Shown one piece after another: positions 1 to 63,213 of a stretch of DNA of 63,213 nt. This DNA comes from a virus. Position numbers and translations under genes: made by a program. Each line of letters opens with the position of its first letter. Within the stretch, counting starts at the first letter, position 1. Location: positions 1-63,213 of IMG/VR virus record IMGVR_UViG_3300025108_000042; one strand, given 5' to 3'. The notes under the pieces are model-generated. The model ran no database searches, had not been told where the DNA came from, and saw nothing but the letters and a program-made list of their open reading frames with translations.

Positions 1-14
1 GGCGGTAATACTTT

Positions 15-28
15 TATCTGAACAGATA
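15..28. promoter_or_regulatory. Perfect palindrome, possible operator
   Basis: TATCTGAACAGATA is a 14-base perfect inverted repeat in the short gene-free stretch before the first early gene. Its half-site TATCTG also begins the conserved core (TTATCTGTTAAC) of the cassettes at 54.1-58.4 kb. Use as a protein-binding site is inference. Confidence 0.3.
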
Positions 29-81
29 CACTACCATACGCCAAATACTACTAAAAACCCATATGACCCTCCTTTTGAAAT

Positions 82-102
82 AACTTGTAACACCAAAGAG
101 AG
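82..102 (+). promoter_or_regulatory. Early gene-border block, copy 1
   Basis: Divergent copy (AACTTGTAACACCAAAGAGAG) of the block found directly before other start codons in this cluster. It is followed by ATG at 103, which opens only an 8-codon reading frame; the first substantial gene starts at 143. Confidence 0.5.
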
Positions 103-142
103 ATGAGTCGTTGCACTCCTCACCGATAAATAAATTTATCTT

Positions 143-355
143 ATGAAAACACCAATGCAAGAACTATTGGAATGGGTTAGAGCAACCCTACCAATGGATT
201 TAGATACACCAAGATTGATTGAGCGTAAGATTGAATCTCTACTTGAGAAAGAGAAAGAGGTGATGTGTGAGTTTGCTGATGACTACCAACGCAACTGCTT
301 TCAAAAATCAGCAGATGATTATTTTAAAGAAACCTTTAACACCAAAGAGAAATGA
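143..355 (+). CDS. Small charged early protein
   Basis: A 70-residue, charged, probably helical protein with no recognised family. It is the first substantial gene of a chain of short plus-strand genes with minimal spacing. Its last residues and stop codon are encoded by the recurrent gene-border block at 331-351, and the next gene starts inside its stop (ATGA overlap). Early position suggests a host-takeover or regulatory role, but nothing in the sequence shows a function. Confidence 0.75.
   Translation: MKTPMQELLEWVRATLPMDLDTPRLIERKIESLLEKEKEVMCEFADDYQRNCFQKSADDYFKETFNTKEK
331..351 (+). promoter_or_regulatory. Early gene-border block, copy 2
   Basis: AACCTTTAACACCAAAGAGA plus one A, ending immediately before the ATG at 352. 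It encodes the end of the upstream gene and is also the leader of the next one. Near-identical blocks lie before 550, 781, 5608 and 63078. Confidence 0.65.
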
Positions 356-537
356 AACAAGGAACATTAGTATGGATAGTAGCATCAGTAGAAGATGATG
401 CACTACAAGTAAACTGCGACAAGGATGAGATTGTAGTAGAGCCTCACGGATTTAGAGCAATGCCTTTGTATGCAGATAAGCAGTGGGTAAAGCCACTTAC
501 TGAAGAGGAGATTGAAGAATACAACAAGAACCTTTAA
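352..537 (+). CDS. Small acidic early protein
   Basis: A 61-residue acidic protein of unknown function. The stretch around residues 31-46 (VEPHGFRAMPLYADKQ) followed by a Glu-rich C-terminus suggests a small compact fold; no catalytic motif is visible. The start is set by the border block immediately upstream. It ends in Asn-Leu because its stop codon lies within the next block (CCTTTAA). Confidence 0.75.
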   Translation: MKQGTLVWIVASVEDDALQVNCDKDEIVVEPHGFRAMPLYADKQWVKPLTEEEIEEYNKNL

Positions 538-549
538 AACAAAAGAGAA
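529..549 (+). promoter_or_regulatory. Early gene-border block, copy 3
   Basis: AACCTTTAAAACAAAAGAGA plus A immediately before the ATG at 550; variant of the 331 and 760 copies. It contains the stop codon of the preceding gene. Confidence 0.65.
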
Positions 550-768
550 ATGAAACTATTCAAGAGAAGAAAAGAGATTGTATTAGGACATCACCACATT
601 GCAACTGATGTTAGGGTTAACATCACAACAAGCCACGAGGAGGGTGTTGTCGTACATTGTCAAACAAAAGACAACAAAATGATAAGGTTAAATTTTACAA
701 ATCACGAGGCGTTAGATATGGGTTTGATTAACCTTGAAGTATTACAGCCTTATTTTAGAAACCTTTAA
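550..768 (+). CDS. Small early protein, unknown function
   Basis: A 72-residue protein with a basic N-terminus (MKLFKRRKE) and alternating hydrophobic segments (VVVHCQTKDNKMIRLNF) that look like a small beta-rich domain. No family recognised. Like its upstream neighbour it ends in Asn-Leu through the shared border block. Confidence 0.72.
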   Translation: MKLFKRRKEIVLGHHHIATDVRVNITTSHEEGVVVHCQTKDNKMIRLNFTNHEALDMGLINLEVLQPYFRNL

Positions 769-780
769 CACCAAAGAGAG
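760..780 (+). promoter_or_regulatory. Early gene-border block, copy 4
   Basis: AACCTTTAACACCAAAGAGA plus G directly before the ATG at 781; differs from the 331 copy at only one base. Confidence 0.65.
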
Positions 781-975
781 ATGAGCCACAAAGACCTTAA
801 AAAAATGGTTGGTAGAGAATGTGAATTCCTATCTTACTACTTAGAAGAATTTGAAAAAAAGCTTACTACAGATCCAAGGAATCAAGAGCTTAAAGACAAT
901 ATCAATACCATAAGGGCTAAGTGGGAAGCTTACGACAAGGTATACCGATACATTATAAAAACATTTGAGGAATGA
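781..975 (+). CDS. Small helical early protein
   Basis: A 64-residue, highly charged, probably all-helical protein (E/K-rich, with heptad-like spacing after residue 15). No family recognised. It overlaps the following gene by four bases (ATGA), which indicates translational coupling. Confidence 0.72.
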   Translation: MSHKDLKKMVGRECEFLSYYLEEFEKKLTTDPRNQELKDNINTIRAKWEAYDKVYRYIIKTFEE

Positions 976-1166
976 AAAATTACATTCGCAAGAGGGCGCA
1001 TTACAGGTACTTAAATAGGTACTTAAATGAAATACGCTGGGAGATTATAAATACAGTGATCATATCAAGTTCAACAGAATACACTAAGTCTGTTGTGGAT
1101 CATTTAGATAACTTAGGGGGATTAATACGTAAATACGAGAGAAGAAAGAGATGGATGAAATTTTAA
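972..1166 (+). CDS. Small basic early protein
   Basis: A 64-residue basic protein (Lys/Arg at both ends, Tyr-rich N-terminus). The charge would suit nucleic-acid binding but no motif is recognisable. The start codon overlaps the upstream stop and the 3' end overlaps the next start by 16 bases, so it belongs to a coupled chain. The N-terminal coding region contains a short direct repeat encoding RYLN twice. Confidence 0.65.
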   Translation: MKNYIRKRAHYRYLNRYLNEIRWEIINTVIISSSTEYTKSVVDHLDNLGGLIRKYERRKRWMKF

Positions 1167-1354
1167 ACATAGAGTACCATACACGAGTGTACGTTATGCA
1201 TGCGTTAAAGAAGTACAAGAGTCCTACTATTGCTGCAAAACACTTAGGAATAACAGCAAGGACAATACATAGATACATAAATAAATGGGGAGTAAGCTAC
1301 AAGCCTGAAGCACCCAGAACTGTTAAACCTGTCCAGTGGAAAAACGTTAGATAA
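1151..1354 (+). CDS. Helix-turn-helix protein (Fis/NtrC-C type)
   Basis: A 67-residue protein whose segment at about residues 22-45 (TIAAKHLGITARTIHRYINK) fits the helix-turn-helix of the Fis/NtrC C-terminal type: A-x3-L-G-I as first helix and turn, then T-x-R-T-I-x-R as recognition helix. It probably binds DNA as an early regulator. It overlaps the preceding gene by 16 bases. Family resemblance is by eye only. Confidence 0.7.
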   Translation: MDEILNIEYHTRVYVMHALKKYKSPTIAAKHLGITARTIHRYINKWGVSYKPEAPRTVKPVQWKNVR

Positions 1355-1360
1355 AAAACT

Positions 1361-1534
1361 ATGAAAACAAATTACGAATCATCGAGAACACCAGAAGCAA
1401 AAGAAACAATAGTACGCATAGCAAGATACGCTTCAAGAAACATGATGCGTACAAAAGTGAAGAGTAGTGTTTACGCACGTATAGTAGATGCGTGTATGGA
1501 AGACCTGCGTAAAAACGGTATAGAAAATGACTAA
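1361..1534 (+). CDS. Small basic early protein
   Basis: A 57-residue reading frame with start ATG at 1361 after an A-rich leader. It is basic and helical (Arg-rich centre, residues 18-42). Its stop overlaps the ATG of the next gene by eight bases. No family recognised; tight packing between neighbours supports it as a real gene. Confidence 0.55.
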   Translation: MKTNYESSRTPEAKETIVRIARYASRNMMRTKVKSSVYARIVDACMEDLRKNGIEND

Positions 1535-1619
1535 TCAACTGCTCGTAGAATGGTCGGTAGTCGTTCTTTTTGCTTTAATGTTTATAGCTTATCTGCTATA
1601 TAAAATGAAAGAAGACTAA
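1527..1619 (+). CDS. 30-residue single-pass membrane peptide
   Basis: A very small reading frame with a central hydrophobic segment (about residues 9-25, WSVVVLFALMFIAYLLY) flanked by an acidic N-terminus and a charged C-terminus. It is linked on both sides by overlaps: eight bases with the upstream gene and a TAATG junction at 1617-1621 with the nuclease-like gene. It is probably a short inner-membrane peptide made in early infection. Confidence 0.5.
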   Translation: MTNQLLVEWSVVVLFALMFIAYLLYKMKED

Positions 1620-2062
1620 TGGGATTCAACGAAGATATAGAGAGAGGTGAATCTGTCGAGTATAAGATACTTGAACTTATTAGGGAGACATATCCATCTG
1701 CCGATAAGAAAAAGGGGTATTTCAAAGAATACGATATAGAGATACCAGAGATAGACACTACTGTAGAAGTAAAGTATGATGAAATGTCTGCTGTTACAGG
1801 AAACTTAGTTGTCGAGACGGAGTTTGATAGCAAGCCTTCAGCATTAAACACAACAACAGCTGACTATTGGCTTTTTGTTACGCCTACGGAGCTTATGTGG
1901 ATCAAACCCACCGCCATATGGAGTGTTATACGTTTTCACAATTATAGTCTAAGGCGGTTTATTGGAAACGGTGACACCAAGTATAAGAAAGCTTTTTTGG
2001 TTAAAACACATCACATTAGAAATCTTTGTAACCCGGTTACAAAACACGATTTGTTTAAATAA
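1619..2062 (+). CDS. PD-(D/E)XK nuclease candidate
   Basis: A 147-residue protein with the spacing of a PD-(D/E)XK endonuclease core: Asp39 in a beta strand (YDIEIPE), then Glu50-Val-Lys52 (VEVKYD), preceded by an acidic helix and followed by strand-helix elements. Small single-domain proteins of this type in phages act as junction resolvases or restriction-like nucleases. It starts in a TAATG overlap with the membrane peptide. The fold is inferred from one motif; the substrate is unknown. Confidence 0.5.
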   Translation: MGFNEDIERGESVEYKILELIRETYPSADKKKGYFKEYDIEIPEIDTTVEVKYDEMSAVTGNLVVETEFDSKPSALNTTTADYWLFVTPTELMWIKPTAIWSVIRFHNYSLRRFIGNGDTKYKKAFLVKTHHIRNLCNPVTKHDLFK

Positions 2063-2080
2063 GTAAATGTTTATACCTTG
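2050..2080 (+). promoter_or_regulatory. Bacteroidota-type promoter candidate
   Basis: TTTG at 2050-2053 and TACCTTG at 2074-2080 are separated by 20 bases, matching the TTTG / TAnnTTTG layout of the Bacteroidota primary sigma factor (one T short in the -7 box). Transcription would begin near 2087, which excludes the upstream TTG start and favours ATG at 2096. Confidence 0.5.
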
Positions 2081-2095
2081 ATAAAAAATCGCACT

Positions 2096-2362
2096 ATGTC
2101 AATTAAAGATTTAATTACTGAACACTATGGTGATCATACCGATGAAGGACCTTTATTAGCCGTTGGATTTGATGATGCTTTAATAGGTATTGATCCTAAC
2201 TCTCTTAGAGCCGTTTACTCAAGGAACATGTGTATAGACATACTCGTGGAGGAAGGAGAGTCTGTGGAGGATGCTATGGATTTTTTAGAGTACAATACAT
2301 TTAGTGCATACGTAGGAGAATACACACCAATTTTTATAGAAGATTTTTTATGGGATACTTAG
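2096..2362 (+). CDS. Conserved-looking small phage protein
   Basis: An 88-residue acidic protein whose pattern (AVGFDDALIGI, then AVYSRNMCIDIL, then YVGEYTPIF near the C-terminus) resembles a small phage family of unknown function. I chose ATG at 2096 because the in-frame TTG at 2078 lies within the likely -7 promoter box. It overlaps the next gene by 13 bases. Confidence 0.65.
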   Translation: MSIKDLITEHYGDHTDEGPLLAVGFDDALIGIDPNSLRAVYSRNMCIDILVEEGESVEDAMDFLEYNTFSAYVGEYTPIFIEDFLWDT

Positions 2363-2556
2363 ACAACAAAGAGCACAAAAAGGTTATCGACTGTGTGCTT
2401 ATGCAAAACGCAAACATGTTCGTTAATCTGGGGATGGAGAACTCAAAAAGCGATTACGACAAAGCAAAGAAAGAAGAGCGTAGAAAACTCAGAAAGATAC
2501 AGCATCTTGATCCAGAGAAAATAGGCAGATTAATTAAAGACTCACTCGATGACTAA
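2350..2556 (+). CDS. Small charged protein before DUF3310
   Basis: A 68-residue, charged, probably helical protein (KKEERRKLRKIQHLD in the second half). It overlaps both neighbours (13 bases upstream, 8 bases downstream), typical of a coupled early operon. No family recognised. Confidence 0.65.
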   Translation: MGYLDNKEHKKVIDCVLMQNANMFVNLGMENSKSDYDKAKKEERRKLRKIQHLDPEKIGRLIKDSLDD

Positions 2557-2941
2557 CGATACACCTAAGTACTATATAGGAAAGTACAAGAATATAGAAG
2601 CAATGGATGTTGTTCTTGATTTTCAAGAGGACAATTACAATCTTGGCGTGGCAATAGCCTACCTACTGAGAGCTGGCAAGAAAGAGGGCAACCCAGCGAC
2701 TCAAGATATAGAAAAAGCAATAGTACATCTGGAAACCGAACTTAAACATCAAAGAGCAAATGGAGAATCTAACAGTAACGATATTCAAGGATATAAGGGA
2801 CATACAGGGTCCTCACCTTATTACGTTACGGACAGCACTGGAGCGTATAAAGAGTGGCAAGAGCAAGTCCTTGATAGAGAGGGTCCGTGGGGTTCACAGC
2901 ATCGATCAGAACGGGAACCAGGTTCCGGACAAGGAAGCTAA
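2549..2941 (+). CDS. DUF3310 protein with long overlap into primase
   Basis: Residues 1-70 match the DUF3310 pattern (Y-x-IGKYKNIEAMDVV, then NLGVAIAYLLRAGKK, then DIEKAIVHLETEL), a short domain common near phage nucleotide and replication genes. The remaining 60 residues are low-complexity (G/S/Q/E-rich) and overlap the first 182 bases of the primase gene in another frame. The DUF3310 core is real; the tail may be a by-product of the overlap, because the primase reading is the conserved one there. Confidence 0.75.
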   Translation: MTNDTPKYYIGKYKNIEAMDVVLDFQEDNYNLGVAIAYLLRAGKKEGNPATQDIEKAIVHLETELKHQRANGESNSNDIQGYKGHTGSSPYYVTDSTGAYKEWQEQVLDREGPWGSQHRSEREPGSGQGS

Positions 2942-4586
2942 GAAAGAACTACCTGTAGTTTGTTTTAGCGGTCAGTTTGAATTACGCAAAGATGATTCAC
3001 TGGTGTCGCACAATGGTCTTATTGTTCTTGATTTTGACCACCTAGATGTAGAGGTTTCAAAAACTATTCTAGCTACAGATGACTATGTATTTGCATGTTG
3101 GGTATCACCAAGTGGTGATGGGCTAAAAGCATTGGTCAAGATTAGCACACCTTCAAAACACCGTGAGCACTTCAAAGCTATTGAAAAATACATGGAGCGC
3201 ACCTACGGATTAGAGGTAGACCCCTCCGGTAAGAATGAATCCAGAGCCTGTTTTGAGTCCTATGATCCTGACATTATAGTAAACAGCAATAGCAAGACAT
3301 TTTCATCTATTGTTTCTGCTACTGATGACGTGCAAGTTGCATCGCATAAAGAGGTTATCACTGACTATAACAAGCTTGCTGTTATTTCTTCTATCATTAG
3401 ACGTGCTCAAGATGGAGAGAAACATACCGAGCTCGTAAAAGCCGCACATTTAGCAGGTGGGTTTGTAGCGGCTGGCAGAATAGAAGAAGAAGAAGCTCGT
3501 AGAGTGCTGCTTCGTGAGATACTAAAGAAAGAAGTAGAGAACGAAGACAACGCACGCAAAGCTATAGATGATGCAATAGAGTCAGGTAAGAAAATGCCTA
3601 TCCGTGATGTAATAGATGGCGAGAGCAAGGCAATACGCCAGATGCAACTAAACGATAATGACTTTAGCTTTGTATCTAACGATGACATTGATTTTAGCTG
3701 GATTACTGAATACGCCTCTGGCTTAATAGAGGTAGGTCTAACTACAGGTAACGATATACTTGATAGAAACTTTAGATACAAGAAAGACTTTACAATCATA
3801 AACGGTATCAGTAATGTGGGTAAGACTACATTAGCACTGCACCTTATGATTAACGCATCTGTACTACACGGTTGGAAGTGGATTATATACAGCTCTGAGA
3901 ATAAAACAGCATCTATTAAGATGAGGTTGATGGAGTTTATTGTTGATATGCCTATACGACAAATGGATACAGAGATGATTAAGTACGCTTACAACTGGGT
4001 AAACAAACACTACAAAGTTATAAGCAACAACGATGTATACAGCTACTCAGAGCTCATACTCTTTGCTGAAAAAATCATACATCATGAAGGAGCTTATGAT
4101 GGATTCTTTGTAGACCCATACAATAGCTTACGCATAGATATAGCTCAGGGAGTAAATAAGAATAGCCACGAGTACCACTATGAAGCAGCTTCGGAATTTC
4201 TAACTTTTGCCAATCGCATGAAGATGGCTGTTTGGTTAAATATGCACGCGGTAACTGAGGCACAGCGTATGCGTGGTGAGGATGGACTGCCTGTAGCGCC
4301 AACAGCATCTATGACTGAAGGCGGGGGTAAATTCGTGAATAGAGCCGATTGTTTCCTGACATTCCATAGGAAAGTGTCTTCTCCTGACTACGATACTCGT
4401 AGAACGATGGAGTTTCATGTACGTAAGGTTCGCGAGACAGAAACTGGAGGTGCTCCAACTGTTTACAATCAACCTTTCTTGTTCCAAATGACTGAGTCAA
4501 ACACAGGTTTCAGAACCTTTACAGCACAAGGTCCACTGTATAAGCCTCTTATGTTAAAAAAAATACAAGGAGAGCTGGTTTTATAA
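2760..4586 (+). CDS. Primase-helicase (VirE-N plus RecA-like ATPase)
   Basis: A 608-residue replication protein. Residues 1-165 resemble the VirE N-terminal/primase-polymerase-type domain of Bacteroidota mobile elements (LIVLDFDHLD, then WVSPSGDGLKALVK). Residues about 200-285 form a helical linker. The C-terminal half is a RecA-fold helicase: Walker A G349-I-S-N-V-G-K-T-T357 and Walker B ending in Asp452 (DGFFVDPYNSL). It should prime and unwind phage DNA, with the polymerase supplied by the host because none is encoded here. The start inside DUF3310 is supported because the VirE-N similarity begins at its first residues. Confidence 0.88.
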   Translation: MENLTVTIFKDIRDIQGPHLITLRTALERIKSGKSKSLIERVRGVHSIDQNGNQVPDKEAKKELPVVCFSGQFELRKDDSLVSHNGLIVLDFDHLDVEVSKTILATDDYVFACWVSPSGDGLKALVKISTPSKHREHFKAIEKYMERTYGLEVDPSGKNESRACFESYDPDIIVNSNSKTFSSIVSATDDVQVASHKEVITDYNKLAVISSIIRRAQDGEKHTELVKAAHLAGGFVAAGRIEEEEARRVLLREILKKEVENEDNARKAIDDAIESGKKMPIRDVIDGESKAIRQMQLNDNDFSFVSNDDIDFSWITEYASGLIEVGLTTGNDILDRNFRYKKDFTIINGISNVGKTTLALHLMINASVLHGWKWIIYSSENKTASIKMRLMEFIVDMPIRQMDTEMIKYAYNWVNKHYKVISNNDVYSYSELILFAEKIIHHEGAYDGFFVDPYNSLRIDIAQGVNKNSHEYHYEAASEFLTFANRMKMAVWLNMHAVTEAQRMRGEDGLPVAPTASMTEGGGKFVNRADCFLTFHRKVSSPDYDTRRTMEFHVRKVRETETGGAPTVYNQPFLFQMTESNTGFRTFTAQGPLYKPLMLKKIQGELVL

Positions 4587-4616
4587 ACAGCTAATCACTA
4601 TTTTGTTAGAAAGTAT

Positions 4617-4991
4617 ATGGATACAAAAAACGAAATAGTACTGTCTTTGCCCAAGCCGCCATCATTGAACGCTTTTTATGCTGGTAGACACTGGACAATA
4701 CGCAAGAAACATAAAGAAAGCTACAACAAGAGCCTAAAAGAAGCATTACTTAATTACGATCTTTTTACAACAGAACAATATGCATTAGAGGTAGAGTACA
4801 ACGCAAGGTATGATGTAGACAACGCTATTATGTGTGCTAAATTCGTTAGCGACTTTTTAAAAGATAATGAGTACGTAATTGATGACACGCCTAAATACTT
4901 CGTAAAACAGAGTACCAAGTTTAACAAAAACCTAAATAAAGATGAGTTCCTATGTCGTATCAAGCTCTATGGATACCAACTCCGTGAGTAG
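4617..4991 (+). CDS. RusA-like Holliday junction resolvase
   Basis: A 124-residue protein matching RusA in length and motif order: N-terminal PKPPSLNAFYAGRHW, then the acidic cluster Asp66, Asp68-Asn69, Lys75, Asp79 and the Asp89-Asp90 pair. In the family these acidic residues bind metal and cut four-way junctions. It fits the resolution of replication or recombination intermediates made by the annealing/exonuclease pair at 60 kb. It overlaps the next gene by 50 bases. Confidence 0.85.
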   Translation: MDTKNEIVLSLPKPPSLNAFYAGRHWTIRKKHKESYNKSLKEALLNYDLFTTEQYALEVEYNARYDVDNAIMCAKFVSDFLKDNEYVIDDTPKYFVKQSTKFNKNLNKDEFLCRIKLYGYQLRE

Positions 4992-5199
4992 TGATTTTTT
5001 TAATGCCTGTGCAATGATGCACGAAATGATTAATGAGCTGTATGAAAGCCTACACGATGGCTACGGCAATCCAGTAATTGATGAAAAACAGATACTTGAT
5101 TTAACAAAAGAGTTTAAAAACAAAATGCGTTTAGAACTCGATATGATCAAGTCTTCTGTACACCAACACCTGGAAGAAAATGCAAAGGGGCAGATATAA
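4942..5199 (+). CDS. Small helical protein
   Basis: An 85-residue protein of unknown function, acidic and helical, with a Met-rich first half. ATG at 4942 gives a 50-base overlap with the resolvase; an in-frame ATG at 4969 is a plausible alternative start and would shorten the overlap. The 3' end overlaps the GIY-YIG gene by 20 bases. Confidence 0.6.
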   Translation: MSSYVVSSSMDTNSVSSDFFNACAMMHEMINELYESLHDGYGNPVIDEKQILDLTKEFKNKMRLELDMIKSSVHQHLEENAKGQI

Positions 5200-5557
5200 A
5201 TGCGCTAAATGCAATAGGTTAAAAAGAAAACACCTGTTCCATAAAGACAATTCTAAAAAATCTGGTGTGGCTTCTTACTGTAAGAACTGCAAGAAGAAAG
5301 CTGACTCCCTAAGAGAAAGAAAATATGGGGACATAGATGAGAACGGCAACTTAATATATACTGTATATTACTTACCAGAGGAGCACTACGTAGGAATGAC
5401 AAAGGATCTTTTACACCGCATGAAAGACCATAGAAAATCAGGTAAGTTGATTGATGGATATGAGATTGTAGGTCAGTATTCAGATCCTAAAATAGCTCAT
5501 CTGTTGGAAACACAGCTACATTACAGAGGTTACCATGGGTTCCAGTATAAAGGTTAA
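5180..5557 (+). CDS. Zinc-finger GIY-YIG endonuclease
   Basis: A 125-residue fusion. The N-terminus has a four-cysteine zinc site (Cys8-x2-Cys11, Cys34-x2-Cys37) in a Lys/Arg-rich context. Residues 60-120 carry GIY-YIG features: VYY at 62-64, YVG at 70-72, Arg80, His84 and Glu110. Stand-alone nucleases of this kind act as homing or nicking enzymes; here it may also aid replication or host DNA degradation. The domain is at the short end for the family, so activity is likely but not certain. Confidence 0.75.
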   Translation: MQRGRYKCAKCNRLKRKHLFHKDNSKKSGVASYCKNCKKKADSLRERKYGDIDENGNLIYTVYYLPEEHYVGMTKDLLHRMKDHRKSGKLIDGYEIVGQYSDPKIAHLLETQLHYRGYHGFQYKG

Positions 5558-5588
5558 TTAACTACCTTTACAAGCTCTTTACTTTTCT

Positions 5589-5607
5589 AACCTTTAAAAC
5601 AAAAACT
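5589..5607 (+). promoter_or_regulatory. Early gene-border block, copy 5
   Basis: AACCTTTAAAACAAAAACT immediately before the ATG at 5608. It shares its first 16 bases with the 529 copy although it lies 5 kb away. Confidence 0.55.
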
Positions 5608-5730
5608 ATGTCTGATTTACAGATGAGTGACAGCTTTGCTGACTTTATTGACGAGCTTGAAACCAGTGAAAAAAACGATAACGCTCAATGTTCTATCGAT
5701 AACCCGGAATGCGAGAGTTGTAGCGGTTAG
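5608..5730 (+). CDS. 40-residue acidic protein with C-terminal cysteines
   Basis: A short acidic reading frame that starts right after a gene-border block and ends just before a strong terminator. The C-terminus has three cysteines (C-S-I-D-N-P-E-C-E-S-C) that could bind a metal. Placement between a border block and a terminator supports expression; function is unknown. Confidence 0.55.
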   Translation: MSDLQMSDSFADFIDELETSEKNDNAQCSIDNPECESCSG

Positions 5731-5737
5731 AATTACC

Positions 5738-5773
5738 AGAGGGGTGGAAATTATTCTGCCCCTCTTTCTTTTT
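5738..5773 (+). terminator. Intrinsic terminator of the left plus-strand operon
   Basis: A seven-pair stem AGAGGGG (5738-5744) / CCCCTCT (5759-5765) is followed by a T-rich tail, eight bases after the stop of the last gene. Confidence 0.8.
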
Positions 5774-5898
5774 ATATAAAGAATATTAGTATCTTAGCGC
5801 CAGTTCTATTTATCATTTCATCTCTCTCTCCCCACTCTTGGATGATTTATAGAGTTTGAGTTAACAGATCAGAAAAGGAGGCATTAGCCTCCTTTTTT
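5774..5898 (+). ncRNA. Possible small RNA between two terminators
   Basis: About 125 gene-free bases between the operon terminator and a second hairpin terminator. A weak -7-like box (TATCTTAG, 5790-5797; one mismatch to TAnnTTTG) could start a transcript of about 95 nt ending at the T-run at 5893. The stretch holds AGTTAACAGAT (5859-5869), the exact reverse complement of the cassette core repeated at 54-58 kb. No conserved fold is recognised. Confidence 0.25.
5873..5898. terminator. Bidirectional intrinsic terminator
   Basis: GGAGGC (5877-5882), loop ATTA, GCCTCC (5887-5892), flanked by A-run and T-run, so it can stop transcripts on both strands. On the minus strand it is the end of the late block and overlaps the last codons of the gene at 5884. 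Confidence 0.8.
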
Positions 5899-6006
5899 GT
5901 TTCCCTTCTTAGCGTAACAGCAATTACCATCACATTCTTTGGGTTCTATTTCACAGTACTGACGCTTTGGATTAGCACTATTAATTTTCTGTTTTCTTTT
6001 ATTCAT
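5884..6006 (-). CDS. 40-residue basic cysteine-containing protein
   Basis: A small lysine-rich reading frame with four cysteines (18, 25, 29, 30). Its ATG overlaps the stop of the spanin gene (ATGAATAA) and its stop lies in the terminator hairpin, so it is the last gene of the late block. The spacing C-x6-C-x3-CC suggests metal binding or a disulfide-linked peptide. No family recognised. Confidence 0.5.
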   Translation of the reverse strand: MNKRKQKINSANPKRQYCEIEPKECDGNCCYAKKGNKKGG

Positions 6007-6430
6007 TGTCAAGATACTTGTCGATTAGTCTTTGTATAACTTTAAACCCTATAAACACTAGGAAAAAGTACAAAGCTAACTTCTGTATCTTATCAAATAA
6101 GTTTTCTTTTTCAACATAAATAATTTTTTCGTAAGGAATTTCAATAGTCCGAACTATCGTATCCGAGTCGCATTTCGCGTCTATAATAAGAGTGTCGTTC
6201 ACCTTTACTATCTTCACACGCAACCTGTCCTTCGTTATGGTTATGGTGTCGTGTTGCTTCAAAGTCACAGTATCCTTCAAAACCACAGGCGGGACTACAA
6301 GAGTGTCCTGTACAACCAATGTGTCCTTTTTCAGAATCATTGGGTCTTTCTGGACCGCTTTTTTCAAGTGCCATTGAGCGCTGCAACTCGTTAATAACAG
6401 CATTAGAGTTAATCTTACCAGCCATTTCAT
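5999..6430 (-). CDS. Unimolecular spanin candidate
   Basis: A 143-residue protein with an N-terminal lipoprotein signal (hydrophobic helix, lipobox ending in Cys16, L-T-S-C), a beta-rich periplasmic part with repeated DTL/DTI/DTV segments (residues 35-105), and a C-terminal membrane helix at about 118-133. An outer-membrane lipid anchor plus an inner-membrane helix in one chain is the plan of u-spanins, which fuse the two membranes at lysis. It lies downstream of holin and DUF5675 in the same operon and overlaps the next upstream gene by four bases. Confidence 0.7.
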   Translation of the reverse strand: MKWLVRLTLMLLLTSCSAQWHLKKAVQKDPMILKKDTLVVQDTLVVPPVVLKDTVTLKQHDTITITKDRLRVKIVKVNDTLIIDAKCDSDTIVRTIEIPYEKIIYVEKENLFDKIQKLALYFFLVFIGFKVIQRLIDKYLDNE

Positions 6431-7470
6431 TTTTTATACTTTGATTTCACCGAACCACCTTTTTTGTAAAGGAACGGGCTTGCTCCACTTATCTTTCTTC
6501 TCTGTAACGCTTGAGCTTGATTTACATAATCGTCAAATGATCCTACTTTTATGTTACCTATCTGACCTCCATATGTTTCCATAAACTGAGCTTTGTTCGC
6601 GTCTGGAACGAATATGTTACTTATTTCGTCAAAACCTATACCTTTATTAAACATCGCCTCGCCTTCAATTGTAGAGCTAGGTATACTCATTCTTGATTGA
6701 GCACCGTATTTAGGGTTGACGCCAAATACCACAGGGTAATTATTAGCACCTTTTCCAAACCTTATAGCGTAACCAGCAGCTGCTCCAGGGTTAGATATAG
6801 ATGCTGTGGAAACAGTATTCTGAGCGTCTCTAATGCCTTGAATCATTTGGTTCACTTCTACACCCTCTCCTGTTACTAATTTACCAGCTCTCTGTAATTC
6901 TTCAGCTGATATCAATCCCTTGTTCTTGAATATTCCTGGTAGAGCACTTGAACCAGTTCCGTGGGTATACAGAAAAGGAACGGGTGATAAATCTTTTTGA
7001 AAATTGGCTATTCTCTCTAATGTTTCAGGTTTTGAAAATGCAGAACCCTTACCATACAGAGCACCTCCTGGAAACACGTCACTTGCAATATCCATATTAG
7101 CTCCATAAGGTATACTCATTTGTCTATCGTATGCATTTTGTATAGCCTCAAGATCAATGTTCTTTGCAATATTAGAACGATTACCTTTAATGAGTCTTGC
7201 TATTCCTTTTCCTAACCCTCTCAATGCACTAAGACCACCACTCCTGTCAGCGCCTATCATTCTGAAGTTACTGTTGGTTGGTTGTAATTCATCCGCAGTT
7301 AAGCGTCTTATCATTGGACCTTCGTATACAGGGGCTGTTACAGAAACCTCATCAAGAAAACCACCTTGAATTGGTTTTGGTTTCAAATTATTATGATTAG
7401 CTCTTTCTCTTAGCTTCCTTATAGCTGGAGGTAGATGTCCACCTTTTGTGTATTTTCTCTTAGCCTTCAT
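6427..7470 (-). CDS. ADP-ribosyltransferase candidate with K/G tags
   Basis: A 347-residue protein. Residues 165-300 have an ADP-ribosyltransferase-like layout: LYTHGT with His170, a following GIFKNKGL helix, a Ser-Thr motif at 221-224 (STAS), GYAIRFG, VVFGVNP, and Glu269-x-Glu271 before GFDEISNIFVP. Both termini carry Lys/Gly tags (MKAKRKYTKGG; FLYKKGGSVKSKYKK) like those on several late proteins. It is a late gene beside lysis genes, so it may be packaged in the virion and injected, as T4 Alt is. Family assignment is inference from motifs and needs a profile search. Confidence 0.4.
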   Translation of the reverse strand: MKAKRKYTKGGHLPPAIRKLRERANHNNLKPKPIQGGFLDEVSVTAPVYEGPMIRRLTADELQPTNSNFRMIGADRSGGLSALRGLGKGIARLIKGNRSNIAKNIDLEAIQNAYDRQMSIPYGANMDIASDVFPGGALYGKGSAFSKPETLERIANFQKDLSPVPFLYTHGTGSSALPGIFKNKGLISAEELQRAGKLVTGEGVEVNQMIQGIRDAQNTVSTASISNPGAAAGYAIRFGKGANNYPVVFGVNPKYGAQSRMSIPSSTIEGEAMFNKGIGFDEISNIFVPDANKAQFMETYGGQIGNIKVGSFDDYVNQAQALQRRKISGASPFLYKKGGSVKSKYKK

Positions 7471-7472
7471 GT

Positions 7473-7949
7473 TTATCCCACGTAATCAAAGTCGGTATAA
7501 GTAATGCTTACCGATTCCCCTTCTTCCAATGCCTTAGCAATCGGAGGATAAACTCTTTTGTACGCATTAACACTTGAGCCCACCATACCATTACTAGAGC
7601 TAAAGTTCGCTTGTTGAGAATCACCCAGAAGAAGACACCCAGCAGTATGTTCGTCAGTGTTACCAGTATGAATAAGGATATACTCAAAGTTAGGAACCTC
7701 ACGCACCCATAACATTCCTTTGTGCATCTCCCCGTATTTTTTTTCATACCGCCCATGAAAACCGCCTGTAGCTCTAAGTGTTATTTTATAAGTGCCGGAA
7801 GGTATTCTAGTTTCTCCAGCTACCTTGTCTTCACGATGCTCGTCCTCCAATGTGTAACATAGGAATCTACGCTTACCACCACTAACATCAAATAGCGCAC
7901 CATTTGTGCTATCTTTTTGACTGCTAAATCTTAGTACCTCTAGCTCCAT
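7473..7949 (-). CDS. DUF5675 protein, probable lysis gene
   Basis: A 158-residue protein with the DUF5675 pattern: TNGALFDV, FLCYTLEDEHRE, then ETRIPSGTYKITLRATGGFHGRY in two strands, a His-containing YILIHTGNTDEHTAGCLLLG segment, and SVNAYKRVYPPIA. The family has a compact beta fold with conserved His and Cys and is commonly found in phage lysis cassettes, where a wall-hydrolysing role is suspected. It lies between holin and spanin candidates; no other endolysin is evident, so it is the best lysin candidate. Confidence 0.7.
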   Translation of the reverse strand: MELEVLRFSSQKDSTNGALFDVSGGKRRFLCYTLEDEHREDKVAGETRIPSGTYKITLRATGGFHGRYEKKYGEMHKGMLWVREVPNFEYILIHTGNTDEHTAGCLLLGDSQQANFSSSNGMVGSSVNAYKRVYPPIAKALEEGESVSITYTDFDYVG

Positions 7950-8179
7950 TACTCAGCTTTTTTAGCAAACTTCTCGATACCAGCGATACCAAAGCTACCC
8001 AGGGTTACGATTACAAAGCTGTTGTAAGTGAACTCATTAATAGGCAAGTCTTTACTACAAGCTCCTGTGATTACATCAGCAAGCATAACAGCTACCATTA
8101 CAGCAAAGGAGAGAAAACCTATAATTGTTTTCTCGTTCCAATCATTATCATCTTTAAAGATCTTTACAAACTTTTTCAT
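7949..8179 (-). CDS. Holin-like membrane protein
   Basis: A 76-residue protein with two hydrophobic segments (about residues 20-40, IIGFLSFAVMVAVMLADVIT, and 53-69, SFVIVTLGSFGIAGIEK) separated by a short loop, with a basic N-terminus and basic C-terminus. Size and topology suit a class II-type holin. Its stop overlaps the start of the DUF5675 gene (TAATG), so the two are probably co-translated. Confidence 0.7.
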   Translation of the reverse strand: MKKFVKIFKDDNDWNEKTIIGFLSFAVMVAVMLADVITGACSKDLPINEFTYNSFVIVTLGSFGIAGIEKFAKKAE

Positions 8180-8194
8180 AATTATATATATTAG

Positions 8195-11100
8195 TTAATC
8201 AAAATATTCTTTAGGGAATTTATCACTTACATCAAGGTTGTTTAAAATGTAAGACTCTTCGTAATCATCAAAATTAGTTTTAATAATTTTATTTACTTCT
8301 ATCATTTTCTGAGTGTTTCCTTTATAAGCAGCAACTTTAACTACCGAATAATACATTTCTCTTACATCATCCAATATTTTCTTTCTGTGCTCCGGATAAT
8401 CCGTAGTAAGGTAATTCTCATCAAAACTTCTCTTATAGCCTTTAACAGCATATCTAAATTGTTGCACTAAGTCGTACTCATAGTCGCGCACAAAAGCCCT
8501 TTGAGCAATAAGCTTTAAAGTCTCCTTTGGTACATTTACTTTTTCTAGGTTAAAGTCTTTTGGATTTAAACCCTGTAGCTTTAAATATCTTTCAGCTCTT
8601 TCTATCTCTTCATTTTTTCTAGAAGCGTCTCTGTAAGAAGATGTTATTAAAGAAGGTAGAAACTGAGAGCCACCGTACTTAGCCATGTCCATAACACGTT
8701 TAAATGCCGGGTCAGAAGGGTCTGATATTGATCTTCCGTAAACATCTTCGTTTTTAGCCAAAGAGGTTAAAAGATTTACAGCCATGTTAGGCTGTATTGC
8801 ATCACCTAAAATTCCAAAGTAACCACCAAACCCAAACACCTCAGCGTAAGGATCAAATCCGGTGTAGTCATATACACGAACTTTTAAATCATCATCAACA
8901 GATTTAACCCATACCTTGTGGTTTTTTAGCCATCCTGGTCTAACAACAGTTGCATTTTCAAACATCTCTGCTTGTTTTTTTCTTTGCTGTTCTGTCTCTT
9001 CTTCGTCATCAAATCCTAGCATACCAAGTATGCCCCCGTAAGCATATGAAACAGATTTAATTATAGCGTAAGGACCAGATACTCCTACCCATCCAAGACC
9101 GGTAAGTTTTCTGCGGATATCTTTTCTGTATTCTGATTTCTGCTCATCAGATAAAGTATCGTCTGACATTAATGTTTTAATATCATCTCTTACGTTTGCT
9201 ACAATTCTGTATGTACTTCTAAACGCTTCAAAACGGAATCCTTGGAAATCACCAATAGGCATTCTTTGTACAGCTTTACCAAGCTTAGTAATCCTACCCC
9301 ATGTAGGAGTGTTGTCTTTTACACGCTCGGCAGCTTGCGCTCTTACTTTTTTCTGCTGTGCATCATTTAAATTAGCGTATTCGTCACCATAAAGTTTCTT
9401 AGCGAACGACTCCCTTTCGTTTTGATAGATAGACATTTTACCAAAGTCATCAATTGCAGCGTAAGTAGACCCTAGATCTGCAATAACTTTTTTACCCATG
9501 TTTCGTACCTTACCTACATACTTATCGTAGAAAGATTTATCCCCAGTTACGGAGAAATAGTATGAGAATCCAGAAAGACCAATTTGATTTACATTAAACG
9601 ATTGACCTATCGCTCCATTCTCTGCAAGCTCAGTAAGCATGTCCATGTATTTTTGATCTCCATTTAGGATACCTTCAGCCATAGACTTTATATTCTTAGC
9701 TTGTTTTGTAGGGTTAAACCATCCGTTAGCCCAGTTAAAATACATTGTACCTATAACGTTCTTACCCCATGTCGGGCTATTCAATATAACGTTAACCATA
9801 CGTAGGTTCTTCAATGCAAAGAAGTAACCACTCCAGAATCCACCCGCTAAACCATCTTTATCAGTTTCGTAAATAGGTTTAGACTGTATGATTTCAGTAA
9901 TATCATTATGAACCCACTTCGTGTTTAAAGGACTCATAGGGTCATTAATCTGCTTGTATGTAGCCTTTTGTCTTTCTTTAATTTTATTATTAGAAATAAT
10001 CATTGGCTCCTGACTAACGCGGTCTAATATCAGTTTCTTCTGTGGCTTAGTAAGCTTAGAGAAATCTTTATTAAACTCTTCTTTAGCGTAAACATCTTTT
10101 AGGTTGTCTTCTATACCATCAGCAATCATTTCAACCATCTTACCTTTTTCGTAGATGTTAAACAGCACCTCACCTGTTGCAGCCATCTGTGCAATAGGGT
10201 CTTTAACCTCACCAAGAAGCTCTCTGATATGTACTGGTAGATCTTTCTTTTCTAAGAAGGCACTGTTAGGAATGTTTGTTCCCTTACCTTGAGCTCTCAT
10301 CTTTTTTCTGTTATCAAGAAGCTCGGTATATTCTTTAATAAGGTTGTCGATGTTTCGCTTAGACTCATCTAGAAGCAACTCTCTCTTAGAGTATCCTTTG
10401 TTATCACCTTTTGTAGCTTTTAACAATGTAGACTCAATAGCTTGTTCTCTGGTATATCCAGCCTCGTTAATAAGCTTGTTGATCCAGTTATTGTAAAGAA
10501 CTAAAAACTCTTCTTCTACAGCTTTGTTTCGCTCGTTCTTACCTAGATTTAAATACTTACCTAAAGATCCAAACTTAAACTTGTAAGTAGGGTCATCAAA
10601 AAACCTGTAAGAGCGGTGCATATATGTACCAATATTCTCTAATATGTTTTCCTTTGTTTCTTTAGGCAACTTAGAGAATGTACTATCTGTTACTAAAGCA
10701 GCAGATTTTTCGTCTATAATGGCACGAACAGCCCTTAAATTCTTAAGTATACGCTCACCGTTTTTCAACTCAAGTATATCATCAACAACAGCTGATTTGT
10801 CAGCCTCCATCATAAACCTATTGGCTAACCCTCTTGCTTTAACAATATACTCAGTGTCTATACCTCTTTTCTTGCGGCTCACCCAGTTACCACCAAGGTC
10901 ATTATTCAGCTCTCGTAAAATCTTTCCTAGACCCTTCATACCTATAGAGACTTTAGAAGATCTTATCTCTTCCATTTTAATAATCTCTTTCTGTACTTGG
11001 TTCCATTTAAAACCTTTAATCTTTTCTAAAGCAGATTGCAGTCTTGATGGATAGTCTAATTCTTCGTCTGTTGGAGGCTCATACCCTTGTTTTTCTTTAA

Positions 11101-14100
11101 ACTCTGGGGTACTTTCCTCTATTGTTACGTAATCAACACTTCCTTCAAATATAGAAACGCCAGTACTTGCTTGATCAATAACCGGAGTATCACTCATTTT
11201 TTTCACTGCACTTGCAGTGCTTGATACTTTTGGATCTTCGCTTGGTCCTACTAAAATTGCACTACGACCATGTCTACCAGCATCTACAGCAATTGTTCTT
11301 GCCCATTCGGCAGCTGATATACTAGGGTCTACAAAAGCAAAGTAAGTTGGGATTAAAGCCTGGTCTAATATAAGGTGACCAAACTTTCCGCTATTATTAA
11401 TTTTTAATTTGCTTAAGAATTTTGCAAGCTTTATGCTGTCTAATAAAGGAGCAGGTCTTTCTGAAAACGGCTCGTATAATTCTTTTCTTGAGAATGAATA
11501 TACCGGAGCTGGAACAATGTTTTCCGGCTTCTTGGTATCTGGTTTACTTGATGTTCTATCATTAAAGGTCGCAAACTTACCGCTATCTAGATTAATAATT
11601 ATACCATCTAACAGTGTAACTCCAGGTACTGATTTTATATATTTTGAAAATTTGCGATAAACATTTAAGTCTCCAGAACTTTCCTTTAAATTACCAGAAG
11701 GGTGGTTATGAATAAAAGTCACAAAAACCTCTTCTCCTTTTAAATCAAATCTAGCAGCATCTATAAGCCCACCAACTTGTATCATATCAACTACAGCTGA
11801 ATTTTGAGTACCTGTTCCGAGCCAAATGGTTTTATAATCCCCTTTTTTGGTACTAACCACAAGGAACATGTTTTCAGAAGTAGCTGACTCAAGATGACGC
11901 AATAAAAACGCGACATCACTAGGACCGTTTATCTTCTCTGGACCGGTAAGGCTAAAAGCCTCATTCTGTTCGTATATTCTTTGCTGTAGAGTAAACTCTT
12001 CAGTTTTGTTTTTAGCTACCATAGAGCTTTTAAAACGTATTGGTCCGAGTTGTTTACTGTTTACTACTTGGGTTTTTTGATCAGTATAGGATCCAGAAGG
12101 CGCTGCATCTGTTCCTGTAAGCTCTTCTGTCTTTGGATACTTAACAGCTATAACCTCTTCATCTTTTGTCAAAGCTTCAAACCCTAGTCTCTTGGCTACA
12201 TTCTCTTCTGTTTCGTTAAAAGCTTTGGCGACAGCTGACACATATTGTTTTACTACATCTAAACCCTCTTTCCTTAGGTCTTTAATATCTTGTATTAGTG
12301 TGCTTTCAGTTGCGTAATCGCTAAAACTATCCGCATCAAACCCATCCATTACAAGTCTCTTAGATCCTTTACCTTTACTTAAAGCATCAAACGCTTTGGC
12401 TTGTGTAATGAGGTCAAATCCATACATCCCATTATTGCCCCACATTACTTGATTTACTTTCTTTGGATCAAATTTTCCAGTAACACTTTTTTTAAGCCAT
12501 GGATTAGCAAGATTCTGGAAGTAGTCTTCCTCTAAAGCTGATACAGCCTCAATGCCTTTTAAACCTTTGTACTTAAAATCAAGAACATCCTTTACACCTT
12601 TAGCAGCTCCCTTGTCTGAACCATATATCATTACATTTTCAGGTGCATCCTTAGTGCGTTTTCTCTTTGGGTTTTTGTCGTACCCGCCTTCATAAATATC
12701 TAATCTTATAGATATTCCACTACCAAGATTCATTATCTTTTTAGCAACTTCCCACCATTCTTTATTAGGTACTGTAAATTCAACGCCTTTACCTTTTTCA
12801 AAACTATAAAAGTTATTAAGATCTTCTGCTGAAGGAACAAAACCTTTAGCTATTTCAGCCTCCTCTTTAGTCAGCTTAACACCAGCAATAATCGTTTCTT
12901 CTTCTTTAATATCCTTTTCAGTGTAATTTTTTAGTTTAGAAAACTCACTGTCATCCATCTGCTTAATAGCATCAGCAAAAGTCAAAACCTTGCTTACGCC
13001 ATCAATAGTTACAGTGTCATATAATATTTTATTTACACCAATATCATCAGCTACACTTTTAATGTATTGCTTAATAGTATTAATCGCTTTTTTGCGAGAG
13101 TCAATAAGTAGATCTTTAGGTCTAGTTTCTTCAGACATACTATTTATAGACCCGTTGTAGCTTTCTACTAATTCAACAATCTTCTTCTTTACTTCCTGAA
13201 TATTATTCTTCTGATATTCTGGACCTATAAAGCCATATTTAGTTTTTGGGTTTGAACCCTCAAGGAACTTTTTATTTTTAGCACCTTTTTCATCAGCTTC
13301 TATTACTATACCAATACCGAACTCGCCAATATCCTTCATTTTTTCTATGTCAGATTCTGACTTCAAGCTTATTGCAGAGACAGTCTCAGCATCAATAATA
13401 TCTTGCTTGTTAGGTATAGACTTTTTCTTTGGCTGTGCTTTTTGCTCTGGCTTAGAGAAAACTTTTTGCTCTTGTTCTGGAGCTTCTTCTTTTTTTAATC
13501 CAGCGTCTATTAGAATTTGATCTTTAGTAAACTTAGAAGAGTTTGCAGTATACTTACTTAAAGAACCACCAGCCTTCAGGCTGCTTAGAATGTCGTACTG
13601 ACCACTACCTCTGTTTATAGGAATAGCCTTCCATACTCTTTTAGGGTATATTTCTCTTCTTCCAAAGTATTCTACCCTGTCATTCTTCATTCTATACCTT
13701 TCAATACTGTCTAAAGGTTTTGATACAAGCTCGCTTTTTGAAGTTTCTTTTCCTCCGTTAAGTACTTTTTGTTTCTGTATCTCAGTATTTATAATAGCAG
13801 CAGTAACAAGTTGAATAAACTCATCTGGGTTCATTTTACCTGTTATGGTTTTGGCGTAGAACTCTTCCTCGTTTCTGTAGAACGGAGCCTTATTACCAGA
13901 CATTATCTCCTTTCTTACCATAAGGCGAGATGCAATGTCTAATTCTAAATCGGGTAACGGAGCTCCTGTTGTTCTTATACTAGGTATAGTTCTACCCTCA
14001 AGTTCCTTATTTATTTCACGCTTTTTATCTAAGTCGCTTTCATCATCCTCTTTTTTTGCTGCTACCTCAGGTTCAGGCGCTGCCTCTGGTTGAGATTCCT

Positions 14101-16375
14101 TCTCTGTGGATGGAGCTACTTCAGCTTTTATTTCTTGTTCTGGAGCTTGCTTAGTATCTGGAGCTGTTTCTGGAGTGGGAGCGACTTCAGTTTTTGGAGC
14201 CGGGGCAAGCTGTTGGTTGATTTTTTCATCTTGTTTAGCTAAATTTTCTAATTGCTGTTCTAATTCTTCTTGCTCGTACTGGCTTGTAATAATGTTGTAA
14301 GCAACCTCATCGCCTATATTACCTCTAAAGGTCCTTTTAGTGCCGTTTGCTGCATCTAAATTAACAGATACTATATTTCCTTGCTCGTCACGGTTAATTG
14401 CTGCTAGAGGGTCGCTATAGTTGTTCTGATATTGCTCACCACGAATAGTGATATTGTTACCATCAATCGATACAATCTCCTCAGCTTTTGCCAGTCCAAG
14501 CTCATCAGCAAATTTGCCGTTAAGATCGTCTATATTTCCAAGCTCAATTATATCCCCATCGTCAGTCAACAAAGATCTCTTGCCAGCTCCTTCATCAATA
14601 ATACGACCAGCAACTTGCTTGCCCGAAGGAGACTTCATAGTTACGCGACCTTCAATAAGGTCTTCAAATCGATCTGGTTGTACCGCTTTGTCTACTTCTA
14701 AGTCAATGGTAACTGGAGTAGGTTCATCTTCTGGTACAAATGTTTCTTTTGGAGCAGCCGGTTTAGTTTCAACTGTGCCAATTATATCTGTTTTCTTTTT
14801 ATTAAGCTCTAATTCTAATTTCTCAATTTGAGACTTGATTAAATTAGCAGCCGTTTCTGACTCAGTACCCTCTAATCTCTGCTTCTTGTCAAGAATAACA
14901 GCTTCAAGGTTTCTAATCTCATCAATCTGTTCGTCAGTAGCTTTTTTAATAAGTGCGTTCTCTTCATCGCTACGATACCTAGATTCAATTTCATCCTTCT
15001 CAACAAAAAGCTCTACAGCTTCTGTTTGTAAAAGATACAGTTGAGAATCGTCAGAAGTAAGTTTTCTTTTCTTAGCAATGTTGTTTAATGCGTTATCAAT
15101 ATCTCTGATTCTTTTTTGGTCCTCAGTAGAGAACTTACTAAAGAACTCAACGTCTTGATCAATCAATGTACGCAATGAAGATATATTCTTATTGATCATG
15201 TCATCAATAACATTTACTTCTTCTTGTGAGGCTTCTTTCTTCTTTTCCTCTAGCTCTTTTAGCTGTTGTGCTTTTTTTGCACGAGCTTTTTCGTTCTTAA
15301 TAGAACCACGAGCGCTCATTCCGTTTGCTGTTACAATTGTACCGCCACCGGCAGTCATACCTATTAGAAAATCGTCAACAAGCTTATTTACATCAAAAGG
15401 TTTTCCTTCTTTAACTCCAACGACCATCTGGTCAAACGAGTTTACCAAAGCTTCCTCAAAGCCTTCTTCCAATCCGCTTTTAGCCAATTGCTTGTATATG
15501 TCACTCGCTTTTACACTCTGTATAAAAGATTGTCTGTATGCTTCAGTGGAAGCCTGTTTAGAGAATATCTTTCTAAATGCCGCAAGGTCGGCTCCCCCCA
15601 TTTTCTCTGCCAATCCCTCTACAACACCTGCTGCCGTAGCAAACATTAGTTTCTCTGACGGAGAATACACTGGATTATTTTCAATCTCACGATACTTATT
15701 ACCACCAGCACTTACAGCAACTACACCTATACCTGTTGTAGCAGCTAAGGCAACCGAAGGTATAGCCTCTGTAGCACCACTAACCAATAAAAAAGCTGAT
15801 TTAGATATTTTACCATCTTGCGCTAAACCTACAATCCCTCTTTCAGCCTCCTCTTTAGTAATGCCAGCATTTGTATTACGAGTATTTCTATAGAATTCTG
15901 CGTTAGCAGCAAAGGTATCTGCGGCTTTTTCTATAAAGTTAGGATCTTCAAGTGATGTTATTGATTCAAATAAAGGACTATTGAATCCACCCGGCATTCC
16001 AGAAGAGCGAGCAAAATCGTAAGCCATATTAGCGTAGTCAAGTATACCGCCTACAACACTATTAGATCCACCTACTAATTCTGATAAAAAAGGAGTCTTT
16101 GCCGCACCTCTAGCAAAAGCGCGATCAGCCTCTTTAAGAGACTCAAAGAAAGGATTTGGCGGTGTTTCAACCTCTGTAGATACTGATGGTCCAACCAAAG
16201 ATTCTCCAGCTGTAGCTTCTTTTTTTTTTGGAGCGTAATCTACTTGCCCCTTGTATACAGGGTACTTCTCTAATATTGCGTCAACCAATACAGAATCTTC
16301 GTATTCGTTATACTCTGGATACTTAGCCTTTATCTGTGATGCAAAATCCTGTACAGAGAGTTTATCTTGAGGCAT
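8195..16375 (-). CDS. Giant polyvalent internal protein with JAMM domain
   Basis: A 2726-residue multidomain protein. The N-terminus is a short helical motif (residues 5-48). Small-residue hydrophobic stretches lie at about 195-230 and 335-350, long coiled coil at 360-540, and a Pro/Glu/Ala linker at 718-782. A RadC/JAMM domain (about 1490-1610) has an intact motif His1556-N-His1558-x7-Ser1566-x2-Asp1569. The C-terminal third (about 2150-2500) resembles polyvalent-protein-associated domains and has amphipathic stretches. It lies downstream of muzzle and internal proteins, where crAss-like phages encode cargo proteins ejected with the DNA. The JAMM peptidase may act on host proteins after entry. 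No DxDGD RNA polymerase motif was seen. Confidence 0.8.
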   Translation of the reverse strand: MPQDKLSVQDFASQIKAKYPEYNEYEDSVLVDAILEKYPVYKGQVDYAPKKKEATAGESLVGPSVSTEVETPPNPFFESLKEADRAFARGAAKTPFLSELVGGSNSVVGGILDYANMAYDFARSSGMPGGFNSPLFESITSLEDPNFIEKAADTFAANAEFYRNTRNTNAGITKEEAERGIVGLAQDGKISKSAFLLVSGATEAIPSVALAATTGIGVVAVSAGGNKYREIENNPVYSPSEKLMFATAAGVVEGLAEKMGGADLAAFRKIFSKQASTEAYRQSFIQSVKASDIYKQLAKSGLEEGFEEALVNSFDQMVVGVKEGKPFDVNKLVDDFLIGMTAGGGTIVTANGMSARGSIKNEKARAKKAQQLKELEEKKKEASQEEVNVIDDMINKNISSLRTLIDQDVEFFSKFSTEDQKRIRDIDNALNNIAKKRKLTSDDSQLYLLQTEAVELFVEKDEIESRYRSDEENALIKKATDEQIDEIRNLEAVILDKKQRLEGTESETAANLIKSQIEKLELELNKKKTDIIGTVETKPAAPKETFVPEDEPTPVTIDLEVDKAVQPDRFEDLIEGRVTMKSPSGKQVAGRIIDEGAGKRSLLTDDGDIIELGNIDDLNGKFADELGLAKAEEIVSIDGNNITIRGEQYQNNYSDPLAAINRDEQGNIVSVNLDAANGTKRTFRGNIGDEVAYNIITSQYEQEELEQQLENLAKQDEKINQQLAPAPKTEVAPTPETAPDTKQAPEQEIKAEVAPSTEKESQPEAAPEPEVAAKKEDDESDLDKKREINKELEGRTIPSIRTTGAPLPDLELDIASRLMVRKEIMSGNKAPFYRNEEEFYAKTITGKMNPDEFIQLVTAAIINTEIQKQKVLNGGKETSKSELVSKPLDSIERYRMKNDRVEYFGRREIYPKRVWKAIPINRGSGQYDILSSLKAGGSLSKYTANSSKFTKDQILIDAGLKKEEAPEQEQKVFSKPEQKAQPKKKSIPNKQDIIDAETVSAISLKSESDIEKMKDIGEFGIGIVIEADEKGAKNKKFLEGSNPKTKYGFIGPEYQKNNIQEVKKKIVELVESYNGSINSMSEETRPKDLLIDSRKKAINTIKQYIKSVADDIGVNKILYDTVTIDGVSKVLTFADAIKQMDDSEFSKLKNYTEKDIKEEETIIAGVKLTKEEAEIAKGFVPSAEDLNNFYSFEKGKGVEFTVPNKEWWEVAKKIMNLGSGISIRLDIYEGGYDKNPKRKRTKDAPENVMIYGSDKGAAKGVKDVLDFKYKGLKGIEAVSALEEDYFQNLANPWLKKSVTGKFDPKKVNQVMWGNNGMYGFDLITQAKAFDALSKGKGSKRLVMDGFDADSFSDYATESTLIQDIKDLRKEGLDVVKQYVSAVAKAFNETEENVAKRLGFEALTKDEEVIAVKYPKTEELTGTDAAPSGSYTDQKTQVVNSKQLGPIRFKSSMVAKNKTEEFTLQQRIYEQNEAFSLTGPEKINGPSDVAFLLRHLESATSENMFLVVSTKKGDYKTIWLGTGTQNSAVVDMIQVGGLIDAARFDLKGEEVFVTFIHNHPSGNLKESSGDLNVYRKFSKYIKSVPGVTLLDGIIINLDSGKFATFNDRTSSKPDTKKPENIVPAPVYSFSRKELYEPFSERPAPLLDSIKLAKFLSKLKINNSGKFGHLILDQALIPTYFAFVDPSISAAEWARTIAVDAGRHGRSAILVGPSEDPKVSSTASAVKKMSDTPVIDQASTGVSIFEGSVDYVTIEESTPEFKEKQGYEPPTDEELDYPSRLQSALEKIKGFKWNQVQKEIIKMEEIRSSKVSIGMKGLGKILRELNNDLGGNWVSRKKRGIDTEYIVKARGLANRFMMEADKSAVVDDILELKNGERILKNLRAVRAIIDEKSAALVTDSTFSKLPKETKENILENIGTYMHRSYRFFDDPTYKFKFGSLGKYLNLGKNERNKAVEEEFLVLYNNWINKLINEAGYTREQAIESTLLKATKGDNKGYSKRELLLDESKRNIDNLIKEYTELLDNRKKMRAQGKGTNIPNSAFLEKKDLPVHIRELLGEVKDPIAQMAATGEVLFNIYEKGKMVEMIADGIEDNLKDVYAKEEFNKDFSKLTKPQKKLILDRVSQEPMIISNNKIKERQKATYKQINDPMSPLNTKWVHNDITEIIQSKPIYETDKDGLAGGFWSGYFFALKNLRMVNVILNSPTWGKNVIGTMYFNWANGWFNPTKQAKNIKSMAEGILNGDQKYMDMLTELAENGAIGQSFNVNQIGLSGFSYYFSVTGDKSFYDKYVGKVRNMGKKVIADLGSTYAAIDDFGKMSIYQNERESFAKKLYGDEYANLNDAQQKKVRAQAAERVKDNTPTWGRITKLGKAVQRMPIGDFQGFRFEAFRSTYRIVANVRDDIKTLMSDDTLSDEQKSEYRKDIRRKLTGLGWVGVSGPYAIIKSVSYAYGGILGMLGFDDEEETEQQRKKQAEMFENATVVRPGWLKNHKVWVKSVDDDLKVRVYDYTGFDPYAEVFGFGGYFGILGDAIQPNMAVNLLTSLAKNEDVYGRSISDPSDPAFKRVMDMAKYGGSQFLPSLITSSYRDASRKNEEIERAERYLKLQGLNPKDFNLEKVNVPKETLKLIAQRAFVRDYEYDLVQQFRYAVKGYKRSFDENYLTTDYPEHRKKILDDVREMYYSVVKVAAYKGNTQKMIEVNKIIKTNFDDYEESYILNNLDVSDKFPKEYFD

Positions 16376-16399
16376 ATTGATTATTTTTTATTAATCTTT

Positions 16400-17773
16400 T
16401 TACGATTGAGGTAATTTTAGATTTAATGGATTACCGTTAGACGAAGGTACGGAATTTTGACTGCTTACACCCAGTGGATTAGCAACGTCCGCAGCAAGAG
16501 GGAGCTGACCTTTTTTAGCAGAATCTATTAAACTTCTGATACCAGGATTGCTATTGAGTTTTGCAATTTCGTCTGGTTTAGCAGGTCTAACAGTTGTGTA
16601 TACATCTCTATTAGCGTCAGCATCAACACCTGGTAAGTTACCTACGATAGCCATAACTCCTGGAGGGAGAGTATTTCCTTTTTTATCTTTAAAAGCTCCT
16701 TGAACCTTTATCAATACTTCTCCATTTCCGTCAACCATTACCTCTAAGATGTCTTCTTTAAGCTCTTTAGCTCTACCTTGGGCATCTTTCGCACTACCGT
16801 ACTTGTTAGAAGTTTCAATAATATCAGATTCCGGTATAGGGAACGCTGTAATATCGTTAGCACTAGGATTCTTAGCTCCGTATATCAGCATACTAGGAAC
16901 CTTGTACCCTCTTACATCTTTGTAAGATTCAATAGCCTTACCAGACTCACTAGTAGGTTTAGTTTCTCTAGGTATTAATGATAAAAAATCTTTAACAACA
17001 GCTTCATTGTATCTGTTTTGGAAAGAGAATAGTCTATCTTCCGGTTGTTGAACTATAAATTGAAACTGCTGTTCATTTCTAATTTGTTTTTCCCTACCTA
17101 GTAAGCCAGCGTCAATACCTCCCCAAACAGTAGCTTTTAAAACATTATCTGAATAAGGGTCGTTCATGCGAGAATCCAAAAGCTCTCTAACAGCGTTTTC
17201 GGCAGCGGCTAAGTTTACCTGACCAGTAGTGGGGTTTGTAAATTCATTTTTAATACGGTCGCTTAAATCACTATAGAATTGATTTGCGGTTGTATTAGGA
17301 TCGTTTATTTCAAAGTCTTTACGTTTCGGCAAAACATAATCACTCATAGCTAACAAGCTGTTAGGAGTCTGAGGTGTAAATCTATACGACTGTGATGTCA
17401 AATCATACTCGTCAAAGCTAACGCCAAATCCAGCGGGATCAGCTCTAAATGCTGCGGTGTTGGTGTGATAGCTTTCTGTTAGTTGTTTTGCTGTTCCGGC
17501 TAAACGAGAGTAGTTAGCATAAGCATTGTCTAGAGCTCTTCTACTGCCTACATTATCATCAGTAGCGACACCACTCATAGCCTGCTCTACTTGATTCCAT
17601 TGTGATTGAACAGCTGGTATAAAACCTTCTAAATAGTTCTCTCCTGTCTGCTTATAATCTTTAATGAAATTATAAGAAGCTGCCTTCTCTTTCTTTATTT
17701 GGTCTTGACGTAGCTGCGCCATTCCAAGAAAGTCTGGTGTCTGAATTATAGTGCTTGGTACAAACTCCTCCAT
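16400..17773 (-). CDS. Internal virion (cargo) protein candidate
   Basis: A 457-residue protein, helical in the first half (residues 15-110, Q/K/A-rich), then mixed, ending in an N/P/S/L-rich tail. No family recognised. Position between the muzzle-like gene and the giant polyvalent protein suggests an internal ejection protein. The start overlaps the stop of the upstream gene at 17773. Confidence 0.65.
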   Translation of the reverse strand: MEEFVPSTIIQTPDFLGMAQLRQDQIKKEKAASYNFIKDYKQTGENYLEGFIPAVQSQWNQVEQAMSGVATDDNVGSRRALDNAYANYSRLAGTAKQLTESYHTNTAAFRADPAGFGVSFDEYDLTSQSYRFTPQTPNSLLAMSDYVLPKRKDFEINDPNTTANQFYSDLSDRIKNEFTNPTTGQVNLAAAENAVRELLDSRMNDPYSDNVLKATVWGGIDAGLLGREKQIRNEQQFQFIVQQPEDRLFSFQNRYNEAVVKDFLSLIPRETKPTSESGKAIESYKDVRGYKVPSMLIYGAKNPSANDITAFPIPESDIIETSNKYGSAKDAQGRAKELKEDILEVMVDGNGEVLIKVQGAFKDKKGNTLPPGVMAIVGNLPGVDADANRDVYTTVRPAKPDEIAKLNSNPGIRSLIDSAKKGQLPLAADVANPLGVSSQNSVPSSNGNPLNLKLPQS

Positions 17774-18708
17774 TATTTAAATCTTTTTGTCTTTAACAGA
17801 TTACGGAAGAACTTTGATTCTTTAGATATAGCCTTTGCCTGTTTTGGGTTTAACACATATTCTCCTCCTGTCATTTCTCCAACAACTTCTCCGTCCTGAA
17901 TCATATGTATAGGATTAGTCTCATGACTAAACTCTCCTGAAGTCTGCATAACACCACCATGTCTAAAATTATTCATTTGACCAATAGCTTTGAGTGCCTC
18001 TTCTTCTTCTGGAGTTAAGTCCATCATAGCGCTTGAAGTAGGTTTATACATATCAGCAATACCAGCTGTATTTACACCATTATTTATAAGAGCGTCAGCC
18101 GGTTGTGATATACCAAATTCATTTTGAGAATTTTTCCGACCAATATCTAAAGTTTTTTCTGGATCAAGTTCATTTTCAACTTCCTCTTGTTTATTTCTTT
18201 GAGCAAGCCCGTAACCAACAGTTCTTCCAATGTCGCTTAGTCCACCAACGGTATTTTGAACACCAGCGTTAATAGCGTTTTGAAATCCTCTTTTTTCTAT
18301 CATTTCACGCTGAGTGTCACGATTAATTTTTCTTTCAGAACCCATAGCTCCAGCACCTAGTGCAGACATAATATCTCTTTGCTGTTGTGTTAGCATCTGG
18401 TTTGTAGCTCTTGATCCTGACTCGACAACCTTGCCTATACCGCCAATAACGGCTCGTGAACCTGACTGCTGCAAGGCATCTGTAGAAGTTGCTAAAGCTT
18501 TATTTATCTCACCAATACGTTGTTGTACAGCTTGACCAGATTTAGCTTGTTTTAACATCTCGGCATATTCAGCAGGTCGCATGCGTGAAGCTTCTTGTAC
18601 TCCAGCTAAACCAGCCTTACCAGCACGCTGCTGATATAAACCATAACCAGTCTTACCTAGACCGGCTACACCTTGAGCTACGAGAAGTGACATTGTAATT
18701 GGATCCAT
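17773..18708 (-). CDS. Internal virion protein, gp14-like position
   Basis: A 311-residue Ala/Gly/Gln-rich protein. Residues 1-30 are hydrophobic with small residues (MSLLVAQGVAGLGKTGYGL), followed by long amphipathic helices, as in short-tailed-phage ejection proteins. The C-terminus has the marine-phage-type segment FRHGGVMQTSG, GEVVGEMTGGEYVLNPKQA and a basic KTKRFK end. The ATG is only four bases after a perfect -7 box (18713-18720). Role inferred from composition and position. Confidence 0.65.
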   Translation of the reverse strand: MDPITMSLLVAQGVAGLGKTGYGLYQQRAGKAGLAGVQEASRMRPAEYAEMLKQAKSGQAVQQRIGEINKALATSTDALQQSGSRAVIGGIGKVVESGSRATNQMLTQQQRDIMSALGAGAMGSERKINRDTQREMIEKRGFQNAINAGVQNTVGGLSDIGRTVGYGLAQRNKQEEVENELDPEKTLDIGRKNSQNEFGISQPADALINNGVNTAGIADMYKPTSSAMMDLTPEEEEALKAIGQMNNFRHGGVMQTSGEFSHETNPIHMIQDGEVVGEMTGGEYVLNPKQAKAISKESKFFRNLLKTKRFK

Positions 18709-18712
18709 AGTG

Positions 18713-18720
18713 CAAATTTA
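18713..18720 (-). promoter_or_regulatory. Late promoter -7 box TAAATTTG
   Basis: A match to TAnnTTTG read on the minus strand, followed by CACT and then ATG (18708). The transcript would have almost no leader. No clear TTTG is seen at -33. Confidence 0.5.
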
Positions 18721-18726
18721 CGTATT

Positions 18727-21700
18727 TTAATTATGTGCCTTAGAATCTGTTATTACTGCATTAACAGCATATAATTCTATAGGGTTTGTATCTGTTTTGG
18801 TTAGTTTTATTTTAGCAAAATAATCTCTTATCTGGTCACCTTCAATAGATGAATCTGCAACTAGTACGACCACATCATTTTGTACCAACCCTGTAACATT
18901 TGCATTACAAGTTAGTTGATTTGATCCAGAAATACTAGAAGCTGTTAAAGACAATGCATTAAGCTGTGTGTTGTTTACCTTGTATAAGAAAGAAGAAACA
19001 CCTAGAGGGAAACTCATAGAGGATATATTATTCTTAAAAGTAATTGTGTTAGTCGACACACTGTCCACAATTCCTAATCCAAAGAATTCATCTGTGCTTT
19101 TTGTAGTGGTTATATTATCCGTTCCGTTTCTACTGGTGGTGGCTCCGTGGATATAAGTATAATGAAAACCCTCTTTCTCATCGTAAGACGTATCATCTAT
19201 AACAGCTGATTGATCAGTCGTAGAAATAGTTGTATCCCAAGCTGCATTGCCTTCTAAAGATAATGACTCGTATGTTTTTACAGCAGAAGGAGAGCTCTTG
19301 GAAACAACCTCAATTAAAGATTGAGCAGCCGAAGCTCCGTAGAATGTGTTTCTATTAGATGTTTCGTTATGCTCATACAGGTATCCATCGCTAAAGGTAT
19401 GTAATAAACCTCTTAGACTTGCAATAGACTCTGGTTCAAAACTATAGAATGTGGTAAATACATTATTGTTTATAGAGTATCCCAAGGTAAATGAGTCCTC
19501 GCTACCGCTTATCGCTGGTGTAGTAATAATATATTCCTTATTGTCTTTATCAATACCTCCGACAACCTTATGATTGGTCTCATTTGAGACAGCATTAAAC
19601 TTTTTATTTATAAAAGAAGACATCGTCTTATCACTAATAGATGTTAAGCCATTAGAGGATATACCTACTAAATCCCCACTATTCACATCTGCAAAGAATA
19701 TTTTACCATTGTAATGTGCTACAGATTCTGGATTGCTTCCACAACCGTATTCACCTGTAAAGTATCTTTCGTTGCCTAAAACATTAGTACTTAATGTTAC
19801 TAAATCATCACCACTACCTGTCTGTATTACATTCTTCCCAACAGCTAACACACCAGCCCTGCGCTCTTGTATAAAGAACAACGACTGATTGTAACTAACA
19901 AGACTTTTTATAGAGCCGTGTTCTATAGCTAAATCTTTATAATTAGCTAGTGATAGATTAAAAGATGATAAATTTAAATTAGAACTGTCAGCTGAGTAAA
20001 AATCAGAATAAGTTATAGAAGCTTTTCTTTTCTGCTGTTTAGCGTTATCAATTCTAGCTATGGGTCTACCAATAGAACTGCTTTCAGATTTAAAAAAGTC
20101 GCTCACAGAGTAGTCGTCTATAAATCTAACGATACCGTTATATCCAGGCATTTTTCTATACCTTCCTTTTGATACTTGATCGGGAGCGGCAAACATAACT
20201 CTAGGACGCATATATGCATCGCCTTGAGTTATTTCAATAACTTTATCAGTGTTTGTAACTGTTCCAGAATAAGCTACATCTAATGTAAATGTAGAATCTG
20301 TTGTTTCTTCAGCAAAGAAATAATAAGTGCTTCCTTCTTTATATACATTACCTATGGTAATACTAAAGCTGCCAGAGGTTATAACATCTCCTTTGAAAAT
20401 TCTGTCCGTAGTTGTTCCTTCAACATTACTACCACTTTGTGTGGTAATTATAAAACTAGGACTTGTCGTGACCCGGTCGTCTTCGTGGGCTCCAGATATA
20501 ATATTATATTTGGTTCCTATTTCGTAGTATATACTTTCTTTATTTTCTTGATTGTCATTATACACTTCTATAATGCAATTGTCAAACCACTTGCTGTCGT
20601 TGTTTTCTAAATTTTTATAAGTGAATCCAGTAGCGTTTTGATTTTCTTCTATGATTAAAAATGATCCAGTTGTGTAATTTACTGTATCTGGACTAGAACT
20701 GTCAAGTATTGGATTTGTATTATAGTCATCTACCAATATCTCATGACCTACAACTTTAAATATATTTAAATCTAAACCTGAAGAACCATATGATATTATC
20801 CTTAATTTATCGCCTTGTTCGTAAGAATAGCTTTTGTCAGATCCAAATGCCTTTACATAACTATTGTCCTTTTCAAAGAGAGTGTTTAATGATAGATATA
20901 TTCTTTTATTAGGAGTACTAAAGACTCCAGAGTCTTCATTAAAAGGAACAAAACCACCACCTATTCCATATATAAACTTGCTAATAGATAACCCTTTTCC
21001 AGTGTATACCGGAGCCCATCTACTAGCCCATGAAGGAGGGTTATGTGATATTCTCATAACCACACTTGAAGCTCCGTTTAAGTCGTTTTCATCAACCCTA
21101 TCGGATAATGCGTTTACATAAGTTTTTCCCAACTCCTGAACTCCGCTACTTCTATTTCGGTCATCATAATAAACCATTCCCAGTTTATGAGAAGATCCAG
21201 ATTTAAAAGTCTTACCTACATCTATATTTTTTAAAATAGGTCCCGTAAAATAAGATGTTCTGTTAGTCAGAGTCATCGCAAAATCTGTAGAAGGGTCTGC
21301 ATTATACAAAACTATTCTTCCAGATCTTATAATAAATCTTTTGTTACCGTTTTCATAAAAGCTGTTAAATTGTACATCTAGAGTTTCAGGATTAAAAATA
21401 AGAGTACCTGCATTTGCAGTGCTCGTACATTTGAATGTTAAAGATCCTTTTACCTCTCCGCTTTCAACAGTAAACAATGAAGATCCACTTGCGTTCATTA
21501 TACGAATAGAATCCCCATCACCCAAGGGGTAAAGCTTAACCGTGAAAAGATTATTATGCATTAAAGCATAAATAGCATTTTTTAAATCCTGTTTACTATC
21601 TCCAGAAGAAATATTTATTTGCTCTCTAATAATAAGTGGTGATATACCAGATTGAATACCGTCTTTTATTTTAGATATTGATTTTGTATCTACATTTTTT

Positions 21701-22953
21701 CCATCCTCGTCAGAAAAATATATATCTGTACTAACAGATAGATTAGCGGAACCACTATCAGATATATTAATTTCATCAGCGTTAAGCACTATATTTAAAT
21801 GCAAGACCCGGTCTTCTGAAAAAGTAGAAGGCAATCCGCTATAATCTAATAAAACAGAATAATTAGTTGATTGAGATAAAGAGACTGCTAAAGTATTATC
21901 GCTATTTTTATAATTAGAAATTAATTCACTACTTGTACTAGTGTTTTCATAGCCCTCTGTATATCCACCGTACATTAGCCTACCCTCAACTATTTCCTGA
22001 CTATCAGCTTTTAAAGGAACATTGTCAAAAAGCTTGTTCTGTTCTGTAGATGAAACTAAAGAACCTCTTTTATCATCTGTAAAGTTTACAGTTACAGCAT
22101 TACTGTTGTGCACGTTTGTCTTTTCTTCTATTTCAAAGAATGGACCTGTATTACCCTCTCTTGCGTATAAAACTATTTTATCTACATCCGCTACACTGTT
22201 TTTAATAAACACATTTATTTGGTTATAAAAAATCTTAGCAGACTCTGTTATAAACCCATCTCTTAGTTGTGTTAGAGAAGAAGTTAGCGAACTGTATGGA
22301 GATAGTGCTGAATGTTCGCCATCGTCATACACGTATTTATAAGCAAATTGATATACCTTATTAAATATTCTATTCTCTTTTAGTGCTGAGTTGTTTACGA
22401 TATTATACGTAGGAGGATCTAAAGGTGGTTGTTTTGCAACAGTTAGGAAAAGTAGCTTTTCTTCGTCTGTACCTGTAGTAAACTTTGAAGGGTAGTTGCC
22501 AGCTATAGCTTTTGTTACGTTAAGCTTCTTGGGGTCTGATTCGCCATCATTAAAATACAAAAGTATATCTCCCGTATTAGACTCTATTATATCAGCCTTA
22601 ACAAAAGAATTAGCTGTAAATCCTAATACAGAATCTTGATATACTCTTGATGATGACCCTGTAGAAGACTTGTACTGGTATATTGAGTGGTTGTTATTGC
22701 TGTTATATATAAAGAATATAATAACGCCTAACTGCTCATGAGAAACCGAGCCGACAACCTTGCTGGTTCCAGAAGCTGGTGCTATATTAAAACTCTTTGC
22801 AACATTACCATAAGCGTTTTTAATAACAATACCATCGCCATCGTCTTCAGTAGATATACGCAAGTTTAATGCGTCTGTCATCTCTACGTTCTTTACGAGA
22901 CGTTCATCACTATCTTTATTTAGATACCTCGGAGTTAGCTTATCTATAGCCAT
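18727..22953 (-). CDS. Muzzle/stabilization-like tail protein (crAss-like)
   Basis: A 1408-residue, Ser/Asn/Thr-rich, beta-dominated protein without membrane segments. The N-terminal pattern LTPRYLNKDSDERLVKNVEM and TDALNLRIS resembles crAss-like muzzle/stabilization proteins, which form the distal ring of the short tail. Gene order agrees: connector, ring protein, muzzle, then cargo proteins. The length is within the range of such proteins. It starts three bases after the upstream gene, so the two are coupled. Confidence 0.7.
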   Translation of the reverse strand: MAIDKLTPRYLNKDSDERLVKNVEMTDALNLRISTEDDGDGIVIKNAYGNVAKSFNIAPASGTSKVVGSVSHEQLGVIIFFIYNSNNNHSIYQYKSSTGSSSRVYQDSVLGFTANSFVKADIIESNTGDILLYFNDGESDPKKLNVTKAIAGNYPSKFTTGTDEEKLLFLTVAKQPPLDPPTYNIVNNSALKENRIFNKVYQFAYKYVYDDGEHSALSPYSSLTSSLTQLRDGFITESAKIFYNQINVFIKNSVADVDKIVLYAREGNTGPFFEIEEKTNVHNSNAVTVNFTDDKRGSLVSSTEQNKLFDNVPLKADSQEIVEGRLMYGGYTEGYENTSTSSELISNYKNSDNTLAVSLSQSTNYSVLLDYSGLPSTFSEDRVLHLNIVLNADEINISDSGSANLSVSTDIYFSDEDGKNVDTKSISKIKDGIQSGISPLIIREQINISSGDSKQDLKNAIYALMHNNLFTVKLYPLGDGDSIRIMNASGSSLFTVESGEVKGSLTFKCTSTANAGTLIFNPETLDVQFNSFYENGNKRFIIRSGRIVLYNADPSTDFAMTLTNRTSYFTGPILKNIDVGKTFKSGSSHKLGMVYYDDRNRSSGVQELGKTYVNALSDRVDENDLNGASSVVMRISHNPPSWASRWAPVYTGKGLSISKFIYGIGGGFVPFNEDSGVFSTPNKRIYLSLNTLFEKDNSYVKAFGSDKSYSYEQGDKLRIISYGSSGLDLNIFKVVGHEILVDDYNTNPILDSSSPDTVNYTTGSFLIIEENQNATGFTYKNLENNDSKWFDNCIIEVYNDNQENKESIYYEIGTKYNIISGAHEDDRVTTSPSFIITTQSGSNVEGTTTDRIFKGDVITSGSFSITIGNVYKEGSTYYFFAEETTDSTFTLDVAYSGTVTNTDKVIEITQGDAYMRPRVMFAAPDQVSKGRYRKMPGYNGIVRFIDDYSVSDFFKSESSSIGRPIARIDNAKQQKRKASITYSDFYSADSSNLNLSSFNLSLANYKDLAIEHGSIKSLVSYNQSLFFIQERRAGVLAVGKNVIQTGSGDDLVTLSTNVLGNERYFTGEYGCGSNPESVAHYNGKIFFADVNSGDLVGISSNGLTSISDKTMSSFINKKFNAVSNETNHKVVGGIDKDNKEYIITTPAISGSEDSFTLGYSINNNVFTTFYSFEPESIASLRGLLHTFSDGYLYEHNETSNRNTFYGASAAQSLIEVVSKSSPSAVKTYESLSLEGNAAWDTTISTTDQSAVIDDTSYDEKEGFHYTYIHGATTSRNGTDNITTTKSTDEFFGLGIVDSVSTNTITFKNNISSMSFPLGVSSFLYKVNNTQLNALSLTASSISGSNQLTCNANVTGLVQNDVVVLVADSSIEGDQIRDYFAKIKLTKTDTNPIELYAVNAVITDSKAHN

Positions 22954-22955
22954 AA

Positions 22956-23696
22956 TTAATATTTAGGCGACTGTCTGAAATTCTTTCTAATCGTTGCTAA
23001 CGCATCTTGCTTCCCAAAAGACTTCATTCGTGCATTAGACTTTCTGCGTTCATTATAATATTCTTGTCTTGCTCTAGATTTCTCTACAGCTGGAACATTG
23101 CTCTTACGCTCTATTAGTTTATAATATATGTAAGCTCTTACTGTTTCTTCAGCAAACTTATGTACACTAGGAGATGTAGATAAAGCTTCATCAGCTATAT
23201 ACTCTATAGCTACGGTAGCCGAACCTACATTTGTTGAGAGCTCAATTCTGTTTTGGTCAAAGTTTATTCTGTACTCACCAGCTCCTTTGCCGCCACCGAT
23301 ACCATACAATCGACCTTGTGATCCATTAGCAATATAGTTTCTGTATACCTCTGAATCAAAAGCACTATAGTTTGGGATTACATCTTTACCCCTGTTAGAT
23401 ATGAGGTTAATATTTCTGTTTTCTATAAACTGATAAACAAGACCATCACCACCTATAACACCTAGTTTTAATAACCCTACAAAATCTGTAGGCAACGTAA
23501 CTGTTCCTTTTGTTTGGTCTACTGTTAGCTCTGCTGCTTTCACTTTAAGACCCATGTCAAAACCAATCTCACGTACGCCCCTAAGAGCAAAGTTTCTTAC
23601 AACAATCTCTGAAGCATTACTAGTGTAATCATCATACCCCATGGTTAACATGAAGTCGTTGACGAGCTGATCTATTGATATAGTTTCTAACGACAT
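22956..23696 (-). CDS. Head-tail connector / ring protein
   Basis: A 246-residue protein with the plan of P22 gp4-like tail accessory factors: a helical N-terminus (LVNDFMLTMGYDDY, VRNFALRGVREIGFD), a beta-rich middle (GTVTLPTDFVGLLKLGVI, YRINFDQNRIELS), and a C-terminal helix (VRAYIYYKLIERKSNVP) with a basic tail. These proteins sit beneath the portal as the first ring. It overlaps the upstream ring gene at 23696 and precedes the muzzle. Confidence 0.72.
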   Translation of the reverse strand: MSLETISIDQLVNDFMLTMGYDDYTSNASEIVVRNFALRGVREIGFDMGLKVKAAELTVDQTKGTVTLPTDFVGLLKLGVIGGDGLVYQFIENRNINLISNRGKDVIPNYSAFDSEVYRNYIANGSQGRLYGIGGGKGAGEYRINFDQNRIELSTNVGSATVAIEYIADEALSTSPSVHKFAEETVRAYIYYKLIERKSNVPAVEKSRARQEYYNERRKSNARMKSFGKQDALATIRKNFRQSPKY

Positions 23697-24439
23697 TATT
23701 TATTCTCTTCTTTTTGTTTTTCAACTGTAGCGTATTGAGCAACAGCAGAATCACGTAGGTTAATACCAATAAGTTGTGCTATTTCCACAACCAAGTCTCC
23801 AAAGAAATGCTCTGGTAGCTCAAAGTCCACACTATTTGCAGCGTCAAATATCTCAACACCAGGAACAGTAGATATGTAACCAAACTTAGGTTGAGCTGTC
23901 GTCTTTGCAGTAGTTGTTGGATTTAAACCCTGAGGTAGTTTGTAGTACCTTAGCTCAATCTTTTTAATACTGGTAGGAAACACTTCTATGCTATCACCAA
24001 TCAACCCAATAGGAGATGACTCACTAGGATTTGATAAGTCGCTCATTAACGCACGATCAATATCTTCCTGATTATGCATGAGTTGTATGTTAGTACCTAC
24101 ACTAGATCCAAAAACATATGTGCTGTTTGTAGTCATAGAAGATACTCTAGCTAAATCACTAGGCTTTGAAAATACTCCATTTGCCTGAGTTAGCTTTTCC
24201 TTCTTTTGAAAAACAGATAGATCTTCGTCTATATTCTTAGTCTTTCCTAAACTCTTGCCTGGGTCAATGCCAGCTCTACGAAAACGCATTGCATTCCTGT
24301 GCTCATCAAACAGTCTATTAAACACGTTCATTTGAGCCAAACCAGCAAAACTATTAAATACAGCAGGAGATACAAATCCCTTCTGGTCCTTGTTAACCAA
24401 GTCTTTTAATGCTGTATATACTCTGTTTACACTTGCCAT
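23696..24439 (-). CDS. Ring/tail structural protein
   Basis: A 247-residue structural candidate, starting at the ATG at 24439 (MASVNRVYTALKDLVNK). The frame extends upstream to 24511, but that part crosses a terminator hairpin and a -7 box, so it is not coding. N-terminal helices, then mixed beta (YVFGSSVGT, KKIELRYYKLPQG), ending in a Glu/Lys-rich tail. By order (capsid, unknown, this gene, connector, muzzle) it is probably one of the tail rings. Confidence 0.65.
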   Translation of the reverse strand: MASVNRVYTALKDLVNKDQKGFVSPAVFNSFAGLAQMNVFNRLFDEHRNAMRFRRAGIDPGKSLGKTKNIDEDLSVFQKKEKLTQANGVFSKPSDLARVSSMTTNSTYVFGSSVGTNIQLMHNQEDIDRALMSDLSNPSESSPIGLIGDSIEVFPTSIKKIELRYYKLPQGLNPTTTAKTTAQPKFGYISTVPGVEIFDAANSVDFELPEHFFGDLVVEIAQLIGINLRDSAVAQYATVEKQKEENK

Positions 24440-24459
24440 CTGATTGATATTAGATAGTA

Positions 24460-24467
24460 CAAATATA
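24460..24467 (-). promoter_or_regulatory. Late promoter -7 box TATATTTG
   Basis: Exact TAnnTTTG on the minus strand just after the terminator at 24470-24499 and 20 bases before the ring-protein ATG. It restarts transcription after the stop. Confidence 0.55.
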
Positions 24468-24469
24468 CG

Positions 24470-24499
24470 AAAAGAAAAGGGGCTGCTTTTGGCAACCCC
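24470..24499 (-). terminator. Intrinsic terminator
   Basis: On the minus strand GGGGTTGC, loop CAAAA, GCAGCCCC, then TTTTCTTTT. It lies 29 bases after the stop of the gene at 24528. Confidence 0.75.
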
Positions 24500-24527
24500 T
24501 CTGCTTAACATTCTGTGTAACAGAAAA

Positions 24528-25349
24528 TTAGATATTGTTTAGCTGTTCTACAACTTGATCGTAAACTGCGGCTCCTTTCTCAGTCATGAAGAAGCGGACA
24601 GCAACGTCAGTAGGACTGCTACCCGGAGGGCAAGATACAATTAATCTATTGTTGTCAAACCAGTAAACACCATTTTCTGTAAGACTAAGAATTTGGAACT
24701 CTTCAGCCTGCATAACAGCAGAACGGCAAATAACCTCTGGGTTGTCAAACATCTTGATGAACTTCTCCGGGTTCATCTTAGCGTCTCTAAGCAACTCTCG
24801 CTTGATCTCAGCGTTTTTCTGGTTTACATTGATACCATACGATAAAGCAACTGGTAAAAGCTCTTGAACGTCTTTATTTCTAATTAAAGAAATAGCTTCA
24901 TGCATACTAAACTCACGGTCTAGCTCTTCTTCAGCTGTTTTACTTTTATCAATTAACTTAAAAACATCACCACCGTTAGCGACATTGTCTGGATGCATGT
25001 TTAAAAAGTTGATTAAGTTTGGATTTGTAAACTCAACAGCTAGCATTTTATCTCTGAACACTACATGCTCTCTTCTAGCGTATTGACTTTGTTCATCACG
25101 ATAAATTGTCTTTTCATTAGGACAATATCTTAAAGCTGTAGTTACCTGCTTAACTGGATCGTAAATAGTAACCTCGGATTTAACTCTACAAACGATGCCG
25201 CCACCGTTTATAATCTCGTAAAATCTTGTGTTTTGTGGGTTGAATACCTGTCTGACAGAAAAGTCTACAGGTTTTGCTGTTTGTAATGCTTCTGGTGCGA
25301 TATCTTTTTTAGGACGACCAGGAGCTTTTTTAGCTGTCGTATTAGCCAT
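24528..25349 (-). CDS. Capsid-associated protein of unknown role
   Basis: A 273-residue protein immediately after the major capsid gene. The N-terminus has an AT-hook-like APGRPKKD (residues 9-16); the rest is mixed alpha/beta (FYEIINGGGIVCRV, YWFDNNRLIVS). It has its own terminator on each side, which suggests separate expression from the capsid gene. It could be an auxiliary capsid or DNA-contacting protein; no family recognised. Confidence 0.6.
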   Translation of the reverse strand: MANTTAKKAPGRPKKDIAPEALQTAKPVDFSVRQVFNPQNTRFYEIINGGGIVCRVKSEVTIYDPVKQVTTALRYCPNEKTIYRDEQSQYARREHVVFRDKMLAVEFTNPNLINFLNMHPDNVANGGDVFKLIDKSKTAEEELDREFSMHEAISLIRNKDVQELLPVALSYGINVNQKNAEIKRELLRDAKMNPEKFIKMFDNPEVICRSAVMQAEEFQILSLTENGVYWFDNNRLIVSCPPGSSPTDVAVRFFMTEKGAAVYDQVVEQLNNI

Positions 25350-25369
25350 TTTATTAAATATTAAATTAA

Positions 25370-25402
25370 AAATAAAAGGAGAGAGCCCTAAAGCCCTCTC
25401 CT
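25370..25402 (-). terminator. Terminator after the major capsid gene
   Basis: Minus-strand stem AGGAGAGGGC / CTCTCTCCT-type pairing (about ten pairs, one G-T) followed by TTTTATTTTT. It follows the capsid gene stop at 25416 and could limit read-through into downstream genes. Confidence 0.7.
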
Positions 25403-25415
25403 ATTTGTTTTGCCC

Positions 25416-26795
25416 TTATGAGCGGATCAAAATGTGCTGGTTAGCTGCACGAGTAACCAAGTTACATTCTGAACGGTAGTTGAACTGTAGGCTGTCTTCG
25501 TTAGTGTTAGAAACACCTAAGATAGAACCTGTCATCCAGTGCTCCATTTCACGAGAGTAACCATCAACTGCTTTGTAGTTCATCTCTAGAGCAGCTGCGC
25601 GAGCACCACTTTTAGGATCAATTACAGAAGTCATTGGAATCATCACACCTTTAAAGCTAGAACCACCTAACAATGTTGGGTCGTTAAGCAACTTCCAAGA
25701 TTTGTTATGGAATGTGTAACCACCACGTCCAAATGATTTGAATCCAAGTTTTACAGCTTGTTCAGCATTAGTAAACGAACCGAATGCAGCAGCACCGTTA
25801 GTTGGATTACCAATTATGCTTGCACCAGAATCACCGAATCCAGCAGCACCATTTAAGGTAGCTACCATGTCATCGATTGCTAACATCTGCTCAGTGTTGG
25901 CGTACATACAGTACTCAGGAGCAGATCCTTGCTTGTCTAACTCAGTAACAATAGCATCAAAATCTACTAGTGAGCTTATTACACCACCAGTTTGAACGAT
26001 ACCACGATCTTCAATTGCAGCGAAGTAACCTTCAGAACCGTTTACGGAGAAATCTCCTACAGTTACATCAGTAGCTTTTTTCTGACCTAACAACATCATC
26101 ATCTCACGCTTGTCTAAGAAACGCTGACGAGTATCCATCTCACCTTTGATGTACCAACGGTAGTCACCATTACCAAGATTGATGTAGCCAATGTTTGTAG
26201 CCTGAGAACCAGTTACCTTGAATGTTTCTTTCAAGATGCTGTATGGATTCTCACGTAATACAACGTTGCTTTCCAAGTATTCTGTTGGTTGGCTTGAACC
26301 TTGTCCGTACAAGTTACCAATGATAGCTGCATCAACAGCACCAGAAGTTGGGTTAGCACCAGTGCCGCCCATATCAACAACAGTTAAGTTGTAAGAAGTA
26401 ACATTGTTACCACCTACAGCAGCAACGTCTGTTACCAAGTAACGCTTAGTTCCAATCAATAATACATCGTTTACACGAGTAAAGATTTTTTCATCAGCTA
26501 CAGTAACTGCAATTTTACCACCAGCGATCCAGTCACCAGTTTGACGAGCGTGAAGACGAGCTTCTTCCCACCACTGAACCTTGTCAGCTGTTCCAGCAGA
26601 CTTGATTGCTCCTGTCATTTGCAAGAACCCTGTGATACCTTGATCACCGTAAGTCTTTGCTAACGCCTCACGAATATCGGGACGGTTTACTTCATCAATA
26701 AAGTCACCTAAAGAAGTGTACTTTGCCGGGTCTAAGCGCTTAAATGCGCTTTGTACGCCACCGCTAAGGGATGGCTGATTTGGTTTTAAACTCAT
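25416..26795 (-). CDS. Major capsid protein (crAss-like)
   Basis: A 459-residue HK97-fold candidate. It follows an acidic scaffold-like gene and is followed at once by a strong terminator, as expected for the most abundant virion protein. Features similar to crAss-like capsid proteins: N-terminal arm, DIREALAKTYGDQGITGFLQ helix, WWEEARLHARQTGDWI, a beta core (YLVTDVAAVGG), then MEHWMTGSILGVSNTNEDSL near the C-terminus. The length is close to crAss-like capsid proteins. The fold is inferred from order and resemblance. Confidence 0.75.
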   Translation of the reverse strand: MSLKPNQPSLSGGVQSAFKRLDPAKYTSLGDFIDEVNRPDIREALAKTYGDQGITGFLQMTGAIKSAGTADKVQWWEEARLHARQTGDWIAGGKIAVTVADEKIFTRVNDVLLIGTKRYLVTDVAAVGGNNVTSYNLTVVDMGGTGANPTSGAVDAAIIGNLYGQGSSQPTEYLESNVVLRENPYSILKETFKVTGSQATNIGYINLGNGDYRWYIKGEMDTRQRFLDKREMMMLLGQKKATDVTVGDFSVNGSEGYFAAIEDRGIVQTGGVISSLVDFDAIVTELDKQGSAPEYCMYANTEQMLAIDDMVATLNGAAGFGDSGASIIGNPTNGAAAFGSFTNAEQAVKLGFKSFGRGGYTFHNKSWKLLNDPTLLGGSSFKGVMIPMTSVIDPKSGARAAALEMNYKAVDGYSREMEHWMTGSILGVSNTNEDSLQFNYRSECNLVTRAANQHILIRS

Positions 26796-26814
26796 TGTTT
26801 AAAGTTTTTATGTT

Positions 26815-27969
26815 TTAGAAAAATTTCAAAGTTTTGTCTACACCCAACGCATCTAAGAGTTGTTGTGAGACATTGTCCGTAGGTTGTGCCGTACCTACTG
26901 CCGGTGCTTCTGACTTAACATTTGCCGCTTCGTTAACGACTCTACGCTGTCCGTCACTCATACCTTGCTGATACAATGATTTTGCTATCGCATCAATGTT
27001 ATCAACCAGCGTTTGATGAATGTTGAACTTATCGTAGTCCCATTGTCCGTCTTGGCTAATGTACTGGTCAAAGAACGATTCAATGTTACGGTTCTTGTCA
27101 ACTAATTGATTTCTGTAAGAATCATTAATACTGAACTCAAACTCCTTACCATCTGCTAACTCAAAAGTAACAGCATCTAAGTTGTTGGTTTGTTCTTGCA
27201 TATTCTGAATCCAACGATCGTCAATAGGTGACTGAACAGCTTCATCTTGTTGTTTTGCCGGAGCAGTAAATTGAGAACGAATCTGATCAATTCCTGTTCT
27301 AGCTCTATCAGCATCAATCTTCAATTGTAACTTGCTAAGTTTAACCTCATCCTCTGAATGGTAATCTTCGTCAAGTTTGTATTTTGAGCCTACAAGCATA
27401 TCAACCTCCTCACCACTAAGGTTTGGATATTCGTTTGACATAGATACACGAATGGCTGTCATATCATCCATTTCGGACGGATTTAAAGCCTGGTATCTAA
27501 ACCAATCTTCTGGGTTGCGACCTGTCTGCTCTACAAAGTCTGAGATAACCTTAACTCGTTCGTCAATTGTAGATTCTTGTTGCTGTTGGGTTTGTTGCAA
27601 GAAAGCTGATAATTGATCAAGACTCTCTATCTCTAAGCCAAGCTTTTCGCTGACATAACGAGACACAGCAAAATCATCAAGAGATGGCTCTTCTGCAACG
27701 GGTGTTTCTGTATTTAAAGAACTTTCGCTAGTAGGTTCTACTACTTGCTCAGTGGGTTGGTCCTCTGCAACTGGTTCGGCTTGTTGTACAGTCTCCTGTT
27801 CTACTTGCTGTTCCTCTGCTGCCGGGGCGCTACTTAAATCTATATCAAAACTATCTGGCATTACTGGAGAAGTAGCCTCTACTCCTTCTGGCATTGTATC
27901 AGAAAAGCTAAACCCGGCATCGCCAAGTTGATTTTCAATTTCAGCTTCTTGTTTGTTTTCCATGTTCAT
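26815..27969 (-). CDS. Scaffold-like acidic protein
   Basis: A 384-residue, very acidic protein. The first 110 residues are low-complexity Glu/Gln/Pro/Ala/Val (disordered), the middle is Gln-rich helix (LSAFLQQTQQQQ), and the C-terminus has helices ending in LLDALGVDKTLKFF. Composition and position directly before the capsid gene fit a scaffolding protein. Two possible starts lie two codons apart (27969, 27963). A -7 box is centred about 20 bases upstream. Confidence 0.65.
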   Translation of the reverse strand: MNMENKQEAEIENQLGDAGFSFSDTMPEGVEATSPVMPDSFDIDLSSAPAAEEQQVEQETVQQAEPVAEDQPTEQVVEPTSESSLNTETPVAEEPSLDDFAVSRYVSEKLGLEIESLDQLSAFLQQTQQQQESTIDERVKVISDFVEQTGRNPEDWFRYQALNPSEMDDMTAIRVSMSNEYPNLSGEEVDMLVGSKYKLDEDYHSEDEVKLSKLQLKIDADRARTGIDQIRSQFTAPAKQQDEAVQSPIDDRWIQNMQEQTNNLDAVTFELADGKEFEFSINDSYRNQLVDKNRNIESFFDQYISQDGQWDYDKFNIHQTLVDNIDAIAKSLYQQGMSDGQRRVVNEAANVKSEAPAVGTAQPTDNVSQQLLDALGVDKTLKFF

Positions 27970-27986
27970 TAAATTAAATTATGTTA

Positions 27987-27994
27987 CAAAATTA
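27987..27994 (-). promoter_or_regulatory. Late promoter -7 box TAATTTTG
   Basis: Exact TAnnTTTG on the minus strand, 18 bases before the scaffold-like ATG, in the only sizeable gap (about 80 bases) between the outer-membrane-protein gene and the capsid genes. It would drive scaffold and capsid. Confidence 0.5.
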
Positions 27995-28048
27995 ACATTT
28001 TTATATACACGCTTTTAGATCAGCTCTTCTACAGCTGTTAAAGTCTTT

Positions 28049-29131
28049 TTATCTGAATTGATAATTCAAACCTGCCCTTACACTAAATATGTTTTTGTCC
28101 CAGTATCTCATATACTCTGACTCTGTGAATACGCCCCAGTTTTTACCGAGTTTCCATCCTAATACAAATCCACCAGAGTGGTCAATCCACTGGTCTCCAT
28201 CAACATAGTTGCTGTAAGAAAACTCTTCTTTGTCGCCTACGTGTAAGTGATAAGGCAAGATGTTTAGCCAAGTGTGTATCCAGAAGTTGTCTGCATAATG
28301 ATAGTAGTCTACACCAAGTATTGCAGATACAGACTGAATAAATCCAACGCTATCAATACTTAATCTATTAAACTCGTTTACTACGCCAGGATAAATGTAT
28401 CTACGGAAGTCTTCATCAGTGTCCGCTACTCTTTCTCCGTTAGGATCATTCCAGTACCAGTCTCCGTTATCTACCTCGTCATCGTTATCGTAGTCAATAC
28501 CATAGTAAATATCTTCGTATCCCATGTTGCGAACTAAGTCCCACCAAGGATTGTGTGCCAAGAAATCAGCTATAGGGTTGTATCCGTATGGTTTGTGTAA
28601 ACGACCTGCAACACCCGCTGAGAAATCTAACTCTCCTATGTGTAGTCTTAGTCTTGATTCTACTTGTGTGTAGTCTAAGCGTGCTAATCCTTGATACCGA
28701 TATTCGCCTTTAAACATAAAGTACTTACCTAAGTACCGAAGAAAGTACCTTTGATTGGCGTAAGCACGTCCCTGCTGACGACCTAAGTCGTACTGAGCTA
28801 GATACTCAAAGCCTTTTACAGAGCCTACAGTAGCTGATAAAGCTGTAGTTGGTTCTCTCTGCCCATCATAGAATCGGTTTTGTCTGTTCTCGTACTTGTA
28901 GCGAGCAACCTTACGAATACCTAATGTAGCAGTATAGTCAAATGGATACTCCTCTGTGTAGTTAAATAAGTCTCCACCCTGTGTTGTGTACCAAAATTCT
29001 TCTGCATACATCGGGTTAGAAGCTACCCCGCTTGTGTAGATAGTAGAATACTTAAAGAAATTTTTTACTGCGTTTTGACCATATAATGGTTGACACAGCA
29101 TAAATAATGTTACGAATATTAACTTCTTCAT
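28049..29131 (-). CDS. Outer-membrane beta-barrel candidate with signal peptide
   Basis: A 360-residue protein with a clear signal peptide (residues 1-18, MKKLIFVTLFMLCQPLYG) followed by many alternating aromatic strands (YFLRYLGKYFMFKGEYRYQG, LRLHIGELDFSAGVAGRL) and a C-terminal strand ending GLNYQFR, as in outer-membrane barrels. An Asp/Asn-rich loop (about residues 215-230) looks calcium-binding. It is encoded with a thioredoxin-like secreted protein between fibre and scaffold genes. It may remodel the host surface, for example against superinfection, or aid lysis or assembly; function is inference. Confidence 0.65.
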   Translation of the reverse strand: MKKLIFVTLFMLCQPLYGQNAVKNFFKYSTIYTSGVASNPMYAEEFWYTTQGGDLFNYTEEYPFDYTATLGIRKVARYKYENRQNRFYDGQREPTTALSATVGSVKGFEYLAQYDLGRQQGRAYANQRYFLRYLGKYFMFKGEYRYQGLARLDYTQVESRLRLHIGELDFSAGVAGRLHKPYGYNPIADFLAHNPWWDLVRNMGYEDIYYGIDYDNDDEVDNGDWYWNDPNGERVADTDEDFRRYIYPGVVNEFNRLSIDSVGFIQSVSAILGVDYYHYADNFWIHTWLNILPYHLHVGDKEEFSYSNYVDGDQWIDHSGGFVLGWKLGKNWGVFTESEYMRYWDKNIFSVRAGLNYQFR

Positions 29132-29494
29132 CTAGTATTGATTTGCACCAGTCATCTCATCAACATAAGTCTGTACGTCTCTGTAGCTGAGGTCTAGTTT
29201 CATTGATATACCTGCTTCCCATCTGCGTATTTCTTCACCGTCTTTATATAAGACCACAGTGGGAACAGACTTGATTCGTCCTATCTCTTTAAGCTTTGGG
29301 TGTTCGTCAATCCAAGCATTAAATACACGAGCATCAGATAGTCGTGTTAGATTCTTTACGCTGTTGGTTTTATTAAATACAGCATTGTATTGAACTACTG
29401 CTATACCATCTCCCCATTGCTTAACGTAATCCTCTGTTCTTATTGTTGAAGAAAGAGATGATAGAATAAATACAATGGTTAAAAATGGTTTCAT
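29132..29494 (-). CDS. Thioredoxin-fold protein without CxxC
   Basis: A 120-residue protein with an N-terminal hydrophobic signal (residues 1-17). The rest looks like a thioredoxin fold: VVQYNAVFNK strand, FNAWIDEHPKLKEI helix, then the cis-proline region IKSVPTVVLYKDGEEIRRW. The CxxC active site is absent (NKTNS at that place), so it is probably structural or a binding protein, not an oxidoreductase. It abuts the outer-membrane-barrel gene (one-base gap). Confidence 0.65.
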   Translation of the reverse strand: MKPFLTIVFILSSLSSTIRTEDYVKQWGDGIAVVQYNAVFNKTNSVKNLTRLSDARVFNAWIDEHPKLKEIGRIKSVPTVVLYKDGEEIRRWEAGISMKLDLSYRDVQTYVDEMTGANQY

Positions 29495-29495
29495 A

Positions 29496-29771
29496 CTACT
29501 TCATTTCAAAGAGACGATTCTCTATTTTGTCTAGTTGCTTTTTAATATCGCCTACGTCAGTCTGTGTATTCATAATGGTCTCACGAATCAATTCATCCTT
29601 GAGGTCATATTCTGTTCTACTGATTACAGGCACGGGTAATTCCTTAGCCTCATCAATACCTGCTTGCAAGTCAAAGTAGCCTAGCGTAACTACACCGACT
29701 CCTGCAATAATTACACCTATTGTCTTTAATGATAGACCTACTACTGTATCTTCAGATATCTCTTTTGCCAT
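29496..29771 (-). CDS. Membrane-anchored coiled-coil protein
   Basis: A 91-residue protein with one hydrophobic helix (about residues 12-32, LSLKTIGVIIAGVGVVTLGYF) and a C-terminal coiled coil (DVGDIKKQLDKIENRLFEM). It lies one base from the thioredoxin-like gene. It resembles small phage membrane proteins near lysis or envelope genes; exact role unknown. Confidence 0.65.
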   Translation of the reverse strand: MAKEISEDTVVGLSLKTIGVIIAGVGVVTLGYFDLQAGIDEAKELPVPVISRTEYDLKDELIRETIMNTQTDVGDIKKQLDKIENRLFEMK

Positions 29772-29772
29772 T

Positions 29773-30066
29773 TTACCACTTTACTTTGTTTGCCCAATAC
29801 GCAGCGCTTAAAACACCTTTAGCTATATTTTTGCGGTGACGAGCTTTGAATGATTTTCTTTTTGCTTTCATTTTAGCGGATTCACCAGACTTAGGTTTTC
29901 CAGCAGTAGATGCACCTTGTTCGCCAAAGCGAATGGTCTTAATCGTAGAGCCAGACTTAGCTACAACGATGTGAGATTTTTTAGGGTGGTTGGGAGTGCG
30001 TTTTGGTTTGTTATAACCAGACACCCCTGCTCTTTCTAAACGTGAGTCTTTTTTCTTCGCTTTCAT
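29773..30066 (-). CDS. Very basic small protein
   Basis: A 97-residue, strongly basic protein (MKAKKKD start; KMKAKRKSFKARHRK near the C-terminus). It could bind DNA or be packaged, and its N-terminus matches the K-rich tags of other late proteins. The ATG is five bases downstream of a perfect -7 box, giving an almost leaderless message. Confidence 0.65.
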   Translation of the reverse strand: MKAKKKDSRLERAGVSGYNKPKRTPNHPKKSHIVVAKSGSTIKTIRFGEQGASTAGKPKSGESAKMKAKRKSFKARHRKNIAKGVLSAAYWANKVKW

Positions 30067-30071
30067 AGATA

Positions 30072-30079
30072 CAAAGGTA
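30072..30079 (-). promoter_or_regulatory. Late promoter -7 box TACCTTTG
   Basis: Exact TAnnTTTG on the minus strand followed by TATCT and then ATG, the same layout as the first late gene (53178-53185). It lies right after a terminator. Confidence 0.6.
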
Positions 30080-30113
30080 TAAAAAAAGGGGGTACGTTAA
30101 ACGTAACCCCCTG
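30080..30113 (-). terminator. Intrinsic terminator after the fibre genes
   Basis: Minus strand: GGGGG, T bulge, TACGT, loop TTA, ACGTACCCCC, then a run of seven T. It closes the fibre/spike transcript and is followed at once by a promoter. Confidence 0.78.
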
Positions 30114-30138
30114 ATATACAGTTTAGTGCAATCGAGTC

Positions 30139-30378
30139 TTACTCCTCTGTAGTTTCTGTTATTTCTCCTGTCTCCAGGTTGACAGAAACAGAGCCGTATT
30201 TTTCTTCAAGAATCTTCTGCTCTTCAGTTACCTGAGCCTGAGCTGTTAATGCTTGAGAAAGAAGTTGTGCTTTCTGAATCTCTAGTTGACCTAGTTGTGC
30301 AGTGAAATTGTTTGCTGTGTTTACAGCTTTACGAACTTGTTCTAGTTCTTCTGTAGATAATTTTTTAGCCTTAGCCAT
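30139..30378 (-). CDS. Coiled-coil protein (79 residues)
   Basis: A 79-residue helical protein: N-terminal MAKAKK, then a long Gln/Ala/Leu-rich coiled coil (residues 8-58), then a beta-turn motif SVSVNLETGEI. It is the last gene of the fibre operon. It may be a small structural or chaperone-like protein; no family recognised. Confidence 0.65.
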   Translation of the reverse strand: MAKAKKLSTEELEQVRKAVNTANNFTAQLGQLEIQKAQLLSQALTAQAQVTEEQKILEEKYGSVSVNLETGEITETTEE

Positions 30379-30430
30379 AATAAATTGTTTAGTGAATTCA
30401 ACTATTACAAATATAGTACAAATCTGTTTA

Positions 30431-30553
30431 TTATGCCAAATTGTCTACGTAGGCTTGACACTCTTCTTGCGTCCCCCAGAATACAGGTATGTCATCTTCT
30501 AACACTTCCCATACACTTCCGTCATCTTGATATTTTTCTACTGAGTATTCCAT
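30431..30553 (-). CDS. 40-residue acidic protein
   Basis: A short gene starting in a TAATG overlap with the LamG gene stop. The 40-residue product is acidic with aromatic residues (EKYQDDGSVWEVLEDDIPVF, then a helical CQAYVDNLA end). The coupling overlap and codon usage like its neighbours make it a likely gene. Function unknown. Confidence 0.6.
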   Translation of the reverse strand: MEYSVEKYQDDGSVWEVLEDDIPVFWGTQEECQAYVDNLA

Positions 30554-31458
30554 TAGTGTGTTCCTATTGTTCCGCCCGTTATAGTTCCCGTGTATCTACT
30601 GTTTGAATCTGAAGCATCGCTATTTTCAAACGTCCATTCTGTAACCAAGTTAGTACTTGATGTTTGCGAGCTGTCCGCTATAACGCCTGAGTTGTATATG
30701 CTAGTAATAGCAGAACCACTTATGATTCTATCGTATACTTTTATTTCATCAAAGTCCATGAAGGCATTACCGCCAGAATTGGTAGAGTGTATGTTTTCAC
30801 CAATCTTGTATTTAGTAGCTGCTATAGAGCCTCTTGATCCGTTTGAAGACGATGCGGATGATGTACATTCAGATCCATTCCAATACAACTTAAACGCGGA
30901 CTCAGCAGCAGACTGTGAAGCGTCATACGTTATTGTTAGATTAATCCAACCCGCAGCATTAGCATTACCTCTATTTGTTTTAGACCAAGCATTTGAGTTA
31001 CTAAATCCTGTTTGAGTACTATTGTCGTGCAGAGCAAACTGTCTATCAAAGTTAGATGAGTTAGTTCTTACCCTAGTAATAATTCTATTTACGTTAGCAG
31101 TATAACTAATAAACAAGCGGTTATTTCCGTTTGCTGTAGTGTTGCTAAAGTTAATCATCATATGATTTTGGTCAGAAGTATTTTGTGGTCTTACCCACAT
31201 GCTTATGGTAAGGTCTTGAGTAGAGTTAATAGTAAAGGGAGCTGAACCTGTAGTACCGCTTATGTAATCTCCTGTACCATCGTTCTCATAGAACTTGACG
31301 TTAGAGTAGTTAGCGTATCCGTAAAACTCACTCATAGCATCGGGTATTGACTTACCAGCAGTACTAGACATAGCCCTTAGCGAAACATCCGTAGATGCTG
31401 CGCCAAGTTCTGTTTTTATGTCGTTAAGTGATATCTGTCCGCTACTTTGTAGTGCCAT
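30553..31458 (-). CDS. LamG-domain virion protein
   Basis: A 301-residue protein. Residues 1-50 are a fibre-type N-terminal adaptor (SGQISLNDIKTELGA, SIPDAMSEFYGYANY). Residues 60-260 form a concanavalin/LamG jelly roll (INSTQDLTISMWVRPQ, GWINLTITYDAS, FMDFDEIKVYDRIIS), typical of carbohydrate binding. It is likely an adhesion protein on tail or capsid. It overlaps the large fibre gene by 17 bases. Confidence 0.75.
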   Translation of the reverse strand: MALQSSGQISLNDIKTELGAASTDVSLRAMSSTAGKSIPDAMSEFYGYANYSNVKFYENDGTGDYISGTTGSAPFTINSTQDLTISMWVRPQNTSDQNHMMINFSNTTANGNNRLFISYTANVNRIITRVRTNSSNFDRQFALHDNSTQTGFSNSNAWSKTNRGNANAAGWINLTITYDASQSAAESAFKLYWNGSECTSSASSSNGSRGSIAATKYKIGENIHSTNSGGNAFMDFDEIKVYDRIISGSAITSIYNSGVIADSSQTSSTNLVTEWTFENSDASDSNSRYTGTITGGTIGTH

Positions 31459-34400
31459 CTAGTTTTGCTTCTAAAGTTTCAACTCTTGCTAAAAGCTCCT
31501 TGTTGCTTTCTATCAATAGAGCAACTAGCTTTTCGTAATCAACAGTCTTGTAAGTTTCGTCACCAACAAATGGAAGTTTCTTTTCGTGTACCACCTCTGG
31601 TACAACCGCTTCTACTTCCTGTGCAATTACACCTATCTCACGCTGTCCCTTACGGCTTCCTTCGTTCCAAGTGTACTCTACACCTCTAAGCTTAGAAACC
31701 TTCTCAGAAGCGTTCTCTATAGTCTGTACATCGTCTTTAAGGCGTTGGTCAGAAACAGTAGTAGAGAATGCAATAACATCACCATCAACGTGTAGATCAC
31801 CATCATCTTCCAAACGCATTTCTTCAGCGCCTGCTGTGTACCAGCGAATACCCACCGAAGCATCGTATAACGTGTAGTCGTGAGTGTTACCCGTATGGAT
31901 ATCTTGAGTAGTGCTATTACGTCTACGGTCATTTTCCAAACGGAACGCTGTGCCTGACAGAGTCATACCATAGTTACCGTCAGCACTATAGGTAGTGTTA
32001 GCCGTACTTACCACAAACGGGTCTGTTGATGTTCCTGTACCCTGAATGCTAGCGTTTGAGAACTTGACATGCTCCCCAGAATCAACTCTGTTTACAGTGT
32101 CATTCTCATCCATTAAGTCCCAGCTTCCGTAGTTTGCTGCAACAGCTAAATCAATAGTACCGTCTCCATCTTGATATGTAGCAGTAATGTTTGATTCACT
32201 GTTACCACTAAACATTGCACCTACAATATCTTGCACCTGCTCGTTAGAAAGCTGAGTGTTTGTATTTGTAGTGTAGCTTGGGGTAGCCCATACAGCTGTA
32301 CCGCTAGAAGAATACTTTAAGAACTGACCAGCAGCACCCCCAGAAGGTATGTGTTTATTACCTGCTGTTACAGGGTGAGTATAAACTGTATCTGTATCCG
32401 TAGCTGAGATAGTACCATTGGCATTAATCTGCACATTCGTACCAGCCGTTAGAGCTGCTACTACGTTAGCGGTATCCGTTACGTCAGCATTGTCTTCTAC
32501 ACCCGAAGCCGTAGAGTAAGAAGTGCTATTGAACGCATTAGAACCAAACGTGTATGTTTGATTAGTTGCCCCGCTTATTGCAAACGTAAGAGTGTTACCA
32601 GATTTAGTAATACCGTTTAAGTAGTAATTGGTATTGGCATCTGTCCATGGGACATTGACATACATTTTTTCACTTGATACCTCTACTGGATAGTTTTTGC
32701 CATTCTCAGAATATCCTATCTTAAACCCTCCTCTTACTGAAGAAGACCCAGCAGGTAACGAGTAGTTATTCGCATTGTCTTCTACACCTGAAGCGGTTGA
32801 ATATCCAGCACCGTTTGTCAACTGATTGTTGTTAGTTGGAATCGTGGGCTTATTTTTAATAAACGCATCTCCACTTGTAGCATTCCAATCAGACTGAACA
32901 TTAACTTCTGCACCAGAAGCAATACCATCAAGCTTAGTCTTAAGTGTACTTGTAAAGTTCTTTTGAGTAAGACCGCCATCACCTACAGTGTAAGTAGTGT
33001 TTGTGTCTGTAGCTGAAATAACACCACCTGAACTAATACTTACGTTAGTACCAGCGGTAAGGTTGCCACTGTGGTATATTTTGTGCTTTGTTACTTGAGT
33101 AAGACCCGTAGGCTCTGTAGTTGTAACTGAATCAAAATTATAAGTAACAGTACCAAATTGCGATAATATAGTAAACTGGTTATTTTGATTGTAGTCAGAC
33201 ATTAACGCCCAAATCTCGTAGTCGTTATTAGCCGCTTGACGATAATAAAATTCATAATCGTCACTTACTCCTGAATCTGATAGCTGATAAACGTCAAAAC
33301 TTATTGCCGTTCTAGTTCCTATCTGAATCTCATATGAAGCTTTATCAGCATCACCGTAATCACCAGCAGCCGATAATATACCTGTCACGCCATCATCATA
33401 GTCATCTAAAGTAAACAGCTTTATATATCTTCTACCACCACTGCCTGCACCGGGATTAAAAGTGTATTTACGTGCAAACCCACTGCTGTCAATACCGTCA
33501 AGTAAATTAGAATCCGCTGCTTTAGATGTAGCACCTAAATAAGAAGTACTACTAAATGCGTTAGAACCAAGTGTACGTTTCTCTACTTCAGTTCCGTTTA
33601 AAACTAAAGCTGTTGTTGAACTAGTGTTTGTGTCTGTTCCGTTTAGGTAAATTTTATCAGCATAAACACCACTCCAGTATCTACCAGAGCTACCTAGATT
33701 GTAAGAACTGTCAACCGCAGGGGTAAAATTACCCCAAGCAAAGTTGTTTTTAAATCTTTCAAAAAAGCTTATGCCCCTTGTATAGTCTGTTCCTAGGTTA
33801 GCAAGGTTGTTGTCACCTGCTCTGTAATTAGCAGCATACAACGTGTGTATTCTAAAATAGCTGTTGTTTACAGAACCACCCAAAGTATATCGCACCTTAG
33901 TAGTTGCAGAGTTAGTTCCGCTATTACTTCCTATTTGCCTTAATACAACGTTCTTTGTATTATCGGTTAAATCACATAGTGTCTGCCAAGCGCCACCACG
34001 GTAAGCTTCAATTTTAACTTTTGTGGCTGTAAAACTACCAGAGCCAAATACAATACCAACCCATGCACTATACAGTAGCTCATTAGTCCATTCTAATGTA
34101 ATAACACCAGGTGTATCTGAACCTTCTTGATAAATACCATCAGCGCCATTGTCACTATACCAACTACCCGCTGTACTTGAATATGCATCAAAAGCAGCTC
34201 CATTGCTAAAATCGCTTGTAGCAACAGAATTAGAGTAACTGTAGCTACCAGAAGAACCGCTTCTTGTTTTGTATAAACCAGAAACAGAAATTGTACCCCA
34301 ATGATTAAATCCAGCAAAGTCATTTATAACATGCGGCAGGTGAACCATGTTGGCTTCAGCGGCAGGGTTTAAGAAACCGCCTCTAACAACAGTACCGTTT

Positions 34401-37400
34401 TGAGTGGTAGCAATGTTACCATAGTTTACATTTGTGGAAACACTGGTATTTAAATCTCCTGCTACATATAATTTGTTTTGGACTGTAACTTGTGTGCTGT
34501 TTACTTCAAGTCTTTCTGAGCCTCCTGTTACGACACGCCATTGGTCATTAGCATGAAATCCAAAATAGGTATTAGTATCTGAAGTGTGAACTATGTTGGC
34601 GGGTATTTGTAAATCCCCTGCGAAAGTAGCTCCTCCACTAAATGCCATACTAGTATTAGAAGCGGTCATTCTATAACTAAAGTCCGATGTCTCTGTATCA
34701 GAGTCATGCCAGTCCATATACTTACCGACTTCCATTACACCATCAGTAAGAACTTTTACAACTCCGTTATTCCACCAATCACCACTTACTGGTGAAGGTA
34801 TTCTCGCTGAATCAAAAACTCCACTTGTAATATCTCCAGCAGCGTGTGTATGCGATGCTGCTGCAAAGTCTGTTGAAGCAGATAAAGCTGCGCTACCTAA
34901 TCCAAGATTAGAACGAGCAGCAGAAGCACTAGAAGCACCCGTACCACCATTAACGATAGCTAAGTCTGTACCAGACCAGTTACCATTATTGATGGATGTA
35001 AGGTATGTGTTGTTAGTATCAAACTTAACTGTTCCTCCAGCAGCAATTCTTATGCGATTGTCTTCAAATCTTACATATGTATCGCTGTCTCCTACGTGAG
35101 AAATGTATTCAATAACCTCAAGACCGTCATCTATTCTGACAATACCACTACCAGAGCGAAGTTGAAGCTGATAGCTAGAAGAGGTTTGAATTAAACCATT
35201 TGTATGCAACTTTAAAGCATCTGGGTCATTAGTACCGTGAATACTTACATAATCATCTGTATTGTTATCATCAGAAGGTACAAGGTGTAATACACCTTCA
35301 TTAGTTTCGTTTGGACTTAGACTTTCAGATGTTTCGTGCATTATAAAACCAGGGTCACTACTGAGCGTGCCTGCTTGAAAATATATATACGATTTATCTG
35401 TTGAAGTATCTGAAAATGTATCTGCTAAACTTGCTGTGCCATTCTCAGTATATATGTCTATCCTAGGGTTGTTACCTGTCTCTCCAATGTATAGGTGGTC
35501 AAAATGACCCTCTGCAAATTTATTAGTGTTAGATCCTATATCATATGTTGAGTCTGCGGACGGAAGTATGTCTCCACTGTTAATCGTGGTAGTTGTACTC
35601 GCGCCTCTACCTACAACTGAAGAAAGTGTATCTGTTTCAGTGTATGATGTTAAGTACCCTGCGCTAGCATGATTGCCCCATCCGTAAGCTGTGTTCCAGT
35701 TAGTAGAGTTATTAGCAAAATTATTTGCTGTCCATACTTGCGCCCAATTCTGCCAGCCAGTTCCTTGAGGTGATGCACTGTTCTGATTGTATTGACGAAT
35801 CCATAAGCCAGACGCATTGTAGTCAGAAGCAGTTCCAAGTTGAAGTGTGTTTGGAACACCATTAACCCCTAAAGAATAAATTGCTGAATAATTCTGATTA
35901 CGATTTGATGAATTATTTCCAGTGCTTATAGCACCAAAACTAGTGCGAGCAATTGTGTCTACGTCAGTACCAGTATTATACTTAACAAAAGGAAGCTTGG
36001 TAGCTATACTGTTTGTTACAGTGGTAGAGAAGTTAGCATCGTCTCCTAACGCAGCAGCAAGCTCGTTAAGCGTGTTTAATGCTGAAGGTGATGAATCTAC
36101 AAGGTTAGAAATTTGAGTCCCTACATACGTCTGTGTGGCGTAACTGCTTAGGTCTTGGTCACCTGTGTTAGTACCAGACGATGAGCCTGAGAAGTTGTCT
36201 GCTGTAAGGTCACCTACAATATCTACATCCCCATCTGGGTCTAAAGTCATTATTGTTTGTGTGGTTGATGCCGATGCATCGTACCATTGAAATAACCCAT
36301 TGTTTCCACCAGCTCTTACTCTAAATCTATCAGATGTGTCTGTGAAACTATTAGTATCTACAAAGTCAACGTATGGGAATGTACTTGAAATAGTTATCCC
36401 AGCGGTCAATGTGCCACCAGCTAGCGGTAAGTAGCTAGCTAAAGCAGTGCTTATTGCAGAGTCTGAAGCATAGTTCTGTTCGCCAACCCAAGTCTGTGTA
36501 GCAAACGTATCCGTTGATATAGAGAGATTACCGCTTGAGTCAGACTGCACAAGACCAGCGCCAAGGTTGTGTATCTGAACAACACCGCCTCCTTTAAACC
36601 TAACAGCTTCAGCAGAAACAACTCCACTAGCCTTAGTTTTAAAAATTATATCTCTTCTTGTGGTGGCAGTTGCGCCTTCATCTGTGCTTAAAAGTATATC
36701 TCCTGCCCAGCTTTTAATTCTTCCATTACCGCCAGATGAGTCAAGTCTAAAAGTGTAGTTTACGTCTTGCCCACCTACTTGAACTTGAGTTCCATTAAAA
36801 GAAAGAGCAGCGCCATCAGAGCCTCCTACATTAACAGCAAAATCCGCTTTGCCTGAGTTATTATTAGCACTGCCTAATAAAACAGCACCGCCATGAGGCT
36901 GTAGCTGTAAGTTGTATTTAGTATTAGCTGTTTGTCTTCTTACCTGTAATAAAGCATCTCCGTCTGGTTTTACAGCTCCGTACAGCCCGTAAGCAGGGTC
37001 GCTGTTCATCATTACAAAAGCAGCATCCGTAACTGCTGTATTGTTTAAAATTTCAGTGTTGCCTCTTTGTACAGCAGTTAGTACAGCCCCTTTAGATGTA
37101 GACGAAGAGTTCCCTACAATTAATGTACCTCCATAAGGCTGTATGTTTATTGTACCATTATTACCATTATTGTATGTTTGAAACTGAGCATGCCCAGCGC
37201 CAAATCTTCTAATATAAAGCAAGTCGTCATTAGAAGCTCCCATACTTATTAGGTTTCCTCCAACTGTTAGCATAGCATTCCCCCCAGTAGAATACTGAGT
37301 ATCTGTACCAATACGAACATTAGTACCAGTTACAAAAGCATCATCGGTCTTTAGTATGTTAGCTGCACTGCGATATAGGTTAGTGTCAGCAGAAGTACCG

Positions 37401-38026
37401 AAGTAAATCTTACCGCTACCATCAAACAAGAGCCGTTGTCTGTTACCCCAAGAGGTATCGTTGTTAGGAAAAGCCAATATTTGCAATCCACCTTCAGCTC
37501 CTATGGTAACTAACTCATTAGCAACTCCAGCATTAGCTTTAAGAGTAGCACTCGTATCTCCACCAGCTATGATTACACCATCATCATGCCCTAGTATCAG
37601 ACCGCCATTAGCTGTTGTACGCTCAAGAATAGTCTGTCCATCAAACTTTAAGACTACACCAGTGTCTGGAATAAAGTCAATAAATCCACCAACACCAATA
37701 GTCATGGTAGATGTTAACGCCATGTTGTTCTCAATCTGTGGGTTATACAGATTTAAAACTGTAGAGTTAGAGCCTATAGTAAGAGTAGCACTTCCACCAT
37801 TCTCTCCTTTGATAGAACCGCTTTGCTCAAAGATTATATTTACGTTGTTTACACCGTCACCGATATATACGTCTGAATCCACATCACCAAACAGCACATC
37901 ACCTACGGCATTGCTAATAACTAAGTCATCGCCTGATGTTTCAATCTTACCAGTGTTTGTACCAGCAGAGTTTTTGAATTGAATGTGTTGCGGAGTGCTT
38001 AAAGCACTTACGAGTTTAATAGCCAT
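31442..38026 (-). CDS. Large tail fibre with S74 chaperone domain
   Basis: A 2194-residue Ser/Thr/Gly/Asn-rich fibre. The N-terminus (MAIKLVSALSTPQHIQF) resembles that of the repeat fibre at 42877, suggesting a shared attachment mode. The middle contains fibre repeats (TDTVYTHPVTAG, GVEDNA). The C-terminal 110 residues are a Peptidase_S74 intramolecular chaperone: SDQRLKDDV, GVEYTWNEGS, REIGVIAQEVEAVVPEVV, YKTVDYEKLVALLIE and a terminal coiled coil. In the family this domain trimerises the fibre and cleaves itself off at the Ser of SDQRLK. Confidence 0.88.
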   Translation of the reverse strand: MAIKLVSALSTPQHIQFKNSAGTNTGKIETSGDDLVISNAVGDVLFGDVDSDVYIGDGVNNVNIIFEQSGSIKGENGGSATLTIGSNSTVLNLYNPQIENNMALTSTMTIGVGGFIDFIPDTGVVLKFDGQTILERTTANGGLILGHDDGVIIAGGDTSATLKANAGVANELVTIGAEGGLQILAFPNNDTSWGNRQRLLFDGSGKIYFGTSADTNLYRSAANILKTDDAFVTGTNVRIGTDTQYSTGGNAMLTVGGNLISMGASNDDLLYIRRFGAGHAQFQTYNNGNNGTINIQPYGGTLIVGNSSSTSKGAVLTAVQRGNTEILNNTAVTDAAFVMMNSDPAYGLYGAVKPDGDALLQVRRQTANTKYNLQLQPHGGAVLLGSANNNSGKADFAVNVGGSDGAALSFNGTQVQVGGQDVNYTFRLDSSGGNGRIKSWAGDILLSTDEGATATTRRDIIFKTKASGVVSAEAVRFKGGGVVQIHNLGAGLVQSDSSGNLSISTDTFATQTWVGEQNYASDSAISTALASYLPLAGGTLTAGITISSTFPYVDFVDTNSFTDTSDRFRVRAGGNNGLFQWYDASASTTQTIMTLDPDGDVDIVGDLTADNFSGSSSGTNTGDQDLSSYATQTYVGTQISNLVDSSPSALNTLNELAAALGDDANFSTTVTNSIATKLPFVKYNTGTDVDTIARTSFGAISTGNNSSNRNQNYSAIYSLGVNGVPNTLQLGTASDYNASGLWIRQYNQNSASPQGTGWQNWAQVWTANNFANNSTNWNTAYGWGNHASAGYLTSYTETDTLSSVVGRGASTTTTINSGDILPSADSTYDIGSNTNKFAEGHFDHLYIGETGNNPRIDIYTENGTASLADTFSDTSTDKSYIYFQAGTLSSDPGFIMHETSESLSPNETNEGVLHLVPSDDNNTDDYVSIHGTNDPDALKLHTNGLIQTSSSYQLQLRSGSGIVRIDDGLEVIEYISHVGDSDTYVRFEDNRIRIAAGGTVKFDTNNTYLTSINNGNWSGTDLAIVNGGTGASSASAARSNLGLGSAALSASTDFAAASHTHAAGDITSGVFDSARIPSPVSGDWWNNGVVKVLTDGVMEVGKYMDWHDSDTETSDFSYRMTASNTSMAFSGGATFAGDLQIPANIVHTSDTNTYFGFHANDQWRVVTGGSERLEVNSTQVTVQNKLYVAGDLNTSVSTNVNYGNIATTQNGTVVRGGFLNPAAEANMVHLPHVINDFAGFNHWGTISVSGLYKTRSGSSGSYSYSNSVATSDFSNGAAFDAYSSTAGSWYSDNGADGIYQEGSDTPGVITLEWTNELLYSAWVGIVFGSGSFTATKVKIEAYRGGAWQTLCDLTDNTKNVVLRQIGSNSGTNSATTKVRYTLGGSVNNSYFRIHTLYAANYRAGDNNLANLGTDYTRGISFFERFKNNFAWGNFTPAVDSSYNLGSSGRYWSGVYADKIYLNGTDTNTSSTTALVLNGTEVEKRTLGSNAFSSTSYLGATSKAADSNLLDGIDSSGFARKYTFNPGAGSGGRRYIKLFTLDDYDDGVTGILSAAGDYGDADKASYEIQIGTRTAISFDVYQLSDSGVSDDYEFYYRQAANNDYEIWALMSDYNQNNQFTILSQFGTVTYNFDSVTTTEPTGLTQVTKHKIYHSGNLTAGTNVSISSGGVISATDTNTTYTVGDGGLTQKNFTSTLKTKLDGIASGAEVNVQSDWNATSGDAFIKNKPTIPTNNNQLTNGAGYSTASGVEDNANNYSLPAGSSSVRGGFKIGYSENGKNYPVEVSSEKMYVNVPWTDANTNYYLNGITKSGNTLTFAISGATNQTYTFGSNAFNSTSYSTASGVEDNADVTDTANVVAALTAGTNVQINANGTISATDTDTVYTHPVTAGNKHIPSGGAAGQFLKYSSSGTAVWATPSYTTNTNTQLSNEQVQDIVGAMFSGNSESNITATYQDGDGTIDLAVAANYGSWDLMDENDTVNRVDSGEHVKFSNASIQGTGTSTDPFVVSTANTTYSADGNYGMTLSGTAFRLENDRRRNSTTQDIHTGNTHDYTLYDASVGIRWYTAGAEEMRLEDDGDLHVDGDVIAFSTTVSDQRLKDDVQTIENASEKVSKLRGVEYTWNEGSRKGQREIGVIAQEVEAVVPEVVHEKKLPFVGDETYKTVDYEKLVALLIESNKELLARVETLEAKLDGTTK

Positions 38027-38029
38027 AAT

Positions 38030-40744
38030 TTATAATCTTGTTCCTCCGATTCGTTTTTTACCTGTGTTAAAAGATGCTCTTACACTTTTCCTAGCCGTTC
38101 CTTTTGAATGGTAACTCTGGGGTGAAGCTACAGAAAAAGCTACTTTAAAGTCTTTCATTTTAGCTCCCTCTTCTCTACCATCGTTGTCTTCCATAAAGTA
38201 ACCATAGCTTAACCAATATGATTCTTTTTGCGGTGCGACAGTAACCTCTTTTGACTCCCAATTTCCTATGGAAGCGCTTGTATGCGGAGCATACTCAATC
38301 CACCCTTGTTGCAGTTTCCCTTGACCCTCCGTGCTGTTTAAACCGTAGTTATTAAGCTGACTTGTATTCCAGTTATGTCCTTCACTACCAGAGCCAAATT
38401 CCCCATTAGCATATCTACCGTTTCTCCAGATATTGCCATTTAAAGGTCTTGCAATTAGTATTGGATAATCATTAGAACTTAATGAAGCGGTGTTTCCTAT
38501 ATATGTTTTTGGATTTACATACCAGTTACTCTGTATTTTCACTGTAGTGTTAGCAGGCACAAAAACTTTTTCTTGGTAACCTTTATAATTGTTTTCATTA
38601 ATTAAAACATCCCAGTCGGAAGTGCCTTTGCGTTTTATTCTAGTCCATCTATAATGGTTTTCAACGTATTCATCGGATTTAAATCCATGCTCGTTCCACC
38701 GTATTATACCATTGCCCCCTCCGTTTCTCCATGCATCATAATTAGAATTTCCATCATGATACACATTATAGGCATATATTTTCCCAAGTACCCCATTGTA
38801 GTAAGCACTAGTACCGTCCCATTGATTAGGCATAAACCTAGAGTTGTGTATATAACAATCCGAAATAGAATCTGTTATATATATGTATCTGTACTTATCT
38901 GCATACCATTTATCAAAATGACAATTCTGAAGATTGTTTCCAAAATAGAAAGCATAACTCTGTTGGTGTCTAACATCTATATGCCTAGCAGAATTCACAT
39001 TGTTTTGACGAGTATGGTAAATCATAAAACCATAATCTTCAGCCATTCTATTATAAAAATATTCTGCATGGCTATGCTCTCCATATATAGCCTCTATCTG
39101 AGTATTACAGTAATTACCCGTAAAGTTTTGCATACCGTACTGCTTTGTAAAGTATCCTGAAGACCATCTCCAGTATCCTCTACCAGTTCCAGCGGTAACA
39201 CAGTTTCTACTTACGTGACCATAAGGGTGACGAACACATATAGAAGGATAACTATCTCCATCTCTTGTAGGGTTAGAGCAAAGATTATAAGCCGTATTAC
39301 TACAGCCGTCTATATAATTCTCTCCTGTTTGACTAACACCACTAGAAGTGTGAATTGTAGTTTGGTCAGCCCCACTACCATTTAAATCTGTACGATATCT
39401 ACCGTTATACCCACCGATAGTTACACCTGCTCTAAAATTAGTACTGTCGTTAGTGTTGTAGCCTAAGCCTTTAAATTGAACGTATTTAATTTTAACACGT
39501 CTTGTGGAAGCATCATCATGACCATTGTTAGTCCAATATCTTACATTAAAAAATACACGAGCGGAATCTTGGTCTCCATCAGGAACATCAGTACCGTCAG
39601 TCTTACACGCTTTAATAAGAATATCTCTTGTTACTCTAGTTACTACACAGCCAACATCAGAATAGTATTGTATATTTCTATCTAGCGTTAGGGCATTACC
39701 ACTTTTAGCGGATATTGTGTATAGCACATTATGTCTCCAAACATTGTTTTCACTTCCGCTTGAGTAGTTGTATGTTCCGTTATCTGTTGATGCTTCCAGT
39801 ATGATTTCATCCCCTACAGATAAATCTGAAGCGTTGCCTACCACAATTTGATTAGTACTGTCTAAAGCTGTAATTGCAGTTGTTATAGAGGTTGATAGTC
39901 TTCTTACGATTCTATTGTCTGGGTGGTACTTCTCTGTAGCAGATTGATAGGCTGTTAAACCATCTACAGTGCCTGTAACAGCACTACTAAACGTTATTAC
40001 ATTTCCTTCAATATTTGTAATCTCTTTTAGGTTTCTATTAGAACCTGTACCAAATACTATCTTGTACCCTATCCTAAATACAGCTGCATCATCTACTGTT
40101 ATGGTAGAGCCAGACTTAGATTGAACCACAGCTTGCGGAGATACAAATTGTCTTATATATAGTCTATTGTTACCGCTATCTACATCATGAATCCAAAAGC
40201 ATTCATCAGGATTCATACGGTAATCCACTTCTCTTTCGTACAGGCTTATCATATCACCTGCTGCAAAATTTGAAACACTATCTAAGGTCAGATAATCAGA
40301 AAAGGCTTCGTGAATACCGTTTAGATTATTGTAATGTGTAGGCTCACTACCTGATAATTCAACGCCACACCATCTTCTTGAATTCACTTGAATACCGTGT
40401 TGGTCTGAGTTATTCCCAGATATTTTTACTTCTGAGCCTCCAACCATAGATAGCAGAGAACCCGAGGTACTTGTTCCTTGCACAAACTCACCAGCATTAG
40501 TACTATTATTGCTTGTGTTGTTTACAGTCATTCTACCGTGTAGGTGCATCTTGCCACCATTAGCAAAATGCAGGTTACCGTCAATAGTTACATCGCCTGT
40601 TCGTGTAGACTGTATGTTGGTAGTAACGTTTACTTTATGACCGTGTGCAATAACTACTAAGTCATCAGCAGCGGGTATACTACCGCCTACCCAAGTACTA
40701 GTTACATTCCAGTTACCTGACTGATTACTCGTTATTGTAGCCAT
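38030..40744 (-). CDS. G8-domain / beta-helix tail spike
   Basis: A 904-residue protein. Residues 1-120 fit a G8 domain (STWVGGSIPAADDLVVI, HGHKVNV, TIDGNLHF). The rest has right-handed beta-helix spacing with many Asn, His, Tyr and Gly turns (residues 330-690). Such proteins bind or cut surface glycans. It lies between the repeat fibre and the S74 fibre in the adhesion cluster. Enzymatic activity is possible but no catalytic residues can be assigned. Confidence 0.7.
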   Translation of the reverse strand: MATITSNQSGNWNVTSTWVGGSIPAADDLVVIAHGHKVNVTTNIQSTRTGDVTIDGNLHFANGGKMHLHGRMTVNNTSNNSTNAGEFVQGTSTSGSLLSMVGGSEVKISGNNSDQHGIQVNSRRWCGVELSGSEPTHYNNLNGIHEAFSDYLTLDSVSNFAAGDMISLYEREVDYRMNPDECFWIHDVDSGNNRLYIRQFVSPQAVVQSKSGSTITVDDAAVFRIGYKIVFGTGSNRNLKEITNIEGNVITFSSAVTGTVDGLTAYQSATEKYHPDNRIVRRLSTSITTAITALDSTNQIVVGNASDLSVGDEIILEASTDNGTYNYSSGSENNVWRHNVLYTISAKSGNALTLDRNIQYYSDVGCVVTRVTRDILIKACKTDGTDVPDGDQDSARVFFNVRYWTNNGHDDASTRRVKIKYVQFKGLGYNTNDSTNFRAGVTIGGYNGRYRTDLNGSGADQTTIHTSSGVSQTGENYIDGCSNTAYNLCSNPTRDGDSYPSICVRHPYGHVSRNCVTAGTGRGYWRWSSGYFTKQYGMQNFTGNYCNTQIEAIYGEHSHAEYFYNRMAEDYGFMIYHTRQNNVNSARHIDVRHQQSYAFYFGNNLQNCHFDKWYADKYRYIYITDSISDCYIHNSRFMPNQWDGTSAYYNGVLGKIYAYNVYHDGNSNYDAWRNGGGNGIIRWNEHGFKSDEYVENHYRWTRIKRKGTSDWDVLINENNYKGYQEKVFVPANTTVKIQSNWYVNPKTYIGNTASLSSNDYPILIARPLNGNIWRNGRYANGEFGSGSEGHNWNTSQLNNYGLNSTEGQGKLQQGWIEYAPHTSASIGNWESKEVTVAPQKESYWLSYGYFMEDNDGREEGAKMKDFKVAFSVASPQSYHSKGTARKSVRASFNTGKKRIGGTRL

Positions 40745-40925
40745 CTTCTAAAATTTCATCGTTGAATAATTCCTGATATGCAGACAAGTCTAAAGCTGTT
40801 TCAAAATGCAAAACATCGTCTGAGTCAACTAGTGATTCTTGATTTAGCTCTACAGCTACTTCAGATTCATCAGAAGAAAGAGTGATTTCCCCAGTAGTCT
40901 TGTTATAACTTACACTTAATATCAT
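40725..40925 (-). CDS. Small acidic protein before the spike
   Basis: A 66-residue acidic protein (VSYNKTTGEITLSSDESEVAV, then Asp/Glu-rich helix). It overlaps the spike gene by 20 bases and has its own -7 box 20 bases upstream. It may be a spike adaptor or chaperone; no family recognised. Confidence 0.65.
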   Translation of the reverse strand: MILSVSYNKTTGEITLSSDESEVAVELNQESLVDSDDVLHFETALDLSAYQELFNDEILEDGYNNE

Positions 40926-40945
40926 GTTGTATTTTTTGCTACTGA

Positions 40946-40953
40946 CAAAGATA
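40946..40953 (-). promoter_or_regulatory. Late promoter -7 box TATCTTTG
   Basis: Exact TAnnTTTG on the minus strand directly after the T-run of the terminator at 40954-40991, 20 bases before the ATG at 40925. Confidence 0.6.
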
Positions 40954-40991
40954 ACAAAAAAAGAGGGCTAAGATTAATTCCTAGCCCTCCT
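40954..40991 (-). terminator. Strong intrinsic terminator after the repeat fibre
   Basis: Minus strand: GAGGGCTA, an 11-base loop, TAGCCCTC, then seven T. It lies about 25 bases after the stop of the fibre gene at 41015. Confidence 0.85.
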
Positions 40992-41014
40992 TGCTTATAC
41001 GTTACTGGTTTAGA

Positions 41015-42877
41015 TTATTCTCCCCCAGTGATGTGTACTTTAATTGTTTCTGCTGGTAGATCTTGAATTGTGATTGCACCAGTAGATTGATTCTGTACGA
41101 TTTCTGCTAATAACATAGCGCCACTGCTGTCAATAACACTAATATGGAAAGGAGCAGTTAGATTGTGAGTGCTTCCCGCAATAATAAGTTCTCCACCACT
41201 GTGATTTGTTTCCGTGTGTACGTAACGTTTTGCACGGTTTACAATATCGTTAATGGTAGCGGTGTTTACCGTAACACCGTCCATCTTGTTAAGCTCCGCA
41301 GTAGAAGCGGTAATACCGTCAAGTACACCGAGTTCTGAGCTGGTTACCGCTGAAGCAGCGATCTTACCAGAAGCGTTAGAAACTACAACACGAGATGCTG
41401 TTAAGTTTGTATCGTCAATGGTTGTAGCAGCACCAGTGATTGTTGGTTGCTTGCCGTTGATTTGAGTCTGTATAGCTGAAGTAACACCGTCAACGTAGTT
41501 AAGCTCTGCTGTGGTAGCAGTAACTCCGTCCATGATGTTTAGCTCTGCTGTACTAGCAGTTAAGCCATCAGTTTTGTTTAACTCAGCAGTAGAAGCTGTA
41601 ACACCATCTAATATGTTTAATTCAGCAGCGGTAGATGTAATTGTTGTACCACCAAGAGAAATAGATGTTGTTATGATGCCTGCCTCTACACTACCAAACT
41701 TAGCTGCGGCTAGAGTACCACTAAATACCTCATCATTATTAGTAGCGTCAACATAAGCTGTAAACTCACGAGATGAATCATCGTAACCAAAGAAACCTAG
41801 TTTTGCACTAGTTCCATCGTGATAACGGAATTCAATACCACGGTCTTTGTTATCATCTGCTGATGGAGCAGTATCACCACCAAGGGTAAATACAGGATCA
41901 TCAATAGTAACTGTTGTAGAGTTTACAGTAGTGGTTGTACCACTTACCATTAAATCTCCGTCTACAATAACATCACCAGTAACTTGTACGTTAGGTGTGT
42001 TTGTGCCACTACCAATGATTATGTTGGTAGAACCTGAGCCGTGTACGTTTTCAGCATGCGTAGTATCTAAACCCGCAAGCGTAGCCGTTAAGTTTGTTCC
42101 TGATACACTATCATCTATAGCCGTAGCAAAAGACATTGTTCCGCTACCATTGGTCTGTAAGAACTGACCAGAAGAACCGTCTGAAACATTCAGCCTAGCG
42201 ATGTCTACAGAGTTGTCTGCAATCTTAGCCGCAGTTACCGCATCAGTTGCGATTAGAGCTGTAGTAATCTGAGCATCAGCAATCTTAGCAGTAGTTACTG
42301 CATCGTCTGCTATCTTGGCTGTACCTACAGCGCCCGCAGCTAGTTTACCAGAGGTAACAGCTAGGTTGACGATGTTACCAGTAGCAACAGTTGTTGCAGC
42401 AATTTTAGCACCCGTAACCGCATCATCAGCAAGATGAACTGTATCAATACTTCCGTCAGTATAGTGTTCGCTATCAATTGCGTTATCTGCAATCTTAGCA
42501 CCATTTACTGAATCAGCACCTAACTTAGCGTTAGTTACAGCACCTGCTGCAATCTTAGCAGTAGTAACTGCGAGACTAGCTAGTTTAGCTGTAGCAATAC
42601 CACCGTCTTTAACAGTGAGAGTGTTACTAGATAAGGTAATTGTTGATTCGTCAGCCGCAGCACCTACTAGTGTCCAACTTTCACCATCATATACCTTTAG
42701 CTTATCTAATGTGCTATCATATACGAATTGACCTTGTGCTGGACTAGTAATCGCATTAATCTGCGTAGTAGACAGGTTTTGAATTTGTGCGTTACGGAGT
42801 TCTCCCTTAGCTAAGTCTAAAAACGAACTTAGCTGTATACTGGTGACGGATAACCCCGATACTATCTTTAATGCCAT
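41015..42877 (-). CDS. Repeat-type tail fibre
   Basis: A 620-residue fibre. Residues 1-90 form an adaptor (MALKIVSGLSVTSIQL, GQFVYDSTLDKLKVYDGESW). Residues about 95-230 hold tandem AVTxAKIAD repeats, which form a beta-helical shaft. Residues about 430-560 hold repeats of the TAELNxxDGVTAS type. The C-terminal 70 residues (YVHTETNHSGGELII, FHISVIDSSGAM) resemble a small fibre head domain, similar to the protein at 42906. Short repeats make it prone to length variation by recombination. Confidence 0.82.
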   Translation of the reverse strand: MALKIVSGLSVTSIQLSSFLDLAKGELRNAQIQNLSTTQINAITSPAQGQFVYDSTLDKLKVYDGESWTLVGAAADESTITLSSNTLTVKDGGIATAKLASLAVTTAKIAAGAVTNAKLGADSVNGAKIADNAIDSEHYTDGSIDTVHLADDAVTGAKIAATTVATGNIVNLAVTSGKLAAGAVGTAKIADDAVTTAKIADAQITTALIATDAVTAAKIADNSVDIARLNVSDGSSGQFLQTNGSGTMSFATAIDDSVSGTNLTATLAGLDTTHAENVHGSGSTNIIIGSGTNTPNVQVTGDVIVDGDLMVSGTTTTVNSTTVTIDDPVFTLGGDTAPSADDNKDRGIEFRYHDGTSAKLGFFGYDDSSREFTAYVDATNNDEVFSGTLAAAKFGSVEAGIITTSISLGGTTITSTAAELNILDGVTASTAELNKTDGLTASTAELNIMDGVTATTAELNYVDGVTSAIQTQINGKQPTITGAATTIDDTNLTASRVVVSNASGKIAASAVTSSELGVLDGITASTAELNKMDGVTVNTATINDIVNRAKRYVHTETNHSGGELIIAGSTHNLTAPFHISVIDSSGAMLLAEIVQNQSTGAITIQDLPAETIKVHITGGE

Positions 42878-42894
42878 GACTTATTTCTTTTTTA

Positions 42895-42902
42895 CAAATT
42901 TA
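42895..42902 (-). promoter_or_regulatory. Late promoter -7 box TAAATTTG
   Basis: Exact TAnnTTTG on the minus strand, 17 bases before the repeat-fibre ATG. It overlaps the end of the upstream gene closely (stop at 42906). Confidence 0.5.
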
Positions 42903-42905
42903 ACA

Positions 42906-43241
42906 CTAATTTAAATACGCTTGTCCGCTAGTGGATGCGTCAAACGATAGAACTACTTGATTGTCAGATGTATACGACACATCACATATAATAACTGTCC
43001 CTGCTGAATCTACAACTGAGACAGATGCTCTTTTAGCTAAACCATGGTCAATAGTCCATGTCGCACTAGGAGATGCCTGGGTGTGTACATAGTTTTTATC
43101 AGCGCTTCCTGAAGATGCTTGAACTCCAGAAACAACAACGCTAGTAACATTAGATGATGCAGATGTTACATTTACCGCAGCAGTTGTTGATGCATTAATG
43201 TTAATGCTATCTCCGCTTTTTATTTCTATGTTGTTACTCAC
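42906..43241 (-). CDS. Head-fibre-like or tail adaptor protein
   Basis: A 111-residue protein. An N-terminal beta-rich Ser/Thr/Val segment is followed by YVHTQASPSATWTIDHGLAK and VSVVDSAGTVI, ending SGQAYLN, a pattern common at the C-termini of small phage fibres. Overlap of eight bases with the upstream gene. It probably sits on the virion surface. Confidence 0.65.
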   Translation of the reverse strand: MSNNIEIKSGDSININASTTAAVNVTSASSNVTSVVVSGVQASSGSADKNYVHTQASPSATWTIDHGLAKRASVSVVDSAGTVIICDVSYTSDNQVVLSFDASTSGQAYLN

Positions 43242-43593
43242 TAATATCTTCGTTAACTGTGAATAATCCGTAAATCCAAGTTTTTACTTCACCTCCAGTT
43301 GTAGACTGAAGATCATATACGTACATTCCACCGCTAACTCCAGACATAACAGTTGCCGTTGCAGAGATAGTAAGCTTCCCTTCTGAGTTTCCTGTATATG
43401 TAAAAGAAGAATCTCCTATGATATCTGAAGAAGAGGTATCTGTTTCTTTTACGTCTAGTTTCCATGTATATCCAGAGACATCCAAAGCAGCACCTGTTGA
43501 ATCTGTAAAAGTGAATTGCAGATTAAAGGTATCTCCCTTTCTACAGGTCACATCTACTCTTGTGGAGTTATCTAAGTTTATTTTTGTAGCCAT
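43234..43593 (-). CDS. BppU-like N-terminal-domain protein
   Basis: A 119-residue beta-sandwich candidate (VTCRKGDTFNLQFTFTDSTG, YTWKLDVKETD, GGMYVYDLQSTTG, WIYGLFTV), a pattern like the N-terminal domain of baseplate upper proteins and other phage adaptor proteins. It lies between portal and fibres, consistent with anchoring fibres. ATG is four bases after a perfect -7 box. Confidence 0.65.
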   Translation of the reverse strand: MATKINLDNSTRVDVTCRKGDTFNLQFTFTDSTGAALDVSGYTWKLDVKETDTSSSDIIGDSSFTYTGNSEGKLTISATATVMSGVSGGMYVYDLQSTTGGEVKTWIYGLFTVNEDISE

Positions 43594-43597
43594 GTTA

Positions 43598-43605
43598 CAA
43601 AGGTA
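43598..43605 (-). promoter_or_regulatory. Late promoter -7 box TACCTTTG
   Basis: Exact TAnnTTTG on the minus strand, followed by TAAC and ATG; nearly leaderless. It restarts transcription between portal and adaptor/fibre genes. Confidence 0.55.
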
Positions 43606-43610
43606 CTAAT

Positions 43611-46037
43611 TTACTGGTTATCAAGAAGTTCACTTAAGTTATCTGAGCTTCCTTGTAGTTCCTCTCTTTTCCCCTGACGCTGAGATAAAAGTTTAGATTG
43701 CTCGATAGCTTGTTTTTTTACGCGCTCGTCTTTACGATCTTCTTTCATTGCTTCGTCTCTAGCTTCAGCGCCACTTTCAATTTGCTGCTCTGCAAGCCCA
43801 AACTCGCCCTTCATTTGCTCAAGTTGAACTTTCATTTGATGCTCCATTTGAGCATACTGCATTTTTAGCTGGTACTCAAACTCTTTCTTTTGCATATCCA
43901 ACTGTGCAAGAACTTGCTGTTTTTGTAAATCAACTTCAACAGCTGCTTGTTGCTGCATAGCCTGAGCTTGCGATTGCGCCTGTACATTCTGTTGAGCAAT
44001 AGCTTGTTGTTGCGCTATACGTTTCTTTCTACGTATAATAAGCAAACGCTCTGCCTGGTCAATGTCTTTTAACTGACGAATAGCAATAGCGTCTTCAAGG
44101 TCTATTTCTTTTTGAGCCAGAGCAATTTGTATGTTTTGCTCAAGGTATTGACGGTCCATGTCATTAAGATCACTGAGAACCCGGACACCAAAGTTGTACA
44201 TTGGAAGATCTCTAAAGCTTGATAAGACAGACATATTAGTCTTGCCGATAGCTTTTTCATATACCTTGAATATAACTGATTCTATAGGAAGTATTTGAAC
44301 GCATTTCAAGACATCCTCACAGACTTTTCTGTAGAGAATCATACTAGCGTTAGTGATATCGTAAATAGCGTTATTACCGGCATTTACAGCTAGCTGATTA
44401 ACACCAACTAAAGCCTCTCCTTTGGGAGTTGTTCCGTCCATAACTTCATTGATGCCTGTAGCATCGCGAATCATACGTAAGTAGTGATTGTATAATGCAA
44501 TAAGCTCATTTATATTACGTATGGTGTTTCCAATCTCGCGGATAGGAGGGTTTTGGAACCCGCCTTCTGGATTCTTGCTACGATAGTAGAATACACCCGT
44601 TTGCTCGTAGATGTCTTGAATATCTAAAGGCTGTAAATCACCACCACGACCTAAGTCAACATTTTCTAAACCTTCAATATCAACCATGATACCATCTGGT
44701 TTACTTTTAGCAATTGCCTGCTGTAGCTTTAAATGAGTTAGCTGTAATTGATCTGCGAAACCAACAACACCAGATACCAAAGACTTAGGTATCATGTTGC
44801 GCATATTTACAGAAGTTACAGAGTAAGATAAACGAGCCTTAGAAATATCGTGGATATTTTTCGGAATGTTATGTTCTTTTCCGTAATTGAACAAATGATC
44901 TGTACCAATAATATACATACCGCCATAAACTGTAGAGTTTTGCATGTATACCGGGTCACGGTCATATACAGAGTTCTTAGGAGCTTCATACTCTTCTCCT
45001 TTAAAATAGAATCCCATATTTCCGTGACGAGACATCTTGTTTTCGTAGATCATAGAATCTACAGACAAGTATTCAAAGTCTAATATCTCAACAGTATACT
45101 CATCGTAACCGTACTTGTATTTATTAAGTTGCTTGTCGTAATACTTTTCTGTAAAACGTTCGGCACTATTAGAGTGTTTGTTCATCACACTCTGAGCCAT
45201 TTCCGTATATTCTTTCTCAGTAAACTGATCACCAGCTAAACGTTTAAGCTCCATGATACTCATGCGCTTAATATGTCCGGCATAAACTAAATCAGAGAAT
45301 GTAGGGTCGTCAGTATAATTGTGAATAAACATTGATGGATCCACATACTCCTCAGTAATACCGTAGTTAGGGTCATTGCTTCGTTTAGCAACAGCCATCC
45401 CACAGCTAATTATGTCTTCAACACATCTGCGGTAGATACGCTCATCAAAGTCATTCCACTGTAGTGTAAGTTGTGTTGCAAGTTGACCAGCAACCTCGGC
45501 ATCTGTTTTTACATTTGTCTCTAAAAAGATTTCTGCTTCTTCTGGAGTATCTGGAAGACTGTTTGGATCCACCTGTGTTTGTAGACCTGAGGCTTTAGCT
45601 TCCGCAATCATCTCTTTGTTCTCGATCTGTAAAGCAATCATTTTTTTCTTTACATCCTTTTCGCTTTGAGAAAGTGGATCAACAGCTTCAATCTGTGGAT
45701 ATCGATAAGATGATATAATTTTGTTTGCTACAATTTTCACAAACTTAGGAACGATAGGAACTGGAGTCCAATCAATAGACAACAAAGAACCATCGTCATT
45801 GCCCGGATCTAAGCTATTGAGTATCTGTTTGTATATACGAGTGTCCTGTGTACCGTTAGCATACATGCGTGACTGCTCAAACTCCTTGTACCTCTTTTGA
45901 TACAAGCTACCTTCTGTGTCTAGCCCTCCCCATTGATTCATCATTGCCTTAGCATACTCTAAACCATATTCTTTCTGGCTTTTTTCAGCATGCTTTGCTA
46001 GAGGGTTTGGGAAACTTCCTTTCTTTGTTACATTCAT
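43611..46037 (-). CDS. Portal protein (crAss-like)
   Basis: An 808-residue portal. Features include the N-terminal GLDTEGSLYQKRYKEFEQSR, then DWTPVPIVPKFVKIVANKI, a long helical stem, a GYDEYTVEILDFEYLS domain, and the GINEVMDGTTPKGEALVGVN segment typical of portals of this group. The C-terminus (about 660-770) is a Gln/Met/Lys-rich coiled coil forming the barrel. It follows TerL directly, as expected for packaging genes. Confidence 0.88.
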   Translation of the reverse strand: MNVTKKGSFPNPLAKHAEKSQKEYGLEYAKAMMNQWGGLDTEGSLYQKRYKEFEQSRMYANGTQDTRIYKQILNSLDPGNDDGSLLSIDWTPVPIVPKFVKIVANKIISSYRYPQIEAVDPLSQSEKDVKKKMIALQIENKEMIAEAKASGLQTQVDPNSLPDTPEEAEIFLETNVKTDAEVAGQLATQLTLQWNDFDERIYRRCVEDIISCGMAVAKRSNDPNYGITEEYVDPSMFIHNYTDDPTFSDLVYAGHIKRMSIMELKRLAGDQFTEKEYTEMAQSVMNKHSNSAERFTEKYYDKQLNKYKYGYDEYTVEILDFEYLSVDSMIYENKMSRHGNMGFYFKGEEYEAPKNSVYDRDPVYMQNSTVYGGMYIIGTDHLFNYGKEHNIPKNIHDISKARLSYSVTSVNMRNMIPKSLVSGVVGFADQLQLTHLKLQQAIAKSKPDGIMVDIEGLENVDLGRGGDLQPLDIQDIYEQTGVFYYRSKNPEGGFQNPPIREIGNTIRNINELIALYNHYLRMIRDATGINEVMDGTTPKGEALVGVNQLAVNAGNNAIYDITNASMILYRKVCEDVLKCVQILPIESVIFKVYEKAIGKTNMSVLSSFRDLPMYNFGVRVLSDLNDMDRQYLEQNIQIALAQKEIDLEDAIAIRQLKDIDQAERLLIIRRKKRIAQQQAIAQQNVQAQSQAQAMQQQAAVEVDLQKQQVLAQLDMQKKEFEYQLKMQYAQMEHQMKVQLEQMKGEFGLAEQQIESGAEARDEAMKEDRKDERVKKQAIEQSKLLSQRQGKREELQGSSDNLSELLDNQ

Positions 46038-46062
46038 CTTTTCGCTGAATATTAATCAGAAA

Positions 46063-46070
46063 CAAAGATA
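46063..46070 (-). promoter_or_regulatory. Late promoter -7 box TATCTTTG
   Basis: Exact TAnnTTTG on the minus strand 25 bases before the portal ATG, in the 42-base gap after TerL. Confidence 0.5.
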
Positions 46071-46079
46071 GATAATTTA

Positions 46080-48200
46080 TTAACGCTGAATTACCTTGGC
46101 TTTACGGAAGAACTTCTTATTGCTGTTGTCTTTTTTTATTTCTTTCTTAATTGACTTTTGAGCAGCCATAAGAGCAAGACCAGCACTTATACTAAGGTCA
46201 AATTTGGTACGGTCGTCTATCTTAAAGTTAATCCAGTCTTCCAGAGTGTTGTCAAAAAACATTCTGCCGTAATTACCCTCTTCATTTAATCCTACATACT
46301 CGTGTATATATGCCTCAATAGACTGAGCGTGAGCTTGTATGATGTCTTGAGAGTTGGACGGTATACCTTTTGTTTTTGTTGCGCTACGTGATCCACCACC
46401 TAAATGTACTGGTCTATCCATAAGATATCCGTCATAACCTCTGTTCTCAAAGTATCTCGCAATACCGTACTTGTTATTCTCTATAAGTATCATATACCCA
46501 TAAAAAACAGCAGACATAAGAACATCCTCGTAGAATATTCTAGCTAGCGGTGGACGTGAAGCATACTCTAATACAAACATGTTTGAGGGATGCTCCATGT
46601 TTATTTTATTATATAAATGTAGTGCGCCCTTAGACCCCCTGCCGTCTACAGTTGTGTCGAGGTCATAGCTATCCACGCCTCCTACGCCCAGCCATGCGTT
46701 GCCAGGGGTTTTCTTACCTCTTTCTGTTACAACTTTATTGCGCAGTTCATCTGGTGGCATCCAGGCTATCCTAAATCTACCACTAGGGTCTGGTCTAAAA
46801 ATAACCTTTGTATCTTGAATGCCGTTCTCCCATACAAAATTACCACGAACAACAGGATTTGGATACAGCTCCATATTGTTTTCTAGTTGCTCGTATATCT
46901 TAGCGATATTAAAAGTAGATGCTTTAGTAGAGTCGCGAAACGCTTCGTCCATTGTAAATGGAAACTGACGTATAACTTCATTAAGGTCGTAGCTATCATT
47001 AGACAATGCCTTGCGCTCGTTCTTTAAAAACGTCTTAGCACCTATATCAATCATCTCATTGTCTACACCCAGTATAGGTTTTTCTGGATCATCAATAACA
47101 GGGTTTCCATAAAGATCAAAAAACCCTTCAAGGGCTTCATACGATGGTATAAATATTTTGTATAAACCTGTTTTTGTTCTGCCATTAGCATTACGCTCTG
47201 TGGGGTCTGAGTTGTATACGAGCTTTTTAAAGTTTCTACCTCCTTTGTCTAAAGGGTTTACAGTAGAACCTACCATTGCCTTCCCTATAATTTTACGACC
47301 CACAAGTAAACAAGTTCTATGTACACGCCATATCTCAGTTATATCCTCAGGCTTTTCTATTTTACCAGCTTCATCAAGAAATAGGTAGTGCAGCTTTTCA
47401 CCATCATAAGCATTAGACGTAGTGTTTTTCCAGTTAATAATGGTATCTAAAGCTTCGCCACTGTTTGCTGTTTTATTATTTTTGGTAATACGTTTTGATG
47501 GCTCGCGAAATGCTAACTCTTGACGTGGGTTAGTCGTACCGTCTTGTATAGGCTTAAAGAAAAATGGATAGTTCCGGTATATCGGCATTATCTTTTTCAT
47601 GAAGACATTTTCTTGTGCGTCCTTACCCGTCTTAGATACAATGCCTAATAACTTGTCTTTTACTTGAGTACCCTCATCAGATAAATTACCTGAACACATC
47701 TGTGTATATCCCGAACGTCTACACTTGACATAGACTTGACCCATGGATCTTGGGTCGTGCTCACACGCAACGAAGTGCCTAGAAAGTCTATTCTGGAATT
47801 CCAGGTAGCTAGGATATCCAATATCAATCTTGGACCATTGCAAGAACATATAATGATGACCTGTTATATAAGTAGGCTCACCATTGTTCATGAACCATAC
47901 GCCATTCCTGCGTCTATCAAACTCTTTACGTATAAACTCCGTATACCTTTCTTTAAAAGGCTTCGGCATCTCTGTCCAGTCGTCCATGGACCTAATCTTC
48001 ATCAAATCTGACGGGGGGTCTAGTCTACGCCAGTATTGATCTTCTTTTTTTGATTCGCTAAAGAGTATATCCTTTTTTTTAGGAACAGCTGGCAATTGCA
48101 GATAAACATCAGATATATTAATTACATCACCACCAGTACCCTTCGGGCATATGTTTACTACTGGCTCGTCAATACCCTCTATGTTTACTAATCCAGCCAT
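46080..48200 (-). CDS. terL: Terminase large subunit
   Basis: A 706-residue packaging motor. ATPase: Walker A-like KCRRSGYT at 159-166 (a non-standard form seen in crAss-like terminases), Walker B LHYLFLDEAG at 270-279 with Asp276-Glu277, and motif III near GSTVNP (311-316). Nuclease: GGVDSYDLD at 507-515, an acidic residue at about 560 and FDLSISAGLALMAA near the C-terminus, RNase H-like. The larger than usual size fits crAss-like TerL. It abuts the small upstream gene and precedes the portal. Confidence 0.93.
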   Translation of the reverse strand: MAGLVNIEGIDEPVVNICPKGTGGDVINISDVYLQLPAVPKKKDILFSESKKEDQYWRRLDPPSDLMKIRSMDDWTEMPKPFKERYTEFIRKEFDRRRNGVWFMNNGEPTYITGHHYMFLQWSKIDIGYPSYLEFQNRLSRHFVACEHDPRSMGQVYVKCRRSGYTQMCSGNLSDEGTQVKDKLLGIVSKTGKDAQENVFMKKIMPIYRNYPFFFKPIQDGTTNPRQELAFREPSKRITKNNKTANSGEALDTIINWKNTTSNAYDGEKLHYLFLDEAGKIEKPEDITEIWRVHRTCLLVGRKIIGKAMVGSTVNPLDKGGRNFKKLVYNSDPTERNANGRTKTGLYKIFIPSYEALEGFFDLYGNPVIDDPEKPILGVDNEMIDIGAKTFLKNERKALSNDSYDLNEVIRQFPFTMDEAFRDSTKASTFNIAKIYEQLENNMELYPNPVVRGNFVWENGIQDTKVIFRPDPSGRFRIAWMPPDELRNKVVTERGKKTPGNAWLGVGGVDSYDLDTTVDGRGSKGALHLYNKINMEHPSNMFVLEYASRPPLARIFYEDVLMSAVFYGYMILIENNKYGIARYFENRGYDGYLMDRPVHLGGGSRSATKTKGIPSNSQDIIQAHAQSIEAYIHEYVGLNEEGNYGRMFFDNTLEDWINFKIDDRTKFDLSISAGLALMAAQKSIKKEIKKDNSNKKFFRKAKVIQR

Positions 48201-48497
48201 CTATTTCTTTGCAAACTTTTCACTAAAACCAGAGCTGTAGTCTACCTCTTCTTTTATATTGCCCGTTTTCTTTAGCTCTTTTAGCATTAGCTCTAATTTC
48301 TGATACTCCGTTATAAGCTCCTTAGCATCTATTGCTGACTGCTTTATACTTTGCAGTTCAGACCTGCGCTGGCTACCACTTAACTCTTTGTCTACAGGCT
48401 TCTTAATTTCTTCTGTAATATTTTCAATAGCTATAGACATAGCATGCAGAAGCTCTTCTCCAGCGTATACACTGTCAAATTTTTTTCTGCGTCCCAT
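48201..48497 (-). CDS. Possible terminase small subunit
   Basis: A 98-residue, charged, helical protein directly upstream of TerL (adjacent with no gap), with a basic N-terminus (MGRRKKF) and a helix-rich body (LHAMSIAIENITEEI, then EYQKLELMLKELKK coiled coil). The position is right for TerS and the size is plausible, but no helix-turn-helix is obvious. Its ATG overlaps the stop of the GroES-like gene. Confidence 0.45.
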   Translation of the reverse strand: MGRRKKFDSVYAGEELLHAMSIAIENITEEIKKPVDKELSGSQRRSELQSIKQSAIDAKELITEYQKLELMLKELKKTGNIKEEVDYSSGFSEKFAKK

Positions 48498-49084
48498 TAG
48501 AATCCAGTTGCGTAAATATGTCCAATATGTGTACGGTAAACCTCCTGACCATCTATTTTCATCCGATAGTCAGCGTTCTTCATAATCATTACTTTATCAC
48601 CTTTTTTTAATCCGAGCTCTTGTACAGCTGGCGAATCGTAAAGAACATAACCAAACATATTGTATTCTGGCTTTTTGAGTTCTGTGATGATGCCGCTTTC
48701 AGTAACTTCTTCATCCTCCTGTTCTTCTGGCGTTAAGAATATCCATTCAGACAATAAGTGTATCTCTCCAGTGTCTTGACACTTGTAAGCGTAAGCTTGT
48801 GTGTTTCCACTGTTGTAGGGATCAAATCTGACAAAATATATATCATCATCTACAAGTTGACCCTTACCTTCGTTGGATACAACGACATGGTGGTGAAAGT
48901 ATAATATGTCTCCAGGTTTAACCCCAGTGTTGTGTTTTTCCGGAACCAAGTATACTTCAGCAGACATCTTTCTGTTTTCAAACTCATTCCATTTAGGATC
49001 TAGATATATTGACTTATCGCCAACCTTTAGCTCATCGTTAAAAGCTTTTGGCATTCTAACGAAGAAATCGTGTAGTGATCTCAT
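48497..49084 (-). CDS. Tandem GroES-fold protein, co-chaperonin candidate
   Basis: A 195-residue protein. The C-terminal 60 residues follow the GroES barrel pattern: GYVLYDSPAVQELGLKKGDK with VMIM, then a basic DYRMKIDGQEVYRTHIGHIYA, matching the GD-x-V and G-x-E-Y positions of GroES. The N-terminal half (EVYLVPEKHNTGVKPGDILY, FHHH) looks like a second, diverged copy with an insert. Phages such as T4 (gp31) use a GroES substitute to fold capsid protein. Its place at the head of the TerL-portal group fits this. Assignment is by eye. Confidence 0.5.
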   Translation of the reverse strand: MRSLHDFFVRMPKAFNDELKVGDKSIYLDPKWNEFENRKMSAEVYLVPEKHNTGVKPGDILYFHHHVVVSNEGKGQLVDDDIYFVRFDPYNSGNTQAYAYKCQDTGEIHLLSEWIFLTPEEQEDEEVTESGIITELKKPEYNMFGYVLYDSPAVQELGLKKGDKVMIMKNADYRMKIDGQEVYRTHIGHIYATGF

Positions 49085-49102
49085 CTTAATTAAATTTAAT
49101 TG

Positions 49103-49127
49103 GTGTTAATTAACTAACACAAACTTA
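49103..49127 (-). promoter_or_regulatory. Late promoter with adjacent palindrome
   Basis: -7 box TAAGTTTG (49120-49127, exact TAnnTTTG on the minus strand) runs straight into an 18-base interrupted palindrome (GTGTTA / TAACAC arms, 49103-49120), so it may be an operator or a 5' hairpin. The box includes the stop codon of the upstream gene. Confidence 0.5.
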
Positions 49128-49358
49128 CGAAAAATCACAGTCGTATTCTATGAGCACGGGCATGTCAACTGTAGACTTCCATAGCATCACACCGTCTCTA
49201 GGGTGTTTGATATAAATGAGGTATTGCGTTTTTCCGTACTTATGTAAGTACTTTTCATCGAGTATAATCGTGTCTACTTTAGACTCACCAGCTCGTTGAC
49301 CTATATAATAAGCCATAGCTTTTAGGGGATTGTCCCCTATAATAATTTTACGTATCAT
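49125..49358 (-). CDS. Small protein, unknown function
   Basis: A 77-residue protein with beta-like segments (VDTIILDEKYLHKYGKTQYLIYI). No family recognised. Its stop codon is shared with the -7 box that serves the following gene. Confidence 0.65.
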   Translation of the reverse strand: MIRKIIIGDNPLKAMAYYIGQRAGESKVDTIILDEKYLHKYGKTQYLIYIKHPRDGVMLWKSTVDMPVLIEYDCDFS

Positions 49359-49363
49359 TCTTT

Positions 49364-49690
49364 TTAATTTATATCTCCGTTTCTACGGGCTAAGTCGATC
49401 CAGTAATCAATACTGCCTGGGTCTGGTTCGCTTTCTTGGCGATATGCCTCAACACAATAAGAAAGAAGATCATCTAATTCCTCTTCATCTGTTACAGAAA
49501 AAGATGACAATAAGTTCATGTTAGCACGTTCCTGACCCTCTTCATCAATGTATGAAGAATCCATATCTAAAAAACCAACAGCAACACAGGCGATAAACGA
49601 GTCTTCTATATCGTACTTTTTGGCAACAGAAGCTATAGCGAGTATGAGTTCTTGTATCTCATAGATTGCATCTTTCTCGTTTTCTTTCAT
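49364..49690 (-). CDS. Acidic helical protein, unknown function
   Basis: A 108-residue acidic protein (IYEIQELILAIASVAKKYDI, DEEELDDLLSYCVEAY). I use ATG at 49690; the longer frame from 49717 would need TTG inside the promoter box. It lies divergent from the plus-strand regulator-like gene at 49742. Confidence 0.6.
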   Translation of the reverse strand: MKENEKDAIYEIQELILAIASVAKKYDIEDSFIACVAVGFLDMDSSYIDEEGQERANMNLLSSFSVTDEEELDDLLSYCVEAYRQESEPDPGSIDYWIDLARRNGDIN

Positions 49691-49714
49691 TTGATTTACA
49701 ATGTTTAATTTTAT

Positions 49715-49722
49715 CAAATATA
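49715..49722 (-). promoter_or_regulatory. Late promoter -7 box TATATTTG
   Basis: Exact TAnnTTTG on the minus strand, 25 bases before the ATG at 49690, in the 51-base gap between divergent genes. Confidence 0.5.
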
Positions 49723-49741
49723 CTAATTTAATAAAAGGCTT

Positions 49742-50188
49742 ATGCCGAAGGGACGGGTAGCGAAGACAAAGATGTTTAGAGATTTCTCATACATCAAGGA
49801 CAAATGGATTAAAGAAAACTACTTAAAGAACTGGAGTATTGTTATGAGCGACATGCTTTCCAGATATGACCTTTCAGATAAAGAGATGAGGTTCATGCTC
49901 TTCGTCTACGACCTGGAGTTCTTCACTATGGACTGGATTGCCGGAGAGTACAAGTATGAGAAAAGAAACATAGGACGTAGGCTTGTATACCCTCTTCTTA
50001 AAAAGGGGTACGTCTATAAGCATTTTGATAAGCTTACTCCGTCTACGGCTAGAGAAGATCATTTGTTTAGGGATGAAAGTAAATACAATTACCGTGTAAG
50101 GTACGCTCTCAGCCAAAATGGTAGACTAGTTGTGTCTAGATTTTACCGAAAGATGGCTGGTGAGGAACCTATTAGTGTGAAGAAATAG
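49742..50188 (+). CDS. Winged-helix DNA-binding protein candidate
   Basis: A 148-residue protein on the opposite strand from all its neighbours. The pattern LSDKEMRFMLFVYDLEFFTM, then a short YEKRNIGRRLVYPLLKKGYV recognition-helix-like segment and a YRVRYALSQNGRLVVSRFYR wing resembles MarR-type winged helix proteins. A lone plus-strand regulator inside the late block could control the switch from early to late genes. The 3' end overlaps the convergent gene at 50172 by 17 bases. Confidence 0.55.
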   Translation: MPKGRVAKTKMFRDFSYIKDKWIKENYLKNWSIVMSDMLSRYDLSDKEMRFMLFVYDLEFFTMDWIAGEYKYEKRNIGRRLVYPLLKKGYVYKHFDKLTPSTAREDHLFRDESKYNYRVRYALSQNGRLVVSRFYRKMAGEEPISVKK

Positions 50189-50339
50189 TTTTAAAGGGCT
50201 TTTTTAATGACGCACCTTTATGTGGTACAAACTTACCCTTGTGCTCTTGAAGGTAATAACGCCCTCCCTTGTCCATCCAATGATATCCAGAGGGGGCATC
50301 AACCATTACTTTAGCTGTTTTCTTTTTAGCTTTCACCAC
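50172..50339 (-). CDS. 55-residue basic protein, GTG start
   Basis: A short basic protein (VKAKKKTAKVMVDAPSGYHW, then GGRYYLQEHKGKFVPHKGAS). GTG at 50339 (or 50336) overlaps the end of the upstream gene; ATG at 50306 is an alternative. The Lys-rich start matches the tags of neighbours. The 3' end overlaps the convergent plus-strand gene. Confidence 0.55.
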   Translation of the reverse strand: MVKAKKKTAKVMVDAPSGYHWMDKGGRYYLQEHKGKFVPHKGASLKKPFKTISSH

Positions 50340-50613
50340 GCAACAATGTAAAGTCGTTAGCGTCTAATACACCATTACCGTTTTTATCAAGCTTTACTTG
50401 ACCACCTTTAAGGTATTCTTTTACTTTACCGCCAGCGTAGTATTTCTTTTTCTTCTTAGATTTCTTTTTAATCTTACGCTCTTGCTCTAGCATTTCCTTT
50501 GTAGGTTTTTTACCAGAACCTTTTTTAGCACGGATGTTATCCCACAAACCACGTTGGCTGTAGCTACCATCTTTACGCTTGATCATTTTCTTTTTTTTCT
50601 TTGCTTTTGCCAT
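50326..50613 (-). CDS. Lys-rich protein with EF-hand loop
   Basis: A 95-residue, extremely basic protein. The C-terminus has one canonical EF-hand/dockerin-type loop (DKNGNGVLDAND, about residues 77-88), preceded by the tag-like YYAGGKVKEYLKGGQVK. The charge suggests nucleic-acid binding or packaging in the head; the loop could bind calcium. Confidence 0.65.
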   Translation of the reverse strand: MAKAKKKKKMIKRKDGSYSQRGLWDNIRAKKGSGKKPTKEMLEQERKIKKKSKKKKKYYAGGKVKEYLKGGQVKLDKNGNGVLDANDFTLLRGES

Positions 50614-50614
50614 T

Positions 50615-51421
50615 TTATCTGTTTTTACGCATTCTTTCTAGTGCTGCTCTATTTTGGTTAACAAACTGAGCGTTATCTGGTCCTTGTTTCTTTCTTACTT
50701 CCCCTTCTGATGTTCTGTATATAAACTCACCTGTTTGTTGGTTTAACTTAACACCGTATATTTCTGGTAGCACCCTGCGCAAAGCTGGAGGTTTGCTCAT
50801 ATCCATATTGCCGAACGGTAGTTTTGGTGGAAGTTCAACCATAGACTCTTTAGGTCGTATAGGTTTTTTACTTGTTGATGACATGCTAGAAACAGGGTTA
50901 TCTGAATCTATTCTAAAGTAAGAGTAATCTCCATTAGATTGTCCTGGCTCATATATGCCGGCACTTACTGTAGCCTTTAAATCGGGGTCATAATATGTTG
51001 TATCCGCGGGAACAGCAGCTCTAAGCATTCTGTCCATAAACATGTCTTGATACTTAGATAGCGCTCCAGGGGTTTGGAAAAGACTATCCACCTGTGGGTT
51101 TATTCCTTTGACAAACTTATTAGCCTCTTCTCTACCTAGCTCTCTTTGAGGTATAGACTGACCTAGCTTTTCAAATATTGGATCTACAGGTTCTCCATTG
51201 TAAATCTTTCGTAGTTTGAACTCAGGTTCAGTTTGTTCTGATGCATAGGGATCTGCTTCGTCAATAAGAGACAAATCTATCATTCTACGAATTAAACCCT
51301 GCGCATCGGTAAAACTAGTGTCTCTATCTACGTTTGTTTTTACAGATGTAGTATCTGAAGCTCTACGTTTCTTAGGATTTACAGGTCCACCTTTCTTATA
51401 TTTTTTGTACTTACCCTTCAT
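50615..51421 (-). CDS. K/G-tagged late protein
   Basis: A 268-residue protein with N-terminal MKGKYKKYKKGGPVNPKKRR, then a mostly disordered or helical body with Pro-rich parts (RPKESMVELPPKLPFG) and YRTSEGEVRKKQG. No family recognised. Starts inside the stop of the upstream gene (51421). Confidence 0.65.
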   Translation of the reverse strand: MKGKYKKYKKGGPVNPKKRRASDTTSVKTNVDRDTSFTDAQGLIRRMIDLSLIDEADPYASEQTEPEFKLRKIYNGEPVDPIFEKLGQSIPQRELGREEANKFVKGINPQVDSLFQTPGALSKYQDMFMDRMLRAAVPADTTYYDPDLKATVSAGIYEPGQSNGDYSYFRIDSDNPVSSMSSTSKKPIRPKESMVELPPKLPFGNMDMSKPPALRRVLPEIYGVKLNQQTGEFIYRTSEGEVRKKQGPDNAQFVNQNRAALERMRKNR

Positions 51422-52641
51422 TATTTCTTCTTAAGTTTTACTTTACCGCCATTCATAAGATATATAGGGTTTCTGTTTTCACCGCGCCTTCCGTTAGGTA
51501 TAACATATTCTGAAGCTTTCTTCCTAGGGGTTTTTGTTATTGGTGGGTTTTTAAAAACTGGTCTGATACCATACTCTTCTTGGTAAGCATCAAGGTATCT
51601 ATCTAACTCGCGCTGACTCTTTTGTACTAGATAGTCCTCTCTGTCGGATTCGTATCTTTCGTCTGCGTCTTCTAGTGTTTTCTTAAATTTCTTTTCTTGC
51701 TGCTTGTATGCTTTTTGTAGTGGGTTTCTCATAATACCAGCAGTTGGTATTACCAATCCATCTGTACGAGAAAGACCACCTCCACCAAGTATAGCAGCCA
51801 TTGGAGCAAACCAAGTAGCTTCACCCACTTTTGATACGTACCCTTCAGAAGCTTGGTTGTATTGATCTACTAGAGCTGGACGATCGGCAGCGGATGCGTC
51901 TTGTATTTGGTCTGATATGCCAACCATAGTCTTTTCTTGCTTATATAAATCATTATAAGTTTTTGCTGCGTAAGCCATGGCTGCGATGTCTTCAATATGC
52001 CTACCTCCTGTAGATGCACCTCCAGCTAAAAGAGTATTAGCAGGTGGGAACACAGAACCAGGAGTTTGTCTGAACTTATCTAGCAAAGTGTTATCTAGCT
52101 TTTCTTTTTGGTGTCCTAACTTATAGTTACCAAATCTAACTTCATCTATTATATCGTTCTGCTCATCTCCTAAGTTCACACCAGCATTGGCTCGTGTTTT
52201 CCCCATAGTTACGTTTTCTCCTGTTTTTTTCCATTTACCAGTAGCGTAATACGGTGTTCTATAGTTTACACCGTCTGGTGATTGTTTAGCATTCTTCCAA
52301 CGCTGCAATGATATTGGACCTAGATTGTATGTTGTTGTGTAATCATCTAAGGGCAATGCTTTATCGTATAAACTTTCTACTCTTTGTCTAGAAACAAAAT
52401 CATAGAATGATGGTAGGTCGTCTCTATTTCTATCTTCTGGAAGCTCTGCATCTCTATAGTCTGGAGCCCAACCATATCGTTCAGACAATTTATCCAGTTG
52501 AGACTGCACTAGGTCTTCTAACTTGTCTTCCCATCCACCTTTATAACGGACAGGACCACCTATCATACGACTGAATCTAGGACCTTTCTTACCCTTCTTA
52601 CCGGGCTTACCACCGCCTTCGTATTTGTACTTCCCTTTCAT
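51421..52641 (-). CDS. K/G-tagged late protein at both ends
   Basis: A 406-residue protein with N-terminal MKGKYKYEGGGKPGKKGKKG and C-terminal YLMNGGKVKLKKK. The body has GPVRYKGGWEDKLEDLVQSQ, an Ala-rich middle (IEDIAAMAYAAKTYNDLYKQ) and a charged helical part (KKFKKTLEDADERYESDRED). No family recognised; head-internal location is inferred from the tags. Confidence 0.68.
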   Translation of the reverse strand: MKGKYKYEGGGKPGKKGKKGPRFSRMIGGPVRYKGGWEDKLEDLVQSQLDKLSERYGWAPDYRDAELPEDRNRDDLPSFYDFVSRQRVESLYDKALPLDDYTTTYNLGPISLQRWKNAKQSPDGVNYRTPYYATGKWKKTGENVTMGKTRANAGVNLGDEQNDIIDEVRFGNYKLGHQKEKLDNTLLDKFRQTPGSVFPPANTLLAGGASTGGRHIEDIAAMAYAAKTYNDLYKQEKTMVGISDQIQDASAADRPALVDQYNQASEGYVSKVGEATWFAPMAAILGGGGLSRTDGLVIPTAGIMRNPLQKAYKQQEKKFKKTLEDADERYESDREDYLVQKSQRELDRYLDAYQEEYGIRPVFKNPPITKTPRKKASEYVIPNGRRGENRNPIYLMNGGKVKLKKK

Positions 52642-53024
52642 AAAAATGGATTTATTTTTTTTCTAGGTAGCATAAGCTCCGGGAATTTAGCATCTCTAAC
52701 TTCTTGCATAGGAATACGTTTGCTGTACTCTTCTCTGCCAGGTCTAGAGTTTCTAGCCATAACTAGGTTTTCAGGGTCCATGATATAGGGACGCATGGTA
52801 TACATAGGGTCTGAATCTTCTTGATCAATAGCTCCTCCCATCATACCTCTATCAATATAGCTGGTAATCTCTGGTGGCATATTCTCTGGATCCATAATAC
52901 CTTCAAGCATCATTATCTTAGCAGCTAAAGCAAGCTCTTCCATTTGTCTAGCAAACTCTGTCTTCTTGCTTACCTTTTTCTTTTTAGGTTTGCCACCGCC
53001 TTTGTATTTATATCTACCCTTCAT
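52638..53024 (-). CDS. K/G-tagged late protein (128 residues)
   Basis: I start this gene at 53024 (MKGRYKYKGGGKPKKKK), because the tag repeats that of the next gene and the upstream part of the frame overlaps the leader gene. Body is Met-, Pro- and Glu-rich (IMMLEGIMDPENMPPEITSY). It overlaps the next gene by four bases. Confidence 0.65.
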   Translation of the reverse strand: MKGRYKYKGGGKPKKKKVSKKTEFARQMEELALAAKIMMLEGIMDPENMPPEITSYIDRGMMGGAIDQEDSDPMYTMRPYIMDPENLVMARNSRPGREEYSKRIPMQEVRDAKFPELMLPRKKINPFL

Positions 53025-53172
53025 TCTTCTTACAGTTTTTTGCTTCAGAACAATAGCATATTTCATCGCTACCACAAGCAAATGGATGCTCTGCTGTTGT
53101 TTTTATACCCGCTATTCGGTGTAACATACTCACTAACAGTACAATGCCTAATAGTATAATAATTCCTGTCAT
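53014..53172 (-). CDS. 52-residue membrane protein with four cysteines
   Basis: First gene of the late block. Residues 3-17 form a hydrophobic helix (GIIILLGIVLLVSML), and the C-terminal part has Cys33, Cys39, Cys41 and Cys47 with Lys at the end. The ATG is five bases after a perfect -7 box, and the 3' end overlaps the next gene by 11 bases. Membrane anchored with a small disulfide or metal knot; function unknown. Confidence 0.6.
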   Translation of the reverse strand: MTGIIILLGIVLLVSMLHRIAGIKTTAEHPFACGSDEICYCSEAKNCKKNEG

Positions 53173-53177
53173 AGATA

Positions 53178-53185
53178 CAAAGATA
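53178..53185 (-). promoter_or_regulatory. First late promoter, -7 box TATCTTTG
   Basis: Exact TAnnTTTG on the minus strand followed by TATCT and ATG, the same layout as 30072-30079. It should launch the entire late block with almost no leader. Confidence 0.6.
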
Positions 53186-53934
53186 ATCAATATAATGCTA
53201 CAGCTGTTTGTGTCAAATGAGACTTGATAATGTCATTTATTTTTACTAACTTAGCATTGTGATTGAGATCAAACGCATGATTGAACTCATGTTCTTAAGT
53301 GAATCAGTTTATAGTTCAGAAATAAACTAATCCAAGTACAGAGTGCCAAATCCCAATTAAGGCACACTCTAAAATTCACGTTAAACACTACAATACGCCC
53401 TAACTATACCTGTTTCTGAACCACGCGTTCAGTCCCAGAGATCCCCTTACAACAGCTGTTATTAGTATTGCATACACAGTGTCCACTACCTAACAGATAT
53501 ATCCTATACACCCCCGCAAATCCATACTCTGAACCCAAACAACAACTTTCTGCACTTTACAGCAATCTATTGCCCCGAAAAATACCCCAGAAATATCTAC
53601 CTAGGGGATTATATATATAGTCTACCGATAGAAACCGCGCACCTAAACCGATATCCAGACCACCCCCGCCCGACCAGCTGACCGCCTTTGTGCACTTTTT
53701 CAGCTTTTAGCACCGTTTACTGCCTGTCTGGCGATCTTTGTTCTACCTGTTTAGTGATCAATACCAACCCTTGCACCTCCAGACAACCGAAACAACCGTA
53801 TAGCTCCTATGTAGGGCATTTACTGTCGTATCTGGGGCAACACCTAACCAGCTGACGAGCTGACCGGATTAAGAGCTTACGAGCTGACCAGCTGACGAGC
53901 TCAGGTAGTGTTGAATTCTTTTTGTTGCGTTCGT
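53186..53934. other. Gene-free switch region, replication origin candidate
   Basis: About 750 bases without a convincing gene, between divergent gene blocks. Contents: a hairpin at 53340-53370 (AGAGTGCC / GGCACACTCT), a C-rich plus strand from about 53500 to 53700, an AT-rich tract near 53610-53625 (TTATATATATAG), and direct repeats of ACCAGCTGACGAGCT at 53847-53861 and 53887-53901 with a partial copy at 53673. Repeats, an AT-rich tract and strand switch are typical of origins. No DnaA box was confirmed. Confidence 0.4.
53847..53901. repeat. Iteron-like direct repeats, 40-base period
   Basis: Two identical 15-base copies of ACCAGCTGACGAGCT start exactly 40 bases apart (53847 and 53887); GAGCTGACC units fill the space between. 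A shorter copy (ACCAGCTGACC) starts at 53673. Confidence 0.65.
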
Positions 53935-53964
53935 TTTGTTTATTCACATTTGTTTATATATTGC
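53935..53964 (+). promoter_or_regulatory. Promoter of the right plus-strand operon
   Basis: TTTG at 53935-53938, 18 bases, then TATATTGC at 53957-53964, close to the Bacteroidota layout. Transcription from about 53970 would give a leader of about 195 nt before the first gene. Confidence 0.45.
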
Positions 53965-53973
53965 AATTCAGTA

Positions 53974-54132
53974 GAACGGTCAGCCGTTCACGTTCTTTGA
54001 CATTCGGGAAAGTTAAAACAGATCTGAAGAGCTTCAGTAGTGCGAAGCCAGAGCGCCAGTGATGGCGCCAGGACTTAATAAGTTGAAACCTATGAACGGG
54101 CACACGTTCAAAGCAGGTGCGAAAGCTCCTGC
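53974..54132 (+). ncRNA. Hairpin-rich structured leader RNA
   Basis: Five stem-loops in a row: GAACGG-TCAG-CCGTTC (53974-53989); CTGAA-GAGC-TTCAG (54024-54037); GCGCCA-GTGA-TGGCGC with a GNRA loop (54053-54068); GAACG / CGTTC (54094-54109); GCAGG-U-GC-GAAA-GC-U-CCTGC with a GNRA loop (54113-54132). The last one is followed at once by the cassette core. The stems are visible in the sequence; a riboswitch, translation-control or stability role is inference. Confidence 0.5.
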
Positions 54133-54150
54133 GGTTATCTGTTAACTAAT
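54133..54150 (+). repeat. Cassette core, copy 0
   Basis: GGTTATCTGTTAACTAAT directly after the GAAA-loop hairpin of the leader and 15 bases before the ATG at 54166. This is the first member of the series and it uses a different hairpin. Confidence 0.7.
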
Positions 54151-54165
54151 TTAAAACTTTGACAA

Positions 54166-54417
54166 ATGGAAACATTGACAAATTATGACCATGCACAGTT
54201 AGACCTTGCAACCGGTCAACACCGTACACACGCGCAATTCTTAGAAGTTATGGACTCAGCGTTTCATGGTGTATACTCGCAAGCAAAAGCACAGTATAAA
54301 GAATTTTGTTTTGATCCTGTGAGCTACATTGAACACATAGATGAATATTGCGAAGGATTGGTGAATGATAATGTGAAAATTGAACTACTCACTCAGCTCG
54401 TTTACATTATAGACTAA
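54166..54417 (+). CDS. First gene of the right operon, unknown
   Basis: An 83-residue protein, slightly acidic, His- and Tyr-containing and helical (FLEVMDSAFHGVYSQAKAQY). No family recognised. As the first gene behind the long structured leader it may be highly expressed early. Confidence 0.65.
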   Translation: METLTNYDHAQLDLATGQHRTHAQFLEVMDSAFHGVYSQAKAQYKEFCFDPVSYIEHIDEYCEGLVNDNVKIELLTQLVYIID

Positions 54418-54421
54418 AAAA

Positions 54422-54465
54422 GGGGAGCGCTTACGGGCGCTCCTTTGGTTATCTGTTAACTAATT
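54422..54465 (+). repeat. Hairpin-plus-core cassette, copy 1
   Basis: Stem GGAGCGC (54424-54430) / GCGCTCC (54437-54443), then TGGTTATCTGTTAACTAATT. Confidence 0.75.
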
Positions 54466-54478
54466 AAAAATCATTAAA

Positions 54479-54715
54479 ATGAATGATTCAAAGAAACTCT
54501 GGCACGTTCAACAACTGCACATGCTGGAAAGGTCAAACCCTTATTCGTACGGTTCTTTTGTGTTTACCAGCTCAGGCGAAATATTCACAGTTGATGAAGC
54601 GGTTGACATTTGGGAGGACATCAAAGAAGAAGGACTTTTTTACGGTGTGAATTGGGAAAGCGAGTTATGGAGCGAAAGCGGTATACAAATACCAGCCGTT
54701 TATACTGAACACTAA
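54479..54715 (+). CDS. Small acidic protein, unknown
   Basis: A 78-residue acidic protein rich in Trp, Ser and Glu (VDEAVDIWEDIKEEGLFYG). No family recognised. Own cassette upstream. Confidence 0.65.
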   Translation: MNDSKKLWHVQQLHMLERSNPYSYGSFVFTSSGEIFTVDEAVDIWEDIKEEGLFYGVNWESELWSESGIQIPAVYTEH

Positions 54716-54720
54716 GATGA

Positions 54721-54762
54721 AGAGCGCCAAATGGCGCTCTTTTGGTTATCTGTTAACTAATT
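54721..54762 (+). repeat. Hairpin-plus-core cassette, copy 2
   Basis: Stem AGAGCGCC (54721-54728) / GGCGCTCT (54733-54740) with loop AAAT, then TGGTTATCTGTTAACTAATT. Confidence 0.75.
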
Positions 54763-54774
54763 AAACTCACTAAA

Positions 54775-55071
54775 ATGAAGGTGTACAACGTATACAAGGC
54801 AAACGAGGAGCTATACATGACATTTCAAAGCAAAACTGAAGCGGTTGACTTTATAGAATATGGAGCCGCAAGTGTTTTTAGCGAAGAGGGCTTTTATTTG
54901 GAGGAGGCGCTTATTTGTAAATGCGGTAACGATAAAGAAGTTATGGAGCGTTTTGATGCGTACGGCTACGCAACCGGTGATTGGTGCAATACGTGTTATG
55001 AAAACGGAAAATATCCATACAGGAAAGATCGTTACTACGACTACTTTAACGCTGGGGAAAGATTAGAGTAG
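54775..55071 (+). CDS. Zinc-ribbon-like small protein
   Basis: A 98-residue protein with cysteine pairs LICKCGND and WCNTCYENGKYPY about 25 residues apart, which would suit a zinc site. The N-terminal half looks like a small alpha/beta domain (YMTFQSKTEAVDFIEYGAAS). Function unknown. Confidence 0.65.
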   Translation: MKVYNVYKANEELYMTFQSKTEAVDFIEYGAASVFSEEGFYLEEALICKCGNDKEVMERFDAYGYATGDWCNTCYENGKYPYRKDRYYDYFNAGERLE

Positions 55072-55076
55072 AAAAG

Positions 55077-55112
55077 AGCGCCATTTGGCGCTTTGGTTAT
55101 CTGTTAACTAAT
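55077..55112 (+). repeat. Hairpin-plus-core cassette, copy 3
   Basis: Stem AGCGCC (55077-55082) / GGCGCT (55087-55092) with loop ATTT, then TGGTTATCTGTTAACTAAT. Confidence 0.75.
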
Positions 55113-55122
55113 ATAAATAAAG

Positions 55123-55578
55123 ATGAAAACTACAGTATTTATCGGGAAAGCTGAGGTAAAATGGAAAGCAAAGAAGAACCCAATAGAGCACAAAATTAGA
55201 AGCTCAAGGGATGCTTACAATTTATTAAAGGCACATATCGGAAAAAAGATATTTGAACAAGAGCTTTTTATTACTATGTATATGAACAAGGCGAACACCG
55301 TATTATGGATTGAAACCATAACTCAGGGATGCGGTGCTTCGTGCTCTGTAGATATCCCAGCAATAACAAGAAGAGCTATAGAGGGAACGGCACACGCGGT
55401 AATTGTCGCGCACAACCACCCGAGCGGTAATAAAAACCCCAGTGAGAACGACAAAAGAGTAACTAAGAACTTAAAGAAAGCGATTAAACCATTTAACATA
55501 GAAGTGTTAGACCATATTATCGTTTGTGGGGATGGTTACTACAGTTTCGCTGACAATGGCGAACGATCGTTAGCTTAA
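55123..55578 (+). CDS. RadC/JAMM-domain protein
   Basis: A 151-residue protein with a complete RadC-type JAMM motif: AHNHPSGNKNPSENDKR gives His-x-His-x7-Ser-x2-Asp, followed by VLDHIIVCGDGYYSFADNG. RadC-like proteins of phages and plasmids are common in anti-defence and accessory regions; the motif is that of a zinc metallo-isopeptidase. This is the second JAMM domain in the genome, the other being in the giant late protein. Confidence 0.85.
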   Translation: MKTTVFIGKAEVKWKAKKNPIEHKIRSSRDAYNLLKAHIGKKIFEQELFITMYMNKANTVLWIETITQGCGASCSVDIPAITRRAIEGTAHAVIVAHNHPSGNKNPSENDKRVTKNLKKAIKPFNIEVLDHIIVCGDGYYSFADNGERSLA

Positions 55579-55586
55579 TTTATGAG

Positions 55587-55626
55587 GAGCGCCAATGGGC
55601 GCTCTTTGGTTATCTGTTAACTAATT
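55587..55626 (+). repeat. Hairpin-plus-core cassette, copy 4
   Basis: Stem GAGCGCC (55587-55593) / GGCGCTC (55598-55604) with loop AATG, then TGGTTATCTGTTAACTAAT. Confidence 0.75.
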
Positions 55627-55638
55627 TAATCAAACACT

Positions 55639-56355
55639 ATGAAGAATAGAGTTGTATTTACTATACCTGAAAAGGACATTATAGTTGTAATACGTAAGGG
55701 CAAGACCACAAACAAGAAGATTACAAACGGTGCACCACTGGTGCAAACGTACACATTCAGCACTGCTCAATGGACTTTAGCTTCCACCAGTAAAGGCTTC
55801 GGGATGAAGAAATTCTTTGCTTTGGATGGTTCCAATTGCTTAGACTGTCCATATAGTGGAAACAAAGGTAAAGGCGGTTGCTATACACACAAGTTTAACC
55901 AATATGTAGGCTTTTTGTCTATGCTACGTAGCATTAAACACAATGAGCTTACACCACTTACAAGGGACAAACAACAGAAAATTATTGAGCTTTCGTTTAA
56001 TAGTTATGTAAGATTTGGGACATATGGCGAACCATCCTTAATGCCTTTATCTGTTGTTGATGCTATGGTATGGAATGCTAAGACATGGACTGGTTATACG
56101 CACCAATGGGAAAAAGAATGGGCGAACAGTTATAAAAACTATTTTATGGCTTCTACGCACAATCAAACAGAAAGTAAAAGAGCCAAAACAATAGGCTATA
56201 GATCATTTGTTTCTGTAATACCTGACAAAAAAGTTACCGGTATAAACTGCCCAGCATCTAAAGAGCAAGGCTACAAAAGTAACTGTGAAAAGTGCGGGTT
56301 ATGCTCAGGGGTGAAGGGCAAAGGAAACAAGGATGTATGGATTATGGAGCATTAA
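55639..56355 (+). CDS. Cysteine-rich phage protein (DUF7227-like)
   Basis: A 238-residue protein with cysteines in conserved-looking contexts: NCLDCPYS, GGCYTHKF, INCPAS, NCEKCGLC. Between them lie SYVRFGTYGEPSLMPLS and WTGYTHQWEKEW. I associate this pattern with a phage/plasmid family of unknown function, possibly DUF7227. The cysteines suggest zinc or iron-sulfur binding. Confidence 0.6.
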   Translation: MKNRVVFTIPEKDIIVVIRKGKTTNKKITNGAPLVQTYTFSTAQWTLASTSKGFGMKKFFALDGSNCLDCPYSGNKGKGGCYTHKFNQYVGFLSMLRSIKHNELTPLTRDKQQKIIELSFNSYVRFGTYGEPSLMPLSVVDAMVWNAKTWTGYTHQWEKEWANSYKNYFMASTHNQTESKRAKTIGYRSFVSVIPDKKVTGINCPASKEQGYKSNCEKCGLCSGVKGKGNKDVWIMEH

Positions 56356-56357
56356 AA

Positions 56358-56391
56358 AGAGCGCCACTGGGCGCTCTTGGTTATCTGTTAA
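56358..56391 (+). repeat. Hairpin-plus-core cassette, copy 5
   Basis: Stem AGAGCGCC / GGCGCTCT (loop ACTG), then TGGTTATCTGTTAAT; the core is truncated after TTAA. Confidence 0.72.
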
Positions 56392-56407
56392 TATAAGTTA
56401 TAAAGCA

Positions 56408-56665
56408 ATGAAAAAGAATGACTACGAACTAAGTATAGAATACAGGGAGCGTTTCGCACTTAATAAAGGCGAACGTTACTGGATGCAAGAAGCAATTGAT
56501 TTGTATTCTAAGATGGCTAAGGAAGAGCTGGAACACGAAATAGAACAAGGTAAAAGACCGGTAATAGCTCCAGCTTTTTTTGATGGATTATTTAATACTA
56601 TAAGCGGTAAGCTTGATGCTTGGATGCAAGAAGAAAGAACTGTTCTTCAAGACTCGGAAGAATAG
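56408..56665 (+). CDS. Small charged protein, unknown
   Basis: An 85-residue protein (MKKNDYELSIEYRERFALNK start). The longer frame from 56333 runs through the cassette hairpin, so the start at 56408 is correct. Acidic and helical, with IAPAFFDGLFNTISGKL in the middle. No family recognised. Confidence 0.65.
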   Translation: MKKNDYELSIEYRERFALNKGERYWMQEAIDLYSKMAKEELEHEIEQGKRPVIAPAFFDGLFNTISGKLDAWMQEERTVLQDSEE

Positions 56666-56692
56666 TTAATGATTGGTTAACGGTAGAGTCAA

Positions 56693-56731
56693 AAGGAGCG
56701 CCATTGAGCGCTCCTGGTTATCTGTAAATTT
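56693..56731 (+). repeat. Hairpin-plus-core cassette, copy 6
   Basis: Stem GGAGCGC (56695-56701) / GCGCTCC (56708-56714), then TGGTTATCTGTAAATTTA; the core differs at TTAAC (TAAA). Confidence 0.72.
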
Positions 56732-56743
56732 AAACAATGTATT

Positions 56744-57244
56744 ATGAACAGGATTAATTATTGGATTAAGGAAAAATTAGGCTTAATCGATAAAGGGGGG
56801 GTGAACAGGATTAATTATCTATTAATGAAAGTAGATTACCTGAGCACCGAATTGCACATAGCTAAAGAGCAAATACTTAAGCTTGAAAAAGATGTTAGCG
56901 GTATTCATGATGAGCAACACGAAACAAGGGAGACCGTATCTAACAACGAGTACGCAATAGACAGTGTGAAAAGTGATTTAGAAAATCATAATGTTCCGTA
57001 TCTGTGGGAAATCGTAGATAATAACAAAGATTATATAAAGAACCTTGAAGTACCTGATGAATACAACATTAGGGAGATTATAAAATTAGAACTGGATGCT
57101 CTAAAAGGGACTAATGACTCACAAGAGACAATAGGAGGTGATAGTATAAGTAATGAACGATTGATTACCGGTATTGTAAGAAGTGAAATTGCACAGTACA
57201 ACAAGTTTATTGTAGATGCATTGAATGAGAAATCATTTGATTAA
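56744..57244 (+). CDS. Coiled-coil protein with duplicated N-terminus
   Basis: A 166-residue, helical, heptad-patterned protein (ELHIAKEQILKLEKDVSGI). An N-terminal duplication encodes NRINY twice (residues 2-6 and 21-25); the first 19 codons may be a late addition and the GTG within the second copy a possible alternative start. No family recognised. Confidence 0.65.
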   Translation: MNRINYWIKEKLGLIDKGGVNRINYLLMKVDYLSTELHIAKEQILKLEKDVSGIHDEQHETRETVSNNEYAIDSVKSDLENHNVPYLWEIVDNNKDYIKNLEVPDEYNIREIIKLELDALKGTNDSQETIGGDSISNERLITGIVRSEIAQYNKFIVDALNEKSFD

Positions 57245-57249
57245 TTATA

Positions 57250-57288
57250 AGAGCGCCACTGGGCGCTCTTGGTTATCTGTTAATTAAT
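57250..57288 (+). repeat. Hairpin-plus-core cassette, copy 7
   Basis: Stem GAGCGCC (57251-57257) / GGCGCTC (57262-57268), loop ACTG, then TGGTTATCTGTTAATTAAT. Confidence 0.72.
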
Positions 57289-57298
57289 ATATATAAAG

Positions 57299-57499
57299 AT
57301 GAAACACCAGTATGGAACAGTGTACGCTGAGGCTACGCTAAAAGTTCGTGTAAAGTTTAATACGTATCTACACGATGCAGAAGAGTATGAATACGTTATG
57401 GATGCTATGTATAACGGGGACTTTGATTTTATAGAAATGCCTAAAGTTGATAGCTTTAAAATCGAGAATGTAAGAACGTTTGAAGAGAAGGAGTTATGA
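57299..57499 (+). CDS. Small protein, unknown
   Basis: A 66-residue protein with strands and a helix (VYAEATLKVRVKFNTYLHDA, then YEYVMDAMYNGDFDFIEM). No family recognised. Its stop overlaps the next ATG (ATGA). Confidence 0.65.
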   Translation: MKHQYGTVYAEATLKVRVKFNTYLHDAEEYEYVMDAMYNGDFDFIEMPKVDSFKIENVRTFEEKEL

Positions 57500-57762
57500 C
57501 AAGGTTTGAACAGGATAAAGAGACTATTTTTCGTTACATAGACAGTAAAGGATCAAGACCAATGAGTAGGGCTTATTGGAATTTAGTGGTGAGCATACGC
57601 GATGTAGGGTTGTTCTGTGAGGGAATAGCACCTAACAGACACTGGAGACTTAAACACGTTAAAGAATATTTCGGAGTAAAAGGAGGTAAACAAAAGATTT
57701 ACGACCAGTTAAACGAAATGCTTGATGACTATAGAAAAGAATTAGGGTATGAGACAGTGTAG
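57496..57762 (+). CDS. Small protein, unknown
   Basis: An 88-residue basic/acidic mixed protein with helices (YWNLVVSIRDVGLFCEGI, HVKEYFGVKGGKQKIYDQL). No cassette precedes it; it is translationally coupled to both neighbours by overlaps of 4 and 14 bases. Confidence 0.65.
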   Translation: MTRFEQDKETIFRYIDSKGSRPMSRAYWNLVVSIRDVGLFCEGIAPNRHWRLKHVKEYFGVKGGKQKIYDQLNEMLDDYRKELGYETV

Positions 57763-57961
57763 TGAAACCGGAGAGGTGATGTATGGTGGTTGGGTGATTT
57801 GTGATGATATCTATATCAAGTATGAAAAGGATTTAGACAATTATTTGCTTGAATGGGCAAAAGATGATGGTCTACATAATTTCAACATTGAATGGCTAAG
57901 AGATTATTATTACAACAGTGAGATGTTCTACTACACAACGTGGTACGAAGAAGAAGATTAA
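57749..57961 (+). CDS. Small acidic protein, unknown
   Basis: A 70-residue acidic protein rich in Tyr and Trp (IYIKYEKDLDNYLLEWAKDD). No family recognised. Confidence 0.62.
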   Translation: MRQCSETGEVMYGGWVICDDIYIKYEKDLDNYLLEWAKDDGLHNFNIEWLRDYYYNSEMFYYTTWYEEED

Positions 57962-57965
57962 TTAA

Positions 57966-57999
57966 AAGCGCCACTGGGCGCTTGGTTATCTGTTAATTT
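57966..57999 (+). repeat. Hairpin-plus-core cassette, copy 8
   Basis: Stem AAGCGCC (57966-57972) / GGCGCTT (57977-57983), loop ACTG, then GGTTATCTGTTAATTT. Confidence 0.72.
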
Positions 58000-58013
58000 A
58001 AAATATAAAGATT

Positions 58014-58148
58014 ATGTATACAGACAATATGTATAGCAACGAGTACACTGAGGCTCTTGAGGACTTTGAATGTTTTGTAAGAAACATATTAGATAGCGAA
58101 GATTTGACTGATAAAGAAAAAGTTGAAACAATTAAAAAACAATTATAG
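58014..58148 (+). CDS. 44-residue acidic protein
   Basis: A short acidic, helical protein (YTEALEDFECFVRNILDSED) placed 14 bases after a cassette, as expected for a real gene. It is followed after three bases by the next start. Confidence 0.58.
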   Translation: MYTDNMYSNEYTEALEDFECFVRNILDSEDLTDKEKVETIKKQL

Positions 58149-58151
58149 ACT

Positions 58152-58388
58152 ATGAAAGTATTTACATTAGTACAAATTATTGAAAGAGACTGCGATGTAA
58201 AAGTAGAATCTTTTGCTACACTACAAGAAGCTATGAAATTTCAAGACAAGCTAACCAGAGAATTTATACAAGACTGGGGCTCTGTAAAAATTGACTTCGC
58301 ATTTGAAGAGAACTCCTCTATCTTTTTTATGGAGTCTAAGAATGGTAGTACTGACCAACAAATAGTAATCAAAGAAACTGAAATATAA
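58152..58388 (+). CDS. Small acidic protein, unknown
   Basis: A 78-residue alpha/beta protein (VFTLVQIIERDCDVKVESF, LQEAMKFQDKLTREFIQDW). It shares a cassette with the gene before it. No family recognised. Confidence 0.65.
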   Translation: MKVFTLVQIIERDCDVKVESFATLQEAMKFQDKLTREFIQDWGSVKIDFAFEENSSIFFMESKNGSTDQQIVIKETEI

Positions 58389-58402
58389 ATAGATTGAAGT
58401 AA

Positions 58403-58440
58403 AAGGTGCGTTGCACCTTGGTTATCTGTAAACAATTTAA
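58403..58440 (+). repeat. Hairpin-plus-core cassette, copy 9 with a changed stem
   Basis: Stem AAGGTGC (58403-58409) / GCACCTT (58413-58419), loop GTT. The stem sequence is unlike GAGCGCC of the other copies but pairing is preserved, followed by TGGTTATCTGTAAACAATTT. Confidence 0.72.
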
Positions 58441-58451
58441 AACAATTTATT

Positions 58452-59204
58452 ATGCCTAACTGGGTAAATTCAACAGTTGAAATGGAGTTACAAAACTCTG
58501 ATGTAAAGCTTTTAGAAGCTATGAAAGAAAATGGCGGGATCTGTAGGACCTACAATCCAATGCCAGCTCTGTTAAACAAAACGGTATCACCAGTGCAAAT
58601 TGTATCTGTTAAAGAATACAAGGAACAACAGAAGTTTAACGAAGAATACTTACAGTCTATTCCTGAAGGACAAAGTCCTGATGATTGGAAGATTAAAAAG
58701 GGTATTACAAAAAAGATGCACGAAGAGTATATAGAAAAGTATGGACATGCTGACTGGTATAGCTGGGCAAGTAAGCATTGGGGTACAAAGTGGGGAGATT
58801 GTGATTTTAATTACTGGGAAGATGAAACGACAGACAATGGTACAACAATAGTAGTTGTCCACTGGGAGTCGGCTTGGGGACCTATCTTAAATAGTCTTAC
58901 CGAGAAGCTTATAAACGACCTAAGAGCTACTGATACACCCGCTAAATTCAATTGGGAAGAAGAGCAAGGATTTGGGGCAGAATATGAACTGGTAGATGGG
59001 AAGTTGTCTTTAATTAGTGAATGGGATTTACCTGAATGGGGAGATGAATATTACGAAGATGATAAGGGCAACTGCTACACTTACCTTATAGAAGATTACT
59101 ACAAGATGGGAGAAGTCTACAGTAAGGGATTCTATTTAGAGCATTCAATACACGAGCCATATGACAAGGAAAAGGATGGTGAAATCAAAAAGATGAAGTG
59201 GTAA
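58452..59204 (+). CDS. YubB/DUF1281-like ferredoxin-fold protein
   Basis: A 250-residue protein starting MPNWVNSTVEM, with a WYSWASKHWGTKWGDCDFNYW motif and a VVHWESAWGPILNSLTEKL segment, matching the plasmid/phage-encoded YubB ferredoxin-like family (also listed as DUF1281). Biochemical role unknown; usually in accessory regions. Trp- and acid-rich. Confidence 0.75.
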   Translation: MPNWVNSTVEMELQNSDVKLLEAMKENGGICRTYNPMPALLNKTVSPVQIVSVKEYKEQQKFNEEYLQSIPEGQSPDDWKIKKGITKKMHEEYIEKYGHADWYSWASKHWGTKWGDCDFNYWEDETTDNGTTIVVVHWESAWGPILNSLTEKLINDLRATDTPAKFNWEEEQGFGAEYELVDGKLSLISEWDLPEWGDEYYEDDKGNCYTYLIEDYYKMGEVYSKGFYLEHSIHEPYDKEKDGEIKKMKW

Positions 59205-59380
59205 TGGATTTTAAAGAAGTGTATAGTAAGATAGATTCTGTAAGGTTTTCACTGGCTATGAGAGATAATGTATTGCACGTTGCGTATATTGATAAGATAG
59301 AGCAGTTTATAAACACCTTAGAGATTCAAAATGGAAAACAAGAAGAGAGAAGAGGTGTTAAAGCGCATCTTGAAGAATGA
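59204..59380 (+). CDS. Small helical protein, unknown
   Basis: A 58-residue protein (start ATG at 59204 in a TAATG overlap). Charged and helical; the final part overlaps the next gene by 50 bases in another frame. Confidence 0.5.
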   Translation: MDFKEVYSKIDSVRFSLAMRDNVLHVAYIDKIEQFINTLEIQNGKQEERRGVKAHLEE

Positions 59381-59483
59381 ACTGATCAGTGGTACAACAG
59401 TTATACTGAGCGGTATGCTTTTTATATTTTTATGTCAGTTGATTGTTGATTTTCTCGTTAAGTTTATTACATTTGGAGGGTAG
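59331..59483 (+). CDS. 50-residue membrane peptide
   Basis: A small protein with a charged N-terminus (MENKKREEVLKRILKNEL) and a single hydrophobic helix (about residues 21-46, TTVILSGMLFIFLCQLIVDF). It is the last gene of the operon, with the terminator hairpin starting at its final codons. Confidence 0.55.
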   Translation: MENKKREEVLKRILKNELISGTTVILSGMLFIFLCQLIVDFLVKFITFGG

Positions 59484-59508
59484 TCCGTTGGGCTATCCTC
59501 TTTTTTTT
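59476..59508 (+). terminator. Strong terminator of the right operon
   Basis: An 11-pair stem GAGGGTAGTCC (59476-59486) / GGGCTATCCTC (59490-59500) with a GTT loop and eight T at 59501-59508. Confidence 0.88.
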
Positions 59509-59511
59509 GTC

Positions 59512-59969
59512 CTTTTTTAGCTGTGATTCGGGGAGATAAACAGCATCCAGAAGAGTATTTACAATATGTAAAAGACACGCTGGTTACGGAGATAATTAAT
59601 ACACACTCCGTGAGCACCAGTAATACTTGGTAACTATTCTGTTTCAATGGCTCGTACAAAAGTGTAAGCAAGTGCTGGATTCCTATACCTTTCCGACTTG
59701 TGGGTGACTGTACTACTGATAACTCGGTGTAAGCTGGTTCCTATAAAGGGTTTTATACCCTTTAGGGGATCTTGAAACTCCTTCTAATCTAATGATAGCT
59801 GGTTCCCAGTAGAGGGAACGTTAGCTCTTAACAAGGAGCGGGGCGCGAAAACGCCCCAAGCGAATTGTATACAGTGAATAAGGAGCAATATTGAAAATAA
59901 AGACTGTATTTCTTGTTTATAACTGAGTAATTACTTAGATTTACACAATGCTTACTGCGGGGTAGCATG
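59512..59969 (+). ncRNA. Candidate large structured RNA
   Basis: About 460 bases with no convincing gene but many stems: CTGGT / ACCAG enclosing ACGGAG / CTCCGT (59580-59620); AAAGGG / CCCTTT with CCT / AGG below (59740-59766); GTTCCC / GGGAAC within AGCT / AGCT (59797-59826); GGGGCG-CGAAAA-CGCCCC (59840-59857); CTGAGT / ACTTAG (59923-59938); ATGCT / AGCAT (59948-59968). It lies between a terminator and the minihelix. It may be a large ornate RNA of the kind found in phages (ROOL or GOLLD are possible comparisons, not shown). Confidence 0.4.
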
Positions 59970-60001
59970 GGGATTATGGGGTTCAACTCCCTGTAGTCCC
60001 A
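59970..60001 (+). tRNA. tRNA-like acceptor/T-arm minihelix (no D or anticodon arm)
   Basis: GGGATTA (59970-59976) pairs with TAGTCCC (59994-60000); directly between them is a T arm: TGGGG (59977-59981), loop TTCAACT (59982-59988), CCCTG (59989-59993). The loop has T-T-C-A-A and the G53-C61 closing pair of tRNA. A discriminator A (60001) is followed by CTA, not CCA. The D and anticodon arms are missing, so it is not a complete tRNA. It sits 21 bases before the recombination operon. Confidence 0.6.
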
Positions 60002-60022
60002 CTAATTTAAATTCAATTAAAA

Positions 60023-60571
60023 ATGGGTCAACACCAATTTAAGACCACCAACATCAAAGGAAAAAAGTATGTTGAGGTCAACGAACGCGTAAAAGCGTTT
60101 AGAACACTATCCGAGTACAAAGGATGGTCATTAACATCTGAGATAGTACATCTAACAGATGACAGCTGTGTAATCAAAGCAATTGTTACAGATGCTGATG
60201 GTAGCGTATGTTCTACCGGTTTAGCGCAAGAGGACAAGTCTTCCTCTCGTATTAATCAAACAAGTTATGTAGAGAACTGTGAAACCTCAGCTGTTGGTAG
60301 AGCTCTTGGTTTTATGGGTATTGGTATTGATACTTCTATAGCGACTGCTGATGAGGTAGATATGGCTATTAAGAAGCAAGACAGTGCACCTACTACTACA
60401 AAATCTAACACACCAGCTGTTAGTACTGATCCTGACGTGTTCAAGCAATCTATTGATTATTTAAAGAACACACCTAATGACAAGAAGGATACATCTTTTG
60501 AGATGATTATGAGCAAACACGGAACTAAGTTTTCGGAGAAGCAAGTAGAAGCTCTTAAGAAGTTTATGTAA
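60023..60571 (+). CDS. ERF/Rad52-like single-strand annealing protein
   Basis: A 182-residue protein. The N-terminal 120 residues have VNERVKAFRTLSEYKGW, a beta-rich middle (SCVIKAIVTDADGSVCSTGL), and the signature TSYVENCETSAVGRALGFMG common in phage annealing proteins of the ERF/Rad52 superfamily. The C-terminal 60 residues are a linker and a small helical end. It forms a pair with the RecE-like exonuclease at 60571 for annealing-type recombination. Confidence 0.8.
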   Translation: MGQHQFKTTNIKGKKYVEVNERVKAFRTLSEYKGWSLTSEIVHLTDDSCVIKAIVTDADGSVCSTGLAQEDKSSSRINQTSYVENCETSAVGRALGFMGIGIDTSIATADEVDMAIKKQDSAPTTTKSNTPAVSTDPDVFKQSIDYLKNTPNDKKDTSFEMIMSKHGTKFSEKQVEALKKFM

Positions 60572-61377
60572 TGGAGTTCGCAAGTAAACTTGTTGAGGTA
60601 ACTAACAAACCTTATTTATCATACTCGGCTATTAAATATGCTGCGAATGGTAGTAAGCAACAAGACATGAAGTTGTTTGAGCTTTATATCAAAGGTTTGC
60701 TTAGAAAAGAATCACAAGCTTTCACATTTGGCTCTCTTTATGACTGCCTCTTGCTTGAACCTGAAAAGGCAACAGATGAATTTATTGTTATAGATGATGA
60801 AGAAATCTGCGCTACAATTGGTGGTAAGAATCCAAGAGCAACAAAGAAGTACAAGGAGTGGAAAGAAGAGTTTCAAAAAGACCATTCTAAAAAAACAATA
60901 GTATCAGAAACCGACTGGACTGAAGCAACAGCAATGATTAATCGCTTAGACGCTTCCGAAGTTATAATGCCCGACACTGGAGAGATAATCTCTGTTCGTT
61001 CGTTTTTAACCGGCAAGCCCCAGGTTGAGTTTAATACGTGGATCGAGGAAATCCCAGTACGTGGATTTTTTGACTGTGAAGGAGATACATTTATCACAGA
61101 TAGCAAAAGCACCAGAAGTGTATCTGGCTTTAGGTATGATGTCAAATCGTTTGACTATGATATCCAAGCATACATATACACTCAGGTTAGCGGTAAAGAG
61201 TTTTACTGGGTCGCCCAGGGGAAAAGTAAACCGTATCTATGTGCTGTATACAAGGCATCGGATCAAATTCTTAAAAGCGGTGAGCAGAAGTTCTGGTCTG
61301 CTGTAGAGAATATATCGAGATGGCTTGATGAACCGAGCAAAGACACAGAGTCTTTTGCTTTATATGATATTATTTAA
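60571..61377 (+). CDS. RecE-like PD-(D/E)XK exonuclease
   Basis: A 268-residue protein with a RecE/RecB-type nuclease core: Asp168, Asp177-x-Lys179 (FFDCEGD then ITDSKST) and the QxxxY motif Gln199-A-Y-I-Tyr203. N-terminal SYSAIKYAANGS and FTFGSLYDCLLLEP are also typical of RecE C-terminal-domain nucleases. It resects 5' ends for the annealing protein, with which its start overlaps (TAATG). Confidence 0.85.
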   Translation: MEFASKLVEVTNKPYLSYSAIKYAANGSKQQDMKLFELYIKGLLRKESQAFTFGSLYDCLLLEPEKATDEFIVIDDEEICATIGGKNPRATKKYKEWKEEFQKDHSKKTIVSETDWTEATAMINRLDASEVIMPDTGEIISVRSFLTGKPQVEFNTWIEEIPVRGFFDCEGDTFITDSKSTRSVSGFRYDVKSFDYDIQAYIYTQVSGKEFYWVAQGKSKPYLCAVYKASDQILKSGEQKFWSAVENISRWLDEPSKDTESFALYDII

Positions 61378-61408
61378 CCCGGAAGAAATTCCACAAATCC
61401 GATCAAAG

Positions 61409-61663
61409 ATGGCTGACAAAAAGAACATCTACATGGGCTTCGCTGAAGGTCCGAAAATTCAGCAAAACATTTCATTTAAAGTTGATCAACTTGATGAATT
61501 GAAGAAGTACGCCACACAAGCTGGCAACATTAACTTAACTGTTGTAACTCACTTTAACCGTGACGAGAAAGTAAGCAAAAGCTTTATTTCTGTTTACAAT
61601 CCGCACGAGGGTAAAACTCAAGGTTTCACACCTAAGTCAGCAGCAGGTGACTTACCATTCTAA
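61409..61663 (+). CDS. SSB-like single-strand-binding candidate
   Basis: An 84-residue protein starting at ATG 61409 (MADKKNIYMGFAEGPKIQQN); the frame runs upstream to 61325 inside the exonuclease gene but that part is a shadow. The C-terminal tip GDLPF resembles the protein-interaction tip of SSBs, and the strand pattern (ISFKVDQLDELKKY, NLTVVTHF) fits a small OB-like or other DNA-binding fold. Context supports single-strand binding. Confidence 0.55.
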   Translation: MADKKNIYMGFAEGPKIQQNISFKVDQLDELKKYATQAGNINLTVVTHFNRDEKVSKSFISVYNPHEGKTQGFTPKSAAGDLPF

Positions 61664-61973
61664 TGTAAAAGGGGGTCGGTTGTACCGGCTCCCAATTTAC
61701 TACCTTGAGGTGCAGGTCTCGTATTTAAAGAGAAAGCACTGGACACCAGTAGACACCTGGGTGGTAACCACGATCGATAACTTAAACTCTATAGTAAGGG
61801 AGGATTCTAAAACGAGAGATAGATTATTCCAAATGATATATGGTAAAGGATATAAGAGCCAAAAGGCTGTTAGATTAGATAAGATATACAGCAAAAAGCA
61901 AGTAGGATACGTAAATAAATCTTACAACGAGCTGACTGAATCTCAAAAGAGAACGATAAATGAAGATAAATAG
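61647..61973 (+). CDS. Small basic protein, unknown
   Basis: A 108-residue basic protein (VSYLKRKHWTPVDTWVV, then RDRLFQMIYGKGYKSQKAVR). It overlaps the previous gene by 17 bases and the next by 14, so it is part of the recombination/replication operon. No family recognised. Confidence 0.62.
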   Translation: MTYHSNVKGGRLYRLPIYYLEVQVSYLKRKHWTPVDTWVVTTIDNLNSIVREDSKTRDRLFQMIYGKGYKSQKAVRLDKIYSKKQVGYVNKSYNELTESQKRTINEDK

Positions 61974-62517
61974 TAGTCAAATATTTAGAGCTAATGATCA
62001 ATACACAGCTCTGGATAAGTTCTGGAAAAACGTAGTTAAAGAAAGGGGTGTAACAAACACTAGACAGCGCATAAATGTAATATATAGACATACGTTTTCT
62101 TGTGTTTGCTACGACATATCTACACTTCCAATAGTACAGATATCTTCTATACTTGATAGGGATCACGCAACGGTAATACACGCTGTTAAGAACAACGAGA
62201 ATAATAGAAAGTATGACCACAGCTATGAGACTATCTATATATGGATGCATAATGAGATATCCCAAATCCTTAAGTCTCACATTGATGAGAATGCTATATC
62301 AATACTCACAAGGGTTAGAGACAGAAACCCAGAGATAGATATTGACACTCTTTTAGAAGGAGTAAATAGAGACTGGACAATTAAGATGTCCCTATTAAAA
62401 GAAGAAAATATACGCTTGACAAAAGAAAATAAATCTTTATCTAAGTATGCTAACAGCACCAATGAGCGTAACAAATTATTAGAGAGTGAACTTAAACGTG
62501 TAAAAAACTTGATATGA
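61960..62517 (+). CDS. DnaA-domain-IV-like DNA-binding protein
   Basis: A 185-residue protein. The segment STLPIVQISSILDRDHATVI plus HAVKNN (about residues 50-75) resembles the DnaA domain IV signature (RDHxTVxHA) that reads DnaA boxes. The N-terminal helical part and a C-terminal coiled coil (LTKENKSLSKYANSTNERNK) complete it; no ATPase domain is present. It may recognise the origin or act as a regulator. It overlaps the next start (ATGA). Confidence 0.7.
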   Translation: MKINSSQIFRANDQYTALDKFWKNVVKERGVTNTRQRINVIYRHTFSCVCYDISTLPIVQISSILDRDHATVIHAVKNNENNRKYDHSYETIYIWMHNEISQILKSHIDENAISILTRVRDRNPEIDIDTLLEGVNRDWTIKMSLLKEENIRLTKENKSLSKYANSTNERNKLLESELKRVKNLI

Positions 62518-62654
62518 GCAAGATGAAGCAATTCCTACGCATCGCCAATGCGAGGTTAAAAAAGGTATATCCTAACAAGATGCAACGCAAAGCCTGGGCT
62601 GCAAATATGTGGCGCAGATGGTTAGAAAGACAGAACGTAGAAAGAGATTTATAA
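62514..62654 (+). CDS. 46-residue basic protein
   Basis: A small, very basic, helical protein (KQFLRIANARLKKVYP, then AANMWRRWLERQNVERD). It overlaps the DnaA-like gene (ATGA) and the next gene (TAATG). The charge suggests nucleic-acid contact. Confidence 0.55.
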   Translation: MSKMKQFLRIANARLKKVYPNKMQRKAWAANMWRRWLERQNVERDL

Positions 62655-62947
62655 TGTCGGCTCCAGATAGATTTCAAAATGCTGTAAAGCTTGTTGCTTT
62701 ATTACAGCTGTCTTTAGAGCAGATGGATACGATAAAGGGAACTAAGATCTACAGACATAAAATAAAGAACCAGATCAATTTACTTGAGAAGTCTTTAGAA
62801 TCCCTATTGTCTGGACCAGTGAGTGAACTGGACGAAAGAAATGAAGACCTGTTTAACACAATACAAAAAAACATAAGCATGGTTTTAGACATGAGTCTTG
62901 AAGAGCTGTCAATGTTAAAGGTAGCTGTTGAAGAGTCAAGAGAATAA
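62654..62947 (+). CDS. Helical coiled-coil protein, unknown
   Basis: A 97-residue protein starting MSAPDRFQNAVKLVALLQLS (ATG at 62654; the frame extends to 62609 inside the upstream gene but the later start gives the TAATG junction). Leu/Glu/Lys-rich helices throughout (INLLEKSLESLLSG, MSLEELSMLKVAVEES). Last gene of the operon. Confidence 0.62.
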   Translation: MSAPDRFQNAVKLVALLQLSLEQMDTIKGTKIYRHKIKNQINLLEKSLESLLSGPVSELDERNEDLFNTIQKNISMVLDMSLEELSMLKVAVEESRE

Positions 62948-63058
62948 GGTGTGCTATACTATTAATTAAGCCTGATAATTGACAACACCTTATGGAGATA
63001 AAGGGAGGGGTTTTACTAACTTAAAATTAAACGGAATGGTTATTCGTTTCCTCCCTTT
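62946..63058 (+). ncRNA. Folded leader region
   Basis: Outer stem AAGGTGT (62946-62952) / ACACCTT (62985-62991), then AAAGGGAGG (63000-63008) / CCTCCCTTT (63050-63058) enclosing a smaller AAACG / CGTTT hairpin. It directly precedes the gene-border block at 63061. It could be a leader for the left operon if the genome is circular. Confidence 0.4.
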
Positions 63059-63060
63059 AT

Positions 63061-63077
63061 AACCTTTAAAACCAAAG
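63061..63077 (+). promoter_or_regulatory. Early gene-border block, copy 6
   Basis: AACCTTTAAAACCAAAG immediately before ATG at 63078, which opens only a 10-codon frame ending at 63110. Shares 13-16 bases with the left-end copies. Confidence 0.55.
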
Positions 63078-63119
63078 ATGATACAGAACCATAGGGTTTT
63101 GTGTCTTTAATAGAACATT

Positions 63120-63213
63120 ATGTCAAGTAAACTGCGCAAGATAGTTGACACCAACAAAAGGTGTAAGCACATCAAAAGAGAAGGTGAGAGTTGCAGATTA
63201 AACAACAACTGCA
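63120..63213 (+). CDS. Small Lys/Cys-containing protein, runs off the window end
   Basis: A basic reading frame starting MSSKLRKIVDTNKRCKHIKR with three cysteines, still open at the window edge after 31 codons. If joined to position 1, it adds two arginines and stops at TAA (6-8), giving 33 residues. Function unknown. Confidence 0.4.
   Translation, partial: MSSKLRKIVDTNKRCKHIKREGESCRLNNNC

Follow-up and report, generated by a model that had tools for sequence, protein, structure and literature searches.

A hammerhead-type leader and ten matching half-site cassettes predicted in the early operon of an uncultured Bacteroidota phage

A predicted catalytic leader and ten substrate-like cassettes

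The window, the whole stretch of 63,213 nucleotides analysed here, comes from an uncultured phage of Bacteroidota. Its early operon very probably carries a hammerhead-type ribozyme split into parts: a leader (about 54012-54136) would be the single catalytic half, and ten cassettes would be the substrate halves, cut in cis and in trans. The anatomy of these predicted halves and their coupled evolution in three clades can be read from the sequences themselves; cleavage we infer from hammerhead biochemistry.

A motif search of the window recovered all ten copies of the cassette reported by the first-pass annotation, every one on the + strand and together preceding almost every gene in the early operon (Table 1). 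The core, GGTTATCTGTTAAC, is exact in five copies, one base off in four and two bases off in one. None of 100 shuffles reached the 19 core matches found in the window, and outside the array there are only background matches with 2-3 mismatches. Each cassette consists of a hairpin, GGU, H17, the predicted cut and AUCUGUU, with U17 at every window site. The 3' end of the hairpin adjoins GG or stands 1-2 nt off in each of the ten copies; across eight contigs, 41 out of 50 cassettes have a perfectly paired stem, 5 bp or longer, that ends flush at GG, compared with 5.5% of shuffles. Homologues of the 83-aa first gene stand after copy 0 in G001, G002 and G003. The gene at cassette 5 probably starts at the ATG 3' of the cassette rather than at 56333.

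The earlier description of the unit as a hairpin plus a core was accurate, as were the AAGGTGC/GCACCTT stem of copy 9 and the lack of a cassette at the coupled genes 57496, 57749 and 58152. The T that it placed before GG is lacking in copy 0 (three or four T at most precede GG in window cassettes), and the functional unit extends upstream to near 53990, beyond the coordinates given earlier. The cassette is half of a larger system, whose predicted catalytic leader had been overlooked.

Table 1. Features of the leader and the cassette array, in window coordinates
Feature	Coordinates	Strand	Core start	Details
Possible host-type -7 promoter element TATATTGC	53956..53963	+		Inferred by sequence comparison; weak in the window itself
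boxA-like element GTTCTTTGACAT	53992..54003	+		Near-identical boxA 5' of Bacteroidota 23S rRNA genes
Stem I, ribozyme strand (GTT AA AACAGAT)	54012..54023	+		Complementary to every cassette core
Hammerhead core part 1, CUGAAGA (CUGANGA)	54024..54030	+		Directly 3' of stem I strand
Three-hairpin domain replacing stem II	54031..54084	+		P2 54031-54048, P3 54053-54068, P4 54072-54084
Core part 2, GAAA, and stem III 5' strand ACC	54085..54090	+		Pairs with cassette GGU
Leader hairpin P5	54094..54109	+		Fold and pair counts
Copy 0, cis site	54113..54146	+	54133	Hairpin 54113-54132, GG 54133-54134, U16.1 54135, U17 54136; predicted cut 54136/54137; stem I strand 54137-54146
First operon gene, 83 aa	54166..54417	+		ORF
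Cassette 1	54421..54460	+	54447	Hairpin 54421-54446, GGUU, predicted cut 54450/54451; cofold with leader
Cassette 2	54719..54757	+	54744	Hairpin 54719-54742, predicted cut 54747/54748
Cassette 3	55075..55108	+	55095	Hairpin 55075-55094, predicted cut 55098/55099; 5' of RadC-like gene 55123-55578
Cassette 4	55584..55621	+	55608	Hairpin 55584-55607, predicted cut 55611/55612; 5' of gene 55639-56355 (phrog_2554)
Cassette 5	56357..56392	+	56379	Hairpin 56357-56378, predicted cut 56382/56383
Cassette 6	56694..56729	+	56716	Hairpin 56694-56715, predicted cut 56719/56720
Cassette 7	57249..57284	+	57271	Hairpin 57249-57270, predicted cut 57274/57275; serves 57299-57499 and coupled genes 57496-57762, 57749-57961
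Cassette 8	57966..57997	+	57984	Hairpin 57966-57983, predicted cut 57987/57988; serves 58014-58148, 58152-58388
Cassette 9	58403..58433	+	58420	Hairpin AAGGTGC-GTT-GCACCTT 58403-58419, predicted cut 58423/58424; 5' of gene 58452-59204

GC hairpins in intergenic positions, short T stretches 3' of some stems and A/T-rich leaders that suit Bacteroidota translation would also fit terminators or host or phage endoribonuclease sites, with the conserved tail as a recognition sequence or translation enhancer. However, the U-run of an intrinsic terminator was not found after the GC hairpin at window cassettes, one unit stands 5' of the first gene, and a protein site leaves both the leader-coordinated change and the CUGANGA/GAAA core unexplained, making this reading extremely improbable. 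A shared ribozyme would account for these features: copy 0 precedes the first gene because the catalytic leader stands upstream of it, TTATCTGTTAAC is conserved because it would be the stem I strand plus the cleavage site, and the stem sequence is free and good T-runs are absent because the cassettes would be substrate halves for that leader. Among the three roles suggested earlier, the evidence supports an RNA processing site, predicted to be cut by a ribozyme instead of a hairpin processed by protein, over a 5' protective or translation-enhancing leader.

Two promoter-based ideas were rejected. No host-type promoter (TTG-N17-21-TANNTTTG, or TANNTTTG alone) was found in 53.3-59.3 kb, where a phage-specific consensus may differ, and the cassette as a promoter unit was dropped for want of any promoter consensus there. 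Hairpin promoters for a virion RNA polymerase (N4/crAss style) were discarded since the giant ORFs showed no DxDxD in a plausible setting and no match to a polymerase family; their matches were to tail or virion proteins.

A predicted hammerhead core in the leader

The structured leader lies ~110 nt 5' of copy 0 and contains, in order, the boxA-like element, AACAGAU, CUGAAGA, three hairpins and GAAACC. Leader and cassette together make up a hammerhead core, with stem I, CUGANGA, GAAA, the A15.1-U16.1 pair and H17. The predicted catalytic part occurs once in the window operon, 5' of the first gene, and the other nine cassettes hold the substrate half only. Across all leaders of three clades (four contigs each in clades 1 and 2, one in clade 3), the CUGANGA segment varies at N7 only; GAAACC is invariant in clades 1 and 2 and is also seen in L381. 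Compensatory changes were observed in P2, P3 and P4, and the clade 2 counterpart of P5 covaries. The covariation of the leader helices was matched by 0 of 500 shuffles and collapsed in slid controls.

The stem II region, with its three hairpins, is unorthodox. In clade 1, positions 10.1 and 11.1 fall in separate hairpins, P2 and P4, and cannot pair with each other in G001 and G002; in clade 2, a single G-C closing pair is followed by three hairpins. At 54 nt, the domain in place of stem II is unlike the Rfam Hammerhead_1 model. An Rfam search of the window returned no hammerhead match, and the leader had no match in a phage collection. Agreement with a curated model is a matter of database content and not one of the family's structural features.

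The boxA-like element is kept 5' of most leaders in the three clades (it is missing in G006), and TATATTTG in G002 and G003 occupies the same place as the possible promoter element of the window. Of 81 boxA matches in Bacteroidota genomes, 55 had a 23S start within 700 nt, and boxA also lies 5' of tRNA clusters in G005 and G011; the 22 boxA-based matches in the search for relatives were mostly due to chance. This resemblance to rrn boxA would suit a leader that acts chiefly in antitermination, its boxA and structured RNA forming a nut/put-like element, with the cassettes as weak read-through terminators, but such a function leaves the hammerhead core and the cassette-leader pairing unexplained, and as the main role it is hardly credible. 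Antitermination is compatible with cleavage as an added function.

Leader and cassettes change in step

Stem I differs by clade (ATCTGT, ACTGAT and TTAACC), and leader and cassettes have changed together: the pairs ACAGAU/AUCUGU, AUCAGU/ACUGAU and GGUUAA/UUAACC are matched in each phage's leader and all its cassettes. The first-pass annotation would have taken loss of stem pairing or a differing core in related phages as a refutation; the core does differ there, in every case with a matching change in the leader strand, and stem pairing is kept. Every leader has CUGANGA directly 3' of its stem I strand, CC after GAAA, and GG-U-H immediately before the second stem I strand. Position 17 is U in 44 and C in 13 of the 57 accepted cassettes, and never A or G. 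These counts leave out G007 9837 and G012 5707, which have GGT and the core without a hairpin, and the coding sites G012 6838 and window 57797, the latter being the lone G17 site, inside a gene and with a core mismatch.

Both hammerhead arms formed in 31 out of 42 cofolded same-genome leader/cassette pairs from clades 1-2, compared with 0 of 222 cross-clade pairs and 1 of 161 control GGTH sites. The L381 leader formed both arms with 0 of its 5 own cassettes. In a generic leader/cassette search, control motifs yielded at most a few two-copy chance matches, and no array was found by this search in the isolates elemoA, phi38:1 and MW202828.

Other relatives carry canonical type I hammerheads 5' of genes, in the same place as the cassettes. 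They comprise 21 distinct sequences, five mutated-core controls gave none, and one copy scored 30.2 bits on Rfam Hammerhead_1, under the cut-off of 34. Their sites lie 18-33 nt from the ATG, against 15-42 nt for the cassettes. In L381, a leader core and five substrate-only cassettes share one operon with a single complete hammerhead.

These comparisons bear on two further readings. Cleavage could be confined to copy 0 in cis, the freed leader then pairing with downstream cassettes to regulate stability or translation without cutting. The leader strand is indeed complementary to all ten cassettes, and trans cleavage requires displacing the leader's own GGU; however, pure pairing needs neither the GGU-H17 rule nor a hairpin adjoining GG, and half sites match the position of complete hammerheads in relatives and are mixed with one in L381. 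We regard this regulator as improbable. Even less probable is that half sites are remnants of complete hammerheads, kept as recombination joints for early-gene gain and loss in the manner of PeSLs. Gene order and content do vary among relatives, the homologue of gene 57496 is preceded by a separate cassette in G002 and by none in the window or G003 (72.6% and 65.5% identity), and an orphan cassette lies at L010 9254. Remnants, however, would drift away from the leader strand, whereas clade 2 hairpins all differ in sequence and yet GGUH and stem I are kept; the cassettes also hold no recognisable promoter. The recombination joint proposed earlier is plausible as a by-product, given the shuffled gene order, but leaves unexplained why leader and cassettes change together.

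A model of shared cleavage

Under the preferred model of one catalytic leader, this leader would cut in cis at copy 0 and so be released from the RNA 3' of it. Its AACAGAU strand and its ACC strand would next base-pair with stem I and GGU in each of the other nine cassettes. These cassettes would be cut either in trans or within the same RNA while it is being transcribed, each cut falling 15-42 nt 5' of a start codon. The upstream mRNA would end in the hairpin plus GGUU 2',3'-cyclic phosphate. The downstream one would have 5'-OH-AUCUGUUAAC at its start, followed by an A/U-rich leader, and the resulting mRNAs would each cover one gene or a few. The hairpin adjoining GG is probably stacked on the 3-bp stem III, shielding the newly formed 3' end.

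The predicted stem III in trans has 3 bp only, and a cassette would have to compete with the leader's own GGU and displace it. Nine sites per core would need turnover or an excess of leader, and U17 is commonly a slower hammerhead site than C17. It is conceivable, though unlikely, that boxA holds the leader RNA on the elongating RNA polymerase via NusB/S10, the ribozyme cutting each cassette as it emerges; if so, it would be a processive RNA-cutting machine riding with the polymerase.

Comparison with known systems

Multiple cis copies of type I hammerheads (Rfam RF00163) flank genes in prophages, where they were proposed to divide transcripts into mRNAs the length of a single gene or an operon (Perreault et al. 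2011, PMC3088659). The window system has CUGANGA, GAAA, A15.1-U16.1, a U-H17 site and the stem I and III arms in common with them, but it has one core for ten sites, nine with the substrate half only, a three-hairpin domain as stem II, and a trans stem III of 3 bp with an adjoining substrate hairpin. In the discontinuous type III hammerhead of mammalian Clec2 3' UTRs, a helix I insert of 150-1500 nt separates the parts and there is one substrate (PMC6155905). Both systems place two ribozyme parts far apart on one mRNA, whereas in the window a single core 5' of the operon is matched by ten substrates spread across 4.3 kb.

The arrangement also resembles engineered trans-cleaving hammerheads, in which the two arms of a ribozyme strand flank NUH in a separate substrate strand, but the window system is natural, has an added domain and is tied to an operon. 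PeSL cassettes of T4-type phages are likewise repeated stem-loops between small early genes in shuffled order. PeSLs hold promoters and terminators; in contrast, no promoter consensus was found in the window cassettes, which pair with a predicted catalytic leader.

Implications

Tandem cis hammerheads in prophages are already known, and natural hammerheads are known as once-only cis self-cutters. The literature searched gave no example of one core shared among many substrate-only sites. A 2017 review describes the role of hammerheads in prokaryotes and phages as an open question (PMC6155905). Should the half sites be cleaved, a natural RNA enzyme would act on many sites and set the mRNA ends of an operon. 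The series from one complete hammerhead per gene, through the mixed L381 operon, to a lone core with half sites marks out a route that could lead from a cis ribozyme to a trans enzyme shared between sites.

A probable hammerhead-type core upstream of ten cassettes

The 63,213-base virus record encodes a muzzle protein of crAss type, and its terminase (TerL) shares 41-49% identity with those of Flavobacterium elemo phages and MW202828. All ten cassettes described in the first-pass annotation were found in the window; each consists of a hairpin, GGU, a nucleotide H17, a predicted cut and one stem I strand. They precede independent gene starts only, and the coupled genes said to lack them were borne out, each overlapping or abutting the preceding gene.

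When the region 5' of the first cassette (copy 0) was folded, a leader segment, GUUAA..CAGAU, formed a helix with AUCUGUUAAC, the core of copy 0, and this helix enclosed a domain of several hairpins; the fold energy of this region is unremarkable by itself (z -1.4). Relatives, gathered via TerL and via the pattern, share the window's layout of leader and cassettes. In a distant clade (clade 2: G007, G012, G006 and L116), the leader reads AUCAGU-CUGAUGA-...-GAAACC-...-GGUH-ACUGAU, and ACUGAU replaces the AUCUGU of the window's clade (clade 1) in the cassettes. As judged by sequence comparison, CUGANGA, GAAA, CC/GG and U-H, constant around a sequence-variable helix, are a hammerhead core. Leader pairs with both sides changed number 9 within clade 1 and 12 within clade 2; in both clades, no shuffle equalled the real pairing, and shifting the partner abolished it. 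The core, together with the coupled evolution observed for it, gives good support to the view that the leader works like a hammerhead. We know of no hammerhead resembling its three-hairpin stem II, and assignment to the hammerhead family is withheld on this feature because it is unusual and its first pair is lost in clade 1.

Coordinates of features in the window and in related loci
Sequence	Position	Strand	Feature
Window	8195-16375	minus	2726-aa protein containing a RadC-like JAB domain
Window	53845-53905		Repeats of AGCTGACGAGCTGACC type, noncoding stretch 5' of the leader
Window	~54012-54136		Leader
Window	54113-54146		Copy 0
Window	55123-55578		Early gene, second RadC-like protein
Window	57496, 57749, 58152		Coupled genes without cassette
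L010 (G002)	9254		Orphan cassette; next cassette 95 nt on, no gene between
L107 (G007)	5606		Canonical hammerhead
L107 (G007)	6364-6428		Pistol ribozyme (Rfam RF02679, 54.9 bits), ~0.9 kb upstream of clade 2 leader
L112	6018	minus	boxA-like element, then GAAATG-CTGATGA, later CATTTC; GAAA and UH not at the right place
L137 (G013)	17805	minus	Decayed hammerhead

The window's AGCTGACGAGCTGACC-type repeats, possibly an origin or a protein-binding array, have similar counterparts at the same position in G001 and G003.

Coupling between core and cassettes

A generic search for any CUGANGA whose six 5' nucleotides recur downstream, reverse-complemented, behind GGTH retrieved the leaders of both clades, plus complete-hammerhead matches, while six control motifs each gave at most three two-copy chance matches. 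Among 57 cassettes from nine contigs, N17 is U in 44 and C in 13, a count that leaves out one G17 site located within a gene. U16.1 is U throughout, but this invariance was imposed by GGT in the search pattern; the restriction at N17 was not. In 41 of 50 cassettes, GG is abutted by a flush stem with at least 5 bp and no mispair, compared to 5.5% of shuffles, and in clade 2 the stem sequences differ among themselves within one genome. When the cleaved leader was cofolded with cassettes from its own genome, stem I formed in 38/42 cases and both arms in 31/42, against both arms in 0/222 cross-clade pairs and 1/161 other GGTH sites (three operons).

Complete hammerheads and intermediates in relatives

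Other family members carry type I hammerheads of textbook form 5' of genes, such as AAGGUUAA-CUGAUGA-GUCC..GGAC-GAAA-CGGGCGAAAGCCCG-UC/UUAACC (slash, cut). The fetched loci contain 21 distinct sequences of this kind, and five mutated-core controls returned none. One relative's copy scored 30.2 bits with Rfam Hammerhead_1, slightly under the cut-off, and the canonical GGTTAA-type copies scanned in family contigs fall under Rfam gathering scores. These hammerheads are widespread in viral contigs: the GGTTAA-type stem I pattern occurs in at least 120 (L295-L414) and, among the matches listed, canonical copies reach four per contig and full-core copies carry C or A at N17, with no U or G among them. 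In L107, the canonical hammerhead, pistol and leader place three ribozymes within 2 kb.

Complete hammerheads and cassettes have similar distances between the cut and the start codon, and the gene following one half site (substrate half only) in G012 is akin to part of a gene following a complete hammerhead in G010 (42% over 64 aa). In L381, a single operon combines a boxA-like element and a long leader core, whose stem I is GGUUAA, with five half sites and one complete hammerhead; it adds an independent third stem I and bridges the half-site and complete states. The decayed hammerhead of L137 has CCGAUGA (U4 to C) with its AUC/UUAACC site intact, and may be an intermediate on the way to a half site.

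Proposed mechanism and relation to known systems

In prophages, several cis hammerheads flank genes, and processing into gene-length mRNAs has been proposed (Perreault et al. 2011, PMC3088659). A review (PMC6155905) lists the discontinuous Clec2 hammerhead and treats the roles of prokaryotic hammerheads as an open question. The open-licence papers searched described no natural trans hammerhead or shared core in phages like this leader-cassette system, which is novel relative to that literature; the phage collection searched yielded no isolates with it.

A boxA-like element precedes the leader in the window. Its closest form in genomes lies 5' of 23S rRNA in 55 of 81 copies, which suggests antitermination of the operon; more speculatively, boxA might also tether the leader to the polymerase. 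On the minus strands of L106 and L108 (G005, G011), boxA-like TTCTTTGACATATTGGAA lies directly 5' of tRNA-like genes.

Hammerhead chemistry is our basis for proposing cleavage, turnover and functions for the ends. In this probable mechanism, a long early transcript, weakly suggested to start at one upstream promoter, would contain a leader that folds, cuts at copy 0 and is released as a ribozyme of ~120-140 nt. The freed leader would then bind the remaining cassettes through ~6-10 bp of stem I and a stem III of 3 bp, and cut them; the hairpin of the cassette could stack on stem III. Each cut would leave an upstream mRNA with a 3' hairpin and a downstream mRNA with a 5'-OH and an unstructured A/U leader.
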